Shown: one piece after another, positions 1 to 64,000 of the stretch
Layout of the letters: every line of letters starts with the position of its first letter
Numbering within the stretch: the first letter of the stretch is position 1
Assembly (NCBI RefSeq): GCF_000378825.1
Contig: NZ_KB900388.1
Span: forward strand, 109,578-173,577
DNA length: 64,000 nt
Direction: 5' to 3'
Source of the DNA: Salinispora vitiensis
Lineage (GTDB): Bacteria; Actinomycetota; Actinomycetes; Mycobacteriales; Micromonosporaceae
Made by a program: the position numbers and the translations under genes
The notes under the pieces: generated by a model
Told to the model about the DNA's origin: nothing
Databases searched by the model: none
The model's input: only the letters and a program-made list of their open reading frames with translations

Positions 1-443
1 GGGCCTGTCGGTCCGGGTGATCCGGTGGGTCCGGGCGGGCCTGTTGGTCCGGGCGGTCCGGTGGGTCCGGGCGGGCCTGTTGGTCCGGGCGGTCCGGTGG
101 GTCCGGGCGGGCCTGTTGGTCCGGGCGGTCCGGAAGGCCCCGGTGGTCCGGAGGGGCATGTGTGTCCACACTTGTCGTCCCAGTAACCGTGGTCCCAGTC
201 TTCCTGCCCCCAGCCTCCCCGGTCCCAGTGTCCGCGGTCCCAGTCGCCTTGGTCCCAGCCCCGTTCCTCGTCCGGGTAGGCCGCCATGTTCGTGCTCGTG
301 CCGCTGCCCCAGACGTGGCCGAAGGCGGGGGCGGTCAGGCCGACGAACGCGAAGGTGAGCGGTGTCATGACGCCAATGGCCACCCACCGTTTGCGACCCG
401 CCAGCAGGCCTGATCCCAGCCTCTGGTGATGATGGCGATTCAT
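1..443 (-). CDS. Secreted collagen-like (Gly-X-Y) protein, C-terminus beyond window
   Basis: An open frame starts at ATG 443 behind a good GAGGAGG ribosome site (448-454) and runs off the left edge with no stop (147 codons visible). Residues 1-42 look like a signal peptide: a basic start (MNRHHHQRLG, then RKR) and a hydrophobic stretch ending near APAFG. Residues about 60-90 form an acidic Trp/Asp segment repeating a WD-x-G pattern (GWDQGDWDRGHWDRGGW). A CGHTC pair follows, then Gly-Pro-Pro / Gly-Pro-Thr triplets to the edge, the pattern of bacterial collagen-like surface proteins. The same DNA read on the plus strand also gives Gly-X-Y triplets, but without a start. Likely exported and trimeric (inference); ligand unknown. 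Confidence 0.85.
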   Translation of the reverse strand, partial: MNRHHHQRLGSGLLAGRKRWVAIGVMTPLTFAFVGLTAPAFGHVWGSGTSTNMAAYPDEERGWDQGDWDRGHWDRGGWGQEDWDHGYWDDKCGHTCPSGPPGPSGPPGPTGPPGPTGPPGPTGPPGPTGPPGPTGPPGPTGSPGPTG

Positions 444-553
444 GACCCTCCTCGTTGATTGACTCCGAAATAACTTCCTACCCTTCGTATCTGATATTTT
501 GTCGCACTATCCATGTTTTGCGAAACTTATCCGTTTTATGCACCTTTAGGGCC

Positions 554-808
554 GTGTGCTGGGCGCTGGAAGCAGGCCGGACGCCTTCGACGGAGGCCAT
601 CGCGGCAATCGTTACTAGCGGCGAGGATGACCCGTCGTTGCTGCCGGACGCCGTGTTGATGTTGTTCGCGGCGTTGGGTTTCACCCCGCGGGACCTCGAC
701 TATCTCCGCCTCCGGGACCGGCTCTGGAGTTCGGTCTATGGCGGAGGAGCGACGCGGGACGAGTTGGTCGCGCATTACCAGCAGCTGGCCGCTCGATGGA
801 AGCAGTGA
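554..808 (+). CDS. Hypothetical small protein (about 84 aa)
   Basis: An open frame of good composition that I cannot assign to a family. It is rich in helix-forming residues, with an LPDAVLMLFAALGF stretch in the middle and a polar end (DELVAHYQQLAARWKQ). The frame is open from ATG 455, but 455-545 is AT-rich and looks like the promoter region shared with the divergent collagen-like gene. A start at GTG 554 is therefore preferred; it lacks a strong ribosome site and is uncertain. A hairpin lies just after the stop. Confidence 0.5.
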   Translation: MCWALEAGRTPSTEAIAAIVTSGEDDPSLLPDAVLMLFAALGFTPRDLDYLRLRDRLWSSVYGGGATRDELVAHYQQLAARWKQ

Positions 809-823
809 CGGTCGCGCAGGGGG

Positions 824-856
824 CGGTGGATGGCACCTTGTTGGGGCCATCCACCG
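824..856. terminator. Hairpin between convergent genes
   Basis: An 11-bp perfect stem (CGGTGGATGGC / GCCATCCACCG) with an 11-nt loop lies between the stop at 808 and the leftward aldehyde dehydrogenase stop at 927. No T-run follows. Probably a bidirectional terminator. Confidence 0.55.
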
Positions 857-926
857 TCCGTCCATAGGACATGGCTACGTCGAGGCGACAGAGCCGGCTC
901 GTCTGCCGACGGAGCCGGGCGAGGCG

Positions 927-2498
927 TCAGACGTTCGGCGGTAGCGCCGTCCGGTCCGGGAAGTTGCCGTAGAGCCGATCGTCGTCCCCGCCGACGGTGA
1001 CCGCCTGGACCAGCAGGTCGCCGCCGACGAAGGCGCCCTTCCAGGAGGCGCCCCGCCCACCGAACGGCTCCTGGCGGTCGCCTCGGGAGCGGGGCTTGTT
1101 GATGCCGACCTTGAACGCCTGTACGTCCATGGCGAGCTTCGCCGCCTCGTCCTCGTCGTCGCAGGCGAGGGAGGCGACCAGCGCGCCGTTGGAGGCGTTC
1201 ATCGCGGCGAGGAGTTCGTCGGTGGTGTCCACCACCACGATCGTGTCGACCGGACCGAACGGCTCGGCGTGCATCAGCCGAGATCGACCGGGTGGGGCGA
1301 GCAGCACCGACGGCGCCACGTAGGCGGAGGTGTCCTGCCCGTCGAGGAACGGCGCCCCATCGAGCCGGCCCCGGTGCAGCGGGACCGCCCCGCCCCGGAC
1401 CGCCTCGTCGACCTTACGGCGCAGCTCGTCGGCCTTCGCCGCGCTGATCAGGGGTCCGAAGTCCAGTTCGGGGAGGGGGTCGCCGGCGGACCATCCGTCG
1501 CCGACCGCCAGTGGGTGTCCGAACCGTACGGATCGCACCACCGGCAGGTACATGTCGAGGAACTGGTCCACCAGGTTCCGTTGTACGACGAAGCGTGGGT
1601 AGGCGGTGCAGCGCTGCTTGCCGTACTCGAAGCCCTTCTTGAGGTGCGCGGCGAGCTGATCCCATCGGGAGAAGTCCCAGATCCCCCAAGCGTTCAGCCC
1701 TTCCTGCTCGATGAAGTGCCGCTTGTCGGTGTCCAGCAGCGCCGCCGCGACCTTGCCGCCGTTGGAGCGCCCGCCGACGAAGGCCACCGCGCCGACCTCC
1801 GGGGCGCGGACCAGCACCTCGGAGAGCTCCTCCCCGCTGCCGGAGATCAGTGTGGCGGGTAGGCCGGCACGGCGCAGTAACGCGTGCGCGACGGTGAGGC
1901 AGACCGCGCCCCCCTGCGACGGCGTCTTGGCGATCACGGCGTTCCCGGCGAGGAGCTGCACCAATTCGGCGTGGACCAGGACGCTCATCGGGTAGTTCCA
2001 TGAGGCGATGTTGCTCACCGGACCGGGAAGTGGTTCCCGACCGTCGGCGAGCATCCGGTCGATCTCGTCGACGTACCACCGGACCCCGTCCAGGGCCCGG
2101 TCGACGTCGGCGGCGGCGAGCCGCCACGGCTTGCCGATCTCCCAGACGAGCAGGAGGGCGAGGAGGTCGCGGTGGGCGGTCAGGGCCTCCAGGGCCTCGA
2201 CGACCCGTGTCTTCCGGTCGGCGAGGGGGGTGTCGGCCCAGTCCCGGTGCGCGGCGGCGGCGTGGGCGACCGCGGCGCGCGCGGCCGTCGCGTCCAGTCG
2301 GGGGAGTCGGACCAGGGTGGTGTTGTCGACCGGCGTGCGTACGGTGGCGGGGGTGCCGACCGCACGCCAGTCGCCCTCGATCAGGTTGTGCAGCGTGCGG
2401 ATGCCGTCGGTCGGGGCGGAAAAGGCTTCGGGGGCGGCGGCCACCGCGCGGTCGAGGACCTCGGACCAGGCGGTCCCGTCGGCGAGTCGTAGAGCCAT
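927..2498 (-). CDS. Aldehyde dehydrogenase family protein
   Basis: NAD(P)-dependent oxidation of an aldehyde to the acid is the family reaction. The 523-residue product carries the family landmarks: SWNYP with Asn168, IAKTPSQ with Lys191 of the cofactor site, the FVGGRSNGG glycine turn near 240, EQEGLNAWG with general-base Glu near 264-266, and GKQRC with catalytic Cys297. The start at ATG 2498 follows GAGGAG; the frame is open further upstream, but nothing supports an earlier start. The length is ordinary for the family. It is transcribed alone and the substrate cannot be told from sequence. It ends convergently with the small gene at 554-808. Confidence 0.92.
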   Translation of the reverse strand: MALRLADGTAWSEVLDRAVAAAPEAFSAPTDGIRTLHNLIEGDWRAVGTPATVRTPVDNTTLVRLPRLDATAARAAVAHAAAAHRDWADTPLADRKTRVVEALEALTAHRDLLALLLVWEIGKPWRLAAADVDRALDGVRWYVDEIDRMLADGREPLPGPVSNIASWNYPMSVLVHAELVQLLAGNAVIAKTPSQGGAVCLTVAHALLRRAGLPATLISGSGEELSEVLVRAPEVGAVAFVGGRSNGGKVAAALLDTDKRHFIEQEGLNAWGIWDFSRWDQLAAHLKKGFEYGKQRCTAYPRFVVQRNLVDQFLDMYLPVVRSVRFGHPLAVGDGWSAGDPLPELDFGPLISAAKADELRRKVDEAVRGGAVPLHRGRLDGAPFLDGQDTSAYVAPSVLLAPPGRSRLMHAEPFGPVDTIVVVDTTDELLAAMNASNGALVASLACDDEDEAAKLAMDVQAFKVGINKPRSRGDRQEPFGGRGASWKGAFVGGDLLVQAVTVGGDDDRLYGNFPDRTALPPNV

Positions 2499-2834
2499 CG
2501 CGATCTCCTCAGGGTTGTCCGGGGAGCGGCGGCGTCGATGGCACCGCTGGTGTGGCGTACTGTCGCCCGCCGCGGGTGGGGGCGGCAACAGTACGTTCGT
2601 ATGTCAGGACGGCGGGCTGCCCCGGGGCCGCTTGTTCAGCGGTGGGGGAGTCGCCCTGTCGCCGTCCTGACCTGGCCGAACAACCCGATTCGATCGAAGA
2701 TTGTGAATGCTGTGAGGAATCTCCGGACGCCGTCGGTCCCGGGTCCCGCCGTGCTCGACGTGGCTGCTGGGCCCGGGTCCCGCCGTGCTCGACGTGGCTG
2801 CTGGGCCCGGGTCTTGCCGTGCTCGACGTGGCTG
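2499..2834. other. Non-coding gap with tandem repeats
   Basis: This gap lies between the aldehyde dehydrogenase start and the bsaP stop. Its 3' part is filled by the 34-bp repeats described separately. The rest (2499-2740) shows no convincing gene; it should hold the dehydrogenase promoter, but I see no clear -35/-10 pair. Confidence 0.6.
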
Positions 2835-2862
2835 CTAGGCCCGGGTCTCGCCGTGCTCGACG
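2749..2862. repeat. 34-bp tandem repeat copied from the bsaP 3' end
   Basis: Three 34-bp units (2749-2782, 2783-2816, 2817-2850) and a partial fourth begin CCGTGCTCGACGTGGCTGCT. They differ at only a few positions. Read on the minus strand, each unit holds the last codons of bsaP (VEHGxTRA). The unit nearest the gene has TAG where the others have CAG. This looks like slippage duplication of the gene end. Confidence 0.85.
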
Positions 2863-3137
2863 CAGACCGCCGCCCAACCGACCGGCAGTACCTGCACCTT
2901 CATCCGTCGCCGGCAGTGCCCGCAGTAGCGGGGTGGCTCCAGCTGCCGGGCGGCCCGGCAGGCGGTGTGCTCCCCCTCGCCGGCCGGCGTACCGCACCGG
3001 TCGCACCAGGAGGCACCGACCCGCGTCGGTTCGCCGACCCGCGTCGGGTCGCCGGCCCCCGCCGGGCCGCCGAACCGTGTCGACGTACCAAGCGGGGCGG
3101 GACCCGTCGTGTCGCTGCTCATCCCGGCCGGGCTCAC
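2835..3137 (-). CDS. bsaP: Biotin synthase auxiliary protein (BsaP-like)
   Basis: A 100-residue protein whose GTG start overlaps the bioB TGA by four bases, so the two are translationally coupled. The N-terminal third is a low-complexity Gly/Pro/Thr stretch. The rest is Cys-rich: CDRCG, then C in HTACRAAR, then YCGHC followed by basic residues, and a CVEHG end. This fits the short metal-binding partner that mycobacterial-type BioB needs to turn dethiobiotin into biotin (established for mycobacteria; transferred here by position and Cys pattern). ATG 3122 is an alternative start. Its 3' end has been duplicated into the tandem repeat next to it. Confidence 0.82.
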
Positions 3138-4129
3138 AGCGTCTCGGAGAGCGCCTTGATCGGCATCTTCAGGTCCTGGAGCAGCTCCAGGTCCGTCGTG
3201 GCCGGGCGACCCAGCGTGGTCAGGTAGTTGCCGACGATCACCGCATTGATGCCGCCGAGCAGACCGCTGCGGGTACCCAGATCGCCGAGCGTGAGCTCGC
3301 GGCCACCGGCGTACCGGAGGATCGTGCGGGGCATGGCGAGCCGGAACGCGGCGATGGCGCGCAGCGCGTCCTTCCCCTCGACCACCGAGCGGTCCCCGAG
3401 CGGAGTGCCGGGCCGGGGGTTGAGGAAGTTCAGCGGAACCTCGTGCGGGTCCAGCTCGGCGAGCTGGGCGGCGAACTCGGCGCGCTGCTCAACGCTCTCC
3501 CCGAGGCCGAGGATGCCACCGCAGCACACCTCCATGCCGGATTCGCGGACCATCCGCAGCGTCTCCCAGCGCTCCTCCCAGGAGTGGGTGGTCACCACGT
3601 TCGGGAAGTACGAGCGGCAGGTCTCCAGGTTGTGGTTGTAGCGGTGTACACCCATCTCGACCAGCTCGTCGACCTGCTCCTGGGTGAGCATGCCGACCGA
3701 GGCCGCCACCTGGATGTCGACCTCCGCCCGGATCGCGGCGACGCCCTCCCGTAGCTGCCGCATCAGCCGGTCGTCCGGGCCGCGCACGGCGGCAACGATG
3801 CAGAACTCGGTCGCGCCGGTCTTCGCGGTCTGCTTCGCGGCCTCCACAAGTGACGGAATGTCCAGCCACACCGCGCGGACCGGCGAGGTGAACAGGCCGG
3901 ACTGCGAGCAGAAGTGACAGTCTTCCGGGCAGCCGCCGGTCTTCAGCGAGACGATTCCCTCGACCTCGACCTCCGGCCCACACCAGCGCATGCGTACCTC
4001 GTGCGCGAGCTGGAGAGCGGCGGGCAGGTGCTCGTCGGGGAGGTTCAGCACGGCGAGGACACCGGCCTCGTCGAGGCCGACGCCGTTCTCCAGTACCTGG
4101 GTGCGGGCCTGGTCGAGGATCTCTGGCAT
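3134..4129 (-). CDS. bioB: Biotin synthase
   Basis: Radical-SAM enzyme that inserts sulfur into dethiobiotin, the last step of biotin synthesis. The 331-residue protein has the CxxxCxxC cluster ligands Cys67, Cys71 and Cys74 (CPEDCHFC), followed by SQSG, YNHNLET, the GGILGLGE glycine motif and [12 protein letters not shown], all typical of BioB. The ATG start at 4129 and the length match the actinobacterial family. It is the first gene of a leftward bioB-bsaP operon and lies back to back with bioF, 183 bp apart, so one intergenic region probably controls both arms. No biotin repressor gene is in the window. Confidence 0.96.
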
Positions 4130-4312
4130 GGCCGTACCCTACAAGGCTTCCGCGTCGGGGAGGAGCCGCCGGTGCGGCGCGGGCCAACCACCAGCGGGAC
4201 CGGGGCGCGGCACGCCGGGGTGGCGCGCGGCACGCCGAAGCGGGGTCCGGCCAGGTGGTACGTTCGCCCCGGCGGAGGCGCCCGGCGAGCGGGAGCCGGG
4301 GAAGGAGCGTCG

Positions 4313-5452
4313 GTGTCGGACTGGCTTGCGGCCCTGGACCGCCGAGCTGAGCTGCGCGCCAAGGCGGGGCTGACCCGCACCCTCCGCCCCCGGGCCGCCG
4401 CCGACGACGACATCGTTGACCTGGCCGGAAACGACTACCTCGGCCTGTCGAGACACCCCGCGGTGACCGCGGCGGCCACCGCGGCGCTCGACGAGTACGG
4501 GCTGGGCGCCACCGGGTCCCGGCTGGTGCGGGGCTCCACCGCACCGCATCACGCCCTCGAAGAAGATCTCGCCGGTTGGCTCGGCGCCGAACGCGCACTG
4601 CTCTTCTCCTCCGGCTACCTGGCCAACGTCGGCGCGGTCCGGGGCCTGGTGCGGCCGCGGACGCTCCTGGTCTCCGATGCGCACAACCACGCGTCGCTGA
4701 TCGACGGGTGTCGGATTTCCGGTGCGGAGACCATGGTGACCCCGCACGCCGACGTGGACGCGGTCCGGGCCGCGCTCGCCGCCGCGCCGGGTCGCCCGGC
4801 GGTGGTGGTGACCGAGTCGGTGTTCTCGGTTGACGGGGACCTCGCTCCCCTCGCCGAGCTGCACGCGGTCGCCCGGGAACACAACGCGTTGCTGCTGGTG
4901 GACGACGCCCACGGGCTCGGTGTGGTCGGGCCTGGTGGTGCCGGGGGAGCGGCCGCGGCCGGTCTGGCCGGGGAGCCCGACGTGATCGTCACCGCGACCC
5001 TCTCCAAAGCGTTGGGCGGAGCCGGCGGTGTGGTCGCCGCTCCGGCGGAGTTTGTCCGGCACCTGGTCGACACCGGGCGGACGTTCATCTTTGACACCGC
5101 CCCGCCGCCGGCGGTGGCGGCCGGGGTGCGGGCCGCCATGGAGCTCGCCTGGAGCGGCGAGCAGCTGCGGGTGGAGCTCGGTGACCGGGTTGCGTACGCG
5201 GTCCGGCGGTTGCGAGCCGCCGGGCTGACCGGGTCGGCGCCGAAGGGGGCCGTCGTGTCGGTGACCGCCCCCGGACCGGAGGCGGCCGTCGCCTGGGCCA
5301 CCGACTGCCGGGACCGGGGCGTCGCGGTCGGCTGCTTCCGTCCCCCCTCCACCCCGGACAGCCGCTCCCGGCTCCGGCTGACCATCAACGTCGGGGTCCC
5401 CCGGGCGGACTTCGAGCGGGCCCTGGAGGTCATCGTGGAGTGCGCACCGTGA
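4313..5452 (+). CDS. bioF: 8-amino-7-oxononanoate synthase
   Basis: PLP enzyme that condenses pimeloyl thioester with L-alanine, the first step in building the biotin ring. The 379-residue protein shows LAGNDYLGL near the start, SDAHNHASL with His125, DDAHGLG with Asp198/His200, and the Schiff-base lysine at TLSKALGG (Lys232). The frame is open well upstream, but GTG 4313 follows GGAAGGAG and gives the family's usual N-terminus. Its TGA overlaps the bioD start by four bases. Confidence 0.95.
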   Translation: MSDWLAALDRRAELRAKAGLTRTLRPRAAADDDIVDLAGNDYLGLSRHPAVTAAATAALDEYGLGATGSRLVRGSTAPHHALEEDLAGWLGAERALLFSSGYLANVGAVRGLVRPRTLLVSDAHNHASLIDGCRISGAETMVTPHADVDAVRAALAAAPGRPAVVVTESVFSVDGDLAPLAELHAVAREHNALLLVDDAHGLGVVGPGGAGGAAAAGLAGEPDVIVTATLSKALGGAGGVVAAPAEFVRHLVDTGRTFIFDTAPPPAVAAGVRAAMELAWSGEQLRVELGDRVAYAVRRLRAAGLTGSAPKGAVVSVTAPGPEAAVAWATDCRDRGVAVGCFRPPSTPDSRSRLRLTINVGVPRADFERALEVIVECAP

Positions 5453-6180
5453 GTGCGACGCCGTGGCGGGGACCGGTACTGGTGACCGGCACCGACACCG
5501 GGGTCGGCAAGACGGTGGCGACCGCGGCGGTCACCGCGGCGGCGCAGGCCGCCGGGCTGCGGGTCGCGGTGGTCAAGCCAGGCCAGACCGGTACGGCCAC
5601 CGGCGACCCGGTCGACATCGACGAAGTCACCCGACTCGCCGCCCCGCTGACAGGGCGCACGCTGGCGAACTTCCCCGACCCGCTGGCCCCGCTGGCCGCG
5701 GCCCGGGTCGCCGAGTTGCCGCCACTGGAGCTGTACACGGCGGTTGACGCCGTCCGCGCGGAGGCCGACAAGCACGACCTGGTCCTGGTCGAGGGGGCCG
5801 GCGGACTGCTCGTGCCGATGGGGCTGCGTCCGTCGGGTGAGCCGTGGACGATGGCCGATCTCGCGGTATCGCTGGGCTGCCCGGCCGTGGTGGTGGCGCG
5901 GGCCGGTCTGGGCACCCTGAACCACACCGCGCTCACCCTGGAGGCGTGCGAACGCCGGGCGGTGCCGGCGGGGGTGCTGCTCGGTGCCTGGCCGGCCGAG
6001 CCGGAGCTGGTTCACTGGGCGAACCTGACCGAGCTGGTGCCGTACCTGGTGGGGGCGTTGCCGGCCGGGGCCGGGGCGATCGATCCGGGCGTTTTCCGGC
6101 GGTCCGCGCCGGGATGGCTCACCCCGGCGCTGTATGGGGTGCTCGACGACTGGCGGGCCTGGGCCGAGGAGGTCCGCTGA
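5449..6180 (+). CDS. bioD: Dethiobiotin synthetase
   Basis: ATP-dependent closure of the ureido ring of dethiobiotin. The 243-residue product has the P-loop GTDTGVGKT (14-22), VKPGQTG and the VEGAGGLLVP motif of BioD. The start at GTG 5449 overlaps the bioF stop (GTGA); GTG 5440 in the same frame is possible but less likely. No bioA, bioC or bioH lies next to it, so the pathway must be completed elsewhere. It ends ten bases from the convergent P450 gene. Confidence 0.95.
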   Translation: MSATPWRGPVLVTGTDTGVGKTVATAAVTAAAQAAGLRVAVVKPGQTGTATGDPVDIDEVTRLAAPLTGRTLANFPDPLAPLAAARVAELPPLELYTAVDAVRAEADKHDLVLVEGAGGLLVPMGLRPSGEPWTMADLAVSLGCPAVVVARAGLGTLNHTALTLEACERRAVPAGVLLGAWPAEPELVHWANLTELVPYLVGALPAGAGAIDPGVFRRSAPGWLTPALYGVLDDWRAWAEEVR

Positions 6181-6189
6181 GCCGGCTGG

Positions 6190-7359
6190 TCAGCGGCGGA
6201 TCACGAAGGCGTCGGGCATCCGGAAGGTGAGGTTGTCCGGATACCACGGAGCGCGCACCACGGTCACCCCGTCCAGTAGCGGGGTCGCCTGCTCCACCAC
6301 CACGGCCGCCTCCATCCGGGCCAACTGGTCGCCGAGGCAACGGTGGGCGCCCGCCCCGAAGGCCAGATGCCGGCGCGACCCCCGTTGGCCGGGCCGGAAC
6401 TCGTCCGGCGCCGGCACGATGGCCGGGTCCCGACCGGCCCGGGCCAGCCACAGCAGCACGCTGGTGCCCGCCGGCACGGCGGTCCCGCCCAGCGTGCTGT
6501 CCACGGCGGCGACCCGACGCCAGGTGACGATCGGCGGCTCCAGCCGCAGCCCCTCCTCCACCACGCTCGTAACCGAGACGCTGCCGTCCTGCAGCGCGGC
6601 GCGAACCGTCGGCTCGCCGGCCAGCCGGTGCAGGAGCAGGGTGAGGAACTGTGACGTGGTCTCCTGGCCCGCTACCAGCAGGAAGAACAGCGCTCCGACG
6701 AGCACATCCGGCGGGTGCCCGGTGGCGCGCAGGGCGGCGGCCAGCCCACCGCCGGTGTCGGCGAACTCCCGCAGCACCTGGTGGAACCGGCCGACCTCGT
6801 CGGCCAGGGCCAGCTGGCGGTCGGCGTCCAGCGGGGCCCAGAACAACTCCAACGCCGCACGGGCGAACTGCTTCACCGCGGAGACCGGGGCGTCCGGGAG
6901 TTCGACCAGGCGGGCCAGGACCAGCAGCGGTAGGTCGGCGCTGAGCTCGGCGTGCAGATCGGCGGAGCCACCAGCGTCGAGGGTGGCGCGGATCGCGGCC
7001 ACCCGCTCCGCCACCAGCTCGGTCAGCCAGGGCCGTTGGGCGGCGACCTTCGCCGGGTGGAGCGCGTCGGCGACGAGAGCGCGGATCGCCGGGTGGTTCA
7101 CGCCGCCGTTGTTGGCCAGGGTCGGGGGGAGGCGGAAGCGGTGTCCGGCGAGCACCCGCAGGGCAGTTACCGGAATCGGGGTGACGGCGTCCAGGGCATT
7201 GTCCGGACGGTAGGTCACCTGGTCGGTGAGGACCTGCCGGACCAGCGCGTGCTCGGTCACCACCAGGTGTTCGGTGCCCTGCCGGTCGGCCACCCGGGTG
7301 ACGGCCGGCCAGTGGGTGCCGGCGGTCTTCGTCCAGCTCCGGAACAGCACGGCGGACAC
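6190..7359 (-). CDS. Cytochrome P450
   Basis: Soluble bacterial heme-thiolate monooxygenase of 389 residues. Landmarks: the I-helix oxygen-activation motif AGQETT (230-235), ExxR at Glu269-Arg272 (EEGLR), and the heme loop FGAGAHRCLG with Cys341. The GTG start at 7359 lies one base after the TAA of the methyltransferase upstream, so they are co-transcribed and likely coupled. No ferredoxin gene is adjacent. The substrate is unknown. The gene converges on bioD; a role like Bacillus BioI is possible but not shown. Confidence 0.95.
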   Translation of the reverse strand: MSAVLFRSWTKTAGTHWPAVTRVADRQGTEHLVVTEHALVRQVLTDQVTYRPDNALDAVTPIPVTALRVLAGHRFRLPPTLANNGGVNHPAIRALVADALHPAKVAAQRPWLTELVAERVAAIRATLDAGGSADLHAELSADLPLLVLARLVELPDAPVSAVKQFARAALELFWAPLDADRQLALADEVGRFHQVLREFADTGGGLAAALRATGHPPDVLVGALFFLLVAGQETTSQFLTLLLHRLAGEPTVRAALQDGSVSVTSVVEEGLRLEPPIVTWRRVAAVDSTLGGTAVPAGTSVLLWLARAGRDPAIVPAPDEFRPGQRGSRRHLAFGAGAHRCLGDQLARMEAAVVVEQATPLLDGVTVVRAPWYPDNLTFRMPDAFVIRR

Positions 7360-7360
7360 G

Positions 7361-8029
7361 TTAGCGGGCCGTTCCGGGCAGCCCGGCCCGCAGCCGCCAC
7401 ACCGTGGCCCGCTTCACGCGTACGCTCTCCAGCGTCTCGGGCACCGGCACCTCGTAGCTGGCCAGCGGGTCGAAGCGGTCGCGGGGCAGGAACGCGCGTT
7501 CCGGGTCGCCGACCAGCACCGTGGCCCCCGCGCGGGCGGCGGTGAGCAGGAAGCGGAGCATCCGTCGCGCCATCGCCGCGCTGTAGAACACGTCTCCGGC
7601 GAGTACGACCTCGGCGTCGCCCGCGTCGCCGTCGAGGATGTCGGCCAGCTCGGCGTCGAGGCGTACCCCGTTGGCCTCGGCGTTGACGGCGACGGCCGCG
7701 ACGGCCAGCGGGTCGACCTCGACCGCGCGGACGGCGGTGGCGCCGGCCCGGGCCGCGGCGATGGCCACCAGTCCCGAACCGGCGGCGAGGTCGAGTACCC
7801 GCCGACCGGCGACCAGCTCCGGATGATCGGTGACGTATCGGGCGACTGCCTGCCCACCGGCCCAGGCGAAGGCCCAGAAGGGGGGTGGTTGGTCGCTGCG
7901 GAACTCACCCTCGGTCAGTTCCCAGAGCCCGACCGCGTCGTCGGCCTGGTGGAGTCGCACCTCGGGGACGAAGGGGACCGGCGCGAGACGGGCGTGCAGT
8001 CGGACGAAGGCGCTGGCGAGTTCGGACAC
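7361..8029 (-). CDS. SAM-dependent methyltransferase, ETFB-lysine methyltransferase-like
   Basis: Class I Rossmann methyltransferase of 222 residues. Motif I is VLDLAAGSG (78-86), acidic motif II is VEVDPLA (103-109), and GDVFYS (145-150) follows. FWAFAWAGGQALARY-type wording before motif I and the GDxFY motif resemble the METTL20/Nnt1-like group that acts on protein lysines or small amines; this is family resemblance only. The start is GTG 8029. It sits 106 bp downstream of a TetR gene and one base upstream of the P450, all leftward, so the TetR protein may control the group. Confidence 0.85.
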   Translation of the reverse strand: MSELASAFVRLHARLAPVPFVPEVRLHQADDAVGLWELTEGEFRSDQPPPFWAFAWAGGQAVARYVTDHPELVAGRRVLDLAAGSGLVAIAAARAGATAVRAVEVDPLAVAAVAVNAEANGVRLDAELADILDGDAGDAEVVLAGDVFYSAAMARRMLRFLLTAARAGATVLVGDPERAFLPRDRFDPLASYEVPVPETLESVRVKRATVWRLRAGLPGTAR

Positions 8030-8135
8030 CGAGTGATTCTCCCGCAGCCGGACCGCCGGGGTCGCGGCCCGGTCTGGTCCGGCTCATCCTCCGCTGCGTC
8101 GACTCGGGTCCCACGTCGGCCCGGTCTGTCCGCGC

Positions 8136-8738
8136 TCAGTCCAGCTGCGCCGGGTCGAGCCCCAGCTCCCGGGCGGTCACCAGGCGTACCCACTCGGTGA
8201 ATTGGCGTCGGGAGATCACCCGGTCGTGCACCGCGAGTTGGACGGCGAGACCGTCCATGACGGCACTGATCCGCCACGCGGCGCCCGCCGGGTCAGCGCA
8301 CTCGAAGGTGTGGTCGGCTACCCCGGCCGCGATCACCGTCGCCAGGTCCTGTCGCCAGCGCAGGTCTAGCCGGCGGGAGGTCTTCTCCAACTCCGGGGTA
8401 CGCAGCGACTCGGCCCAGCCGTCGATCCACATCGCCCATGACGTGGGGCGACCGGCGGGGGTATAGAGCCGCACCAGCCGGCGGAGCTTGGCCAGTGGCG
8501 GGGCGCTGGAGCGCAGCACCGCGTCCAGCCGGGCCAGATCCTGCTCGACGGCGTACGCGAACGCCTCGGCGAGTAGCCGGTCCTTGGTGGCGAAGTGGTA
8601 GAAGACCAGTGCCTGACTGACCCCGGCCGCCTGGGCCACGTCCGCGGTGCGGGTGTTCGCCAACCCGCGTTCCACGATCACGTCGCAGGCGGTGCGCAGC
8701 AGGGCATCCAGGCGGACCTCGGCCGCACGTCTCGTCAC
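8136..8738 (-). CDS. TetR-family transcriptional regulator
   Basis: A 200-residue regulator. Residues about 10-55 form the TetR helix-turn-helix (TRTADVAQAAGVSQALVFYH, then FATKDRLL); the remainder is a helical ligand-binding domain. GTG 8738 is chosen because the TetR fold begins directly after it; the ribosome site is weak and the transcript may be leaderless. The frame continues upstream without homologous-looking sequence. It heads the leftward methyltransferase-P450 group. Confidence 0.88.
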   Translation of the reverse strand: MTRRAAEVRLDALLRTACDVIVERGLANTRTADVAQAAGVSQALVFYHFATKDRLLAEAFAYAVEQDLARLDAVLRSSAPPLAKLRRLVRLYTPAGRPTSWAMWIDGWAESLRTPELEKTSRRLDLRWRQDLATVIAAGVADHTFECADPAGAAWRISAVMDGLAVQLAVHDRVISRRQFTEWVRLVTARELGLDPAQLD

Positions 8739-9012
8739 GACCGCTACCGTAGTGCACCCGAACGGGTACGAGCTGTTACCACCCAGGGTGAATTCGTCCC
8801 ACGGTAGTCGGAAGTAGGACACTTCGTTCGGGTGCTGCTCCGCGCGGGCGCCTCGGCGCCACACCACGGGGCGCTTCGGTGGTGCGGCTCGGTCGGTCCA
8901 GGTCGGGTCCTGGCCCTGGTCGAGGTGGGGCGGGACGCGCCGAGGGGGTCGAGTTGGCAACTGTTCGCCGACTCGGCTAAAGTTCTCATCCGTCACCGGG
9001 AAGCCGGGACGT

Positions 9013-9085
9013 GCGGACGTAGCGCAGCTGGTAGCGCATCACCTTGCCAAGGTGAGGGTCGCGGGTTCGAATCCCGTCGTCCGCT
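9013..9085 (+). tRNA. tRNA-Gly (GCC), copy 1
   Basis: A 73-nt cloverleaf: acceptor GCGGACG/CGTCCGC, D-arm, anticodon loop TTGCCAA (GCC), T-arm GGGTTCGAATCCC and discriminator T. CCA is not encoded. Identical to the gene at 10458. Confidence 0.97.
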
Positions 9086-9119
9086 CGGAGATGCCGCCAC
9101 GTTTGACCGGGGGCAACCC

Positions 9120-9190
9120 GGTGGGGTGGCCGAGAGGCGAGGCAACGGCCTGCAAAGCCGTGTACGCGGGTTCAAATCCCGTCCCCACCT
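9120..9190 (+). tRNA. tRNA-Cys (GCA)
   Basis: A 71-nt cloverleaf: acceptor GGTGGGG/CCCCACC, anticodon loop CTGCAAA (GCA) and T-arm GGGTTCAAATCCC. CCA is not encoded. It is absent from the second tRNA block. Confidence 0.96.
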
Positions 9191-9202
9191 CAGCATCATC
9201 GA

Positions 9203-9274
9203 GGGCGATTGGCGCAGTGGGAGCGCGCTTCCTTGACACGGAAGAGGTCACTGGTTCAAACCCAGTATCGCCCA
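9203..9274 (+). tRNA. tRNA-Val (GAC), copy 1
   Basis: A 72-nt cloverleaf: acceptor GGGCGAT/ATCGCCC, anticodon loop TTGACAC (GAC), discriminator A, and encoded CCA at 9275-9277. Identical to the gene at 10571. Confidence 0.97.
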
Positions 9275-9436
9275 CCACGCGTGGCAGTGCGCGAGCCATG
9301 TTTTTGCTTGTTGGGGCTGGTCCGCCGAGGGCCAGCCCTTCGGCGTCTTGGTGATCGGGAGTATGCAGGCGGGTGTCGCTGGCTCCCCGCCCCCGGCCCT
9401 ACCTCTGGGACAGCCAGTTTGGTGAACGATGGCAGG

Positions 9437-10159
9437 ATGGCCGAGCTGAACAGTGCCGAAGCCAAGCACCTGGGAGCGCCAGTGCGTGAGGTTGTGTATC
9501 TGTCGACGGGCAAGCTCAATGAGTTCGTACCAGAGCCGCGCCGCGCGCTGCCCGCCGTGAAGTTTCACGCAGGCGGCTCCTTCGCCGGGGTCGACGTGGC
9601 GAGCCCTGTGTCGGACAGTGTCCGAGAAATGCGGCGGCACCTCGCGCGGGTGGAGAAGCGGATGGGGCGCGACACGCCTTGGTACACCGAGCCCGGTCTA
9701 GCCCCAGGCTGCTGGGTCAGGTTCGAAGCGGCCCTGGACTGGGTGACGCTCCCTGGCAGGTATCAGGACCTGGTGCTGTTTGTGGATTCAGTGGATTCTT
9801 CCGGGCCTGGTTTCCGGCGGCTGCTGTTGCACGGCTCGGCTCGGCACCTGCGGGGCGGTCCGCCGGTTCAAGTGGAGGGCCCGGCGCTGACCGGCTTTGA
9901 GGGCGGTCACAGCGCTGGCACTATCTTTGTCACCCAGGCTGGGCGCGTCGTCAGTGCATTGGCGCCGGAGGCGACGAGCGGGCCGCTGTCCCGCAACGGC
10001 ATCCGGGACTTGCTCGCGGCCCTTGACTCGCAGCGTCCCACGGTCAGCACGGCCGCGCGGGTGAACGGTCTGGCCCGGGTTAGCGCGCTGCTACCGGCGG
10101 CCGGCGGTGACGGCGGTTGCCTGGTAGCGAGCCCGCTAATCGTGGAGTACGTCAAATAG
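9437..10159 (+). CDS. Hypothetical protein lodged between duplicated tRNA blocks
   Basis: A 240-residue protein of unknown function. It opens with VREVVYLSTGKLNEFVPEP and has a central LVLFVDSV core; there is no signal peptide or membrane segment. The opening loosely recalls the DUF7019 / SAVMC3_10250-type group, which is only a hint. ATG 9437 is preferred; GTG 9422 in frame is an alternative and neither has a strong ribosome site. It is the only gene between the Gly-Cys-Val and Gly-Val tRNA blocks, and its GC content is a little lower than its neighbours, so it may be acquired cargo. Confidence 0.75.
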   Translation: MAELNSAEAKHLGAPVREVVYLSTGKLNEFVPEPRRALPAVKFHAGGSFAGVDVASPVSDSVREMRRHLARVEKRMGRDTPWYTEPGLAPGCWVRFEAALDWVTLPGRYQDLVLFVDSVDSSGPGFRRLLLHGSARHLRGGPPVQVEGPALTGFEGGHSAGTIFVTQAGRVVSALAPEATSGPLSRNGIRDLLAALDSQRPTVSTAARVNGLARVSALLPAAGGDGGCLVASPLIVEYVK

Positions 10160-10457
10160 CTGGCTGGAGGCCAGCATGAAGGACCGAACCGACACGTCGA
10201 TGACGTGCCGCTAGTGGTCCGGTGGGTCGTACCGCCCTGACCCGGAGTTTCGGTGTTCTGCTGGGCCTCGGTGATCTTGCAGAGCTTCTATGGCCCAGTG
10301 CGAGCGAATTTCTAACTGGGCGCTGGGCGCTGGGCGTCAAGGCAGTGTCGCTTGCTGTGGACTGTACGAGTCGATCCGACGGGGCCCGGGGGGTCCGAAC
10401 TTGGCGATCTTGCCGTCGGGTAGAGTAAACCCGTCGCCGACGCGGTATTGGCGGCAC

Positions 10458-10530
10458 GCGGACGTAGCGCAGCTGGTAGCGCATCACCTTGCCAAGGTGA
10501 GGGTCGCGGGTTCGAATCCCGTCGTCCGCT
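10458..10530 (+). tRNA. tRNA-Gly (GCC), copy 2
   Basis: A 73-nt copy identical to 9013-9085; the flanks are unrelated to those of copy 1. Confidence 0.97.
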
Positions 10531-10570
10531 CGTTCACTGGCAGCCAGGAAATCTGGGTTGCGGTGATTAA

Positions 10571-10642
10571 GGGCGATTGGCGCAGTGGGAGCGCGCTTCC
10601 TTGACACGGAAGAGGTCACTGGTTCAAACCCAGTATCGCCCA
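10571..10642 (+). tRNA. tRNA-Val (GAC), copy 2
   Basis: A 72-nt copy identical to 9203-9274, also with CCA encoded (10643-10645). Confidence 0.97.
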
Positions 10643-10645
10643 CCA

Positions 10646-11064
10646 TTGAATGTGCAGGATCAGGTCAGCCGGGTGTATCCAGCTCGCCGTCCAGGGCTCC
10701 CATGGATAGATCTTCGTTTATTTTTCGTGAGCTGCGGCAAGGGATGGTTCCGGCATTCCGGTCGACCTGGGTGTGGCGGGCGGGCGGGATGGCCTGCTCG
10801 CTGTGTCGACTGTGGTGGCGGGTCGTCGCCGATCTGTTAATAGTTGGTTCTAAATCTTGCAATAAATCAGTTACTCCTTGGTAACTTGTCCGGCCGTGGT
10901 CCGTAATCTCGCCGGAACGCCCGGTTGGGCAGCACCGGAAGACCTGCCGGTAACGGCCCGCCACGACCAGTTCGGCCGCACCTCGGTCCCACCCTCCGAG
11001 CCGGCCACGGCGGATCGCCTTTCGGTGTTGCGCACACCGATCCGAGTTCTGCCCTGGAGGAACA
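10646..11064. other. Non-coding gap upstream of secreted hydrolase
   Basis: No convincing gene is present. An AT-rich patch lies at about 10835-10890. It holds the 18-bp inverted repeat AGTTAC-TCCTTG-GTAACT (10869-10886), a possible operator or promoter element for the hydrolase gene about 180 bp downstream. Confidence 0.5.
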
Positions 11065-13155
11065 ATGTCACTCCTGACCCGGCGGCGACGACCGCTGATG
11101 GCGAGCCGAGCGACCCGGCAACGATCCGTGGTGGCGACCGTCCTGCTGGCCGTGATCACCCTGCTGCTCAGCACGGCGGCACCCGGCGCGGCGGAGGAGC
11201 CCGACTGGTGGACGCCGACCGACCGGCCGGCGCCCGACTCCGCGATCGGCGTCACCGGAGCGCCGTTCACCGGCACCGACGCCCAGGGTCAGGTGCGCGG
11301 CTTCGTAGATGCGCACAACCACATCATGTCCAACGAGGCCTTCGGTGGGCGGCTCCTCTGCGGCAAGCCCTTCTCCGACGAGGGCATTGCCGACGCGCTC
11401 AAGGACTGCCCGGAGCACTACCCCGACGGCTCCCTGGCCCTGTTCGACTTCCTCACCAACGGTGGTGACGGCCAGCATGACCCCGACGGCTGGCCGACGT
11501 TTGCGGACTGGCCGGCCCACGACTCGCAGACCCACCAGCAGAACTACTACGCCTGGATCGAGCGGGCCTGGCGTGGTGGCCAGCGGGTCATGGTCAACCA
11601 CCTGGTCACCAACGGGGTGATTTGCTCGGTCTACTTCTTCAAGGACCGCAGCTGCGACGAGATGACCTCGATCCGGCTCCAGGCCGCCAAGACGTACGAG
11701 ATGCAGGACTACATCGACCAGATGTACGGCGGTGCGGGTCAGGGATGGTTCCGCGTCGTCACCGACAGCGACCAGGCCCGAGAGGTTATCGCGCAGGGCA
11801 AGCTCGCCGTCGTCCTGGGGGTGGAGACCTCCGAGCCGTTCGGCTGTAAACAGATCCTGGACATCGCCCAGTGCGACGAGGAGGACATCGATCGCGGGCT
11901 CGACGAGCTGCACGACCTCGGCGTACGCAGTGTGTTCCTGTGCCACAAGTTCGACAACGCGCTCTGTGGCGTCCGATTCGACACCGGGACCACCGGGATC
12001 GCCGTCAACGCCGGGCAGTTCCTGTCGACCGGGACCTTCTGGACGACGGAGGAGTGCCGGGGGCCGCAGCAGGACAACCCCATCGCCTCCATAGACGACC
12101 TACCCGGGCTGGGGGATCTGCTCCCGTCCGACGTCGAGCTGCCGTCGTACTCGTCCGACGCGCGGTGCAACGTCCGCGGGCTGACCAACCTCGGCGAGTA
12201 CGCCCTGCGGGGCTTGATGGACCGCAACATGATGGTGGAGATCGACCACATGAGTGTCAAGGCCACCGGCCGGGCCCTGGACATCTTCGAGTCCGTGTCG
12301 TACCCCGGTGTGGTCTCGTCGCACAGCTGGATGGACCTGCTCTGGAGCGAGCGGGTCTACCGACTCGGCGGGTTCATCACGCAGTACATGCACGGTGCCG
12401 AGCGGTTCATCGCCGACGCGGACCGGACGAAGGAGCTGCGTGACAGCTACGACGTCGGGTACGGCTTCGGCACCGACATGAACGGCTTCGGCAGCTGGCC
12501 CGGACCCCGGGGTGTGGACACCCCGAACCCGGTCGAGTACCCGTACCAGTCCGCGCACGGCGGTGCCATCATGGACCGGCAGACTACCGGTGACCGGACC
12601 TGGGACATCAATGCGGACGGTGCCGCCCACTACGGACTGGTGCCGGACTGGGTGGAGGAGATTCGGGTCCTGGGCGGTCAGGAGGTGGTGGACGACCTGC
12701 TGCGCGGCGCCGAGTCGTACCTCGGCACGTGGGGCGCCACGGAGGGCCACGTCCCCGGTGTCAACCTCGCCACCGGGTCGTCCGCCTCGGCCAGCTCGAC
12801 CGCGTGGTATCCGTTCACCACCTACGCCCCCCGTCGAGCCGTGGACGGCGACCGGTCGACCCGCTGGGCGAGCTGGTGGAGTGATGACCAGTGGCTGCGG
12901 TTGGATCTCGGCTCGGCACAGCAGGTTCGACGGATCACCCTGGAGTGGGCGGGCGAGTACGCCAAGGCGTACCGGATCGAGGTGAGCGCCGACGGCAGCT
13001 CCTGGCAGACCGTGGCCTCTATATCGGACGGTGACGGTGGTCTGGATACGGCGTTCTTCGACCCGACGTCGGTTCGCTACGTCCGCGTCCAGGGTCAGGA
13101 GCGCGGAACCGACCTGGGCTACTCGCTGAAGGAGGTCGGCGTCCACGCCAGCTGA
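11065..13155 (+). CDS. Secreted membrane-dipeptidase-like hydrolase with F5/8 type C domain
   Basis: A 696-residue exported protein. Residues 1-43 are a long signal peptide: Arg-rich (RRRR, RATRQR), hydrophobic TVLLAVITLLLSTAA, then an APGAA cleavage-like site. The catalytic part has the amidohydrolase metal motif FVDAHNHIM (His84, His86), MVEIDHMS and a VVSSHSWMD segment, as in TIM-barrel metal hydrolases. Several Cys pairs suggest disulfides. From about 565 a discoidin-type F5/8C sugar/surface-binding domain follows (NLATGSSASASST, RAVDGDRSTRW). ATG 11065 follows TGGAGGAA. Substrate unknown; the binding domain suggests a polysaccharide or cell-surface target. Confidence 0.85.
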   Translation: MSLLTRRRRPLMASRATRQRSVVATVLLAVITLLLSTAAPGAAEEPDWWTPTDRPAPDSAIGVTGAPFTGTDAQGQVRGFVDAHNHIMSNEAFGGRLLCGKPFSDEGIADALKDCPEHYPDGSLALFDFLTNGGDGQHDPDGWPTFADWPAHDSQTHQQNYYAWIERAWRGGQRVMVNHLVTNGVICSVYFFKDRSCDEMTSIRLQAAKTYEMQDYIDQMYGGAGQGWFRVVTDSDQAREVIAQGKLAVVLGVETSEPFGCKQILDIAQCDEEDIDRGLDELHDLGVRSVFLCHKFDNALCGVRFDTGTTGIAVNAGQFLSTGTFWTTEECRGPQQDNPIASIDDLPGLGDLLPSDVELPSYSSDARCNVRGLTNLGEYALRGLMDRNMMVEIDHMSVKATGRALDIFESVSYPGVVSSHSWMDLLWSERVYRLGGFITQYMHGAERFIADADRTKELRDSYDVGYGFGTDMNGFGSWPGPRGVDTPNPVEYPYQSAHGGAIMDRQTTGDRTWDINADGAAHYGLVPDWVEEIRVLGGQEVVDDLLRGAESYLGTWGATEGHVPGVNLATGSSASASSTAWYPFTTYAPRRAVDGDRSTRWASWWSDDQWLRLDLGSAQQVRRITLEWAGEYAKAYRIEVSADGSSWQTVASISDGDGGLDTAFFDPTSVRYVRVQGQERGTDLGYSLKEVGVHAS

Positions 13156-13168
13156 CATCGCGGTCCGC

Positions 13169-13216
13169 CGCGCCGGACACGGGCCGCGCCGGACACGGGC
13201 CGCGCCGGACACGGGC
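13169..13216. repeat. 16-bp tandem repeat, three copies
   Basis: CGCGCCGGACACGGGC occurs three times without change, followed by a diverged fourth copy. It lies just after the hydrolase stop. Confidence 0.85.
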
Positions 13217-13263
13217 CGCACCCGGCACGGGTCACGTCGGGCGTGGCCCGTGCCCGGGACCGC

Positions 13264-13295
13264 TTCTGCCGTCAGCAGATCTGCTGGCGGCAGAA
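13264..13295. promoter_or_regulatory. 32-bp near-perfect palindrome, candidate operator
   Basis: The left arm TTCTGCCGTCAGCAGA and the right arm TCTGCTGGCGGCAGAA are inverted copies with one mismatch and no spacer. It ends 40 bp before the epimerase ATG. There is no T-run, so a dimeric regulator site is more likely than a terminator. Confidence 0.55.
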
Positions 13296-13335
13296 CCCGG
13301 TAGGCGCGGCCGGCGCGGGCCGGCACGGTGGAGGC

Positions 13336-14328
13336 ATGAGACTGCTGGTGTTGGGTGGTACGGGATTTGTCGGCGGGGCGGTGGTCGGTGCGGGGCTGCG
13401 TCGGGGGTGGGAGGTGACGGTGTTCAACCGGGGCCGCCACGGGACGACGCCGGCCGGTGTGCGGCGGCTCCGGGGTGACCGGACCGCACCGGGCGGGCTG
13501 GCCGCGCTCGCCGGTCAGGAGTGGGATCTGGTCGTCGACACCTGGGACGGGGCGCCGCGGGCCGCCAAGGACTCGGCCCGGGCGCTGGCCGGGCAGGTCG
13601 GACGCTACGGCTACGTCTCCAGCGAGTCGGTCTACGCCGAGCCGGTGGCGTTGGGGTCGGCGGAGGACGCTCCGGTGGTCGACGCCGCGTCCGACGCGGT
13701 CGAGGGCGACTACGCGCCCAACAAGGCCGGCGCCGAGCGGGCCGTCCGGGAGGTCTACGGCGAGCGGGCGCTGATCGCCCGGGCCGGTCTGATCCTCGGA
13801 CCGGGTGAGGACATCGGTCGGTTGCCGTGGTGGCTGCAGCGGACCGCCCGCGGTGGTGCCGTGCTGGCGCCCGGCCCGGCCGACCTCGCCCTGCAGTACG
13901 TTGACGTGCGCGACCTGGCGGCGTTCCTACTCGACCCGAAGGTGCCCGGTGGGACGTTCAACGTGGTCAGCCGTACCGGGCACGCGACGATGGGGGAGTT
14001 GCTCGCCGCCTGTGTGGCGGTGACGGGGGCTGATGCCCAGCTGCGCTGGATCGAACCGGAGCGGATTCTGGCAGCGGGCGTGGTGCCCTGGAACGATTTG
14101 CCGATCTGGATTCCGGCCGGTCATCCCTACCGCTGGATGCAGGAGTGCGACGTGCGGGCCGCATACGCCGCCGGGCTGGTGTGCCGCCCGGTGACCGCCA
14201 CCGTGGCCGACACCTGGTCCTGGCTGCGGGCGGTTGGCGTGGTGCCGCCCCGCGCGGGCCGTCCGCAACGCGCCCCGGTGGGCCTGGACCCGGCCCGGGA
14301 GGCGGCGCTGCTGACGACCGGACGCTGA
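13336..14328 (+). CDS. NAD-dependent epimerase/reductase family protein
   Basis: Extended short-chain dehydrogenase of 330 residues. The nucleotide-binding GGTGFVGG (7-14) is followed by VFNRGRH, where the Asn-Arg after the second strand often suggests NADP(H) preference. The catalytic pair Tyr126-Lys130 lies in YAPNK, with SSESVY as the preceding Ser motif. The C-terminal half has a typical substrate lid. ATG 13336 follows GTGGAGG. Family members act on nucleotide sugars or as isoflavone-reductase-like enzymes; the substrate is unknown here. The palindrome just upstream may regulate it. Confidence 0.9.
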   Translation: MRLLVLGGTGFVGGAVVGAGLRRGWEVTVFNRGRHGTTPAGVRRLRGDRTAPGGLAALAGQEWDLVVDTWDGAPRAAKDSARALAGQVGRYGYVSSESVYAEPVALGSAEDAPVVDAASDAVEGDYAPNKAGAERAVREVYGERALIARAGLILGPGEDIGRLPWWLQRTARGGAVLAPGPADLALQYVDVRDLAAFLLDPKVPGGTFNVVSRTGHATMGELLAACVAVTGADAQLRWIEPERILAAGVVPWNDLPIWIPAGHPYRWMQECDVRAAYAAGLVCRPVTATVADTWSWLRAVGVVPPRAGRPQRAPVGLDPAREAALLTTGR

Positions 14329-14389
14329 CCGTGCGCCGCGCGGCGCGCCGGATGGTCAGGGCGGCCAGCCGGTCAGCGCGGCCGGACGG

Positions 14390-15364
14390 TCAGGGCTGGG
14401 GGACGGTCAGGTCGAGCACCTCGTTGACGTCGCGGCGGGGGGTGGGCCAGCCGGGCTGGCCGTACCCGATCCGCATCACCATCTGCGGGGTGCCGTAGCG
14501 GCCCAGCGAGAGCCGCAGCTGCTCCCGGGCGGTTGGTACCTCGATGGGTTGGGACAGCATCGACACGGAGAGCCCGGCGTCGGTGGCGGTGAGCAGCGTG
14601 CGTTGTAGGGCCTGCCCGGCGATGACCTGATCGACGGCGGTGTTGCCGGGGCCGCCGAGCACCGCGACGAGGGGTTCCGGTTCGAAGTCGCGGCCGGGGG
14701 CGCGTTCCCGGCCGCCGAAGGCGCGCGCGGGCAGCAGGTCCTGCGGCTCGAACGGCGGGCCGCCGGCGGTCGCGGGTATCCCGTCGGGGGCCTCGTCGTA
14801 GTGGACCCACTGCTCCCGCTCGGCGCGGTATGACGGGTCGCGCTCCAGCACCCGGTGGGCGCCCCGGGCGATTTCAGCGAACGCGTTCACCGCGCTCGTG
14901 CCGACCAGTAGTTCTAGCCAGCACTCCTCGGCCCGGGCTGCCTCGGTGAGCCGCCACCGGGCGTCGGCGGGCACCGGGTCGGGCTGGAAGGGGGCGCGGT
15001 TGCTGAACCGGCGGGGGATCGCCGCGTGGAGGGCCTGCTCGATCGGGGCGGGGCGGCGTGGCACGTCCGGGACCAGCCGGGCCACCACGTCGGGCTCGGC
15101 CGGGTACGGGCGCAGCCGTACGGCGGCCGGTGTCTCCGCGACGGCCAGGGCGAGCCGGAGGTTGAACAGCGCCGCCCCGGCGGCGATGCGGATGCCCCAG
15201 CCGTTCGGGTCGGTGGCGGGCAGCCGTCGGGACGGGTCGGCCAGCACCTCGATTCCGCCGTCGCGTAGGCGGAACCGCCACGGCTGCGTGTTGTGCAGGG
15301 ATGGGGCGCGGATGGCGTCGGCTGCGGCGGCACGTAGCTGCGCTAGGCTGTAGTAGGCGTCCAT
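14390..15364 (-). CDS. Acg-type nitroreductase family protein
   Basis: A 324-residue FMN-binding-fold protein of the Acg group (Mycobacterium Rv2032-like). The hallmark SLHNTQPWRFRL lies near the start, and a second nitroreductase-like half holds GQALQRTLLTATDAGLSVSM. ATG 15364 follows GGAGGGGA. In mycobacteria acg is a DosR target of uncertain catalytic role, thought to sequester flavin. Here it is transcribed away from a DosR-like gene across a 277-bp region that holds a DosR-like box, and a second Acg homologue is at 18077, so the same control is likely. Confidence 0.88.
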   Translation of the reverse strand: MDAYYSLAQLRAAAADAIRAPSLHNTQPWRFRLRDGGIEVLADPSRRLPATDPNGWGIRIAAGAALFNLRLALAVAETPAAVRLRPYPAEPDVVARLVPDVPRRPAPIEQALHAAIPRRFSNRAPFQPDPVPADARWRLTEAARAEECWLELLVGTSAVNAFAEIARGAHRVLERDPSYRAEREQWVHYDEAPDGIPATAGGPPFEPQDLLPARAFGGRERAPGRDFEPEPLVAVLGGPGNTAVDQVIAGQALQRTLLTATDAGLSVSMLSQPIEVPTAREQLRLSLGRYGTPQMVMRIGYGQPGWPTPRRDVNEVLDLTVPQP

Positions 15365-15439
15365 GGTGTCGCTCCCCTCCGTTGGCGCGCCACGGTTGCT
15401 GCTTCGTCCACCGTCTCCCAGGCGGGGCTCGAAATTCCA

Positions 15440-15453
15440 GGGCCGGATGTCCC
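15440..15453. promoter_or_regulatory. Candidate DosR box upstream of acg-like gene
   Basis: GGGCCGGATGTCCC matches nine of ten half-site positions of the mycobacterial DosR core (GGGAC-N4-GTCCC). A second GGGAC half-site starts at 15462, 22 bp away (two helical turns), with a weaker partner. It lies 76-90 bp upstream of the nitroreductase start. Identified by eye. Confidence 0.5.
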
Positions 15454-15592
15454 TTCCCAGCGGGACCGACTGTCCTGCCCCGGACTCACCGCTTCCCGGC
15501 GTTCGTGCTATCAGCCTGCACTGTCGGCATTGTCCCTCTTGTCCGTTCTTGGGGAGCGGGAATCGCCGAGCGGGCGCCCGCCGGGGCGGGTC

Positions 15593-15606
15593 GGGACCTT
15601 CGACCC
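15593..15606. promoter_or_regulatory. Candidate DosR box upstream of dosR-like gene
   Basis: GGGACCTTCGACCC matches nine of ten half-site positions of the DosR core and lies 36 bp before the regulator's ATG. It would suit autoregulation. Confidence 0.45.
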
Positions 15607-15641
15607 CTGCAGAACAGCCGCCGGCAGGGTAGAAACAAGGG

Positions 15642-16280
15642 ATGATCCGCGTGTACCTACTCGACGACCACGAAGTCGTCCGTCGTGGCCTTGCCGACCT
15701 GCTCACGGCCAGCGGTGACATTGAGGTCGTCGGCGAGTCCGGCCTGGCCCAGGAGGCGGCCCGCCGCATCCCGGCGCTCCGGCCCGACGTCGCGATTCTC
15801 GACGCGCGGCTACCCGACGGCAACGGCATCGACGTGTGCCGGGACATCCGGGCCCTGGACTCGTCGATCAAGGGTTTGATTCTCACCTCGTACGAGGACG
15901 ACGAGGCGCTCTTCGCGGCGATCATGGCCGGCGCGGCCGGCTACGTGCTCAAGCAGATCCGCGGCACCGACCTGGTGGACGCGGTCCGGCGGGTGGCCGC
16001 CGGGCAGTCGTTGCTCGACCCCGCGATCACCACCCGGGTACTGGAGCGGATTCGCAGCGGCGTCGAGCAGCCACGGGAGCTGAAGTCCCTGACCGAGCAG
16101 GAACGGCGGATCCTGGAGTACGTGGCCGAGGGGCTCACCAACCGGGAGATCGCCGGCCGGATGTTCCTCGCCGAGAAGACGGTGAAGAACTACGTCTCCA
16201 GCATGCTGGCGAAGCTCGGTCTGGAACGGCGGACGCAGGCAGCCGTACTCGCCACCCGCCTGCTCGGTAAGACCCACTGA
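15642..16280 (+). CDS. DosR/DevR-like NarL-family response regulator
   Basis: A 212-residue two-component regulator. The receiver has the acidic LLDDHE start, phospho-acceptor Asp54 (ILDARLPDGNG), Thr82 and Lys104 (YVLKQIRG), all at the numbers seen in mycobacterial DosR. The LuxR-type helix-turn-helix is at about 150-205 (EGLTNREIAGRMFLAEKTVK). Overall wording is strikingly DosR-like, including LTSYEDDEALFAAIMAGAAG. ATG 15642. It converges on the sensor kinase gene 33 bp downstream and would drive the nearby acg, universal stress and phosphoketolase genes (inference from gene content and boxes). Confidence 0.93.
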   Translation: MIRVYLLDDHEVVRRGLADLLTASGDIEVVGESGLAQEAARRIPALRPDVAILDARLPDGNGIDVCRDIRALDSSIKGLILTSYEDDEALFAAIMAGAAGYVLKQIRGTDLVDAVRRVAAGQSLLDPAITTRVLERIRSGVEQPRELKSLTEQERRILEYVAEGLTNREIAGRMFLAEKTVKNYVSSMLAKLGLERRTQAAVLATRLLGKTH

Positions 16281-16312
16281 CCCCGCGGGGGTGATCCGGT
16301 GCCGCTGGCGGC

Positions 16313-18043
<1,731 letters not shown>

Positions 18044-18076
18044 CTAGCGCCGACGACCAGCGGCGTTACACGCCCG

Positions 18077-19093
18077 TCAGGTTCCGCGGACAGCTGTGGT
18101 GTCCACCACCTGCTCCATCGCGAGCCGCGGCGTGTGCGGCGGGCCGGCGTGCGTCGGGTCCGCGCGGCCCAGGCGCAGCACGAGATACGGGTGTCCCATG
18201 CCGGCCAGTACCCCGCGCAGCTCCGCCCGGGTGCCCGGAACTTCGATCACCCCGCTCAACGGCACCACCGAGACGCCGAGCCGGGTCGCCGTGAGCCAAC
18301 TCGCCGACAGCGCCTCACCGGCCCGCAACCAGGTGCTGGGCTCGTCCTCGTCGCCGTGGAGCAGCGCGTACGCGGCCGCCTGGTCATGACCGGGCCCCAC
18401 CGGCAGCGTGCCGGCTCGGCCGAAGTCCCGGCCGGGCACGGTGGTCTGTGGGGGCGACTCCGGCAACACCGCCGCCGGCAGACCGACATCGTCGGCCCGG
18501 CTGGTCCAGTACGCCAGCTCCGCGCGTAGCCGGGGGTCCTCCGACTCCACGGTGTCGGCCTGGGACGCGGCGGTCGCCAGCTGCAACACCTGGTCCCGGT
18601 CGAGTTGCTGGAGCCGGACCCCTTCGGCGGTGGCCGCCTCGGTGATCTCGGTGAGGGCCGAGTCGGTGATCGGTTCGTCACCAACCGGCCGGCGATCGGT
18701 GTGCCGGATTCGCATGCACTGCACCAGGTGCATCGCCTCGGGGTCCGTCCCCACCCGGTTCAGGCCGGTGAGCCGGGCCAGCAGGTCCGGGTCATCCGGG
18801 TCGGGGGTCCGCTCCACCGCATCCGGGTCGGGGATTCGCTCCACCACCGCCTGCCACCCCTCGGCGGCCAACGCGACCCGGGCGTGGTGCAGCGCCGCAC
18901 CGCAGCTCAGGACGAGCAGCCGCCCCTCCGGGTCGGTGGCGGTGAGCTGCCGGTCCCGGACCACCCGCAGCTCCAGCGCGTCGGGCAGGACCCGCCATCG
19001 CCACGGTTGGGTGTTGTGCACCGAGGGGGCGCGGCCGGCGGTAGCGGCGGCCTGCGCGAGCGCGGTGGTCAGCGCGTGGTCCGTCTGGCTCAT
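18077..19093 (-). CDS. Acg-type nitroreductase family protein, second copy
   Basis: A 338-residue homologue of the protein at 14390, with the same SVHNTQPWRWRV hallmark near residue 25 and a matching C-terminal half (LTATRLGVSVVPLSGVIEVP). The start is ATG 19093; a further in-frame ATG upstream would add about ten residues. It lies upstream of the kinase on the same strand (gap 42 bp), so the two may be co-transcribed. A GGGAC half-site occurs in the region shared with the P-type ATPase gene, but I see no full DosR box there. Confidence 0.87.
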   Translation of the reverse strand: MSQTDHALTTALAQAAATAGRAPSVHNTQPWRWRVLPDALELRVVRDRQLTATDPEGRLLVLSCGAALHHARVALAAEGWQAVVERIPDPDAVERTPDPDDPDLLARLTGLNRVGTDPEAMHLVQCMRIRHTDRRPVGDEPITDSALTEITEAATAEGVRLQQLDRDQVLQLATAASQADTVESEDPRLRAELAYWTSRADDVGLPAAVLPESPPQTTVPGRDFGRAGTLPVGPGHDQAAAYALLHGDEDEPSTWLRAGEALSASWLTATRLGVSVVPLSGVIEVPGTRAELRGVLAGMGHPYLVLRLGRADPTHAGPPHTPRLAMEQVVDTTAVRGT

Positions 19094-19295
19094 GCTCTCG
19101 ACCCTTCCCTCGAAACACATCGTGCCGCACCCGGCGGGCACCCGGGTGCGGTTGTCGATCCATCCTGTGACATTCGCCCGCCGAGCGCACGGGGCGCAGG
19201 TCCCGTCGCCGCCAGACCATTTGACCCGGGTGATGTACCGCCCACCTCGGCGATCCGCCGCCCACCCCGGCCGACCCGCTGGGACGATTTCGGGG

Positions 19296-21176
19296 ATGGC
19301 GGCGGAGCCGGAGTGCGTGCCCGAGCAACCGGCGCGGTCCGGGCCGGGCGGCCGGCTGCTCTGGGTGCCGCTGGGCGGGCTGACCGCGCTGGTGTTGGCT
19401 GGCGTGGTGGCGTGGCTCGCCGACCGGTCCGGCCTCGCTGACCTGCTCTGGGCCGCCGCCACGGTGGCCGCGCTGGTGCCGGCCGCCGGGTCGATGCTGC
19501 GCGAGCTCTGGCACCGGCGGTACGGCGTCGACGTGATCGCCGTCCTCGCGCTGGCGGGCGCGCTCGTCGTGGCGGAGTACCTGGCCGGGGCGGTGATCGC
19601 GGTGATGGTGGCCACCGGCCGGACGCTGGAGGCGTACGCCCAGGGGCGGGCGACCCGCGACCTCCGTGCACTGCTCGCGCACGCCCCGCGTACCGCGCGC
19701 CGACGCGCCCCGGACGGGACGATCGAGGTGGTCCCGGCGGACCAGGTTGTCGCCGGCGACAATCTGCTGGTCGGGCCCGGCGACGTGGTACCGGTCGACG
19801 GGCAGCTAACGGCGGCGGCCACGATCGACGAGTCGGTGGTGACGGGAGAGTCGCGGCTGGTCCAGCGTGCCTCGGGGGATCGGGTGGGCAGCGGCGTGGT
19901 GAACGCCGGTGCGGCCTTCGGGCTGCGGGCGACCGCGGACGCGGCTTCCAGCACGTACGCCGGGATCGTGCGGCTGGCCCGGGAGGCGACCGCGCAGAAG
20001 GCGCCGACGGTCCGGTTGGCCGACCGGTACGCCGTCGCCTTCGTTCCGTTCACCCTGCTGCTCGCCGGGCTGGGCTGGCTGGTCTCCGGCGACCTGGTCC
20101 GGGCGGTGGCGGTCCTGGTGGTGGCCACGCCCTGCCCACTGCTGCTGGCCACCCCGATCGCCATCGTCTCCGGGCTGTCCCGTTCGGCCCGGCACGGGGT
20201 CCTGGTCCGGGACGGCGGCTCGCTCGAACTGCTCGGCCGGGCCCGCACCCTGCTGGTGGACAAGACCGGAACCCTGACCGCCGGCCGGCCCCAGGTGGCC
20301 GAGACGGTGCCGGGGCCGGGGACCACGTCCGACGAGGTGCTGCGCCTCGCCGCCTCCGTGGAGCAGCTCTCCCCACATGTGTTGGCGAGCGCCCTGGTGG
20401 AGGGGGCGCGGGAGCGGGAGCTCGGCCTCGCCGAGCCGGAGGGGGTCACCGAGGAGCCGGGCCGGGGCGTACGCGGGCGGGTGGCGGGCCGTGACCTGTG
20501 GGTGGGGCAGCTCGACAACACGCCGCCACAGTGGGCCTCCTCGGCCCGGGACCGCGCCGAGGAGGCCGGGCACTCGCTGGTCTGGGTCGGTGCGGGCGAC
20601 GAGCCGCTCGGCGTGATCCTGCTGGCGGACCCGGTCCGGTCCGACGCGTCGCGGACGGTCGGCCGGCTGCGGAAGGCGGGGCTGCGCCGGATCGTCATGG
20701 TCACCGGTGACCGGCCGGCCACCGCCCACCGGGTTGCCCGGGAGGTCGGGGTGGACGACGTCCTCGCCCGCTGCGCACCGGCCGAGAAGGCGGACCGGGT
20801 CCGCGCCGAGGTGGACCGGGCGGTCACGGTGATGGTGGGGGACGGGGTGAACGACGCTCCCGCCCTGGCCACCGCGGATGTCGGCGTGGCGATGGGCGCC
20901 ACCGGGGCCACCGCGTCGGCGGATGTCGCCGACGCGGTGCTCACCGTGGACCGGCTGGAGCGCCTGGCCGACGCGGTGGAGATAGCCCGGTACGCGCGCC
21001 GCATCGCCGTGCAGAGCGCCACGGTGGGCATGGGGCTCGCCGTGCTGGCCATGTTCGCCGCCGCCCTCGGACGGGTGCCGCCGGTGGCCGGTGCCTTCCT
21101 TCAGGAGGGCATCGACGTGCTGGTGATCCTCAACGCGTTGCGCGCCCTACTCGGCCCGGGCACCCTACGACGGTGA
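19296..21176 (+). CDS. P1B-like P-type ATPase (cation transporter)
   Basis: A 626-residue membrane pump. Hydrophobic helices lie at about 22-42, 48-66, 78-108, 245-262 and 268-292, plus two near the C-terminus. The actuator loop has TGES (183-186), the ion-path helix has TPCP (278-281), the phosphorylation site is Asp322 in DKTGTLT, and the hinge is GDGVNDAP. There is no N-terminal metal-binding domain. The usual His-Pro motif of P1B pumps is replaced by LSPHVLA, so the ion cannot be assigned. DosR regulons of mycobacteria include P-type ATPases. ATG 19296; divergent from the acg-like gene. Confidence 0.9.
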   Translation: MAAEPECVPEQPARSGPGGRLLWVPLGGLTALVLAGVVAWLADRSGLADLLWAAATVAALVPAAGSMLRELWHRRYGVDVIAVLALAGALVVAEYLAGAVIAVMVATGRTLEAYAQGRATRDLRALLAHAPRTARRRAPDGTIEVVPADQVVAGDNLLVGPGDVVPVDGQLTAAATIDESVVTGESRLVQRASGDRVGSGVVNAGAAFGLRATADAASSTYAGIVRLAREATAQKAPTVRLADRYAVAFVPFTLLLAGLGWLVSGDLVRAVAVLVVATPCPLLLATPIAIVSGLSRSARHGVLVRDGGSLELLGRARTLLVDKTGTLTAGRPQVAETVPGPGTTSDEVLRLAASVEQLSPHVLASALVEGARERELGLAEPEGVTEEPGRGVRGRVAGRDLWVGQLDNTPPQWASSARDRAEEAGHSLVWVGAGDEPLGVILLADPVRSDASRTVGRLRKAGLRRIVMVTGDRPATAHRVAREVGVDDVLARCAPAEKADRVRAEVDRAVTVMVGDGVNDAPALATADVGVAMGATGATASADVADAVLTVDRLERLADAVEIARYARRIAVQSATVGMGLAVLAMFAAALGRVPPVAGAFLQEGIDVLVILNALRALLGPGTLRR

Positions 21177-21252
21177 ACAGCCCCCGCCCGGGCGGTGACC
21201 AGCCTCCGCCGACGGTGACCAGCCCCCGCCGGCGGTGACCAGCCTCAGCGTT
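21171..21252. repeat. 20-bp direct repeats joining two convergent gene ends
   Basis: About four copies of CGGTGACCAGCCYCCGCCGR (three clear, at 21193, 21213 and 21233) fill the gap and include both stop codons. Possible recombination scar. Confidence 0.75.
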
Positions 21253-22111
21253 CGCGGACCACGGCGACCGGGCAGTGCGCGTGGTGCAGCAGCTGCTGGC
21301 TGACCGAGCCGAGCAGCATCCCGGCCAGGCCACCGCGGCCTCGGCTGCCGACCACGACCAGCTGGGCGTTGCGGCTGGCCGTCACGAGCAGCTCAGTCGG
21401 GTTACCCTCGGCCACCTCCACCGTGATCTGGAGATCCGGAAACGCTCGCCGCCAGCGGGCCAGTGACTCCTCCAACTCGGAGCGGGTCGCCCGCGTATCC
21501 GCTTCGGCGTCCGGGGCGGGTGGTGGACGTTGACCCGGCGGCGAATGCCAGGCGCGCAGCACGTGCAGCGGCACCTTTCGGGCGGCGGCCTGCTCGACGG
21601 CGAAGCCCAGGGCGAGCAGCGACTGCTCCGAGCCGTCCACCCCGGCCGCGACGTGGCCGGTCCGCCCCCGGCGGTCGGCGTCGCCCCGGACCACCACCAC
21701 CGGGCAGTGGGCGTGCGCGGCCACCGATCCCGCCGTCGAGCCCACCAGCAGGCCGGCGAAGCCGCCAAGTCCGCGCGTACCGAGTACCAGCAGGCCAGCC
21801 CGCGCCGAGAGGTCCTGGAGCACCAGCGCGGGCGGCCCCTCGTACAGCGCACCGGTAACGGTCAGCTCCGGGCTGGTCGCGTCCGCGGCGGCCTGCCGGA
21901 CCAGCTCCTCCGCCTGCCGCCGAGCGGTGTCGTCGGGCCAGATGCTGGGCCCCCCACCCGGGCCGGTCCACCCGGCCATGGTGAGCCACTCGAAGACGTA
22001 CGCGAGGTGCACCGACCGCCCACTCCGGGCGGCCTCGGCCCGGGCCCACTCCTGGGCCCGGACCGCGTCCGGCGAGCCGTCGTAGCCGACCAGGATCTCG
22101 GCTCCGTTCAC
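21245..22111 (-). CDS. Universal stress protein, tandem domains
   Basis: A 288-residue protein made of two Usp domains (about 3-140 and 152-288). Each carries the ATP-binding G-2X-G-9X-G pattern (GTRGLGGFAGLLVGS and GSRGRGGLAGMLLGS) and ends with HAHCPVxVVR. This two-domain ATP-binding form resembles mycobacterial Rv2623, a DosR-regulated growth-slowing protein (family knowledge). The GTG start at 22111 lies two bases after the phosphoketolase stop, so the pair is translationally coupled. Confidence 0.93.
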   Translation of the reverse strand: MNGAEILVGYDGSPDAVRAQEWARAEAARSGRSVHLAYVFEWLTMAGWTGPGGGPSIWPDDTARRQAEELVRQAAADATSPELTVTGALYEGPPALVLQDLSARAGLLVLGTRGLGGFAGLLVGSTAGSVAAHAHCPVVVVRGDADRRGRTGHVAAGVDGSEQSLLALGFAVEQAAARKVPLHVLRAWHSPPGQRPPPAPDAEADTRATRSELEESLARWRRAFPDLQITVEVAEGNPTELLVTASRNAQLVVVGSRGRGGLAGMLLGSVSQQLLHHAHCPVAVVRER

Positions 22112-22113
22112 TG

Positions 22114-24510
22114 CTAGTCGTCCAGACCGGCGTTCGTCTCGCGGGCCCACCGCCACTGCGCCACCCGCGGGTCGTCGGCGCCGTGCTTGCGGGTGTAGTC
22201 CCGGCACGACTGGCGGGCGTCCACCATCTCCTGCCGCAGGTGCGCCGCCCGCGCGCCGAGCCCGGGTACCCGGTCGATCACGTCGATGACCAGGTGGAAC
22301 CGGTCCAGGTCGTTGAGCATCACCATGTCGAACGGAGTGGTGGTGGTGCCCTCCTCCTTGTAGCCGCGAACATGCAGGTTGGAGTGGTTGCTCCGCCGGT
22401 AGGTCAGGCGGTGGATGAGCCACGGGTAGCCGTGGTAGGCGAAGATGATCGGCTTGTCGGTGGTGAAGATGGTGTCGAACTCCGAGTCCGGCAGCCCGTG
22501 CGGGTGTTCGCTCGACGGTTGCAGCCGCATCAGGTCAACCACGTTGACCACCCGGACCTTCAGCTCGGGCAGGTGCTGGTACAGCAGGTCGACCGCCGCG
22601 AGGGTTTCCAGCGTCGGGACGTCCCCGGCGCAGGCGAGCACCACGTCCGGTTCCGAACCGCCGTCGTTGCTGGCCCAGTCCCAGATGCCGATCCCGCGGC
22701 GGCAGTGCAGGACCGCCTCGTCCATCGACAGCCAGCTCGGTGTGGGTTGCTTCCCCGCGACCACCACGTTGATGTAGTGCCGGCTACGCAGGCAGTGGCT
22801 CATCGTGGAGAGCAGGGTGTTCCCGTCCGGTGGCAGGTAGACCCGGACCACCTCGGCCTTCTTGTTCACCACGTGGTCGATGAAGCCCGGGTCCTGGTGC
22901 GAGAAGCCGTTGTGGTCCTGCCGCCAGACGTGGCTGGAGAGCAGGTAGTTCAGCGAGGCCACCGGCGGCCGCCAGGGGATGCCCCGGGTCACCTTCAGCC
23001 ACTTGGCGTGCTGGTTGACCATCGAGTCAACGATGTGGATGAACGCCTCGTAGCTGGTGAAGAGGCCGTGCCGGCCGGTCAGCAGGTACCCCTCCAGCCA
23101 GCCTTGGCAGAGGTGCTCGGAGAGCACCTCCATGACCCGGCCGTCGGGGGAGAGATTCTCGTCCCCGGGGACGGTGGCCGCCACCCAGGCCCGGTCGGTG
23201 ACCTCGAAGGCGGCGCCGAGCCGGTTGGAGGCGACCTCGTCCGGGCCGAAGAGCCGGAACGTCTCCGGGTTCGCGGAGATGACATCCCGGATCCAGCTGC
23301 CGAGCGTGCCGGTGGCGCTGGTGACCGCCGTACCGGGGCGTGGCACGTCAACCGCGTAGTCGCGGAAGTCGGGCAGGACCAGATCACGCAGCACCTGCCC
23401 GCCGTTGGCAACCGGGTTGGCGCTCATCCGGCGGTCGCCCTTCGGGGGCAGGTCCAACAGCTCGGTCACCGGTGCCCCGGTCGCGTCGAAGAGCTCCTCC
23501 GGGCGGTAGCTGCGAAGCCAGCGCTCCAACTCGGCCAGGTGCTGCGGGTTCTCGCGCACCTGTGGCAGCGGCACCTGGTGCGCGCGGTGGGTGCCCTCCA
23601 CCCGGTTGTCGTCGACCTCGGCCGGGCCGGTCCAGCCCTTCGGCGTACGGAGCACGATCATCGGCCAGCGCGGGCGCTCGACCTGGCCACCGGAGCGGGC
23701 CCGCTGTTGGATGGCGGCGATCTCGTCCAGGGCCCGGTCCATGGTCGCGGCGAGCGCCTGGTGCACCGTGGCCGGATCGTCCCCGGCCACCAGGTACGGC
23801 TCGTGACCGTACCCGCGCATCAGATTGAGCAGGTCGGACTCGGGGAGCCGGTCCAACACCGTCGGGTTAGCGATCTTGTAACCGTTGAGGTGCAGGATGG
23901 GCAGCACCGCGCCGTCGCGGGCCGGGTTCAGGAACACGTTCGACAGCCAGCTACCGGCCAGCGGCCCGGTCTCCGCCTCACCGTCGCCGATCACACACGC
24001 GACCAGCAGGTCCGGGTTGTCGAACGCGGCACCGTAGGCGTGGCTGAGCGCGTACCCGAGCTCACCTCCCTCGTGAATCGATCCCGGCACCTCCGCGGCC
24101 ACGTGGCTGGGAATGCCGCCGGGGAAGGAGAACTGGCAGAAGAGCTGGGCCATGCCGGCCTCGTCCTGGCAGGTGCCGTGGTAGAGCTCGCTCCAGGTGC
24201 CCTCCAGCCAGGTGTTCGCCACTAGGGCGGGACCGCCGTGGCCGGGACCGGTGATGTAGATGGCGTCCAGGTCACGGGCGACGATGACCCGGTTGAGGTG
24301 CGCGTAGAGCAGGTTCAGGCCGGGGCTGGTGCCCCAGTGCCCGAGGAGCCGCGGCTTGATGTGTTCCACGGTGAGCGGCTCACGCAGCAGCGGGTTGCTC
24401 CGGAGGTAGATCTGCCCGACCGTGAGGTAGTTCGCCGCCCGCCAATACGCGTCTAGTCGGCGTAGTTCGTCTTCGGTCAGCGGGCTGTGCTGGGTGGTTG
24501 CGATGTTCAT
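22114..24510 (-). CDS. xfp: Xylulose-5-phosphate/fructose-6-phosphate phosphoketolase
   Basis: TPP enzyme that splits xylulose 5-phosphate (or fructose 6-phosphate) with phosphate to give acetyl phosphate and glyceraldehyde 3-phosphate (or erythrose 4-phosphate). The 798-residue length is the family's usual one. Motifs include [26 protein letters not shown], a [16 protein letters not shown] diphosphate-binding stretch and the C-terminal [20 protein letters not shown]. The ATG start is at 24510. It forms a leftward operon with the Usp gene (gap two bases). It could supply acetyl phosphate when respiration is limited, in keeping with the neighbouring DosR-like genes (inference). Confidence 0.96.
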
Positions 24511-24608
24511 GTTCGCCTGAGCCTCTCGGTCGGGTATGGCGCATCCGGGGCGTTGTGGTTAGCCTCGCCGACGGCTACCGTCGGGTTAAGAGGCGTTGGT
24601 CCCGGGTC

Positions 24609-25433
24609 TCACGGACTCTCTGCCGGGGGGAGTCCCCGCACCACAACCGTGGGCGTGGGCGAGTGGTAGAGCAGGGCCTGACAGGTTGAGCCGATCATTC
24701 CGCGGCCGGGCTGTTGGCCGCGCGCGGCCACCACCACCAGCTGTGCGGACCGGGACTGCTCCACCAGGACATCGCCCGGAGCACCCCGGATGGTGTGGCA
24801 CTCCACCGGCACTCCCGGCTCCGAACTGCCGATCTCCGCCACCGTGTCGGCGAGGATCGCCGGTGCGTCGTCGTAGCCGCGCTCCACCACCCGGACGGCG
24901 ACCAGGCGGCCGGTCCGACGGACGGCGCAGTCAAACGCCCACTTCAGGGCCTGCCGGGAGCCGACCGAGCCGTCCACTCCGACCAGCACCGGCCCCTTTG
25001 TCGGCGGTTCGCGGCGGGCCACCAGCACTGGGCAGCCGGCCTGGGTGACGAGCTGCACCGCCGGCGTGTCGGCGGGGAGAGTGCAGCCGGGCTGTCGGGT
25101 ACTCATGCCGCTGTCGCCGACGGCGACCAGGAAGGCGGTTTCCGACCCGCGGATCAGCGGCTGCACCCGCGAGCCTTCGGCGATCTCGTGACCTACCGGC
25201 AGCGTCTCCTCGACCTCCCGGGCGACCTCGACGGCACGATTGAGGAGGTCCGCGGCCTCGTCGTGCGTGCCGGCGACCGACTCCGCCGCGAAAGCTACCC
25301 CCCAGTCGAAGGTGTGGATCAGATGGAGGGGGTGCCCGAACGCGGCCGCTTCCCGCGCGGCGAGCTCGACTAGCGGCAGGTCCCGTTCCGAGCCGACCCC
25401 GACGAGCGCCGGCGCGTCGTTGGCTGCGGCCAT
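24609..25433 (-). CDS. Universal stress protein, tandem domains, degenerate first site
   Basis: A 274-residue protein of two Usp-fold halves. The second half (about 147-270) keeps an ATP-type loop (AARGQQPGRGMIGST); the first half lacks the full glycine pattern (GDSGMSTRQPG), so only one site may bind nucleotide. ATG 25433 follows GGAGGTGATACC. It lies 98 bp upstream of the phosphoketolase on the same strand; whether they share a transcript is unclear. Confidence 0.88.
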   Translation of the reverse strand: MAAANDAPALVGVGSERDLPLVELAAREAAAFGHPLHLIHTFDWGVAFAAESVAGTHDEAADLLNRAVEVAREVEETLPVGHEIAEGSRVQPLIRGSETAFLVAVGDSGMSTRQPGCTLPADTPAVQLVTQAGCPVLVARREPPTKGPVLVGVDGSVGSRQALKWAFDCAVRRTGRLVAVRVVERGYDDAPAILADTVAEIGSSEPGVPVECHTIRGAPGDVLVEQSRSAQLVVVAARGQQPGRGMIGSTCQALLYHSPTPTVVVRGLPPAESP

Positions 25434-25588
25434 GTCGGTATCACCTCCGCGGGAGTCGCCCCCGGCCTCCGTCCCGAGGCTAGTCCGGGCAGCGCGGCGC
25501 TGGGGCGGGATCGGGGCAGCGCGCGTGGCCGGGTGTGATCGTGACGAGCAACCGGTGACCGGTTACCGACGGTGCTAGCTTCGATTCT

Positions 25589-26707
25589 GTGGGTGATGCT
25601 GAGGGGCTCGTCGTCGCCGCCGTTGGGGACCTGCTCATCGTGCGGGACCGTCCGCACGACATCTTTCGGCACGTGCGGGACCAGTTGGTCGGGGCCGACA
25701 TCACCTTCGGCCAGCTGGAGACCGCGTACTCCGAAGAGGGTTCCCGGGGCTCCTCCGGGCCGCGCGGCGCCGTCCCACACGACGTGGCGAACTACGCCGC
25801 GATCCCGCACGCGGGGTTCGATGTCATCTCGATGGCGAGTAACCACACCGGCGACTGGGGTGCCGACGCCCTGCTCGACTGCATCGGACGGTTTCGGCGC
25901 GACGGCATCACGGTGGTGGGTGCGGGGGCGGACATCGAAGAGGCCCGTCGGCCGGGGATCATCGAGCGTGACGGCACCCGAGTCGGGTTCCTGGCCTACT
26001 GTTCCGTCGCGCCGGAGGGTTACTACGCCGGGCGGCACAAGCACGGGGTGGCGCCGATGCGGGCGATGACGCACTACGAGGCGTTCGAGCCCGACCAGCC
26101 CGGCGGGCCGCCCCTGATCTCCACCCACACCAACGACGCCGATCTGGCCGCCCTTATCGCGGACATCTCCCGGTTGCGGGAGCAGGTGGATGTGCTGTTT
26201 GTGTCGCTCCACTGGGGCCTGCACTTTCAGCGCTCGCGGCTCGCGGACTATCAGCCGGTGGTGGCCCATGCCGCGATCGAGGCCGGCGCGGACGCCGTGA
26301 TCGGGCACCACCCGCACATCCTGAAGCCGGTCGAGGTCTACCAGGGCAAAGTCATTTTCTACAGCCTCGGCAACTTCGCCCTCGACCTCAACGAGCGCTG
26401 GTGGCGTTCGTTCAACCGGGAATGGTTCGAAACAGCCCAGAGGTTCCACCAGTCGCGCGCCCCCGGCCGGGATCTGAGGGCCGAGGGGCGGAAGTCGGCG
26501 ATCGCCCGGTTCCACATCGCCGACGGCAGCATCAGGTGGGTTGAGGTTGTACCCGTGCTGATCAATGAGAAGGACGAGCCGGTGCCGTACCGGGTGGACA
26601 CTCCCGACGGGCGCGCGATCCGCGACTACCTGGCGGAGATCACGGCCGAGGCGGGGATGAACACCGCCTTCGACGTGGTCGATGAGAAGGTTCTGGTACG
26701 CCTCTGA
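25589..26707 (+). CDS. CapA-family metallophosphatase
   Basis: A 372-residue protein of the CapA (poly-gamma-glutamate synthesis) group of calcineurin-like phosphoesterases. Metal-site motifs occur in order: VAAVGDLLI, SMASNHTGDWG, SLHWGLHF and IGHHPHILKPVEVYQGKVIFYSLGNF as a split motif near 245-270. There is no signal peptide or membrane anchor, unlike many capsule-linked CapA proteins, so it is probably cytoplasmic. GTG 25589. No other capsule gene is nearby; the substrate is unknown. Confidence 0.88.
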   Translation: MGDAEGLVVAAVGDLLIVRDRPHDIFRHVRDQLVGADITFGQLETAYSEEGSRGSSGPRGAVPHDVANYAAIPHAGFDVISMASNHTGDWGADALLDCIGRFRRDGITVVGAGADIEEARRPGIIERDGTRVGFLAYCSVAPEGYYAGRHKHGVAPMRAMTHYEAFEPDQPGGPPLISTHTNDADLAALIADISRLREQVDVLFVSLHWGLHFQRSRLADYQPVVAHAAIEAGADAVIGHHPHILKPVEVYQGKVIFYSLGNFALDLNERWWRSFNREWFETAQRFHQSRAPGRDLRAEGRKSAIARFHIADGSIRWVEVVPVLINEKDEPVPYRVDTPDGRAIRDYLAEITAEAGMNTAFDVVDEKVLVRL

Positions 26708-26713
26708 CGCCTT

Positions 26714-26730
26714 CGAGGCGTTTCGCCTCG
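26714..26730 (+). terminator. Short hairpin after capA-like gene
   Basis: A perfect 7-bp stem CGAGGCG-TTT-CGCCTCG lies seven bases after the stop, followed by CCTTTCC. Likely terminator. Confidence 0.6.
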
Positions 26731-26740
26731 CCTTTCCAGC

Positions 26741-26772
26741 AATAGGGCGGTAAAGATGACTTTAGCCCTATT
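26741..26772. promoter_or_regulatory. AT-containing hairpin before RCC1 gene 1
   Basis: AATAGGGC(GG)TAAAG pairs with CTTTAGCCCTATT across a 4-nt loop: a 13-bp stem with a 2-nt bulge. It is a second terminator or a 5' regulatory element; it ends 33 bp before the GTG start of the next gene. Confidence 0.5.
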
Positions 26773-26804
26773 TGCGGACGTGGTGTGCTCGGAGGTGTTG
26801 GGCG

Positions 26805-28562
26805 GTGCGAAGATCCCGCCAGCAGGCAGGCTGCGGTGCCCGTACGCGCTGGCGAGGAAGGACCGCCGGGGGTTGCTTCGCCCTCCTGGTGGCCGTGACA
26901 GCCACCCCGGCGGCGGGCGGGTCGCCCACGACCACGCACCGTACGTCGGTCGCGGTCGCGCAGCGCGCCTCGGTCGCGCCGCAGGCGTCGTCGCCGACCG
27001 CTGTCGCGTCGGATGCCGGCCTCGCCTGGGGCGACAACTACTACGGCCAGTTGGGCGACGGGACCACCAACAACTACCGCACCACACCCATCCCCGTGGG
27101 CCTGCCAACGGGCGCTGAGCTGGCCGCTGTCGCCGCCGGTGATGCGCACAGTCTGGCGTTGACCTCGGCCGGCGCTGTTCTCGCGTGGGGCAGAAACCGC
27201 GTTGGTCAGTTGGGTGACGGGAGCACCACCGATCGCAGCACTCCCGTCGACGTTTCCCTGCCGCCGGGCACCACGGTCACCGCCGTCGCCGTCGGCTTCA
27301 CCCACAGTCTGGCGTTGACGTCGGCCGGCACCGTCCTTGCCTGGGGTAACAATTCCTCCAGTCAGTTGGGTGACGGGACCACGACGAACCGCAGTACGCC
27401 GGTGGCGGTGAGTTTCCCGCCCGGCACAGTGATCACCGCTGTCGCCGGCGGTGGCATGCACAGTCTGGCGTTGACGTCGGCCGGCACCGTCTTCGCCTGG
27501 GGTGACAATTCCTCCGGTCAGTTGGGTGACGGGACCACGACGAACCGCAGTAGGCCGGTGGCGGTGGGGTTGCCGCCCGGCACGGTGGTTACCGCTGTCG
27601 CCGGCGGTCGCTCGCACAGCCTGGCGGTGACGTCGGCTGGCGCCGCCCGTGCCTGGGGCAACAATTTCGTCGGCCAGTTGGGCGACGGAAGCAATGTGAA
27701 TCGCAACGCTTCCGTTCCCGTCCGCCTGCCGCCGGGGACCACGGTCACCGCCATCGCCGGTGGGCTCAACCACAGTCTGGCGTTGACCTCGGTCGGCACC
27801 GTGCTCGCCTGGGGCAGCAACTCCTGGGGCCAGTTGGGTGACGGGACCACCAGAGAAAGGAACACGCCAGGCTCCGTGAGCCTGCCCGCCGATGTCTCGA
27901 TCACCGCTGTCGCCGCCGGTAATCTCTTCGGCCTGGCGATCACCTCGGTCGGTGCCGTCCTCGGCTGGGGCAGCAATGTCCTCGGCCAGTTGGGTGACGG
28001 GACCACCACCGTTCGCCGGACGCCCGTCGCGGCCAGCCTGCCCACGGCAACCACGATCACCGCCATCGCCACCGGCAGCGGCCACAGCCTGGCCCTGGTC
28101 GAAGCGCGATCAGCGTCCACCACAGCCCTGCGGGTTTCGCCCCGAAACCCGACGGCCGATCAGGACGTCACCCTCACCGCCACCGTCACCTGCACCACCG
28201 ACACCCCCACCGGCAGCGTCACCTTCCGCAGCAATGCCACCGACCTCGCCACCGTGCCGCTGGGCGGCACCAACACCGCCACCCACACCACCGGGTTCCC
28301 GCCCGGCACCCACACCCTCACCGCCCACTACACCAGCACCAACACCTGCCCCAGCAGCCGGTCCGATGCCACCACCATCACCGTCGGCACCCCCACCGAC
28401 CCGGACATCCCCACCGAGCCCGACATCCCCACCGACCCGGACCTGCCCATCACCGGCCCCAACGTGTCTAGCGCCGTGGGTGCCGCCGGCCTGCTCATCG
28501 TCACCGGAGTCATCCTCATCCGCCTCACCCACCGACGTCGGCCACCCCACCAGCGCCCATGA
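26805..28562 (+). CDS. LPXTG-anchored RCC1-repeat (seven-blade propeller) surface protein 1
   Basis: A 585-residue exported protein. GTG 26805 follows GGAGG at ideal spacing. The N-terminus has a basic region and hydrophobic GCFALLVAVTATPAAGG as signal peptide. Seven RCC1 repeats of about 51 residues follow, each with a WGxNxxGQLGDG turn and an HSLALTSAG strand, enough for a closed seven-blade propeller. A bacterial Ig-like domain (about 445-530) comes next, then a PTDPDIPTEPD spacer, the sorting motif LPITG (547-551), a hydrophobic helix and an Arg-rich tail. This predicts sortase attachment to the wall; no sortase gene is in the window. Binding partner unknown. Confidence 0.9.
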   Translation: MRRSRQQAGCGARTRWRGRTAGGCFALLVAVTATPAAGGSPTTTHRTSVAVAQRASVAPQASSPTAVASDAGLAWGDNYYGQLGDGTTNNYRTTPIPVGLPTGAELAAVAAGDAHSLALTSAGAVLAWGRNRVGQLGDGSTTDRSTPVDVSLPPGTTVTAVAVGFTHSLALTSAGTVLAWGNNSSSQLGDGTTTNRSTPVAVSFPPGTVITAVAGGGMHSLALTSAGTVFAWGDNSSGQLGDGTTTNRSRPVAVGLPPGTVVTAVAGGRSHSLAVTSAGAARAWGNNFVGQLGDGSNVNRNASVPVRLPPGTTVTAIAGGLNHSLALTSVGTVLAWGSNSWGQLGDGTTRERNTPGSVSLPADVSITAVAAGNLFGLAITSVGAVLGWGSNVLGQLGDGTTTVRRTPVAASLPTATTITAIATGSGHSLALVEARSASTTALRVSPRNPTADQDVTLTATVTCTTDTPTGSVTFRSNATDLATVPLGGTNTATHTTGFPPGTHTLTAHYTSTNTCPSSRSDATTITVGTPTDPDIPTEPDIPTDPDLPITGPNVSSAVGAAGLLIVTGVILIRLTHRRRPPHQRP

Positions 28563-28653
28563 GCCGGGGAGGCGACCCGCTGGGACCGGGCGGAATCCGG
28601 CCCGGCCCGACAACGGCGGAGGGCGGCCTGGCCGGGACCCGTAGGATGCCGCC

Positions 28654-29284
28654 ATGCCGTTACTGAGCTGGCGTGACCCGCTACTCTGGCGGCCGACCCG
28701 GGTCCTGGTCGCGGGCACCTCCGGGGCGGGCAAGACGAGCCTGGCGACCTCGCTCGCCGAGGCATGGCAGCTCCCTCGGGTGGAGCTCGACGCACTGCAC
28801 CACGGTGAGCATTGGGTGCCGCGTCCGAGCTTCGTCGCCGAGGTCAGTCGATTTGCCGCACCACCAAACTCGGCGACATTCTCTCCGGCAAGACCGATCT
28901 GGTGGTGTGGCTGGACCATCCCCGGCAGCTGGTGATGCGGCAGGTGATCGCCCGCACCGTGGCCCGCAGTTGGCGGCGTGAGGCGCTGTGGAACGGCAAC
29001 GTCGAGCCGCCGCTGCGGACCGTCCTGACTGATCCCGATCACGCGATCCGATGGGCGTGGCGAACGCAGAAAGGTCCGGGTGAGCGCGTAACCCGACTGC
29101 TCCAGCAGCGGGTCCGTCGGTCATGGTGGTGCGGTTGCGCGGCCGTCGACAGGTGCGTCGGTGGGCTTCCCGGGTCTTGCCGTCCGGGGTCCCGTCGAAT
29201 GTCGCGCCGACGGTGCTTTCTGCCAGCGCTGAGCCTGGACCCGTCAGTGCGGTCGGTCCTCGCGCTGACGATCCCGGGAGCTGA
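28654..29284 (+). pseudogene. Decayed P-loop kinase-like (adenylate kinase-related) gene
   Basis: The fragments lie in three frames. Frame one from ATG 28654 has the P-loop VAGTSGAGKTSLA and LPRVELDALHHG. The next frame (about 28870-29110) carries DLVVWLDHPRQLVMRQV and LWNGNVEPPLRT, the conserved body of the same family. The third frame (from about 29123) gives VVRLRGRRQVRRW, the usual C-terminus. Two frameshifts and a loss of about ten residues between the first two parts mark it as broken. It sits between the two RCC1 genes. Confidence 0.75.
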
Positions 29285-29498
29285 TGCCCAGATCGTCGGC
29301 GAGCTCGCGAAGAATCCCCTTCGGCTTTGGCCTGCGGCGAGGGCGGAGAGCCTGGAACAAGTCGATCACACCCACCAGGATGAGCGCCAGCCCGAGCGGT
29401 TCACCCCGGAACCAGAGCAGCTCGGTGTCTGGGAAGAACAGTCTGAGCACCAACCCAAAAATGATCAACGCTAGGCCAAGGGCTAGCTTGAACGCCAT
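29244..29498 (-). CDS. Small two-helix membrane protein
   Basis: An 84-residue protein with hydrophobic helices at about 4-21 (LALGLALIIFGLVLRLFF) and 32-50 (PLGLALILVGVIDLFQAL) and a basic tail. ATG 29498 follows AGAGAGGTGA. No family is recognised. Its 3' end overlaps the last codons of the pseudogene on the other strand. Confidence 0.75.
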   Translation of the reverse strand: MAFKLALGLALIIFGLVLRLFFPDTELLWFRGEPLGLALILVGVIDLFQALRPRRRPKPKGILRELADDLGISSRDRQREDRPH

Positions 29499-29706
29499 GC
29501 CGTCACCTCTCTGGTAAGTGCAGATGCAGGTCGAACGGTCCCACGATCTCAGCCAGAGACGAACCGCGCTGTCCCGAGCTGCTTTTCCGGCTGCTGGTCG
29601 CCGTTCTGGGTCATCGTCGGCCTGGGTCCTTCGTCACCTATGCCTACTTCGTTCGCTTATACCTTGCGGCGGGTGAGCTTTCGACAAGTTGCTGGGGTAG
29701 GGCTAA

Positions 29707-31395
29707 GTGGCGAGTTTTTGGACCGGCAAGGTTGCGGACGCGAGAAGAAGCTGGGTTCAGCCCGCGAGTCTGCGAGGGCTGTTCGCGGTACTGCTGATGT
29801 TGGCGATCGTGCTGGGCATAACCTCGGTCGGTGCGGCGCGCGTCCTTGCGCAGCGCGGGTTGGCGGCGGCAGCGGGCCCTCCTGGTATCGGCCTGGCCTG
29901 GGGCGACAACGGTTCCGGCCAGTTGGGTGATGGGACCACCACCACCAGCAGCACCCCCGTTGCGGTGGATTTGCCCGGCGGCACCACGATCACCGCGCTT
30001 GCCGGCGGGGGCCTCCACACTCTGGCGTTGACCTCCGCCGGCACCGTGCTGGCCTGGGGTGCCAACGGTTCCGGTCAGTTGGGCGACGGGACGACCATCA
30101 GTAGCAGTACCCCTGTTGCGGTGGATTTGCCGACCGGCGTCACGATCACCGCCGTTGCCGCCGGCAACTTTCACAGTCTGGCGTTGACCTCCGCCGGCAC
30201 CGTGCTGGCCTGGGGATTCAACGACTTGGGACAGTTGGGTGATGGGACGACTGTCAGTAGCAGCACTCCTGTTGCGGTGGATGTGCCGACCGGTATCACG
30301 ATCGCCGCCGTTGCCGGCGGCGGCTTCCATAGTCTGGCGTTGACCTCCGCCGGTGCCGTGTTGGCCTGGGGTGCCAACGGTTCCGGTCAGTTGGGTGATG
30401 GGACGACCGTCAGTAGCAGTACCCCTGTTGCGGTGGATGTGCCGACCGGTATCACGATCACCGCCGTTGCCGGCGGCCGCTTCCATAGTCTGGCGGTGGC
30501 TTCCGCCGGCACCGTGTTGGCCTGGGGCCTTAACGACTCAGGCCAGTTGGGTGATGGGACGACTGTCAGTAGCAGCACTCCTGTTGCGGTGGATGTGCCC
30601 GGCGGCATCACGATCACCGCCGTTGCTGCCGGCAACCGCCATAGTCTGGCGTTGGCCCCCGCCGGCACCGTGCTGGCCTGGGGCCTCAACGTCTCGGGCC
30701 AGTTGGGTGATGGGACGACCGTCAGCAGTAGCACTCCTGTTGCGGTGGATGTGCCCGGCGGCATCACAATCACCGCCGTCGCCGCTGGATCCGTCCACAG
30801 TCTGGCGTTGAGCGCGACCGGTGCTGTGCTGGCCTGGGGTTCCAACGCCTTGGGCCAGTTGGGTGATGGGACTACCACCAGCAGCAGTACCCCTGTAGCG
30901 GTGCATTTGCCGACCGATACCACGGTCGCCGCCGTCGTCGGCGGCGGCTTCCACAGTCTGGCTAACGTTCCCTCGAACTCAACCACGACGTTGCAGGTGT
31001 CCCCGCCGAATCCGGAACCGGATCAACCCGTCACTCTTACCGCTACCGTGACCTGCACCGCCAGCGCCCCCACGGGGGCCGTGACCTTCCTGGACGGCAC
31101 GAAGATCCTGGGCACCGAATCCCTGGCCGGCAGCCCCACCGCCACCGCAAGCCTCACGGTCAACCGGCTGACACCTGGTAAGCACCGCATCCAGGCGCGC
31201 TACGACGGTGACGGCAATTGTCCAGTCTCAACCTCCAACCCAGCGACAGTCATACTCCGAAAGCCCATCCTCCCAGTGACCGGCGCCAGTCTTCCCACCA
31301 TGATCGCGGTCGGACTCCTGCTTACCCTCACTGGCGCGGCCCTGGTCGCGGGCGTTCGCAAGAACCGCGACACCAGGGGCACAAAGATGATCTAG
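29707..31395 (+). CDS. LPXTG-anchored RCC1-repeat surface protein 2
   Basis: A 562-residue paralogue of the protein at 26805. A signal peptide at about 20-50 (LFAVLLMLAIVLGITSV) is followed by seven RCC1 repeats whose DNA is much more alike than in paralogue 1, with near-identical units such as SSSTPVAVDVPTGITITAV. This suggests recent repeat homogenisation. An Ig-like domain (about 425-510) precedes LPVTG (522-526), a hydrophobic helix and a basic tail. GTG 29707 follows a GGGGTAGGG region. Predicted sortase substrate; role unknown. Confidence 0.9.
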   Translation: MASFWTGKVADARRSWVQPASLRGLFAVLLMLAIVLGITSVGAARVLAQRGLAAAAGPPGIGLAWGDNGSGQLGDGTTTTSSTPVAVDLPGGTTITALAGGGLHTLALTSAGTVLAWGANGSGQLGDGTTISSSTPVAVDLPTGVTITAVAAGNFHSLALTSAGTVLAWGFNDLGQLGDGTTVSSSTPVAVDVPTGITIAAVAGGGFHSLALTSAGAVLAWGANGSGQLGDGTTVSSSTPVAVDVPTGITITAVAGGRFHSLAVASAGTVLAWGLNDSGQLGDGTTVSSSTPVAVDVPGGITITAVAAGNRHSLALAPAGTVLAWGLNVSGQLGDGTTVSSSTPVAVDVPGGITITAVAAGSVHSLALSATGAVLAWGSNALGQLGDGTTTSSSTPVAVHLPTDTTVAAVVGGGFHSLANVPSNSTTTLQVSPPNPEPDQPVTLTATVTCTASAPTGAVTFLDGTKILGTESLAGSPTATASLTVNRLTPGKHRIQARYDGDGNCPVSTSNPATVILRKPILPVTGASLPTMIAVGLLLTLTGAALVAGVRKNRDTRGTKMI

Positions 31396-31439
31396 AGGTA
31401 AGGTCTGTCGAGCGTGGATTGGAGGGCCGGCTGGGGCGG

Positions 31440-31691
31440 TCAGGGCGTGCGTCGTCGGGCCTGGGCGCTCTGCCAGTCACGCAGCGCCCGTTTGATCCGG
31501 GTGTTCTCGTCGTGGAGCCGAACCACCTCCTGTCGCAGCGTGGCCAGCTCGTGCGCGACCCGGTGCAGAAAGTGTCGTACCTCCTGGGGGTCAAGGCCCC
31601 GTCGGCCGAGGCCCACCGTGGCGAAGTTCCGTTCGCGTACGAGGCGGGGATGGAGTTGCTCGGTGCCGCCGTAGACAGTGCCGTGACGCAT
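31440..31691 (-). CDS. Short DivIVA-domain protein
   Basis: An 83-residue protein with the DivIVA N-terminal pattern: RNFATVGLGRRGLDPQEVRHFL, split at the glycine turn, then a heptad coiled coil (VAHELATLRQEVVRLHDEN). It lacks the long coiled-coil tail of polar-growth DivIVA, so a minor or regulatory role is likely. ATG 31691 follows GGGAACC. It is divergent from an XRE gene, with 444 bp between them. Confidence 0.8.
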   Translation of the reverse strand: MRHGTVYGGTEQLHPRLVRERNFATVGLGRRGLDPQEVRHFLHRVAHELATLRQEVVRLHDENTRIKRALRDWQSAQARRRTP

Positions 31692-32135
31692 TGATCGGTT
31701 CCCTTCGTTGGTTTGGAAGGGGCGGCCCCGGTCGGAGGGGACATTTCCGGCGCAGGGCCGCCCCGCCCGACGACCGCAGCCCTCCTTGGCGGTACGGCCA
31801 CCGGGCTGTCGGTGGGTGGTGTCAGTTCGCGGCGAGGCAGGGTCGCGGAGACCCGCCTTTCCGTGATAGGTATTCGTCAAGTCGGTCGGAGCCGGAATGC
31901 GCGCTAATCGCGGCTCCATGTTGAGACCCGACGAGAGCCGGTATGCGTCTGCCACACGCCAGGCCGTCTCTCGTCACCTTCTCGGCTGTTGGCACAGCCG
32001 CGGTTGCCGTGCTTGCACCGGGCGTCCCCGGGGGCCGGTGATCACCCTCACCCGAAGGCCACATTTCCAGTGGCCTCGGCATTGGTGCAACGACACCAAC
32101 GGATCCATTTCGGCAGGATGCGTGGAGAGGTGAGC
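31692..32135. other. Non-coding region between divergent genes
   Basis: No open frame here has support from composition or a ribosome site. It should contain the promoters of the DivIVA-like and XRE genes; I see no clear motif. Confidence 0.45.
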
Positions 32136-33008
32136 ATGGCCGTCAAGAAAGAAGCCTTCGTGCGGACGCTTCGGGCGCAGTGGCTCGGCCAACAGATGCG
32201 GGAGCTGCGCGAGCGACGTGGCCTGACGCTCAAGTACGTAGCCCAGTTCCTTGAGCGGGACTTCTCGTCGCTGGCGCGGTACGAGCGAGCCGAGTGGCCA
32301 TTCCGTCGAGATCTCGTCGTGGAACTGTTGGATCTCTATGGGGTCTACGACGAGCGGGAACGAACCCGGATCATCCAGCTTGCGCAGGACGCCTGGCGGG
32401 TTGACCGCTGGGACAACGACTTCGACCAGACGATTTATGACACATCATTTATAGATTTTCCCTGGCTGGAGTCGAAAGCGGAGCAGGTGTGCACCTACGC
32501 CTCCTTGCTCATACCCGGCCTTCTGCAAACCCGGGACTACGCCGAGGCGGTGATCCGGAACGCGGAGGCCAGCTCCACCAGCGAGGTGCAGATCCGGAAG
32601 TGGGTTGAGCTCCGGATGGACCGGCAGCGCCTGTTGGAACAGCCCACCGGCACCCGAATCGCCGTGATCGTCGAGGAGTCGGCCCTACGGCGTCCGGTGA
32701 TGAGCCGACAGGTCATGGCGGCCCAGCTCGACCACCTGGTGCAGGCGCTGCGGAAGCCAACGGTCGAGATCCGGGTCCTGTCCACAGCCCTCGGTCTGCA
32801 TGCGGGCTTGGACGGCACGTTCTGGCTCTTCAAGATGCCTCCGCCCTACACCGATGTCGCGCATGCCGAGACGCTTGGTGGACGGCTCTTCATGGAGTCG
32901 GGCAAGGCGCTGCGATATGTCCGCGCGTACGATCGCCTCCGGGAGGCCGCACTCACCGTGCGCGAGTCGGCGAGGCTGATTTCTGCACTTGCGGAGGAGC
33001 TGTCATGA
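32136..33008 (+). CDS. XRE-family regulator with DUF5753 domain
   Basis: A 290-residue protein. Residues about 18-70 form an XRE helix-turn-helix (MRELRERRGLTLKYVAQFLE); residues about 105-285 are a DUF5753 domain (YASLLIPGLLQTRDYAEAVI, VEIRVLSTALGLHAGLDGTF). ATG 32136 follows GGAGAGG. Its TGA overlaps the start of a DUF397 gene, the standard actinomycete pair linked to development and secondary metabolism. The ligand is unknown. Confidence 0.92.
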   Translation: MAVKKEAFVRTLRAQWLGQQMRELRERRGLTLKYVAQFLERDFSSLARYERAEWPFRRDLVVELLDLYGVYDERERTRIIQLAQDAWRVDRWDNDFDQTIYDTSFIDFPWLESKAEQVCTYASLLIPGLLQTRDYAEAVIRNAEASSTSEVQIRKWVELRMDRQRLLEQPTGTRIAVIVEESALRRPVMSRQVMAAQLDHLVQALRKPTVEIRVLSTALGLHAGLDGTFWLFKMPPPYTDVAHAETLGGRLFMESGKALRYVRAYDRLREAALTVRESARLISALAEELS

Positions 33009-33220
33009 GCGACACCATGCCCGACGTTGCTTGGCACATCAGCACCAGGAGCCCGGACCACGGCGGTAACTGCGTCGAGGCGGGGCCGTTGCTGGACGGG
33101 TCGGGGCGGGTGGCGGTGCGGCACAGCAAGGCCCCCGAGGCTGCCACGATCATCTATACGGCTGAGGAGTGGGCGGCGTTCGTCGGGGGCGTGCGCGACG
33201 GTGAGTTCGATTTCGCCTAG
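33005..33220 (+). CDS. DUF397 protein
   Basis: A 71-residue partner of the XRE regulator, starting in an ATGA overlap. Family signs: W near the start, GGNCVEAG, VAVRHSKAPEA and the closing FVGGVRDGEFD. DUF397 proteins pair with XRE/DUF5753 regulators and may modulate them; the mechanism is not settled. Confidence 0.9.
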   Translation: MSDTMPDVAWHISTRSPDHGGNCVEAGPLLDGSGRVAVRHSKAPEAATIIYTAEEWAAFVGGVRDGEFDFA

Positions 33221-33416
33221 CCCGTCGGCGAGCCGGACCGGTGGTGCGGTTGCCGGGTCCGGGTAGCGTCCACAGCAATGGGAGTGTCCGGTGGAGGTGG
33301 CGACCGACCCGGCGCTGATGGGAAACTTCCAACAGCCTTTCAGCAGCGTCCGGTACGGTGCACACCGTCACCGTCGGCTCCAGGAGAGTGCGACACCAGA
33401 CCCAGCGGGAGTTCCG

Positions 33417-34364
33417 ATGGTCTTCAAGAAAATGTTGAGCGCGTTAGGCGTAGGCGGACCCAGCGTGGACACCGTCCTCACGAACCCGAACACCCGGCCT
33501 GGCCTGGCCCTCGACGGCCAGGTCAACCTGATCGGCGGGGAGTCGACGGCGGCCATCGAGCAGATCGTCGTCGGCCTGGTCACCCGGGTCGAGATCGAGG
33601 GCCACAACACTGAGTACGCGGGGCTCATGGAGTTCCAGCGGATGCCGGTCTCCGGGCCGCTGCAACTGGCTCCCAAGCAGCAGCTGTCGATCCCGTTCCA
33701 GCTGCCGGTGCCGTGGGAGACTCCGATCACCGACGTGTACGGCCAGCGCCTGCACGGCATGACGATGGGGCTGCGGACCGAGCTGGCGATCGCCCGTGCC
33801 GTGGACAAGAGCGACCTGGACCAGGTCAACGTGCACCCGCTGCCGGTGCACGAGCGCATCCTGGAGGCGTTCACCCGGCTCGGTTTCCGGTTCAAGAACG
33901 CCGACCTGGAGCGCGGTTCCCTCTACGGGGTGCAGCAGACGCTGCCGTTCTACCAGGAGATCGAGTTCTTCGCCTCCCCGCAGTACGCGCAGACGATCAC
34001 CGAGGTGGAGCTCACGTTCGTCACCAACCCGCACGGTGTCGACGTGATCCTGGAGTGCGACAAGCGCGGCGGCTTCTTCACCTCCGGGCAGGACGTTTTC
34101 GGCCGCTACCAGGTCGCCCACCAGGACGCCGACCGGGTGGACTGGATGCAGGTGGTGGACGGGTGGCTGCGTGAGACGACGGCCCGCTACGGCAGCCTGC
34201 GGGCGCAGGGCTTCGGCGTCCCGCAGCAGCACGGCCAGCGGGGGATGGGCATGGGCGGCATGATCGCCGGTGCCGCGCTCGGCGTGGCCGGCGGGATGAT
34301 CGCCGGTGAGATGATCGAGGACGCGATGGAAGGGGACTTCGGGGACTTCGGCTTCGACGAGTAA
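33417..34364 (+). CDS. Spo0M-like sporulation-control protein
   Basis: A 315-residue protein with an arrestin-like N-terminal beta fold of the Spo0M family (GGESTAAIEQIVVGLVTRVE; LPFYQEIEFFASPQYA) and a C-terminal Gly/Met-rich tail (MGMGGMIAGAALGVAGGMIA) that could embed in or touch membrane, followed by an acidic end. ATG 33417 follows GGGAG. Spo0M acts in sporulation control in Bacillus; in actinomycetes the role is little known. A strong hairpin follows. Confidence 0.9.
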   Translation: MVFKKMLSALGVGGPSVDTVLTNPNTRPGLALDGQVNLIGGESTAAIEQIVVGLVTRVEIEGHNTEYAGLMEFQRMPVSGPLQLAPKQQLSIPFQLPVPWETPITDVYGQRLHGMTMGLRTELAIARAVDKSDLDQVNVHPLPVHERILEAFTRLGFRFKNADLERGSLYGVQQTLPFYQEIEFFASPQYAQTITEVELTFVTNPHGVDVILECDKRGGFFTSGQDVFGRYQVAHQDADRVDWMQVVDGWLRETTARYGSLRAQGFGVPQQHGQRGMGMGGMIAGAALGVAGGMIAGEMIEDAMEGDFGDFGFDE

Positions 34365-34389
34365 CCCCGACTGCGAGTCACCCAGGCGA

Positions 34390-34429
34390 GAGGGTGCCCG
34401 CCGGGACGTAGATCCCGGTGGGCACCCTC
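34390..34429. terminator. Strong bidirectional hairpin
   Basis: A 17-bp stem starting GAGGGTGCCC and ending GGGCACCCTC, with one G-T pair and a 6-nt loop, lies between convergent stops at 34364 and 34443. Confidence 0.85.
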
Positions 34430-34442
34430 GCGTCATTATCGG

Positions 34443-34850
34443 CTAACGCTGGGCCAAGCCCCGCTCATTGGTGAGACGCCGATCCGAGCCGGCCTTCGCC
34501 AACCCCCTACTGATCAGGTACGCGGCGGTCAGGGCGGAGAGGAACCACCACGCCAACGTTGGATCGTTGATGTTCAAGCCGTTGGTGCCCGACCCACGCC
34601 AGAAGGCGGAGATCAACACAAGGACGACCGCGCCGGCGTAGACCCAGAACTCGGTGGTCAGGAACGAGTTTTTCGTCTCCGTGTCCGGAGCGGACATCTG
34701 CTCCCGGCGCCCGTTGTCCATCGCCCGCATCGGGCGGGTCGGGGCGTCCTGCAGGCGGTCCCGGTTCTGGACCTCCCGCATGCGCTCCCTGCCCTGGGCG
34801 TCCGCCGAGGGCCGGTTCTGCGGCCTGGTGGATGCAGCCTGCGTGCTCAT
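34443..34850 (-). CDS. Membrane protein with two C-terminal helices
   Basis: A 135-residue protein. The first 60 residues are polar and Arg/Gln-rich; two helices follow (FWVYAGAVVLVLISAFW and LAWWFLSALTAAYLISRGL). No family is recognised. ATG 34850 has AGGAGGACCAG just upstream. Confidence 0.75.
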   Translation of the reverse strand: MSTQAASTRPQNRPSADAQGRERMREVQNRDRLQDAPTRPMRAMDNGRREQMSAPDTETKNSFLTTEFWVYAGAVVLVLISAFWRGSGTNGLNINDPTLAWWFLSALTAAYLISRGLAKAGSDRRLTNERGLAQR

Positions 34851-35054
34851 CTGGTCCTCCTCGGATTTGATGAGTACCTGCGATCCCTCGCCCCGCTACC
34901 GCGTCTCGGCCACGGCACGGTTCGTGGCGGGGGCACCCTGGGTCTACCCGACCGGCCGGGGGCAGTAACCCCGCCCCAGCCACACCGGCGGGTTTGGCCG
35001 GCCCAGGGGCGGGAACCCAAGGAGACTTCCGACGAGTCTGCGAGGTGATGCGAC

Positions 35055-35462
35055 ATGCGCACCGACGACACACGGAACGAGGCCGCCCGGCGGGCCGAGG
35101 AGCGGATCGCCGGCGACCAGTACGGCGAGGGTGTCCTGGACGAGGTGACCGTGCCGCAGACCGATGTACAGCGGGTAATCCAGGACGAGGACCCGGGCGA
35201 CCCGGCACACAACCGGATCGACCCGCAGGTGCTGCGCGACGGTGGCCCGACCCGGGGCCAGGGCGCGATCACGACGACTGGCGGGACCGCCGGCCCGGCC
35301 AGTGTTCGCCGGGTGGCCCGGCAACCGGAACGGCACCGGGGCCGGGTCGCCCCGACCACGACGGGGGACGCCACCACCGGCGGCCTGAGCACCCCGACCG
35401 CCGGCTCCACGAGCGACGCGGCCGGGCCCGGCGTGCACGTAGCGAACCTCTCCGACGACTGA
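35055..35462 (+). CDS. Hypothetical polar, probably disordered protein
   Basis: A 135-residue protein rich in Asp, Arg, Thr and Gly with no hydrophobic core. The N-terminal part (VPQTDVQRVIQDEDPGD) may be helical; the rest looks disordered. ATG 35055 follows GAGGTGATGC. A perfect 14-bp hairpin follows the stop. Confidence 0.65.
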   Translation: MRTDDTRNEAARRAEERIAGDQYGEGVLDEVTVPQTDVQRVIQDEDPGDPAHNRIDPQVLRDGGPTRGQGAITTTGGTAGPASVRRVARQPERHRGRVAPTTTGDATTGGLSTPTAGSTSDAAGPGVHVANLSDD

Positions 35463-35473
35463 CAGCCCGCCCC

Positions 35474-35506
35474 CGACGGCCTGGCCCGGTTCGGGCCAGG
35501 CCGTCG
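35474..35506. terminator. Perfect 14-bp hairpin
   Basis: CGACGGCCTGGCCC pairs with GGGCCAGGCCGTCG around a 5-nt loop, between the convergent genes ending at 35462 and 35541. Confidence 0.85.
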
Positions 35507-35540
35507 GTCGCGTACCCGCTCAAGGCGGGGCGCGGAGCGG

Positions 35541-37805
35541 TCAGGAGGTGGGGCGCAGAATCGTCAGCCGTTGGGTGGCGCGGGTCAGCGCCACATACAG
35601 GTCGTTCCGACCGCGAGAGGACTCCGCGACTATCCCGTCGGGGTCGACCACCAGGACCGCGTCGAACTCCAACCCCTTGGTCTGGGCGACGGTGAGCAGG
35701 ACGGTACGGCTCTTCAGGTCGGGTTGCTCACCGATGGTGGCCTCCGGGATGGCATCCGCCAGGGCGGGACCCAGGTCGGCGACGCGGGCGGCCGGCACGA
35801 TCACCCCGAGCCGGCCGTCGGTGTGTGCCGCCGCCATGGCGGTCGCCGCGTCCACCAGTTCGGCCGCCAGCCGCTGCGGCGCCACCGCCCGCTCGGTCGG
35901 CGGCACCCCGGTGGACCGGACCGACCGGGGTGGGCGCAGCGTCGGGTCGATCTGGGCGAGCACCTCCGCCGCGACCGCCATGATCTCGGCGGGGGTACGG
36001 TAGCTGACCGCCAGCTCCGCCAGCCGCCAACGCTGCGCCACGTACGGTTCGAGGGCATCAGCCCAGGACGCGGTGCCCGCCAACGCGCCGGTCTGCGCCA
36101 CATCACCGACGATGGTCATCGATCGGCTGGGGCAGCGGCGCATCAGCAGCCGCCACGCCATCGGCGACAGCTCCTGCGCCTCATCCACGATGATGTGGCC
36201 GAACGCCCAGCTCCGGTCGGCGGCGGCCCGCTGCGCGGTGGTCAGCCGGTCCCCCTCCTCCTGCCGCTCCACCAGCCGGTCGGCGTCGAGCAGGTCAGTG
36301 ACGCCGAGGATCTCGCCCCCGTCCGCCTCGTCCTCCACGTCGATCGACCGGGAGCCCCGGGCGATTTCCAACACGCCCTCGGCGTACTCCCGCTGCAGGG
36401 TCCGCAGTCGCTCCCGGCGGGCCGCGGCGGCGCGGTCGTCCTCGCCGAGCAGCTCGGCCGCCTCGTCCAGCAGCGGTACGTCGGCCGGCGTCCAACCACC
36501 CGGCTGGCGGTGCAGCAGGGCCTGCTCGGCCCCGGTCAGCATCGGCGCGGCGGTGGCGATCCGCGCCGGGTCGGCGTACAGGTCGGCGAGTAGCTGCTGC
36601 GGGGTGAGCAGCGGCCACAACTGGTCCAGCGCCGCCCGTACCTCCGGGTCGTCCCGCAGTTCCCGGCGGATCTCGGCGCGGTCGGCCTCCTCGAGCAGGT
36701 TCTCCCCGCCCAGCGGGTCGGCGCCGATGCGCTCGGCGACCTGCGCGGCGAGCGCGTGCACGACCTCGACATCGAAGACCGCCCGGGCGAGGTTGTGTGG
36801 CCGGCCGGACCGGCGGGCCCGGTCCCGGGCGGCCCAAACGGTCTCCGGGTGCAGCTGCAGGATCTCCCGCTGCGGCTGCGCGATCTCCAGCGGTTCGTCC
36901 GGCACCCACTGCCGGTCCCGGACCGCGGCGGCGAGGACATCCACCAGCACCGCGCGGCCCTTCAGCGCGGCGGTCTCGGCCGCCTCGGTGCGTCGCGCGG
37001 TGACCCCGGGGAAGAGGTCAGCCTGGGTACGCAGCAACACACCGGTTTCGGCCAGGGCGGGCAGCACCTGGGAGATGTAGCGCAGGAAGGTCGCGTTCGG
37101 CCCGACCAGCAGCACGCCCCGGGTGGCGAGTTCCCGCCGGTGCGTGTAGAGCAGGTAGGCCGCCCGGTGTAGCGCCACCGCGGTCTTGCCGGTGCCCGGA
37201 CCGCCCTGCACCACCAGCGTGCCCGGCAGCTCGGCCCGGATGACCGTGTCCTGCTCGGCCTGGATGGTCTCGACGATGTCCCGCATCCGGCCGGTACGGC
37301 CGGCGGTGAGGGCCGCGAGCAGCGCCGCCTCGCCGGTCAGCTCCTCGTGGCCGGTGGGGGAGGCGGCGGCCAGGTCGAGCACCTCGTCGTTGATGCCGGT
37401 CACCTTGCGTTGCCGGGTCCGCAGATGCCGCCGTCGGTGGACGCCCTGCGGGTTCGCGGCGGTGGCGAGGTAGAAGGCGCGCGCCGCCGGGGCGCGCCAG
37501 TCGATCAGTAGCGGGTCGTAGTCGCCGTCGGTGTCGAAGATGCCGATCCGGCCGATGTAGTGCCGGCCGCCGTCGTCGGTGTCCAGTCGGCCGAAGCACA
37601 GGCCCTGCTCGACCGCCGAGTACTGCTCCACCTGCTCGCCGTACATCCCCACCGCGCTGTCGCGTTGGGAGCGGGCCTGGAGGGTGCCACCGGTCGCCCG
37701 GAGCTGTTCGGCCAGCCGGTGGCTGGCCTGCTCCCGCAGCGCGTCCAGCCGGCCGTAGAGCATCGAGACGTACTCCTGCTCCTGGCCGAGCTCGTCGTCG
37801 TTCAT
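35541..37805 (-). CDS. HelD/HelR-like UvrD-type ATPase acting on RNA polymerase
   Basis: A 754-residue superfamily-1 ATPase. It has an N-terminal coiled coil (EQEYVSMLYGRLDALREQ), the HelD-type signature RIGIFDTDGDYDPLLIDWRA, Walker A QGGPGTGKTAVALHRAAYLL near 205, Walker B IIVDEAQE, and the C-terminal TKGLEFDAVLVVDPDG and LYVALTRATQRL. This matches HelD/HelR proteins that release stalled RNA polymerase, some of which protect it from rifamycins. Start taken at ATG 37805; the frame extends to 37871. Resistance is possible but unproven. A short GCTTG-A-CAAGC palindrome lies 46-56 bp upstream. Confidence 0.87.
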   Translation of the reverse strand: MNDDELGQEQEYVSMLYGRLDALREQASHRLAEQLRATGGTLQARSQRDSAVGMYGEQVEQYSAVEQGLCFGRLDTDDGGRHYIGRIGIFDTDGDYDPLLIDWRAPAARAFYLATAANPQGVHRRRHLRTRQRKVTGINDEVLDLAAASPTGHEELTGEAALLAALTAGRTGRMRDIVETIQAEQDTVIRAELPGTLVVQGGPGTGKTAVALHRAAYLLYTHRRELATRGVLLVGPNATFLRYISQVLPALAETGVLLRTQADLFPGVTARRTEAAETAALKGRAVLVDVLAAAVRDRQWVPDEPLEIAQPQREILQLHPETVWAARDRARRSGRPHNLARAVFDVEVVHALAAQVAERIGADPLGGENLLEEADRAEIRRELRDDPEVRAALDQLWPLLTPQQLLADLYADPARIATAAPMLTGAEQALLHRQPGGWTPADVPLLDEAAELLGEDDRAAAARRERLRTLQREYAEGVLEIARGSRSIDVEDEADGGEILGVTDLLDADRLVERQEEGDRLTTAQRAAADRSWAFGHIIVDEAQELSPMAWRLLMRRCPSRSMTIVGDVAQTGALAGTASWADALEPYVAQRWRLAELAVSYRTPAEIMAVAAEVLAQIDPTLRPPRSVRSTGVPPTERAVAPQRLAAELVDAATAMAAAHTDGRLGVIVPAARVADLGPALADAIPEATIGEQPDLKSRTVLLTVAQTKGLEFDAVLVVDPDGIVAESSRGRNDLYVALTRATQRLTILRPTS

Positions 37806-37852
37806 CGGCGAATCGTCGGGACCGCCGGAGTGCGGTGAAACGCCGGAGTTGC

Positions 37853-37882
37853 TTGACAAGCCATCTCGCAATTCGCTACCCT
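37853..37882 (+). promoter_or_regulatory. Consensus-like promoter facing away from the HelR-like gene
   Basis: TTGACA (37853-37858) and TACCCT (37877-37882) with 18-bp spacing form a sigma-70-type promoter on the plus strand. It is followed at once by an intrinsic terminator and by no plus-strand gene. The -35 overlaps the palindrome GCTTGACAAGC (37851-37861). Confidence 0.5.
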
Positions 37883-37891
37883 TGCCCGAAG

Positions 37892-37917
37892 GAACGGCTT
37901 CGTGCCGTTCTTTTTTT
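37892..37917 (+). terminator. Intrinsic terminator with seven-T tract
   Basis: GAACGGC-TTCGT-GCCGTTC followed by seven T's is a textbook rho-independent terminator, the clearest in the window. It begins about three bases after the expected start of the promoter at 37853, so it would end a transcript of only some 28 nt. Confidence 0.85.
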
Positions 37918-38076
37918 GTTCCCTGAACTGGTCAGGATACCGGGCGGCGCGACCGCCGGGGTGCCCATGGTGATTCGGCGGCAGGTCCGGGCGTGGCCAA
38001 AACAACTCCAGGGCGTGGGCAACGACAAGCCGGAGCCCGCGCGCCGCGCGGCCCCCGGCTTGTCGGCGACGAAACG

Positions 38077-39189
38077 TCAGCCCCGAGCCACCTCGTACAG
38101 TCGCTCCGGAGCGACCGCCCCCACGATCAGCCGGCCGTCGTCGGTGAGCAGCGCCGTCACCAGCTCACTGCGGAACAGTCGACCGCTGCCCCAGTCACCC
38201 TGGACCGCCGGCAGCTGACCGGCGAGCAGGTCCAGGTCGGGGGCCTCCTCGGCGGCAGCGGTGGGACCCTCCACCTCGTCGACCTCCGCGACGAAAACCG
38301 TGGCCCAGCCCGTGCCGACCGTACGCAGGCCGGGGTGCCCACCGTCGTTGGTCGGCCCCGGCCGCTTCGGCTGCTCGGGGTGCTCTGGCCGCTCGGGGTG
38401 CTCCCAGCCGTCCTTCTGCTCGGTGACCTGAACACCCGGCGGCGGGTTGAAGGCGAACTGGTCGGCATCCGGCCGCCCGTAGTCGATCTGGGTGAACGCC
38501 AGCTCAAAGGCCGGAGAACCCCCACCCTCGGCGAAGACCTCGAACCGCAGCGGCAGGTGCTCGGTCGCGTCGATGGCGATCCGGACCTGGTGCACCAGGG
38601 AGGCCGCGTCCCGGGGCTCGAGCACCAGCTCGTAGGCGTCCCGCCCGGCGACCGTTGCCGACCGCCCGACGCTCACCTCGGTCGTCGGATCAACCGCGGC
38701 GAGGGCCTGCGCGGCGGCCTCCTGCGGCGTCGCCAGCACCTCCGGAGGCGTCGCCACCTCCTCGCCCTCGGGTAGCACCCGGTGGGTAGCCGTGTTCGTG
38801 CGGCTGTTCCACAGCCACACGTCCCGTCCGTTGCGGATGACGTCTCGCTGCCCAAGCGTGTCCACGAAGGCGATCCGCTGCTGGTCCGGCCCGGAGTGCC
38901 AGACCCGCAACGTGTGGGAGCCCGTCAGCAGGCTGGCCGGACCCTCCTCGGCGAGCAACCCGGCGATCGGCGGTAGACCGAGGTCAGCCCGCTGCACGAC
39001 GGTGCCGGACAGACCCTCGAAGCGGGCGGTCTGGAGATCGACCAGAAGCTGGGCGGCGGAACGGGGCGGCAGGCTCGGCTCGGCTTCGGCGGCGAAACGG
39101 CCCAGCGCGGCGCCGCCGCCGATGACGGTCACGACGGCGGCCACTGGGACCAGCCACCGTAAGGCGGGACGGCTTGTCAGAACGGACAT
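38077..39189 (-). CDS. LolA-fold exported protein of a two-component locus
   Basis: A 370-residue protein. An N-terminal hydrophobic segment (LRWLVPVAAVVTVIGGGAAL, about 10-29) acts as signal or anchor. The body has LolA/RseB-like beta-sheet features: SGTVVQRADLGLP, LRVWHSGPDQQRIAFVDTLG, VWLWNSRTNTATHR. An insert rich in Pro/Glu/His (about 275-295) splits the C-terminal part. ATG 39189 follows AGGAGGTG. It is divergent from a response regulator by 95 bp; LolA-like proteins next to such systems may sense or carry lipids (inference). Confidence 0.85.
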   Translation of the reverse strand: MSVLTSRPALRWLVPVAAVVTVIGGGAALGRFAAEAEPSLPPRSAAQLLVDLQTARFEGLSGTVVQRADLGLPPIAGLLAEEGPASLLTGSHTLRVWHSGPDQQRIAFVDTLGQRDVIRNGRDVWLWNSRTNTATHRVLPEGEEVATPPEVLATPQEAAAQALAAVDPTTEVSVGRSATVAGRDAYELVLEPRDAASLVHQVRIAIDATEHLPLRFEVFAEGGGSPAFELAFTQIDYGRPDADQFAFNPPPGVQVTEQKDGWEHPERPEHPEQPKRPGPTNDGGHPGLRTVGTGWATVFVAEVDEVEGPTAAAEEAPDLDLLAGQLPAVQGDWGSGRLFRSELVTALLTDDGRLIVGAVAPERLYEVARG

Positions 39190-39284
39190 CGGGCACCTCC
39201 TGTCGACCATCCTGCCGAACGTACCCTGTGCGGACGCTGAGGACGCCGTTTCCGGCGCGGGTAGCCCGATGGCACTCTTGACCC

Positions 39285-39944
39285 GTGCGAGTGCTGGTGG
39301 TGGAGGACGAGGCGCGGCTGGCGGCCGCCCTACACCGGGGGCTGCAGGCAGAAGGGTTCGTGGTGGACGTGGCCGCGACCGGGCCGGCCGGACTGGAGGC
39401 GGCCCGGCACGGCGAGTACGACGCGATGGTCCTCGACGTGATGCTGCCTGGCCTCTCCGGCTACGAGGTGGTCCGCCGGCTGCGGGCCGAGCGGCGCTGG
39501 CTGCCGGTGCTGATGCTCTCCGCCAAGGACGGCGAGTACGACCAGGCCGACGGGCTGGACTGCGGGGCCGACGACTACCTGACCAAGCCCTTCTCGTACG
39601 TGGTGCTGCTGGCCCGGCTGCGCGCCCTGCTGCGCCGCGGCGCACCGGAGCGGCCCGCCGTGCTGGCCGTGGGGGACCTCCGGCTGGACCCGGCCCGGCG
39701 GCGGGTGACCCGCGACGGCGTCGAGGTCGCCCTGACCGGCCGGGAGTACGCCCTGCTCGACTACCTGATGCGCCGCCCCGGCACGGTGGTCTCCAAAATC
39801 GAACTCCTGGACCACGTCTGGGACGCCAGCATCGAGACCGCCCCGAACGCGGTGGAGGTGTACGTGGGCTACCTGCGCCGCAAGCTCGGCCGAGACCGCC
39901 TGGAGACCGTCCGCGGGGCCGGCTACCGCCTCGTCGCCGCATGA
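39285..39944 (+). CDS. OmpR/PhoB-family response regulator
   Basis: A 219-residue regulator. The receiver has VVEDEARL, phospho-acceptor Asp51 (VLDVMLPGLSG), LMLSAKD and Lys in LTKPFSY. The winged-helix domain (about 125-218) has LTGREYALLDYL and VEVYVGYLRRKLG. GTG 39285. The stop overlaps the kinase start (ATGA), so the two are one operon. Confidence 0.95.
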   Translation: MRVLVVEDEARLAAALHRGLQAEGFVVDVAATGPAGLEAARHGEYDAMVLDVMLPGLSGYEVVRRLRAERRWLPVLMLSAKDGEYDQADGLDCGADDYLTKPFSYVVLLARLRALLRRGAPERPAVLAVGDLRLDPARRRVTRDGVEVALTGREYALLDYLMRRPGTVVSKIELLDHVWDASIETAPNAVEVYVGYLRRKLGRDRLETVRGAGYRLVAA

Positions 39945-41422
39945 CCGAACCCGCCGCCCCCGCCGATCGTCCCCGCCCCGGCACCAACCCCCCACCCGAC
40001 ACCGGCCCTCCACCCGGCACCAACGCCCCACCCGGCAGCGCGCGCAGGGCGCGCCGACGGCCCTGGGCGCCCCTCGGCCTGCGCGGACGGCTGATGGCGA
40101 TCGGACTACTCGGCGTGTCGGCGGGGCTCGCCGTCGGCGGCCTGGTGCTGCTGGCCGTGCTCAACTGGACTTTGCACCGCAACGTCGACACGGAGGCGCT
40201 ACGCACCGCCGACGCCATCGCCCTGCTGGCCGCCGAAGACGCCCTGCCCGACCCCCTGCCCGTCGCCGGCAGTCAGGTGCGGGTACAGGTGATCGACGCC
40301 CAGGGACGGGTCCGCGCCGCCTCCATCGACGCCGACCGGCTGGTGCCGATGGTCCCGCCGGACCAGGTCGACCGCAGCGCCCGAGTCGGCATCACCGTGC
40401 CGGGGCAACGCATGGGGCTGACCGGGCCGATGCGGGTGGTGGCCGTCCCGGCCGGCACCGACGGCGACCCCCTCACCGTGCTGGTCGCCCGCTCGCTGGT
40501 GGACGTGCGGCAGAGCATCCACGTCGTCCAGACCATCCTGCTGGTCAGCTTCCCGCCGCTGGTGGGTCTGCTCGCCCTCGTGGCCTGGCGGGCCGTCGGC
40601 GCGACGCTGCGCCCGGTGGAGGCGCTGCGTCGGGGCGCCGAGGAGATCACCGGTCGGGACGGACGCGGCCGGCTACCCGTACCGGCGTCGCAGGACGAGA
40701 TCCACCGCCTCGCGGCGACCCTCAACGACATGCTGGATCGGCTGCGCGCCAGCCGGGACCGGGAGCGGGCGTTCGTCGCCGACGCCGCGCACGAACTGCG
40801 TAGCCCGCTGACCAACCTGCGGACCGAACTCGAGGTCGCGCAGCGGCTGGGGGAGCGGACCGACTGGCCAGCCGTCTCGGTGGACCTGCTGGCCGACACC
40901 GAACGGCTCGGCCGGCTCGTCGATGACCTGCTGCTGCTCGCCCGCCTCGACGAGGCCGCGCCGGCCCGCGGCACCGGGCCGGTCGACCTGGGTGCCCTGC
41001 TGGCCGAGGTGGCCGCTCGCTACCCGGCCAAGAGCGTCCACCTGGCACCGTCGGCGACGCCGCTCTGGGCGCTCGGCGACCCGGAGGAACTGCGGCGGGT
41101 GCTGGTCAATCTGGTCGACAACGCGGTACGGCACGCCCGCAGTCGGGTGCTGCTCGGCGCCGAGCCGGACGGGCCCGCGTACCACCGGGTGGTGGTGACC
41201 GACGACGGGCCCGGCATCCCGGTGGCCGATCGGGAACGGGTCTTCGGCCGGTTCACCCGGCTGGACGCCGCGCGCGACCGGGACGCCGGCGGCGCCGGCC
41301 TGGGACTCGCCATCGTGCGCGAACTGGTGCGGCGGGCCGGCGGTCGGGTCGAGCTCACCGACGCCGATCCGCCGCCGGGCCTACGCGTCCGGGTGACGCT
41401 GCCCGCGCTGCCCCCCGAGTAG
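39941..41422 (+). CDS. Sensor histidine kinase
   Basis: A 493-residue membrane kinase, ATG in a four-base overlap with the regulator stop. A Pro-rich N-terminus is followed by a transmembrane helix near 54-78 (LMAIGLLGVSAGLAVGG), an extracytoplasmic sensor (about 80-185), a second helix (VVQTILLVSFPPLVGLLALV), a HAMP region, the H-box AAHELRSPLTNLR, the N-box NLVDNAVRHA, and G-boxes DDGPG and GAGLGLAIV. The signal is unknown. The LolA-like gene beside it may be part of the same response. Confidence 0.94.
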   Translation: MTEPAAPADRPRPGTNPPPDTGPPPGTNAPPGSARRARRRPWAPLGLRGRLMAIGLLGVSAGLAVGGLVLLAVLNWTLHRNVDTEALRTADAIALLAAEDALPDPLPVAGSQVRVQVIDAQGRVRAASIDADRLVPMVPPDQVDRSARVGITVPGQRMGLTGPMRVVAVPAGTDGDPLTVLVARSLVDVRQSIHVVQTILLVSFPPLVGLLALVAWRAVGATLRPVEALRRGAEEITGRDGRGRLPVPASQDEIHRLAATLNDMLDRLRASRDRERAFVADAAHELRSPLTNLRTELEVAQRLGERTDWPAVSVDLLADTERLGRLVDDLLLLARLDEAAPARGTGPVDLGALLAEVAARYPAKSVHLAPSATPLWALGDPEELRRVLVNLVDNAVRHARSRVLLGAEPDGPAYHRVVVTDDGPGIPVADRERVFGRFTRLDAARDRDAGGAGLGLAIVRELVRRAGGRVELTDADPPPGLRVRVTLPALPPE

Positions 41423-41456
41423 CGGACGGGCCCACCCCGACCAGCCGGACGTGGCG

Positions 41457-43070
41457 TTAATCGCGATTGGTGCAGACCTCCTCGGACCGGGCGATGGTCT
41501 CCGTTGACCACACCACCGCCACCGCGAAGCAGTAGTCAACGCCACCGTTGAGCCCGTGCACGACGAATTCGGTGCTGCCGGCGGGCAGGTTGGCGAATAT
41601 GGTCTGCGACTCGCCGGGCTGGCCCCCCGAGACCACCACCGGGCCCGCTCCGCCCTCCGGGTAGGTCCAGCGCAGGGCGACGTTGTCCTGGTTGTCGGTC
41701 AGGGTCACCGCATCGGGCGGAGCGCTGGGCGACGCCTCCGGGGCAGCCGGAGCCTCGGTTGCCGGGTCCGTCGCCGACGGCGGTGCCGACCCGTCGAATC
41801 GGGAAACCCCGGCGATCACCGCGGCCGTCCCCAGCAGCACCACCACCGCGCCCACCACGAGCGGCAGCCGTTTCCGGGGCGGCGGTGTGGCGCGCGGTAC
41901 CGGCACTGGCAATAGGCGCGACGGCTGCTCCGTCGGCGCATCAGGCACCCCGTGGGGCTCGACCCGGTGGACCCCGTCGGCCTCCTCCAGGTGGGTCAGG
42001 GGCAACACCGCGGGGGGTACGGCGCCACCCCACTGTGCGGTTGACGACTCGCGCCACCACGGTTCGTGCTCGTCGGCCGGAAAGTCCGGCGGGAAGAGCT
42101 CAGGTGGCTCGGGGAACGCGGCGCCCTCCGGTGGTAACCGGGGCGTCGGGACCGTGGGTGGCGGCGCATATCCAGCTGCCGGATGCTCCTCGGCCACCGA
42201 TCGGTCCGGTTCGGGCTCCGGTTCCGGTTCCGGTTCCGGTTCCGGCGGAAAATACAGTTCGGTCGGGCGATACCCGGGCTGCGCTGGATGCTGTGGCCGG
42301 TCCTCGGGGAGCGGCCGGTCTCCCGCCGGGGGCGTCCGAGCGGCCGGCACGATCGGGGCCCCCCGCTCGTGGGATGGGCAGCGGTGCTCCGGATCGGCGT
42401 CCGCCCGGCCCAGGGCGGCCACCTGCACCGCCAGCGGGTCCTCGACGGTCAGATGCTGGCGGCACAACTCCTCGGCCAGCAGCAGGCTCTCCTGTGCTGA
42501 ACCGGCCAACCCGCAGTCGCGCTGCATCGCACCGAGCCGGGCGAGCATCTTGATGCCGCTGGGATGCCCATCGCCGTACACCTCGCGGTGCAGCTCCCAC
42601 GCGTCGGCGAGCCGGTCGCGGGCCACCTGGCACTGGCCGCGAGCGTACTCCAGCGTGGCCAGATCGGCGTGCGCGGCGAGAACACGAAGCGACTCCGGTC
42701 CATCCAGGGCGGTCAGCTCGATGATCACCTCTTGGTAGGTTCGGGCCGCGCGGGACCAACTACCGACCCGGTGCAGCACCGTGGCCAGGGTGGCGGCAGC
42801 CGCGACAGTCCGTTCGTCCGAACGGCCGTGCAGGTGATTGCTGGCCGCGTACGCGTAGGCGGCCCAACCCCGCGCGGCCGGCGGGTCGCCGAGCCCCACC
42901 AGCACCCGCGCCTGCAGGCTCGCCAACTCGGCCAACTCGGCGCTGGCGTTGGTCGGCCGTGGGTCGGCATCGGCCAACGCGTCGGAGAGGAGCCGCCGGG
43001 CACCGGCGAGGTCGCCGGTAGCCACCAGATGAAGCGCGTGGTCAGTCAGATCACCGAAGCCAGAAGGCAC
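41457..43070 (-). CDS. TPR / Pro-Glu-rich / FN3-like membrane protein
   Basis: A 537-residue protein in four parts: an N-terminal TPR-type helical region (about 1-215, with repeated helices such as ARTYQEVIIELTAL), a Pro-rich stretch containing a PE dipeptide run built from GTTCCG hexamers near 42221-42244, one transmembrane helix near 415-435 (LPLVVGAVVVLLGTAAVIAG), and a C-terminal FN3-like domain (NVALRWTYPEGG; VDYCFAVAVV). With the C-terminus outside, it could link cytoplasmic and surface partners (inference). GTG 43070. Confidence 0.78.
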   Translation of the reverse strand: MPSGFGDLTDHALHLVATGDLAGARRLLSDALADADPRPTNASAELAELASLQARVLVGLGDPPAARGWAAYAYAASNHLHGRSDERTVAAAATLATVLHRVGSWSRAARTYQEVIIELTALDGPESLRVLAAHADLATLEYARGQCQVARDRLADAWELHREVYGDGHPSGIKMLARLGAMQRDCGLAGSAQESLLLAEELCRQHLTVEDPLAVQVAALGRADADPEHRCPSHERGAPIVPAARTPPAGDRPLPEDRPQHPAQPGYRPTELYFPPEPEPEPEPEPEPDRSVAEEHPAAGYAPPPTVPTPRLPPEGAAFPEPPELFPPDFPADEHEPWWRESSTAQWGGAVPPAVLPLTHLEEADGVHRVEPHGVPDAPTEQPSRLLPVPVPRATPPPRKRLPLVVGAVVVLLGTAAVIAGVSRFDGSAPPSATDPATEAPAAPEASPSAPPDAVTLTDNQDNVALRWTYPEGGAGPVVVSGGQPGESQTIFANLPAGSTEFVVHGLNGGVDYCFAVAVVWSTETIARSEEVCTNRD

Positions 43071-43193
43071 GCCCCATCGTGCTTAACCAGCGACGGTATG
43101 TACAAGCCCCGCGCCGGTTGGGATTCCCGCCGCGCTGCTTTTGCTGGCCCCGCCGCCTCCGGTCCAGCCCAGTACGGTAGAACCGATGGCGTG

Positions 43194-44204
43194 ATGGACG
43201 GGGTGGTACGGGAACTGCTCGGCCGGCAGCTCGAAGCGTGGTTGCCCCGAGCAGTCGCGCGGGGGCGGCCCAGCGTTGTGGCGCTCGCCTACGGGCCCGG
43301 GGCCCTGCTCGCGGCCACCGACTCCGCCGCAGCGGTACTCGGCGTGCTCGCCGAGCACGCCGGCCAGCTTCGCGGACGGCAGCTCACCGTGCTGGTGCTC
43401 GCCGACGGAGGTGAGGAACTCCCCGCCCGGCTGGGCGCGATCGAGGCGACCCTGCCGGCCGAGATAGCCGTACACCTGGTGCCCGGCGGGCCCGCCCGGC
43501 TGCCGGTCGCGGTGAGGGCAGCCGGCGCCACGGGGGCGCCGCTGCTGTCGTACCTGGACGGGGCGGGCGCCACCGACCCCGGTGTGCTGGCCGCCAGCGC
43601 CGCCGGTCGCCCCGCCGAACTCCTGCTGGTCACCGAGGCGGAGCCCGCGGCTGCATCCGCTGGCCCGGCGGGCTCCACGGCTGCATCTCCTGGCCCGGCG
43701 GGCTCCACGGCTGCATCTCCTGGCCCGGCGGGCTCCACGGCTGCATCTCCTGGCGCTGCCGGCTCGGTGCGGGCTGGTCTCGCCGGTGTCGGTTTCCCGC
43801 TCACCACCCAGGTCGACTTGGTCGCGGCGGACGGGTCAGTCGCGCGGCGGCTCGCCTTCGGCACCGGCCACGACCGGAGCCTGGAGGCGTTCAAGGAAAA
43901 CCTGTGGGCGGTGGACGCCGACACCGCGGTTCGCTATCGGAACCCCGCCGACCCGAGCGGGCAACTGCTCGACATCGCACCCGACCCCGAGTCGCTGGGC
44001 CAGGAACTCCTCGCCGAGCTGGCCCGCTCCGGCCCCCGTACCGTCACCGAGCTGCGCCGACACGCGCTGACCGCGACCGCGTACCGGTCAGTCGACGTGC
44101 AGCGGGCGCTCACCGGGCTGCTGCGGTGCGGCGCCGCCGTGCGCGACCCCGAGCACGGTCGGCTCGGCGGCGACGTGGTCATCGCTGTGGCCCGGCGTCC
44201 GTAG
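43194..44204 (+). CDS. Hypothetical protein with GPAGSTAASP repeats
   Basis: A 336-residue protein of unknown function. The N-terminal part (about 1-150) looks like a Rossmann-type alpha/beta fold (VVALAYGPGALLAATDSAAA, LTVLVLADGGEELPARL). Then comes a low-complexity linker of ten-residue repeats. The C-terminal part (about 210-336) ends in a possible winged helix (GPRTVTELRRHALTATAYRS). ATG 43194 or the adjacent GTG 43191. Its 3' end overlaps the AraC gene on the other strand by 117 bp. Confidence 0.75.
   Translation: MDGVVRELLGRQLEAWLPRAVARGRPSVVALAYGPGALLAATDSAAAVLGVLAEHAGQLRGRQLTVLVLADGGEELPARLGAIEATLPAEIAVHLVPGGPARLPVAVRAAGATGAPLLSYLDGAGATDPGVLAASAAGRPAELLLVTEAEPAAASAGPAGSTAASPGPAGSTAASPGPAGSTAASPGAAGSVRAGLAGVGFPLTTQVDLVAADGSVARRLAFGTGHDRSLEAFKENLWAVDADTAVRYRNPADPSGQLLDIAPDPESLGQELLAELARSGPRTVTELRRHALTATAYRSVDVQRALTGLLRCGAAVRDPEHGRLGGDVVIAVARRP
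43650..43769 (+). repeat. 30-bp in-frame tandem repeat, four units
   Basis: Units at 43650, 43680, 43710 and 43740 start GCTGCATC; the middle two are identical and the outer two diverged. They encode the linker repeats of the gene above, and copy number could vary between strains. Confidence 0.9.
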
Positions 44205-45125
44205 CTGACCGCCGCCAGCATCGGCGGGCGGGCGCGGGCGTACCAGGGGCGGAATGTCCCGGGCGGCGCGGAACGCCCCCGGGCTGACCCCGACCTCCCG
44301 GGTGAAGAACCGGCCGAAGTTGGTCGGCTCGGCGAAACCGAGTCGCTGGCCGATTCGCGCCACCGGTTCGTCGGTCGCCGCGAGCAGGCGGCGGGCCTGC
44401 AACGCCACCCGATCGTCCACCACCTGCTTCGCGCTGCGCCCGGTGACCGCCAGGCAGGCGCGGGTCAGGGTACGAACCGAGCAACCTACCCGGTCGGCGT
44501 AGTCCTCCACCCGGCGAGTGCGGTGGTAGCCCTGCTCCAACTCGCGGCAGAGCAAGCGGAACGTGCCGGTCTCGGTGCGCGACGCCGATCGTGACGTCGA
44601 CGGTGACGCCGACCGCGACGCCGACGGTGACGGGGCCTGCGGCGTTGGCTGCGGCCCTTCACTGGAGTCGGACAGCAGGGCCAGCCGAAGCAGTAGCGCC
44701 GCCAGCTGGTGGCGGAGCAGAGCGGCGGACTCCCGGCGATGTCGTTCGCAGTCCACCGCGAGCTGATGGACCCCGGTACTGATGGCCACCCCGTCCGCAC
44801 CGGTCAGCTCAAGCCGGGTCGGGGCCGCCTCGGAGTCGATGCCGAAGCCGCGCAGCGCCGCCGAGGCCCAGCGCACCACGATCGCATCAAGGTCGGATGG
44901 CCCACACCGAAGCACCTGGCCCGCCCGGACCCGCAGCAGTGTGCCCGGGTGGCAGGGGAAGGGGCGGAAGTCCACTTCAGCGCTGCCATGCCCCGCGACG
45001 ACCAGGATGAGCAGATCCTCCGTCAGCAGGATCGGACGCCGCCACGCCGGATCGGTCACCACACCACCGAAGCCGAGCGCCGCGCTCACGGCGGCGTCCG
45101 GGGTGCGATGAACAGCAGAGAACAT
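44088..45125 (-). CDS. AraC-family transcriptional regulator
   Basis: A 345-residue regulator. The cupin-like N-terminal sensor (about 30-100) is followed by a Ser/Arg low-complexity linker (SPSASRSASPSTSRSASR) and an AraC DNA-binding domain with two helix-turn-helices (about 215-310; VEDYADRVGCSVRTLTRACL and IGQRLGFAEPTNFGRFFTRE). ATG 45125; GTG 45128 is adjacent. Target genes are unknown; the SDR gene 220 bp away is divergent and a candidate. Confidence 0.9.
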   Translation of the reverse strand: MFSAVHRTPDAAVSAALGFGGVVTDPAWRRPILLTEDLLILVVAGHGSAEVDFRPFPCHPGTLLRVRAGQVLRCGPSDLDAIVVRWASAALRGFGIDSEAAPTRLELTGADGVAISTGVHQLAVDCERHRRESAALLRHQLAALLLRLALLSDSSEGPQPTPQAPSPSASRSASPSTSRSASRTETGTFRLLCRELEQGYHRTRRVEDYADRVGCSVRTLTRACLAVTGRSAKQVVDDRVALQARRLLAATDEPVARIGQRLGFAEPTNFGRFFTREVGVSPGAFRAARDIPPLVRPRPPADAGGGQLRTPGHSDDHVAAEPTVLGVAHGGAAPQQPGERPLHVD

Positions 45126-45348
45126 CACCCGCGACGGTAGCCCGGTACGCCGATTCGCGCACCACCGTCTTCGCCGCGCGGCCTCCGCGCACGCGGCAGA
45201 CCAGCACCAACGGGCTCCCGATAGAGGGCTGCCCCGACTCCGCCCCGAACCCGTCGCCTCGACTCCGTCGTGCCGGCGGCAGGGTTGTGGGGACAGAGTG
45301 AGGCGATTACGTTACCGAGCGGTAGGGGTGGATGGCGAAGGGACGGGC

Positions 45349-46125
45349 ATGACTGACCTTTTCTCGGTTACCGGCAAGACCGTCCTGGTCACCGGCGGCT
45401 CGCGCGGGATCGGCCGGATGATCGCCGAAGGTTTCGTACGGGCCGGCGCCAAAGTGATCATCGCTGCCCGGAAGGCGGACGTCTGCACGGCGGTCGCCGC
45501 CGAACTGTCAACGCTGGGCGAATGCACGGCGGTCCCGGTCGACCTCAGCAGCGCTGCCGGCGCCGAGGCGCTCGCCGCCACCGTGGGGGAGCGGCACGAC
45601 CGACTCGACGTACTGGTCAACAACGCGGGCGCCACCTGGGGCGCACCACTGGAGGCATATCCGGAGAGCGCGTTCGACAAGCTCTGGGCGGTCAACGTCA
45701 AGGCCGTCTTCCGGCTCACCACCGCGCTGCTGCCCGTACTGCGTGCCGCCGGCACCGCAGACGACCCCGCCCGGGTTATCAACATCGGCTCGGTGGACGG
45801 GATCCGGGTCCCGTCGATGGAGGTGTACGCGTACTCCGCCACGAAGGCGGCCGTGCACATGCTGACCCGCAGCCTCGCCCACCAGCTCGCCGCTGAACAC
45901 GTCACCGTCAACGCGATCGCCCCGGGCCCGTTCGAGAGCAAAATGATGGCGTTCGCCCTGGACGATCCCGGTTCTCGGGCCGCCGTCGAGAAGCAGGTGC
46001 CGCTGGGCCGGATCGGCCGACCGGAGGACATGGCGGGCACCGCGATCTACCTGTCCTCGCGCGCCGGCGCATACCTGACCGGCGCGGTCATCCCGGTCGA
46101 CGGCGGCATCACCACCCACGGCTGA
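45349..46125 (+). CDS. Short-chain dehydrogenase/reductase
   Basis: Classical SDR of 258 residues: cofactor motif GGSRGIG (16-22), NNAG, catalytic Ser in NIGSVDG, Tyr/Lys in YAYSATK, and the C-terminal GAVIPVDGGIT. Wording after the first strand (AARKA) suggests NADP(H). ATG 45349 follows GAAGGGACGGG. The substrate is unknown; the fold and length fit ketoreductases and polyol dehydrogenases alike. Confidence 0.93.
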   Translation: MTDLFSVTGKTVLVTGGSRGIGRMIAEGFVRAGAKVIIAARKADVCTAVAAELSTLGECTAVPVDLSSAAGAEALAATVGERHDRLDVLVNNAGATWGAPLEAYPESAFDKLWAVNVKAVFRLTTALLPVLRAAGTADDPARVINIGSVDGIRVPSMEVYAYSATKAAVHMLTRSLAHQLAAEHVTVNAIAPGPFESKMMAFALDDPGSRAAVEKQVPLGRIGRPEDMAGTAIYLSSRAGAYLTGAVIPVDGGITTHG

Positions 46126-46134
46126 GCCGGCGTT

Positions 46135-46232
46135 GGCCGGTGGTAGGCGATTCGCGTACCGACCGGGGTGGCCCGGCGGTTGGCTTTTCGCGTGGCCGGC
46201 AGTTGGCGTTTCGCGTACCGACCGGGTTTGGC
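46135..46232. repeat. Diverged repeats in gap between SDR and ssgB
   Basis: Two long units containing TTCGCGTACCGACCGGG followed by TGGCC, plus a shorter TTTTCGCGTGGCCGG unit, occur in series. Origin unclear. Confidence 0.6.
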
Positions 46233-46322
46233 CGGGGTCGCGCGGACTCGGCAGCTCCGCGCGGCCCCGGCTGACCGGTCACCAGACTCCGGTCCTTCGA
46301 TCCAGATTCCGGCCTTTCGATC

Positions 46323-46754
46323 TCAGCGTCCGGCGAGTAGCCGGTTCACCGCCGTGTCGACGTCCAGGTGCTCGGCCTCGCGGCCGCGCGCGACGACGAC
46401 GTAGGTCCGCCGCAGGAAGCGCACCAGGACGCTCCGCGGCACCTCAAACAGGGCGTTGCCGTCCGGGGACGACAACGCCAGGGCGACGAAGTCCCCGCGC
46501 GGGGTGGCCCAGGGCCAGACCCGCACATCGCCGATGCCGGCCGGCTCATCGAGGCCGGTCACCAGCAGTTCCCGTGCGAACGACCAGCTGACCGCCTCGC
46601 CACCGGCCGATTCCGCATGGAACAGGACGTGGACCGCGTACGGATCAGCAGGGTCGTAGCGCAGACTGGCACGCACCGGCAAGGCCGTGGCGTCAGGTGC
46701 GACGAGCCTTAGCGACGTCTCGACCTCTACGGTCGTCGGTCGGATGACACTCAT
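46323..46754 (-). CDS. ssgB: SsgA-like protein, probably SsgB
   Basis: A 143-residue SsgA-like protein: RASLRYDPADPYAVHVLFHA, WSFARELLVTGL and FLRRTYVVV are family landmarks. SsgB-type members recruit FtsZ to sporulation septa in Streptomyces and occur in all sporulating actinomycetes, so the call supports a sporulating host. ATG 46754. The choice of SsgB over another paralogue rests on the close match and short length. Confidence 0.9.
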   Translation of the reverse strand: MSVIRPTTVEVETSLRLVAPDATALPVRASLRYDPADPYAVHVLFHAESAGGEAVSWSFARELLVTGLDEPAGIGDVRVWPWATPRGDFVALALSSPDGNALFEVPRSVLVRFLRRTYVVVARGREAEHLDVDTAVNRLLAGR

Positions 46755-47115
46755 GGACGTTCTCCCCCCGGCACCGCTGCGGAACGCGCGTGTCCCGCTT
46801 TTCCCATACTCAGGTGCTGCCCCTAGCTACGCTCCGCCATACGCTGACTTCACCCAGTGGTGGGAAGGTCTTCGGAGTGTCCCCCAGAATGTGAAAGTTC
46901 CTGTAGGATTTCCGGTTCCGCCCGTCCCCGGTGCCGCTTGGCATCAGGTGCTTCAGTCGTCGACTTACTCCGGTAACGTCCAGTCGACGGTCGCAGTGAC
47001 GGGCGCGCGTCACACTGGGGGGAAGAATGTGACACAGTGATCCTTAGTGGATCGCGTCACGCCGTCGGGTCGGCCGATCATCGCGGCCCAGAGGGCGGAA
47101 TGGCGGGGGTACGGG
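46755..47115. other. Non-coding region between ssgB and PGPGW gene
   Basis: No gene is supported. It holds GTGAC-N8-GTCAC (about 46998-47015) and a GTGACAC box shortly after; both could be sites for developmental regulators, but this is a guess. Confidence 0.4.
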
Positions 47116-47607
47116 GTGTCGAACGAACAGCGGAGTAGGCCAGGCCGATCCGGCTCGGACATGGGTGCACCGGCAGTAGGGGCGGCGCTGGTCGATACCC
47201 GGGGAGAACGGCCGCGGTGGCGCCAGCGAGTCTCGACCACCCTCGCGTTGATTCGGGCCAACCCCACCGGGCGACTTGCCCTGAAGGTCTTTGTCGCGGT
47301 CACTGGTGCCATCGTCGTCACCGTCGGAATCGCGCTGATCCCGTTGCCGGGTCCCGGCTGGTTGCTGGTGATCGCCGGCCTCGGGATCTGGGCGGTGGAG
47401 TTTCACTGGGCGCGGCGGTTGCTCACCTTCACCCGCCGGCACGTCTACAGCTGGACCAGTTGGGTTACGCGGCAGTCACTCTCAGTGCGGTTCGTTATCG
47501 GTGCGGTCGGTATCGTCTTCGTGTCGACCGTCGTGTGGCTGTCGCTCAAGTACAGCGTCGGCATCGACGTGGTGGCCTGGGTGCTGGACCGCCTCAAGGC
47601 GAGCTGA
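47116..47607 (+). CDS. PGPGW-motif (TIGR02611-like) membrane protein
   Basis: A 163-residue membrane protein. Helices lie at about 55-75 (VFVAVTGAIVVTVGIALI) and 78-95 with the PLPGPGWLLVIAGLGIWAVE motif that defines the family, and a third near 130-150. GTG 47116 is chosen; GTG 47047 and ATG 47161 in frame are alternatives. Function unknown. The tRNA-Val gene follows directly. Confidence 0.85.
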   Translation: MSNEQRSRPGRSGSDMGAPAVGAALVDTRGERPRWRQRVSTTLALIRANPTGRLALKVFVAVTGAIVVTVGIALIPLPGPGWLLVIAGLGIWAVEFHWARRLLTFTRRHVYSWTSWVTRQSLSVRFVIGAVGIVFVSTVVWLSLKYSVGIDVVAWVLDRLKAS

Positions 47608-47658
47608 GCCTCGGTTTGGGGTCGGCATCGGCGATCAGGTAGAGTCATCCGAGCCAAC

Positions 47659-47730
47659 GGGCGATTAGCTCAGCGGGAGAGCGCTTCGTTCACACCGAAG
47701 AGGTCACTGGTTCGATCCCAGTATCGCCCA
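47659..47730 (+). tRNA. tRNA-Val (CAC)
   Basis: A 72-nt cloverleaf: acceptor GGGCGAT/ATCGCCC, anticodon loop TTCACAC (CAC), T-arm CTGGTTCGATCCCAG and discriminator A. CCA is not encoded. It lies at the left of the prophage-bearing part of the window, but no attachment-site repeat is visible. Confidence 0.97.
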
Positions 47731-47746
47731 CGTTGAATATAGGCAG

Positions 47747-47786
47747 GTAAGAGGGCCGGTTGGAGAACTCCAGCCGGCCCTCTTAC
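47747..47786. terminator. Strong hairpin after tRNA-Val
   Basis: A 19-bp stem GTAAGAGGGCCGG.. / ..CCGGCCCTCTTAC, with one wobble pair and a 2-nt loop, lies between the tRNA and a convergent gene. Confidence 0.85.
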
Positions 47787-47802
47787 TATCCGACGGTAGA
47801 GA

Positions 47803-48177
47803 TCATGAGTCGCCTGTGAGTCGGCGCCGCTGAGACGGACCGTCTGCGAGTCCAGCCTTGTATCCGGTCTCGAAGCCCGACAGCAGCGCATCCTCCAGTT
47901 CGGCGGCGAGCTGTTCGCGGAGGTGTACCTCCAGCAGGCGCCGCTGATCGACGACCACCGTGCGCCCGTGGGTGTCTACTCGGGAGAGTTCGCCTAGGAC
48001 GAATTCCCGGCGCCGCGCTTCCATGTCGTGGCCCATCGATTCGATGACGTTGGCGTAGTGCCGGATCTCGTTCCGGAGCCACGCGTTCTCCTGCCTGAGC
48101 CGCTGATTTTCCTGCTGGTACACGCGGGCGACCAGCGGCACGGGTGGGCGACGGTGGGGGTGGAAGGGATAGTTCAT
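47803..48177 (-). CDS. Hypothetical coiled-coil protein
   Basis: A 124-residue protein. A long helix with heptads (VYQQENQRLRQENAWLRNEI, then HYANVIESMGHDMEARRREF) probably forms a parallel coiled coil. The C-terminal half is helical and acidic-basic. No family is recognised. ATG 48177. It resembles the DivIVA-like gene at 31440 in size and in sitting on the minus strand near an XRE regulator. Confidence 0.7.
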   Translation of the reverse strand: MNYPFHPHRRPPVPLVARVYQQENQRLRQENAWLRNEIRHYANVIESMGHDMEARRREFVLGELSRVDTHGRTVVVDQRRLLEVHLREQLAAELEDALLSGFETGYKAGLADGPSQRRRLTGDS

Positions 48178-48582
48178 GACGTCTCGGTGGCCTCCGGTGA
48201 GTGCCGGTCAGAAGCGAGCTAGTCGAACACACGTACGGATGGATGGGAAGGATTTTCGTGGCGTGTCGACGGCTCTGTCGATTGATGTGCGCGACGAGAT
48301 CGCCGCAACCCATGCGGCGCGAACCCCCGTCACTGTGATCACTGGGCGACTAATGGTAATAGCGGTCCCACAATCGATAAGTAAAGATAGTTAATGGTAT
48401 TTGCGCCTTTTGTGACTTGTGGGATGTCCGACACGCATAGGCTGCGACGAAATCCGCCAGCTCCAAGAGCGCGAATGTACGGGAATTCGTACGGCGCGAC
48501 GCGCCCGAGGCGACCCACACGGACAGGTGACGGCGTGACATGCGGGCAGGGAGTACCGTCGATGACGGCAGGGCGCCGGGGG
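48178..48582. other. Non-coding region with AT-rich patch
   Basis: Nothing here looks like a gene. An AT-rich stretch at about 48350-48415 is the likely promoter zone of the coiled-coil gene to the left. A plus-strand frame from 48424 exists but overlaps the XRE gene and lacks coding character. Confidence 0.45.
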
Positions 48583-49662
48583 TTAACGCCGCGATGCGGC
48601 CTGCTCCACCTCACGCAGCATGAGCACCAAGCTCTGCGACCGACGGTCGGCTGGTAGGGCATCCATTGCCCGCTGGGCGTAGGCGACCCCGTCCGCGCTA
48701 TCACCAGATTTGACCATCGTGAGTCCACGATGCAGCTCGATATGAGTAGCGAAACGCGGCAGATCACCAGGTCGTGTGCGGTCGGCTTCATCTTGGGCCT
48801 CGGACCCGGGGCCGGGCATCCCGAGGCGGGCATACAACATGCTTCGGAACGTGGCCATCCGCCACGGCGGGACGGCGGTATCAGACACCTCGCCATCCGG
48901 CGATGCAACCTGGTCGAACACCCGCCGAGCATCGGTATCGAGCGCGACAGCGCCACTGCGGTCCCCGCGTCCCGCCGCCACGTGTGCCTGCGCCATCAGC
49001 GCCTGAACGCGTCCGAGTGACGCCCGGTCCGACAGCGCGACAGCCTGATCGGCGTACCGCCGCGCCGTGGTCAGCGCCGCCCCCTCGTAGGCCAACGCGA
49101 TGGCGGCCCTGCCCCGGACCCACACCCGCACGGCGAGATCGTCGGAGCGGTCGGCGGCCACCCCGGCTAGGTCGTACCAGCGGATAGCCTCAGTGGGGTT
49201 GGGAGTGGTTTTGCCGTAGGTCACCAACGCCCTCGCGGCATGTGACCACATGACCGGCGTATCCAGGTGCTGTTGCAGGACCACGAGATCACTGGCGAGG
49301 CGCGACTGAAGCGCCGCAGCTCCCACCGCCATGTAGTCCCGACCGTACTGGTCGACCCGCTCCCGCCAGTCCTCCTCAGCAGTCCGGCCGCGTAGCGCAG
49401 CGCTGAACCCGGCCCGGATCAGTTCGCCGGCCACGACCGGGCCGACGACGCCGGCCGCCAAGCCGAACATCTGTCGACGCCTCATCTCACCCTCCCCGAG
49501 GAGCCGCGCGTAGGCGAGCACGATGTCGGGCGTCGCTGTCCTCCGCCCAGCCTCAACATTGCTCAGATGTGACACCGAATACGAGGTTCGAGCGGCCATT
49601 GAGGCCAACGTAACCCCGGCCTCGGTGCGAGTCTGCCGGAGTTGGGCGCCGAGATCGTCCAC
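48583..49662 (-). CDS. XRE-family regulator with TPR-like domain
   Basis: A 359-residue protein. Residues 5-60 form an XRE helix-turn-helix (LRQTRTEAGVTLASMAARTS). A short hydrophobic segment (MFGLAAGVVGPVVAGELI) and then helical tandem repeats (about 130-355) with a TPR character follow. Such regulators often read a peptide or small-molecule signal. GTG 49662. It is divergent from a run of very small genes starting at 49789, 126 bp away, which it may control. Confidence 0.88.
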   Translation of the reverse strand: MDDLGAQLRQTRTEAGVTLASMAARTSYSVSHLSNVEAGRRTATPDIVLAYARLLGEGEMRRRQMFGLAAGVVGPVVAGELIRAGFSAALRGRTAEEDWRERVDQYGRDYMAVGAAALQSRLASDLVVLQQHLDTPVMWSHAARALVTYGKTTPNPTEAIRWYDLAGVAADRSDDLAVRVWVRGRAAIALAYEGAALTTARRYADQAVALSDRASLGRVQALMAQAHVAAGRGDRSGAVALDTDARRVFDQVASPDGEVSDTAVPPWRMATFRSMLYARLGMPGPGSEAQDEADRTRPGDLPRFATHIELHRGLTMVKSGDSADGVAYAQRAMDALPADRRSQSLVLMLREVEQAASRR

Positions 49663-49788
49663 ACGTCCCCCTGCTGAAAAAGCCTGAAAACATCGACCTC
49701 CTTCCGAGCGTAGTCCCGTAGTCGCACGCTGAAATCACACGACGCGGCCGGATGGATGTCCGAGGCGCCAGGGTGAGGGAGCACACGC

Positions 49789-49971
49789 ATGGTCCGCCGA
49801 CTCCGCCGACTCCGCCGCCGCGGGCCCGCACGGCTGGACGCGGTCGGCCCCGCCACCGTGTACGCGGCACGGGCCGGCGCCTACCGCCCGCTCTGGGACC
49901 AACCGACGGTGATCCTCGATACGCGACCGTTGCTGACCCGGCTGGCCCGTCAGCGGGCCTGCCAGCGGTGA
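49789..49971 (+). CDS. Small basic protein
   Basis: A 60-residue protein with an Arg-rich start (MVRRLRRLRRRG). ATG 49789 follows GGGAG. No family is recognised. It is the first of a chain of overlapping mini-genes; its TGA overlaps the next start. Confidence 0.6.
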   Translation: MVRRLRRLRRRGPARLDAVGPATVYAARAGAYRPLWDQPTVILDTRPLLTRLARQRACQR

Positions 49972-50201
49972 TGGCCACGGGCGCCCGGCCCAGCCCGGCC
50001 AGCCTGTCGGCGGTCCAGCTACGCAACCGGATGGTCCTGTCCGCCCGGCGGATCATCACCAGGCACTGGCCGCGGGTGGACCGGTGCCCGGTCTGCGGTT
50101 GCGGTTGGCCGTGCCGGCCCACCGACACCGCCTACGGCTACCTGACCTCGGTAGGTCAGGGCAACTGGGCACCCCCGCAGCGCGCCGGGAGCCGGCGTTG
50201 A
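49971..50201 (+). CDS. Small zinc-finger-like protein with CPVCGCGWPC
   Basis: A 76-residue protein. The RCPVCGCGWPCRP cluster after a basic helix (RNRMVLSARRIITRHWP) suggests metal binding. ATG 49971 shares a base with the previous stop; GTG 49968 is adjacent. It has the same Cys layout as the next gene, so the two may be old duplicates. Confidence 0.7.
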   Translation: MATGARPSPASLSAVQLRNRMVLSARRIITRHWPRVDRCPVCGCGWPCRPTDTAYGYLTSVGQGNWAPPQRAGSRR

Positions 50202-50410
50202 CGCCGGCCGACGCCACCATCAGCCGATGGTGGCGGGACCTGGCCGAGCATCACCAGGTCGACGGCCGCTGTCCCGTGTGCGGCACCCCACGCCGCTGTT
50301 GGCCGTGGGCGGAGGCGTACGCAGGGCTGCTCACCTATGACCTGCTCGGCTCACCCCCACCACCCCCTACGGATGTCCGGCCGGCAGGCGGCCGGCAAAC
50401 GAAAGGTTGA
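50198..50410 (+). CDS. Small zinc-finger-like protein with CPVCGTPRRCWPW
   Basis: A 70-residue protein starting at TTG 50198 in a four-base overlap (TTGA) with the gene before. ISRWWRDLAEHHQVDGRCPV leads into CG and CWPWAEAYAGLL. Fewer Cys than the neighbour; metal binding is likely but unproven. Confidence 0.65.
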   Translation: MTPADATISRWWRDLAEHHQVDGRCPVCGTPRRCWPWAEAYAGLLTYDLLGSPPPPPTDVRPAGGRQTKG

Positions 50411-50413
50411 TTC

Positions 50414-50605
50414 ATGAACGAGCTGACCTGGAAGAAGCCGATGCGCTGCGACAACAGCAGCCCGAACTGCGTTGAGGTTGCCTCGGACGAGACCGGCCGC
50501 CGGTTCGTGCGCGACTCGAAGAACCCCACCGGCCCCGCCCTCGCCTTCAGCGCGGACGAGTGGGACGCGTTCGAGGGCTCGATCCGCGGCGGGCAGACCT
50601 TCTGA
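50414..50605 (+). CDS. DUF397 protein
   Basis: A 63-residue DUF397 protein: LTWKKPMRCDNSSPNCVEVA, FVRDSKNPTGPALAF and EWDAFEGSIRGGQTF. ATG 50414 follows GAAAGG. The XRE-TPR regulator at 48583 is the nearest possible partner; a DUF5753 regulator is not adjacent. Confidence 0.88.
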   Translation: MNELTWKKPMRCDNSSPNCVEVASDETGRRFVRDSKNPTGPALAFSADEWDAFEGSIRGGQTF

Positions 50606-50761
50606 TCCCGCAGCCTGGGGCCAGCATCACGCTGGCCCCGGGCCACCCTCGTTATCAGGGAGGCGACCACGATGCGCTGGAGCCGCGCCCCGCCCACCCC
50701 GCCGGTACACTGGCCCGGCCCGTGAGCAGCCACGATCCCCGGATTGATCAGGAGAGCGCCC

Positions 50762-51289
50762 GTGCAGGTAACCCAGGCCCTGGACATGATGGAAGCGATC
50801 CTGCGCGTAGCCGAGCACCCCGACATCGTGTCGGTGTCGCGCTACGGCGCCGATACCCAGCCGGGCGGACAGTCGCCCCCGGGGATCAAAGCGGTTCACC
50901 AGACCGGGTCCTACGCCATGCTCTGGGCCGCCGTCCCACACCGGGACGCCCGGCCTGTGCCGCCCGGCGACATGCCGCCGCCGCGGTACCGCGCACAGCG
51001 GATGCTCGTGCTCGCCCATCAGCTCCTGGACGTCGCCCGACCCGAGGTGATCAGCTCGTGGGAGCTGTGCGCCACCCCAGGCGTCGGCGACTGGACCGCC
51101 GGTGACCCGCCACTGTCAGCGCTGCGGCTCAAGTGCGGTGACGGATCAGTGGTCTACCTCCGCGCTACCGCCGCATCCGGGGGCACGTCCGAGCCCGAGA
51201 CCGACCCGTATCCGGACTACCAAATCCCCCAGGGAGTCCAGTCATGGCATCGTCTCAATGTTCCGCATGCGGAGCCCGCGTCAGTGTGA
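50762..51289 (+). CDS. Hypothetical protein
   Basis: A 175-residue protein of unknown function. It has a helical N-terminal part (VTQALDMMEAILRVAEHP) and a beta-rich C-terminal half (SALRLKCGDGSVVYLRA). GTG 50762 follows AGGAGAG. The 3' end overlaps the next mini-gene by 46 bases. Confidence 0.7.
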   Translation: MQVTQALDMMEAILRVAEHPDIVSVSRYGADTQPGGQSPPGIKAVHQTGSYAMLWAAVPHRDARPVPPGDMPPPRYRAQRMLVLAHQLLDVARPEVISSWELCATPGVGDWTAGDPPLSALRLKCGDGSVVYLRATAASGGTSEPETDPYPDYQIPQGVQSWHRLNVPHAEPASV

Positions 51290-51369
51290 GCCCCGGCCGG
51301 TCCTGCCCGCCGCATCAGGCGATGGGTGATCGGGCCCGCTGCCCGGGCTCCGGACAGCCCACCATGTAA
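51244..51369 (+). CDS. 41-residue Cys-pair mini-protein
   Basis: A very short gene at ATG 51244 behind AGGGAG. The product begins MASSQCSACGARVS and has Cys at 6, 9, 21 and 33 plus a His at 24 (CPPH), consistent with a small zinc knuckle. It overlaps the previous gene in another frame and ends seven bases before a strong hairpin. Confidence 0.65.
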   Translation: MASSQCSACGARVSVSPGRSCPPHQAMGDRARCPGSGQPTM

Positions 51370-51375
51370 CAGCAG

Positions 51376-51410
51376 AGGCCCCGCCCTCCCGGCCTGGGAG
51401 GGTGGGGCCT
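51376..51410 (+). terminator. Hairpin ending the mini-gene run
   Basis: AGGCCCCGCCCTCCC pairs with GGGAGGGTGGGGCCT around a 5-nt loop, one G-T pair. Confidence 0.8.
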
Positions 51411-51497
51411 CGTCGTGTCGTGGTCCCGACTGGTGCGCCCCCAGGTCAGGGCGTGTCACGGCGGCGGGACGTTGACGGCCGGGCGTACGGTGCGGTA

Positions 51498-51839
51498 GTG
51501 ACCCGCACACCGATCGTGATCACCGCTGCAGCAGTTGCTGCACTGGGTGCCGGCATCGCCGGCACGGCCCTCTACCGCAACAGCGAGACGGACACGCCGA
51601 CCTCGACACCATCGCAGGCGCCGGCGCCCTCGGCAGAGCCGGCAGCAGACACGCCTGCCGACCCGTACGAGGTGTACCTGGACCTGGCCCCGGCGGGCGC
51701 GGTGGAGTTGTCCCGGGAGGACGCGCAGACCCGGGCCCTACTCGGCTGTGGCCGGAAGTGGGCGCCGGGGACCGTGGACGCGGCATTGGCGGAGGCGTAC
51801 GCCGAGCTGTGCGCGGACCTCGAAGACCGCACGGAATAG
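51498..51839 (+). CDS. Small exported or membrane-anchored protein
   Basis: A 113-residue protein with a hydrophobic start (IVITAAAVAALGAGIAGTAL), a Pro/Ala/Ser-rich linker, and a helical domain with two Cys (LLGCGRKW and ELCADLED) that could form a disulfide. GTG 51498. There is no lipobox. Function unknown. Confidence 0.7.
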   Translation: MTRTPIVITAAAVAALGAGIAGTALYRNSETDTPTSTPSQAPAPSAEPAADTPADPYEVYLDLAPAGAVELSREDAQTRALLGCGRKWAPGTVDAALAEAYAELCADLEDRTE

Positions 51840-51851
51840 CCCCGGACACGA

Positions 51852-51893
51852 CGAAGCGCCCCGCCCGGCCGTGAGGCCAGGCGGGGCGCTTCG
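51852..51893 (+). terminator. Hairpin terminator
   Basis: CGAAGCGCCCCGCC pairs with GGCGGGGCGCTTCG; the loop contains a second short stem. Confidence 0.8.
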
Positions 51894-52010
51894 TCTATAG
51901 GCCGGCACCCCGTGCGGGGCTGGGCGGGGAGGGGCGTTTGCGTGTCCAGGTCAGGTCATCGTCTTCGGTTGGTCCGGGCGAGTGCTGCGACTCTCCGCTA
52001 TACAGTTTGC

Positions 52011-52040
52011 TTGACATCAAGGTGTAGCGCGCTATATGAT
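52011..52040 (+). promoter_or_regulatory. Sigma-70-type promoter
   Basis: TTGACA (52011-52016) and TATATG (52033) or TATGAT (52035), with 16 or 18 bp between, lie 36 bp upstream of the ATG at 52076. One of the few consensus-like promoters in the window. Confidence 0.75.
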
Positions 52041-52075
52041 GATGTCATCAGCGGAACCGAATACGGGAGCAAACC

Positions 52076-52687
52076 ATGGCCACCTACACCATCGAAATCC
52101 AGGCCAGCAACCACGACGGCGGCATCTGGCAGGCCCTAGCCCCCTCAGAGAACGTCGAGAGCGACGACACTGCCGCCGAGGTCGCCGCCGAGGTCGCCGC
52201 ACACCAGACCATCGCCGACGGCAGCAACTGGCGGGTGAGAGTCTGGCGTGGCTCCGACGCCGATACCGGCAGCGAGCCGGACGGCGAGCACGTCGCCGGA
52301 ACCAGCATCGACGACCTGGCGGCGGAGATCGCCGACCGGCACGGCATCGCCCTTGAGGCCGCGGTCGAGGCCGCGGAGGTACACGCGGGCCAGATCCGCG
52401 ACGACGACGACCTTTGGGACACCGTGACCCACACCGCCACTCCAGCAGGAGTGGAGATGATCACCGCGGCGATTGACGAGTCGTACAGTATCGGAGCCGT
52501 CGCAACACGCGCCGCACAAATCCTCGTCGAGCTGGAGGAGGTCACAGGCGAGATCGACCGCCTGTCTGCCCGCCGCGACGAGCTGGTGCGCTCAGGGCTA
52601 CAGACCGAGCTGCGGCGAGACGATATCGCCGCAGCCGCCCGCGTCACGCGGGCCCGGCTCTACCAGATCCGCGACGGACGCCGCTAG
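52076..52687 (+). CDS. Hypothetical protein with C-terminal helix-turn-helix
   Basis: A 203-residue protein. The N-terminal part (about 1-65) is a small beta-rich domain (TYTIEIQASNHDGGIWQAL) and an acidic helix region follows. The C-terminal part (LRRDDIAAAARVTRARLYQI) has the look of a DNA-binding helix-turn-helix. ATG 52076 follows ACGGGAGC and a strong promoter. It borders the prophage; it may be a phage regulator, but this is not shown. Confidence 0.72.
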   Translation: MATYTIEIQASNHDGGIWQALAPSENVESDDTAAEVAAEVAAHQTIADGSNWRVRVWRGSDADTGSEPDGEHVAGTSIDDLAAEIADRHGIALEAAVEAAEVHAGQIRDDDDLWDTVTHTATPAGVEMITAAIDESYSIGAVATRAAQILVELEEVTGEIDRLSARRDELVRSGLQTELRRDDIAAAARVTRARLYQIRDGRR

Positions 52688-52696
52688 CCCTGACCG

Positions 52697-52957
52697 TTAC
52701 TGCCGCCCGGCCGGCGCCTCATATCGGGGCGCTGCCGGCGTGCCCAGCAGTACCCCCAGCCGCGGCCACCGCGCCTCTGCGACCCGGACGAGCGCGTAGT
52801 AGCCGGCCATCGCCAGCGCCACCACGCCCGCGGTCAGCGCGGTGCCCGAGTCGGCGTCGAGCACGATGCCCGCCGTCGAGGCCAGCCACGCGAGCAGGGC
52901 GCCGACGGCGGCGGGGACAGCGGTACGAATGAGTGAGACCAGGTAGTCGTGAGTCAT
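52697..52957 (-). CDS. Putative holin-like small membrane protein
   Basis: An 86-residue protein with two hydrophobic segments (VPAAVGALLAWLASTAGI and ALTAGVVALAMAGYYALV), the form of many phage holins. ATG 52957 follows AGGAGG. It lies at the end of the leftward phage block, downstream of the endolysin, as expected for a lysis gene. Confidence 0.7.
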   Translation of the reverse strand: MTHDYLVSLIRTAVPAAVGALLAWLASTAGIVLDADSGTALTAGVVALAMAGYYALVRVAEARWPRLGVLLGTPAAPRYEAPAGRQ

Positions 52958-52995
52958 CGGGGTGCCTCCTTGGGCTCCTTGGGTACGGTCGGGGG

Positions 52996-53370
52996 ATGGT
53001 GGATGTGCCGTCGCTGCCGCAGCCACAGCGGCTTGTCCTGGCCGAGCTGTCCGGCACAGCCCGCCGGTACGGCACCGACGGCATGCGGGACGCGCCCCGC
53101 GAGGTGGCGGTTGCTGCGGTGCGGGCGGTCACCGAGGATCCCGTGCTGCTGGGTATCCAGGCCGGAGTGGCGCTGGTCGACCCGCACGGCATCAACGGAC
53201 CGATCGTGGAGCTGCTCCAGGCGGCCGGTGCGGACATGGCCGTGGCCCGGGAGCACGCGGTCGAGGTGCGACAGCGGTTGGATCGGTCCGGTATTGCCAC
53301 CTCAGCCGAAGGCGTTGTAGCCGACGATCGACACCACCAGGGCGATGATGGAGACCACCGCGGCCAGTGA
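52996..53370 (+). CDS. Hypothetical protein opposite the lysis genes
   Basis: A 124-residue frame on the strand opposite to the prophage genes. Composition is protein-like (QRLVLAELSGTARRYG, VAAVRAVTEDPVLLGIQAGV), and nothing else fills this 344-bp gap. ATG 52996 follows CGGGGG. Its end overlaps the membrane protein at 53302 by 69 bp. Could be a moron gene or chance. Confidence 0.5.
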   Translation: MVDVPSLPQPQRLVLAELSGTARRYGTDGMRDAPREVAVAAVRAVTEDPVLLGIQAGVALVDPHGINGPIVELLQAAGADMAVAREHAVEVRQRLDRSGIATSAEGVVADDRHHQGDDGDHRGQ

Positions 53371-53568
53371 GGGCAGCGGCCATCGCGCGCTTTCCAGGGC
53401 GCGTAGGCGGCGCTCATGGTCGTCGCCTTGTTGGGTGAGGTCCTTGAGGTCCTTGGCCAGGACCTGGACGTTCGTGTTTAGCGCGACCAACTGGTCGTAG
53501 ATCTCTTTCAAGCCGATCTCTACGACTAGTGGCGAGGTGCCGCCTGGTGGTGGTCCGGTGGTGCTCAC
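53302..53568 (-). CDS. Coiled-coil membrane protein, possible second holin/spanin partner
   Basis: An 88-residue protein: a coiled coil (IYDQLVALNTNVQVLAKDLK) followed by a C-terminal helix (LAAVVSIIALVVSIVGY). This layout is common in phage lysis cassettes of actinobacteria. GTG 53568 follows AGGAG. It sits 12 bp downstream of the endolysin stop. Confidence 0.72.
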   Translation of the reverse strand: MSTTGPPPGGTSPLVVEIGLKEIYDQLVALNTNVQVLAKDLKDLTQQGDDHERRLRALESARWPLPSLAAVVSIIALVVSIVGYNAFG

Positions 53569-53580
53569 TGGTTCTCCTGG

Positions 53581-54393
53581 CTAACGGATCGGGTTGTTGT
53601 AGGCGGCGTCCCAGGTTTTGCGGCCCAGCAGCCCATCGCGGGTGAGGCCCTGGTCGGCCTGGAATGCCTTGATCAACTCTCGGTACTCCGGCCCGTACAG
53701 GCCATCGGCGCCGCTCCTGCGCAGGTAGCGGCGGCCCTTGCCAGCGGGCCAGCCCCGGCGGGTGAGCTGTTTGGTCCACATCGCGAGCCACTCTCGATCT
53801 GACTTGCCGTTGAACCTCCTGCGGTAGTAGCCCGACACCGACCGATCCCCTCCGCTACGGGGGCCGAAGTAGTGCCCGGCTGGCAGCGGGTACGGCACTG
53901 CGGGCCCGGGCGCCGGCCGCACCGGTGCTGTCCCGGCAAGCTGGTCCAGCTGCCAGTTCGTGCCCCGTACCGTGTCGGCGGCCTGGGTGAAGTCAGAATT
54001 CACGTGGCAGTGGGTCATGTGCCGGTTAGAGCCGGTGTACGCGTGCGTGGCGAAGTTGTGCCGGCGGTGCCAGATCCGGCCCTGGTAGATGATGTACCGC
54101 ACCCACCACAGCGCGCCCGAGCGAGCGAGCTTCACCCACAGCTGCACGACCTGTTCCATCGTGACCCCGCCCGGGTCGTGCAGGTCGGCGTCGAAGTCCC
54201 GGGCCCGTACCTCGTCCAGGTGGTCGCCGTCGCCATACTCGGGTCGGCCGGTCCGGTCCGGGTTGTGGCTCGACGGGGCGCTCTGGTGTGAGGTATCGCC
54301 GATCGAGCCGTCCGATCTGGTGTCCCGTTTGGGGAATCGCCTGTTGAGCTGGTCTCGCGCCTCATCCAGGTTAGGCACCACGGTCCATGCCAT
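53581..54393 (-). CDS. Phage endolysin: peptidase domain plus peptidoglycan-binding domain
   Basis: A 270-residue protein. The N-terminal part has paired metal-type His/Asp motifs (SSHNPDRTG, ADLHDPGG, THAYTGSNRHMTHCHV) as in phage peptidoglycan peptidases. The C-terminal part (about 185-268) is a PG_binding_1-type domain (GADGLYGPEYRELIKAFQAD, QGLTRDGLLGRKTW). ATG 54393. No signal peptide, so it depends on a holin. The two membrane proteins downstream complete a lysis cassette. Confidence 0.85.
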   Translation of the reverse strand: MAWTVVPNLDEARDQLNRRFPKRDTRSDGSIGDTSHQSAPSSHNPDRTGRPEYGDGDHLDEVRARDFDADLHDPGGVTMEQVVQLWVKLARSGALWWVRYIIYQGRIWHRRHNFATHAYTGSNRHMTHCHVNSDFTQAADTVRGTNWQLDQLAGTAPVRPAPGPAVPYPLPAGHYFGPRSGGDRSVSGYYRRRFNGKSDREWLAMWTKQLTRRGWPAGKGRRYLRRSGADGLYGPEYRELIKAFQADQGLTRDGLLGRKTWDAAYNNPIR

Positions 54394-54511
54394 CGGTGTT
54401 CACCTCCACAACTGGCCAGTCGGTCTCGGCGGGGTCCGACCACGGGTCGGGGATCTGCTCCCCGATGTGCTGCTCCGGATGCTCCGGGATTGGGTGCAGA
54501 TTGTTGGACAT
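54371..54511 (-). CDS. 46-residue phage mini-protein
   Basis: ATG 54511 follows AAGGAGC. The product begins MSNNLHPIPEHPEQHIGEQI and is rich in Pro, Glu and His, with no known family. Its end overlaps the endolysin start by 23 bases. It fills an otherwise empty 128-bp gap. Confidence 0.65.
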   Translation of the reverse strand: MSNNLHPIPEHPEQHIGEQIPDPWSDPAETDWPVVEVNTDGMDRGA

Positions 54512-54522
54512 CTTGCTCCTTG

Positions 54523-54987
54523 TCATTGGGACACCCATTCGACATCGAGGCGTGCTGCGACACCAAATTGGTTATATAAATTGAGCGCGCCACCGCTGTT
54601 TTGCCACACAAATACCTCGAGGTGGTGGCCGACGGCTAGCCGGATGAGCCCGGACGCCGATAGTCGCGCACTGATCCCGGAGGGCGTCGCCGGGACCGCG
54701 GTCCCGATGCCGGAGGGGCTGCTGAAGCGATACACGGCGAGAGCGCGCGACCCGACCGAATTGAGGCTGAACCCGACCGCCGCCGACACGCGATAGAGCC
54801 CTGCTCGGCGACAGAAGATCCGGCCCTCGGCCGGATCCGCCATACCACCCGAATCCTCGACCTCGACAGGGAGCGCAACTTTGGTATAGAAGGCATTCGG
54901 AATCGACACCGCCTCATGCGTCGCCATGACACAGGTCGCGCCGCCGAGTCGGGCGGGGGTGAGGAACATCCCCGATTGCCACGTCAT
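54523..54987 (-). CDS. Phage tail-associated jelly-roll protein
   Basis: A 154-residue protein with the beta-strand pattern of C1q/TNF-like phage fibre tips: GRIFCRRAGLYRVSAAVGFS, FVWQNSGGALNLYNQ and a closing LDVEWVS. ATG 54987. It is next to the minor tail gene, so probably a receptor-binding or decoration protein. Confidence 0.78.
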   Translation of the reverse strand: MTWQSGMFLTPARLGGATCVMATHEAVSIPNAFYTKVALPVEVEDSGGMADPAEGRIFCRRAGLYRVSAAVGFSLNSVGSRALAVYRFSSPSGIGTAVPATPSGISARLSASGLIRLAVGHHLEVFVWQNSGGALNLYNQFGVAARLDVEWVSQ

Positions 54988-55000
54988 GCTTTCGTCCTCC

Positions 55001-57199
55001 TCATAGGGGCACCACTGCGGGGTCCCATACCTGCACTTCCGTGCCGTCCGGCCAGGACCTACTCACCCCGTTGACGGCGCGGGCGGCCAGGGTCACGGTC
55101 TGGGTGAGTCCGGTGCCGGTGATCCCGGTGGCGGTCACGCGCTCCTCGACGCCGATCCGGAGATCCATCGGAAAGTCCGCGGGGTCGACGGTCCAGGGCC
55201 CATTTGCGGGGGGCGAGGTCAGAGCGAGTGTCAGCGTGTCGGCGTCTACGGCCGCGATGGTGGAGCCGTCCGCCGCGACACGTTGCGGGCCGCCGGCGAC
55301 CGCCACGTCCCACGGCGCGGCAGGCTCACCCGTCCACGTGATCCGCCACTCGCGCTCGGTGATCGTCTCCGTATACCCGGTGATCAGCAGGCGTAGCTGG
55401 AGCAGGTCAGCGGCCAGCCAGGCTGGCAGGCCGACAACGTCGATGACATCGCCGGCATCGACGGCTAGGGCCGCATCCAAGAGCCCCGGGTCGGCCTGCC
55501 AGCCCGGGGCGGCGAGCTGGACGGTGAGCCCCGGTACACGTGGCTCGTCCACAGTGCCGAGATGACGTGTCCACCCGGCGTGGTCGGCGAGCTGCGCGTC
55601 TGACATCAGGAGCAGGGTGCGCTCATCCTGGTAGACGCCCACCCCGTCCGGCGGCGGCAGGGCGGCCAGCGGTCCGGTCGTTTGCGTGGCCCGGGCTGAC
55701 CCACCATCGGTACGGTGGACCGTGACGTCATTCCGGATAAGACCATCGTCGTCGACCGGTGCCACGGGCGGGATCAGCAGCCCGGCACTGTAGTCCAGCG
55801 TCAGCGGCGCCTGGTTGTAGAGGCTGATACGGCGCAGGTACCGCAGATCCTCGGAGTCCCGGGACTCCGCCAGTATCCCGCCGTCGACCTCGATCGCGGC
55901 GGCGATCACCTCGGCGGCGGTGCCGATCTGCTGCACCCCCATCCGCGTCGAGTGCGCGTCCGACACGTCCGAGACGGCGACGGTGACACCAGCTGCGGCG
56001 GCGGTCCGGACGATACGGTCGGCGGCATCCTCACGCTCATACCCCCTAATGTGTGCTAGCACAATTTCGCCGTATAGGTCGCGCACGGACCATGCCGGCA
56101 ACACCGGTGGAGGCCCAGACGCCCAAAGCGCGAGGTGGCCTACCGGGAATATCGAGTCAGATGGGGCCCGGTCCGGATTAACCGAAATCGAGGTCACACC
56201 TCCCAGCGTCCCCAAAACCGACCCGGAGTATCTCGGGGCCGGCCACTTTTCATAAACCTCTAAATACGCGATACCGTTTACTTCGCTGAGGCAAATTGAC
56301 AGATCCTCCAGACTGGACGTGTACCCGAACCTTTCGAACACTATCCACTCCGCGCCATTGTTATCGATGGCGACGAATTGCGTGCGAGTAGGTATCGCTG
56401 TGATGCGCATCTGCCAGCGGGTCAACGTCCCGCCCTGGGTGGTCCACTCCAGCAGCACGTGATCTACATCCGGCCGCGATGGCGCCAACTCTGTTTGCCA
56501 CGTGATATGTACGGTGTGCGCCTTAGCGGCACCCGTAGCCGCGGTCGCCTCAGCGGGTACCTGCGCCGACAGTGATCCACCTGCGGCCAGGTCCGCCAAC
56601 GCCGCAACGGCCCATGTCACGGTGTAGCCACCAAAACTCGTAATGCGTCGGCTATCCAGTGGCCGAAATTCGACCTCCCCAATCACGGTCATCGGCGGTG
56701 CCGTGGATACCGCCGCGCCGGCCGACTCCGCCAGCTCTCCATCCTCCAGTGGCCAATACGCCACTGGGCTAGTGGCCTCGATGGCGTGGCGCACCGCCGA
56801 CCACGAGGGCGACGCGCCTTGGCCCCAGCGACGCAGCAGGCCCGCGCACTCCAGGTCCACCCACCGGTCCGCCCCGGTGGTTGACCAGCCACGCGACCAC
56901 GACGACACCTCACCCCAAAATCGGCCCACCAACGGGCCATCCGCCCGACCAGCGGACACCCTGATAGGCGTGTTGCGCCCCAGGTACGGGTGCAGATCCG
57001 AGGCCGGGTTATGCCACGAGTACCGGCCGGAGCCGTTGTCGACCCGCAGATGCAGTGTGGTGTGGTCCGCGTGGTGGCCCGGCCGGCGGACACCGCGCCG
57101 CACCGTCAGGCCGGGCTCCGCACGCACGTCAGGGGTGATGTCGACCCAACCGAGCGGGCCACACCGCAACTCCACCGTGTACGCAAATACTCTGTTCAT
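55001..57199 (-). CDS. Phage minor tail protein with lectin-like insert
   Basis: A 732-residue protein. The N-terminal 130 residues resemble the distal-tail/hub start of actinophage minor tail proteins (YTVELRCGPLGWVDITPDV). A concanavalin/LamG-like region (about 140-350) begins SPVAYWPLEDGELAES. Then follow hub-like parts with HSTRMGVQQIGTAAEVIAAA and a beta-rich C-terminus. ATG 57199 overlaps the tape-measure stop by four bases. Confidence 0.85.
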   Translation of the reverse strand: MNRVFAYTVELRCGPLGWVDITPDVRAEPGLTVRRGVRRPGHHADHTTLHLRVDNGSGRYSWHNPASDLHPYLGRNTPIRVSAGRADGPLVGRFWGEVSSWSRGWSTTGADRWVDLECAGLLRRWGQGASPSWSAVRHAIEATSPVAYWPLEDGELAESAGAAVSTAPPMTVIGEVEFRPLDSRRITSFGGYTVTWAVAALADLAAGGSLSAQVPAEATAATGAAKAHTVHITWQTELAPSRPDVDHVLLEWTTQGGTLTRWQMRITAIPTRTQFVAIDNNGAEWIVFERFGYTSSLEDLSICLSEVNGIAYLEVYEKWPAPRYSGSVLGTLGGVTSISVNPDRAPSDSIFPVGHLALWASGPPPVLPAWSVRDLYGEIVLAHIRGYEREDAADRIVRTAAAAGVTVAVSDVSDAHSTRMGVQQIGTAAEVIAAAIEVDGGILAESRDSEDLRYLRRISLYNQAPLTLDYSAGLLIPPVAPVDDDGLIRNDVTVHRTDGGSARATQTTGPLAALPPPDGVGVYQDERTLLLMSDAQLADHAGWTRHLGTVDEPRVPGLTVQLAAPGWQADPGLLDAALAVDAGDVIDVVGLPAWLAADLLQLRLLITGYTETITEREWRITWTGEPAAPWDVAVAGGPQRVAADGSTIAAVDADTLTLALTSPPANGPWTVDPADFPMDLRIGVEERVTATGITGTGLTQTVTLAARAVNGVSRSWPDGTEVQVWDPAVVPL

Positions 57200-58485
57200 C
57201 GGCCCAGTACCGTTTGGACGTTGCCACCGCGGACCGTGATCGCCCGCCGCAGCACCTCCACCAGCAGGTCATCCAGCTGCGCCCCGGCGGAGTCGATGGT
57301 GAGGGTGGTGCCAGCTCTACCGGCGACGGAGGTGACTGTCTCGCCCGCTTGGAGTAGCGCCAGCACGTTTTGTCCAGGAGCCCCGGGCACTCGGCCTCCG
57401 GCGTGAAATGTAGGCAGGGTCGGCGCGCTGATCCTGTTTCCTCCGAATTCCGGCACCCATGTCGGCACTGTCCATGACAGGCGACCGACGGTGGCGTTCC
57501 ACGCTGTAGAGATGAGGTTGAATGCCCGTCGGTACGGCCACGAAATCACTGAGGCAATCTTGCCGAATGCGGTGGCTGTCCACCCGGGGATCTTCTTGAT
57601 GAAATTCCAGGCGTCCGCCGCAGCATCTTTAATCCACTTCCAGGAGGCGCGCCACGCCCGAGCGAACCAATCCGTCTTCGTGGCAATCATGACGATGGCG
57701 GCGACCAGCGCGACAATGCCAATGATGATCCACGTAGTGGGGCTGGAAAGTTGCGCAGCATTCCACGCCCACTGAGCGGCAGTTACCAACGCGACCACAC
57801 CCACCAGTCCCTGCAACAGTGGCGCGACCAAATTTATCTGGTCAGCCCACTTTTGCAGGTCCGGCGGATTTGCGGCCATCATCGCATCATTGGCGTCAAG
57901 CTGCGCGCTTTCGGCGTCGATGGTGGCCTGAGTGGCATCCTGTGTCGCCTGCTCCACGTCAAGGTTCGCCTGCTTGAGGTCTTCCTGTGCCTGTCGCAGG
58001 TCAATGGATGCCTGCCTAGCATCAGCACTACCCTTGCCGTGCTCTTTGATCGACTCGTTGTACTCCTGCTGCGCGGTCTCCGCATCCAGGACAGCCTGCT
58101 CCGCGTCAAGGTGCGCCTGACCCACATCAAGCGTCGCCTGTTTGCCGTCAATTAACGCCTGGTTGACGTCGGCCTGCGCCTGCTCCAGGTCGTTAAGCGC
58201 CCGAGCGTGCTCCTGGGCTTTACGTGCAGTGAAGGTCTCGACGTCGGCGAGGGCCTGCATAGTGCCAGCCGCGTCACCGATCGCCGTGGACGCACCATCC
58301 ACAATGTTGCCAAGCTTAGCCATACGGTCAGTGAGCCCAGACGACTGCCCAGCCGCTCGGCTAAAGTCGCCCCCAGCCACGACTGCCGACTTGCCCACCT
58401 TCTCGGTAGCCGCCCGAGCCCGCGCGGCCTCTTTGACCAGGGCGTCAGCATCCCCACCGAATGTCAGCGTGACCTGAGACGGCAT
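57196..58485 (-). CDS. Short tape-measure protein
   Basis: A 429-residue protein, short for a tape measure. Residues about 90-205 form a long helix of ten/eleven-residue repeats (LDVGQAHLDAEQAVLDAETA). Hydrophobic helices follow near 222-270 (LQGLVGVVALVTAAQWAWNA, IIIGIVALVAAIVMIA), then a C-terminal GGRVPGAPGQNVLALLQAGE motif shared by tape measures. The start at 58485 overlaps the neighbouring stop. If 0.15 nm per residue holds, the tail would be about 60-65 nm. Confidence 0.87.
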   Translation of the reverse strand: MPSQVTLTFGGDADALVKEAARARAATEKVGKSAVVAGGDFSRAAGQSSGLTDRMAKLGNIVDGASTAIGDAAGTMQALADVETFTARKAQEHARALNDLEQAQADVNQALIDGKQATLDVGQAHLDAEQAVLDAETAQQEYNESIKEHGKGSADARQASIDLRQAQEDLKQANLDVEQATQDATQATIDAESAQLDANDAMMAANPPDLQKWADQINLVAPLLQGLVGVVALVTAAQWAWNAAQLSSPTTWIIIGIVALVAAIVMIATKTDWFARAWRASWKWIKDAAADAWNFIKKIPGWTATAFGKIASVISWPYRRAFNLISTAWNATVGRLSWTVPTWVPEFGGNRISAPTLPTFHAGGRVPGAPGQNVLALLQAGETVTSVAGRAGTTLTIDSAGAQLDDLLVEVLRRAITVRGGNVQTVLGR

Positions 58486-58904
58486 CAGTCCACCTCCAGG
58501 CCAGCGGCACGGGCAATGCGTCGGACACCGGACTCCATTGCGTCCTGCACGTCCGGCCGCCGATCACGGAAAGACTTGTAGAGGTAACGCCCATCTCGCA
58601 GAAAGGGCCGCGCTACCGACCGGTTGCGGCCGACCCGGCCTCCGAAATCGAGCCACGGCAGGTACGGTGCCCGTTTTCCACCCATAGCGATTCGGACGGC
58701 CGTCCGGCTCGACCGCATCTTCAGCGATCCGGCGGCACGGCCGGATCGCCTTGGAATTTTAGGACGGGCGTCGGCAACCACGAGTCCTGCGGCCTCGTTG
58801 AAGACGATCCGTAGCTGCTTCACGGCTTCCCCATCGACTTGCCGCAGCTTGCGGGAAAAATCCCGCAAGCCGAGGACCGCGATTTTTGGCTCCAACGTGC
58901 TCAC
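58485..58904 (-). CDS. HK97 gp10-like tail/neck protein
   Basis: A 139-residue protein: GLRDFSRKLRQVDGEAVKQL at the start, PKIPRRSGRAAGSLK, and the family's closing ARPFLRDGRYLYKSF. HK97 gp10-like proteins usually lie between connector and major tail genes; here it follows the tail chaperones. GTG 58904 overlaps the gpT stop (GTGA). Confidence 0.8.
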   Translation of the reverse strand: MSTLEPKIAVLGLRDFSRKLRQVDGEAVKQLRIVFNEAAGLVVADARPKIPRRSGRAAGSLKMRSSRTAVRIAMGGKRAPYLPWLDFGGRVGRNRSVARPFLRDGRYLYKSFRDRRPDVQDAMESGVRRIARAAGLEVD

Positions 58905-59089
58905 CTCCGTCCTGGGTTTCTCATCGCCAACTCCCGACGCTGCGCCTTACGCCCGTGGAAGACCACCCAGCGAACAAACTCGTCCTGCGTCATTGAGTGC
59001 CGCAGTTTCTCAATAGTCAATCCGAGGCGGTCGGCGAGGTAGAACTCGAACTCCAGCTCCGGGTCAGAATCAAAGTCCTTATAGGCTGC
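58901..59089 (-). CDS. Tail assembly chaperone T part, made by +1 frameshift
   Basis: An open frame with no start codon near its beginning: AAYKDFDSDPELEFEFYLAD, then RLGLTIEKLRHSM, WVVFHGRKAQ. It is the +1 frame relative to the gpG gene and becomes open just before the gpG stop. At 59090-59093 the coding strand reads AAAA (Lys AAA followed by A); a P-site tRNA-Lys slipping one base forward keeps perfect pairing. The fusion gpGT would be 161 residues (99 + 62). The order before the tape measure fits the G/GT pair of siphophages. Confidence 0.75.
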   Translation of the reverse strand, partial: AAYKDFDSDPELEFEFYLADRLGLTIEKLRHSMTQDEFVRWVVFHGRKAQRRELAMRNPGRR

Positions 59090-59387
59090 TTTTGGCGGCC
59101 CCCTCGGTCAAGCCCGACAGCTCCCGGACCCGTTGCAAAACCGTGCCGACTTCCCCCGCCGACGCATTCTTCTGCCACTGTTCGGCCTCCGCCATCGTTA
59201 GCGGCGGGTCTACGAGGGCGGCGACGAGCATCCGCCGCTCAACCAGCGCCGGGTCCCTGTCCTCGTTCACTCCCTTGCCTGCGGTTAGCAGCGAGTGCCG
59301 CGAAACCGCCCGCACGCGTACCGTACCTACACCATTGATTTCCACGTCGTCTTCGGCGATCCGAGGGCTAATCAGCTTCTCTTTCAC
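59079..59387 (-). CDS. Tail assembly chaperone gpG
   Basis: A 102-residue protein beginning MKEKLISPRIAEDDVEINGV, with helical DPALVERRMLVAALVDPPLT and an end EGAAKSSL. Position between major tail and tape measure is that of gpG. Translation that does not slip at 59090-59093 ends here at TAA. Confidence 0.8.
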   Translation of the reverse strand: MKEKLISPRIAEDDVEINGVGTVRVRAVSRHSLLTAGKGVNEDRDPALVERRMLVAALVDPPLTMAEAEQWQKNASAGEVGTVLQRVRELSGLTEGAAKSSL

Positions 59388-59399
59388 GTCGACTCCTAC

Positions 59400-59798
59400 T
59401 TACTGTACGGTTCGGGTGATGGTGCCGGATATTGTCAGTTCGCAAGACCACGTGATCATGTCTGCTACCGGGTTAGTCTCGGTGTACTTTTTTACTAAGA
59501 CATCGACGGATTCTTCTGGCAGGCCGACGTCAGTGCCCTCCGCGCGGCGAATGAGCGTGACGACGGCACCTATTAGTGGTTCAATGACCGCCTTGGGGCC
59601 GCTGTCGGTGTTGTCGTACACGCCGCCCATGCTGAACGAACCCTTACGAAGTCCGCCGGTGAACACGTAGTCGTCTCTGCCGTAGGTGGTGACGTCGTGT
59701 TCGTCGGACTCCTGTTCAATGCTGCTCGTTTTTGTAAACGGTGATAGGTCGTTTCCGTCCAGCGATAGATATGTGTCTTTGCCGTGAACAAATGCCAT
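59400..59798 (-). CDS. Major tail tube protein
   Basis: A 132-residue protein of the small actinophage tail-tube type: MAFVHGKDTYLSLDGNDLSP, TSSIEQESDEHDVTTYG and GSFSMGGVYDNT, then a C-terminal SCELTISGTITRTVQ strand pair. ATG 59798 follows AAGGAG; the frame is open further upstream without support. Confidence 0.87.
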   Translation of the reverse strand: MAFVHGKDTYLSLDGNDLSPFTKTSSIEQESDEHDVTTYGRDDYVFTGGLRKGSFSMGGVYDNTDSGPKAVIEPLIGAVVTLIRRAEGTDVGLPEESVDVLVKKYTETNPVADMITWSCELTISGTITRTVQ

Positions 59799-59814
59799 TG
59801 TGGTCTCCTTACGC

Positions 59815-60249
59815 CTACGCCGAGGGTGATGCGTCCATGAGTGATGCCCCTTGGCCAGTAATAGAAAGGTGGAAAATGGCGGCGAGGTAGTCGACTCCGG
59901 CGTGGGTGACGTCCTCAAACTCGGCCCAGTCCACGGCCACCACATCGCAGCTGGTGTACGGGTATGCCTCAATCGCCTGTTTGACCGAGGCGGGTCCGGC
60001 CCCGGCCGTGTAGGGGGCGATGGCGCGGCGGGTGATCGGGTCTTTCGGCCGCGCGAGGAGCACGATCACCGGCAGGTCCGGGTAGCGGTCGGAGCCTCGC
60101 TGGTAGGTGCCGTCGTAGTCGATGCGCTCCGGTAGCCCGATGACCGCCGCGGGTGAGGCGATCCGCTCGGTGCCCCACTGCGGCACGTTCAATCCGGTGA
60201 TGGTTTGGAGCGCGGTACGCAACTCGGCGGCGACATCATCCAAATCCAC
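59815..60249 (-). CDS. Tail terminator-like phage protein
   Basis: A 144-residue protein; the helix-strand layout and position between connector and tail tube suggest a tail terminator (gpU-like). VDLDDVAAELRTALQTITGL opens it, from GTG 60249, three bases after the connector stop. Family resemblance only. Confidence 0.65.
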   Translation of the reverse strand: MDLDDVAAELRTALQTITGLNVPQWGTERIASPAAVIGLPERIDYDGTYQRGSDRYPDLPVIVLLARPKDPITRRAIAPYTAGAGPASVKQAIEAYPYTSCDVVAVDWAEFEDVTHAGVDYLAAIFHLSITGQGASLMDASPSA

Positions 60250-60252
60250 GAC

Positions 60253-60834
60253 TCACCCCACCCTCCGGCGCCGGGCCAGGCCGGCAAGGGTCGTGGACAC
60301 GTCCGGGTCCAGGCGGGCCAGCAGCCGCATCTCGGAGCCGGCCTCCGGGCTACCTGCGATTCCGTAGGGGCTGTCTCGGCGCGTTGACCAGCGCGACACC
60401 TGCAACCGGGCCGCAGCGGAGACTTGCGTCGGTACCGCCGTCCAGCCCCACCCGGAGGTCGCCACGGCCACGGGAGCGTCGGGGCAGTCGGTGAAGCCCA
60501 GCCGCTCGTACGGCCGCCCGCTGTCGGGCGCGTCGTCGGGCAGCAAAACCGCCCCCGCGTCGGCGTAGGGCTGGCCGTTGACGGTCAGTCCGGTCGGGTC
60601 GTGCACGTCGTCGGTTTCCAGCAGCCACAGCGCGGATACCGCGTCATACACCGCCGGCCGCCGGTAGGTGCGGGTCGTCAACGCGTCGGTGCGCCCGAAT
60701 TGGCGGTTGCACCGCTTGTCGATGGCGCGGGACGCGGCCGTGCACCAGATCGCCAGCTCCGCCAGGTCAACGCCGGGGGCGCGGACGAACTCCGCCGCGT
60801 CCTCGGCGGTGAGGTAGTCAGGCGTCCAGGCCAC
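60253..60834 (-). CDS. Head-tail connector (adaptor) protein
   Basis: A 193-residue protein. The start WTPDYLTAEDAAEFVRAPGV and the helix WCTAASRAIDKRCNRQF are typical of gp6-like connectors that sit under the portal. GTG 60834. Its first codons overlap the coiled-coil gene by 17 bases. Confidence 0.8.
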   Translation of the reverse strand: MAWTPDYLTAEDAAEFVRAPGVDLAELAIWCTAASRAIDKRCNRQFGRTDALTTRTYRRPAVYDAVSALWLLETDDVHDPTGLTVNGQPYADAGAVLLPDDAPDSGRPYERLGFTDCPDAPVAVATSGWGWTAVPTQVSAAARLQVSRWSTRRDSPYGIAGSPEAGSEMRLLARLDPDVSTTLAGLARRRRVG

Positions 60835-60991
60835 GGCTACCCCTCGGGTCGAGTCGGTACCGCCGGTCGATCCGGGAGACAGCGCGGGACAGTTCGGTCA
60901 CCTGCTCGGTGAGCCGAGCCAGCTCGGCGCGCAGCTGCTCCACCTCGTCGGCCACCTGGGTGGCCGTTGACCGCGTCTTGTCGTTGGCCAT
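60818..60991 (-). CDS. 57-residue coiled-coil phage protein
   Basis: A short protein with a clean heptad helix (VADEVEQLRAELARLTEQVT) and a basic tail. ATG 60991 lies 13 bp after the capsid stop. Such small proteins between capsid and connector occur in actinophages; role unknown. Confidence 0.7.
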   Translation of the reverse strand: MANDKTRSTATQVADEVEQLRAELARLTEQVTELSRAVSRIDRRYRLDPRGSRGLDA

Positions 60992-61004
60992 CGCTGCCTC
61001 CGGA

Positions 61005-64000
61005 TCAGACCGTGGTGTAGATGACCTGACGGACACCGTCGATGCGGGTGTTCGCGAACGCCTTGTAGCCCCAAATCCCGACATCGACGAACGCGACGCG
61101 GTATTCGAACTGGAGTCGCTGCGGGGCAGATGCCCAACCGTGCACGTCGTCGGGGTTGAACAGCCAACTGTTCATCGCGCCAGGACCGGCCGCGCCCAGC
61201 GCCCACGAGGGGACACCAGTGACGCCCCCAAGGTCGAGAGTTCCCCAGCGGGGGGCGGCGGTGCCGGTGGCGTTACGCGGGGCCAGCGGCGGGTACAGCC
61301 GGCGGCCGGTGGAGTCGACCGCGGCCACGAACGCCTGATACAGGTTCTGGTGAACGGCGAACGCCCGGAAACGGTGCCCACCCTTGACGAACTGCAACCC
61401 TGCCATCGCCGCGGACCAGGCGCCGTCGAGCACGTCGTCGACCACGGGCGGAGTGTCACCGGATGAGCCGAGGTTGATGTCCACGGCCGCGGTAAGGGTG
61501 TTGAGGAAGGCGCCGGTTGCGGTCTCCAGCTCCTCGTACCACTCGCGTTGCATCTGCCGCCAGATCAGCCCGGACAGCTGCGGGTTTCCGCCCTGCTCCC
61601 ACGCCTCCCGGGTGATCTCTACCTTCCCGGACAGCGGGGTGGGGGTGATGGTCTGGCTGGTCGCCTTGAACGTGCCGGAGGTCGGCTCCACACGCTCGGT
61701 GTGATCGGAGACAAGGCCGCCGCTGGTGGCGAACTTCGGTACCACGAATGGGGTCACGTCGCCGAGGGTGCCCCGGTGGACGAAGTCCCACAGCGGTGTC
61801 GCGTACTCCAGGTCATCGACGTACATGTCGGGCCGCTGTCGGGGCGGGTTCACCGCCGCCGCGTCACTGGTGTCGACCGTGAACTCCGTGCGTCCGAGTG
61901 GAGGCTTGGCGCGCATCGCTCCGTCGAACTGCGACCGCATGAACGCCTGCGCCCGCTCCAGGGCCTCACCGTCACCACGTGAACCCGCGATCAGGTCAGT
62001 CGAGAAGTCGTGCTGACCGCGGGTGAGGTTGCCGGCCCGGTCGAACCGGTACGGCAACTCCTCGCGAACCTGGCTGGCGGTGATGGTGCGGCGGGTCGGG
62101 TCGACCGGCTGCCGCTCCTGCTCCTGCCCGCCCTGCGGGGCGGGGGTTAGCTGCGGTACGCCGAGCAGTGCACCGAGCTGCCCGCCACGGATCAGCCCGT
62201 CGACCTGCTCGGCTGACAGCACGAGTCCGCCGTCGGGCACTGCTGGTGCCTCCGGCCGCGCCGGGGGTGACTGCGCGGCCACCAGTGCCTGGATCGCGCC
62301 GGGCCGGGTCAGTAGCGCGGTCATCTGGTCCTGGTCCAGCTGCACACCGGCGGCCGGCGGCGTGGTCTGAGCCTCGGTCGGCTCCTGCTCGTCCGGCATC
62401 CCGGATCGCCCCTTTCCATGTACGTTTCTGCTCGCGGCCACCTTGGTCACGCGGGCGTCGTCAAACGCGGGCATGGGCGTTGAGGATGTCTCCCGCCAGT
62501 GCGCCCGCAACACGTCGTAGACCTGGTCCTTGTCGTCCCACACGACATCGCCGTCGGTGGGGTTGATCGAGAAGTCGACGCCGACGGAGAGCCCGTCGTA
62601 GAGACCGTGCTGGGCGTCGTACAGCAGCTGGTCACGCTCAAGCTTGGCCGGGCTACCGTCCGGCCCGTCGAGTACCTGCAACTTGACGACCGGGCCATTA
62701 CGGGTCTCTGTCACTGACGCGGTCACACCGACCGGTAGGTGGTGGTCGCGTAGGTGCTTGATCCGTGACACATTCGCGTACTGAAGTGACCCTGGCTTGA
62801 ACCGAAACGCCAGCCCGTACTTACGGACAACCTTGTTGTACGGCACGGCCAGCCCGGTAATCGTGCGCTTCTCGACGTCGACCTTTGCCGGCTCGGCGCC
62901 GCCCGCGAAGTCGCCACCGGCGAACGTCATAGCCGGACCATCGTCAGTGAAGCGGGCACCGGCGAGCCGAGACGCATCGACGTTTCTCTGGTTAATGTCC
63001 CCTACAGCCGGCGGCGGTTCGACCGGTGCGGAGCTGGCGGCTCGGGCTACCACGTCAGCCGAGATGCCGGCCTGCTCGCCGATCCATTGCTCGTCGACCA
63101 CACCCATGTCCTTAAGCGCCTTCCAGTAGGAGGCCTGGGCGGCGGCGTCAGGCTTTAGGTAGTCGGTCAGGTCGAAGGCGACGCGGTGACCACGACGGGT
63201 TACGTCGCCCATCGACAGCCGCTGTGTGATGGCCTGCATGAACGGCGCGTACGTTTCGTTGATCTTCGAGGTCCGGCGGTCCTGCGCGTTGAAATACGTC
63301 CGCGATGTCGTCGACACCCCGAGGTCTTCGGGATCCACCCCGAGCCCGTTGGCGATCTCCAGCGTGACCTGGCGTTGCAGCTCCACCAGCTGCACTTCGG
63401 CCGGCGACGGGGTGGCCACGTCGACCCGCTGCACGCTCGACGGGATCCAGCCGGTACCGCCCGCCTTGCGCGCCGCCTTCCATTCGGCGAGGAAGGCGTC
63501 GATCTCGTCGTCGCCCATCGGATCCACCGACGGATCAGCGCCGTCGGTGAAATAGTCCGTGGGGCGCGGATTGTCGGCGTAGGTGGCGGCCAGCCGGTCC
63601 AACAGCAAGGCTCGTCGGATCGCCCGCGCGTTCGCCGACAGCAATCCCGGGTTCGGGGAGTCGAAACGGATCACCCGGTCAACCGGGGTCGGCTCACCAT
63701 CAACCCACACGACCCGTACACCACGCGCGTCCACACCGGATGGGAAGGGGTTCACCGCGCCCGTCGGCTCGGTCAGGCTCACCGTGCGCACGTCGAGGTG
63801 CCGTGCGGCGACTGGGAAACCGGCGAAGTCCTGCGCGGTGATCAGCCACCATGAGATCCCGTCGAACGCCAAATCCTCGATCGTTTGAGCGAGGGTGACG
63901 ACGTTCGGCAGGTCCGGGTCGATCTGCTCTAGAAACGGGCTACGAACAATCTCTAGGCCCTTGTACGACCGCAACGGCAACGTCGCAATCGAGCACAACG
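61005..64000 (-). CDS. Portal - prohead protease - HK97 major capsid fusion, N-terminus beyond window
   Basis: One unbroken frame that runs off the right edge (997 codons from the first possible start at 63998; in truth it continues). Counting from there: 1-330 portal (LEIANGLGVDPEDLGVSTTS); 365-525 prohead protease with TGLAVPYNK, HLRDHHLPVG (His415/419/420) and GLSVGV (Ser471); 535-700 a Gln/Pro-rich delta/scaffold-like region; 700-997 major capsid (YATPLWDFV, TITPTPLSGKVEITREAW). ATG 62399 (Met534) could start a separate 464-residue capsid protein, since an AAAGGGGCG stretch lies upstream. Three head genes in a single frame is unusual. Confidence 0.88.
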   Translation of the reverse strand, partial: LCSIATLPLRSYKGLEIVRSPFLEQIDPDLPNVVTLAQTIEDLAFDGISWWLITAQDFAGFPVAARHLDVRTVSLTEPTGAVNPFPSGVDARGVRVVWVDGEPTPVDRVIRFDSPNPGLLSANARAIRRALLLDRLAATYADNPRPTDYFTDGADPSVDPMGDDEIDAFLAEWKAARKAGGTGWIPSSVQRVDVATPSPAEVQLVELQRQVTLEIANGLGVDPEDLGVSTTSRTYFNAQDRRTSKINETYAPFMQAITQRLSMGDVTRRGHRVAFDLTDYLKPDAAAQASYWKALKDMGVVDEQWIGEQAGISADVVARAASSAPVEPPPAVGDINQRNVDASRLAGARFTDDGPAMTFAGGDFAGGAEPAKVDVEKRTITGLAVPYNKVVRKYGLAFRFKPGSLQYANVSRIKHLRDHHLPVGVTASVTETRNGPVVKLQVLDGPDGSPAKLERDQLLYDAQHGLYDGLSVGVDFSINPTDGDVVWDDKDQVYDVLRAHWRETSSTPMPAFDDARVTKVAASRNVHGKGRSGMPDEQEPTEAQTTPPAAGVQLDQDQMTALLTRPGAIQALVAAQSPPARPEAPAVPDGGLVLSAEQVDGLIRGGQLGALLGVPQLTPAPQGGQEQERQPVDPTRRTITASQVREELPYRFDRAGNLTRGQHDFSTDLIAGSRGDGEALERAQAFMRSQFDGAMRAKPPLGRTEFTVDTSDAAAVNPPRQRPDMYVDDLEYATPLWDFVHRGTLGDVTPFVVPKFATSGGLVSDHTERVEPTSGTFKATSQTITPTPLSGKVEITREAWEQGGNPQLSGLIWRQMQREWYEELETATGAFLNTLTAAVDINLGSSGDTPPVVDDVLDGAWSAAMAGLQFVKGGHRFRAFAVHQNLYQAFVAAVDSTGRRLYPPLAPRNATGTAAPRWGTLDLGGVTGVPSWALGAAGPGAMNSWLFNPDDVHGWASAPQRLQFEYRVAFVDVGIWGYKAFANTRIDGVRQVIYTTV

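Follow-up and report, generated by a model that had tools for sequence, protein, structure and literature searches.

We report, from a lineage of small actinobacterial prophages, a phage head gene in which an HK97-type portal, a prohead protease of probable S78 type, a delta region and an HK97-fold capsid are encoded in one frame, together with a conserved start signal, nested just past the protease, from which delta-capsid would be made alone and which very probably supplies the additional capsid protein required for a head. The gene lies at the right edge of the window, by which we mean the whole 64,000-nucleotide stretch of DNA that was analysed (G000:C1:109578-173577, within a 5.1-Mb genome). 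Judged from its sequence and those of its relatives, the fusion is a real and conserved variant of the small-siphophage head module, and its unusual part is the portal. The best explanation of this arrangement, and one that we consider probable, combines a leaderless start for the polyprotein, a nested start for delta-capsid and a built-in protease that would separate the parts. Searches of a library of open-licence papers turned up no description of a portal-protease-capsid fusion, or of a nested capsid start in these genes.

One frame from portal to capsid

The window holds 997 codons of the gene (61005-63998, minus strand) without a stop, which a preliminary description of the visible part had read as portal, prohead protease, delta and capsid in a single polypeptide. 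That reading holds. The frame runs on across the right edge as far as a GTG 208 bases outside the window (contig position 173785, window-equivalent 64208), and the full ORF comes to 1067 amino acids (L002:2582-5785, minus strand; window-equivalent 61005-64208). In a profile search of the whole genome, PF04860 matched this ORF alone. The parts of the gene and two of its neighbours are located as follows.

61005..64000, minus strand: portal-protease-delta-capsid ORF, in-window part; open frame, with its GTG at window-equivalent 64208
63096..63992, minus strand: portal domain (residues 73-371); PF04860 at 48.6 bits against a cut-off of 39.1; fold match 3kdr
62898..63047, minus strand: portal-protease linker (residues 388-437); low model confidence, without a Shine-Dalgarno
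62430..62882, minus strand: prohead protease domain (residues 443-593); phrog_80, E 8.5e-7; conserved Ser and His
61005..61883, minus strand: HK97-fold capsid region with stop codon (about residues 776-1067, an inferred boundary); phrog_2263 and 1ohg
60253..60834, minus strand: head-tail adaptor, downstream neighbour; phrog_442, E 1.1e-11
59815..60249, minus strand: tail terminator, downstream neighbour; phrog_17840, E 4.5e-16

The ORF is confirmed as an HK97-type portal, a protease of probable S78 type, a delta region and an HK97-fold capsid in one frame. Its Phage_portal match lies above the family cut-off, and the phrog_2263 'major head protein' family covers residues 440-1066 (E 2e-34); in an alignment of 19 homologues both families are matched by 19 of 19, with the Pfam capsid models reaching at most three members in total (PF25209 in two, PF05065 in one). 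The predicted structure (mean pLDDT 59, pTM 0.36) has three folded parts joined by low-confidence linkers at about residues 388-437 and 581-731. Foldseek searches with this single model retrieved the HK97-family portal 3kdr (E 5.7e-17) and a further portal, 8cez, as well as the HK97 capsid 1ohg (E 3.8e-9) and 2fs3, so that the portal body and the capsid domain of the preliminary description are both borne out. Its serine-type protease fared less evenly. The domain matches the 'head maturation protease' family phrog_80, and of the two residues singled out in the preliminary description, which we take to be the catalytic ones of an S78 prohead protease, the serine (Ser541) is conserved in 86 of 86 clusters and the histidine in 82 of 86; however, the window's own protein falls below the Pfam model (Peptidase_S78, PF04586, which finds 14 of the 19 homologues at E<=0.01) and scores 19.9 bits against a cut-off of 59 with the NCBIfam protease model.

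The gene is embedded in a recognisable phage neighbourhood. A large terminase ORF (L002:5866-7455) ends 80 bases upstream, with an integrase beyond it, and genes for a head-tail adaptor, tail terminator, major tail protein, neck protein, tape measure and endolysin lie on the 3' side. A PHROGs scan of ten neighbours named eight, left one without a match and assigned one only to families that have no structural name. The element sits in a bacterial chromosome, as would be expected if these were domesticated or decaying head genes, for example those of a gene transfer agent or a dead prophage, but we regard this as very unlikely: the named neighbouring genes, integrase and terminase included, are open and PHROGs-matching, the domains are under purifying selection, and relatives are present in many viral contigs.

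Conservation of the fusion and its relation to known head genes

For the ORFs read and clustered below, 'fused' means a single ORF whose match to the query starts ahead of residue 300 and runs past residue 800; counts of fused and separate arrangements exclude the matches G009, G016, G035, G179, G184, G189, G228 and G352. Within the genus, 10 of 160 genomes (our own included) carry the fusion, at 11 places. A sample of 200 genomes from the family added five fused cases in other genera (G272, G216, G176, G255, G249) and two separate ones (G202, G252), the order (249 genomes) one fused case in another family (G443) and one separate (G503), and the class (296 genomes) one fused case in another order (G727) and two separate (G644, G671). 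The best 80 of 447 relatives in IMG/VR, a sample biased towards full-length fusions, supplied 76 new sequences, all 76 fused. Altogether, 96 fused ORFs from genomes of three actinobacterial families and from IMG/VR were read, some of them ending at contig ends, and they form 86 clusters at 90% identity. In every one of the 96, the matches to portal, protease and capsid share a single frame, which rules out a sequencing error or a frame-joining indel, a refutation that the preliminary description had named for itself. Two alignments were made: A1, of 19 rows, with L062 left out because its start was not placed, and A2, with 81 of the 86 clusters, the ORF not being closed in five.

The linker that joins portal to protease varies from 33 to 75 amino acids, with 33 distinct lengths among the 86 clusters, and its mean pairwise identity over 600 sampled pairs is 26%, as against 52% for the portal and 47% for the protease. 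It is nevertheless free of in-frame stops in all 86 clusters, while the same DNA contains stops in 56 of 86 in the +1 frame and in 40 of 86 in the +2 frame, and 11 pairs pooled give the linker a dN/dS of 0.49, compared with 0.31 for the portal body. Reading through the portal-protease junction therefore appears to be under selection.

In a portal tree of 42 rows, the fused ORFs form one clade (support 83/87), which 85% of 200 bootstrap trees recover. Two changes are required in the protease-capsid tree (43 rows), with the separate L058 and L059 nested beside the fused L060, and a single origin of the fusion without later change was accordingly rejected. One fusion followed by a later split, or recombination, is a possible account of this placement.

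In phage HK97, portal, protease and delta-capsid are three separate genes. The ORF described here shares with HK97 the three homologous parts and the portal and capsid folds (8cez, 1ohg), but unlike HK97 has them in one gene. A closer comparison is offered by small-genome siphophages (Arthrobacter AN, AX and FE, Microbacterium EE, Gordonia CW and DM, and Rhodococcus RRH1), in which, according to two reports (PMC7302621, PMC5513430), protease, scaffold and capsid are fused in one gene. The preliminary description had held that these functions normally occupy two or three genes; the protease-delta-capsid fusion on its own is already known, and it is the addition of the portal that is unusual. 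The order and joining of protease, delta and capsid are common to both kinds of gene, as are similar neighbours. Each of 18 small phages that we compared has protease-delta-capsid as one ORF, and the portal is separate in all 17 with a portal CDS in the examined stretch (that of EricDab falls outside it), often with an ATGA overlap between the portal and fusion genes, and in RRH1 and several of the Gordonia phages a lysin gene intervenes. The separate, adjoining portal gene that characterises these fusions accompanies neither our ORF, whose portal is in frame, nor any of the 96 ORFs read. Among phage records, 193 match the visible 997 residues, and none covers 80% of them.

Two observations were made on these phages in passing. 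The capsid-protease fusions annotated in Gordonia phage Emperor (L032:3151-5010) and in EricDab (L034:2109-3995) carry about 120 extra N-terminal residues, followed by GAAAGGA and an ATG that seems to precede the protease; the start as annotated, or an additional fused part, may merit attention. Pseudomonas phage Hadban (L043; OR067381), recorded from P. aeruginosa, has portal and capsid proteins that hardly differ from their counterparts in Arthrobacter phage Adaia, with end branches of about 0.02 or less, and its host label may be wrong.

Start signals in the fused gene

The preliminary description had suggested internal initiation at the methionine that it numbered Met534 and placed, correctly, at 62399; this is Met604 of the full protein. 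The features of this putative nested start, whose surroundings in the window read GGAAAGGGGCGATCCGGGATG, are listed here.

62409..62417, minus strand: Shine-Dalgarno-like GGAAAGGGG of the nested start, read from the sequence
62397..62399, minus strand: nested start codon ATG (Met604; Met534 of the visible part); start codon and Shine-Dalgarno in 86 of 86 clusters
61005..62399, minus strand: predicted nested delta-capsid product, 464 amino acids and stop; deduced from the nested start, with a stand-alone homologue in G158

All 86 clusters have a start codon (ATG in 70, GTG in 16) placed 11-19 amino acids beyond the protease motif, with a Shine-Dalgarno duplex energy of -5.0 kcal/mol or lower (median -8.95). 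In the 70 clusters with an ATG within 25 amino acids, a Shine-Dalgarno core precedes that ATG in 70 of 70, as against 18% of 1642 in-frame ATGs, and the nested ATG has the strongest Shine-Dalgarno of its ORF in 42 (3.8 expected). The 16 GTG clusters show energies of -5.6 to -11.9 kcal/mol at the same place, and their valine at this site is encoded by GTG in 16 of 16 although GTG makes up 50% of valine codons, an outcome whose probability, were the rows independent, would be about 1.5e-5. The first 20 ORFs had already given the same picture, with an in-frame ATG 10-18 amino acids past the protease motif in 20 of 20, bearing the strongest Shine-Dalgarno in 13 (1.2 expected). Synonymous resampling reached significance in 6 of the 20 ORFs taken singly, with a Fisher P of 3.7e-4 computed over related sequences; for the window's own nested start (energy -7.3) the resampling P is 0.18. 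The small number of singly significant ORFs perhaps reflects local residues such as Gly-Gly, which spell a Shine-Dalgarno themselves. The protein around the nested start is poorly conserved (30% identity), and RNA folding around the start in the window was no weaker than in shuffles, with nothing unusual seen. Taken together, these sequence signals strongly support the predicted internal initiation at this codon.

Such starts have precedents. The abundant, protease-free product of lambda C/Nu3 and of herpesvirus UL26/UL26.5 arises from a start that lies within a longer frame. The conserved in-frame start codon with Shine-Dalgarno that marks a nested gene of the lambda type is found here in 86 of 86 clusters, but the nested product in those systems is a scaffold, whereas here it would include the capsid, and the long product begins with a portal. 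Elsewhere, a unit like the predicted product is encoded independently: G158 (L057:1970-5159) encodes a PF04860 portal of 411 amino acids, a Clp-type protease of 222 amino acids (PF00574) and a stand-alone delta-capsid of 431 amino acids (PF05065), the last 44% identical to the delta-capsid of the window.

Two further features touch on this region. The capsid module occurs with different protease types, as the Clp-type enzyme of G158 illustrates. Within a few residues of the predicted start of the nested product, 40 of the 86 clusters have a CxxC...H...C motif, for example MPCTHCGQVHAEGVAC (L078, L084, L085, L089), which resembles a small metal site at the beginning of delta; the remaining clusters, the window's own included, are without it.

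It is conceivable that the nested start does not function and that everything is made as polyprotein, with surplus portal and protease discarded and heads built from fused subunits or after cleavage. Both linkers are open in all 86 clusters, which makes at least some production of the polyprotein probable. We nonetheless think this account improbable, since 86 of 86 clusters keep a start codon with a Shine-Dalgarno at this position, through exchange of ATG and GTG and with valine written only as GTG. A similar signal, read by eye, is also present in 15 of the 18 two-domain fusion phages, where a Shine-Dalgarno, in many cases GAAAGGA, and an ATG follow the protease; in this set no nested start was seen past the protease in Emperor or EricDab and that of Yavru is weak, so the feature is not universal there. 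An automatic rule ranked the first Met past the protease first in 9 of the 18 (2.9 expected); in Noely, BlueFeather and Yavru the first Met by this rule lies about 70 amino acids further on. In L058 and L059, which have separate genes, a nested start can likewise be read by eye, though unscored.

The beginning of the portal is of a different kind. Its start could be placed in 63 of the 86 clusters, the other 23 being dropped because of a contig end or because there was no start codon followed by Gly. Shine-Dalgarno pairing at these starts is weak (median -1.1 kcal/mol; below -5 in 5 of 63), and a TANNNT box ends 6-8 nucleotides before the start codon in 54 of 63; 500 shuffles gave 2.1 on average and 9 at most, and at the nested start the box is present in 0 of 86. 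Leaderless actinobacterial transcripts have their -10 box at about this distance, some 7 nucleotides, from the start codon. The box, mostly without a Shine-Dalgarno, suggests that the portal start would lie on a leaderless mRNA. The window's own ORF start is ambiguous, with TAGGGT and also G-rich sequence that resembles a Shine-Dalgarno (-7.0). For the two-gene phages, starts of the leaderless type were considered and rejected, the box being present at just 3 of 17 portals.

At the portal-protease junction, a separate start for the protease was likewise considered and rejected, as no Shine-Dalgarno is found there. In 39 of 86 clusters an ATG occurs no more than 8 amino acids from the junction, and in these the best energy averages -1.9. 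In separate relatives the protease-capsid gene begins at about this position, and the ATG of some fused ORFs may therefore be a relic of the old protease-gene start. This perhaps still visible start would suit a reading in which the proteins work separately and the fusion of the frames is a side effect of overlapping genes, with re-initiation at the old protease and capsid starts and a polyprotein of no importance. We give this reading a low probability: the junction lacks a Shine-Dalgarno, the residue aligned to the window's junction Met is Leu in 38 of 86 clusters and Met in 18, and the frame of the linker is kept under coding constraint. What the clusters present, so far as sequence can tell, is a continuous conserved frame and a conserved nested start signal, with no start signal at the portal-protease junction.

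A model for head assembly

The combination of a leaderless polyprotein start, a nested delta-capsid start and a built-in protease would work as follows in the single-cistron head gene of a small temperate siphovirus, ordered portal, prohead protease, delta or scaffold, and major capsid. From the first start, the GTG or ATG of the portal, on an mRNA probably beginning at that codon, the full polyprotein would be made in modest amounts. From the second, nested start, with its own Shine-Dalgarno just past the protease, delta-capsid would be made alone and in excess. Portal and protease would then come from the polyprotein only and delta-capsid from both starts, which would give equal amounts of portal and protease and a surplus of capsid. 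Polyprotein and delta-capsid would co-assemble, placing portal and protease in equal numbers at the nucleating vertex, and the protease would subsequently trim delta and cut the portal free. The ratio of products, the co-assembly and the cleavage are what we infer. The built-in protease is likely to process the linkers, since twelve capsid domains could hardly stay attached to a portal ring; a search by eye for a conserved cleavage motif in the linkers recognised none.

More tentatively, the polyprotein might itself nucleate the head: it would contribute one portal ring, a set amount of protease and the initial capsid subunits, all covalently joined, and would take itself apart once assembly is complete, with leaderless and Shine-Dalgarno-led nested starts working in one cistron. 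This extended view we hold to be possible but rather less probable than its alternatives combined.

How phages place one portal ring and a dose of protease in each head is a long-standing question. A link between portal, protease and capsid, offset by a nested capsid start, would make that question testable by point mutations in a single gene. If the nested start is real, the genes annotated as 'major capsid and protease fusion' in many cultured small siphophages probably hide a second product as well.
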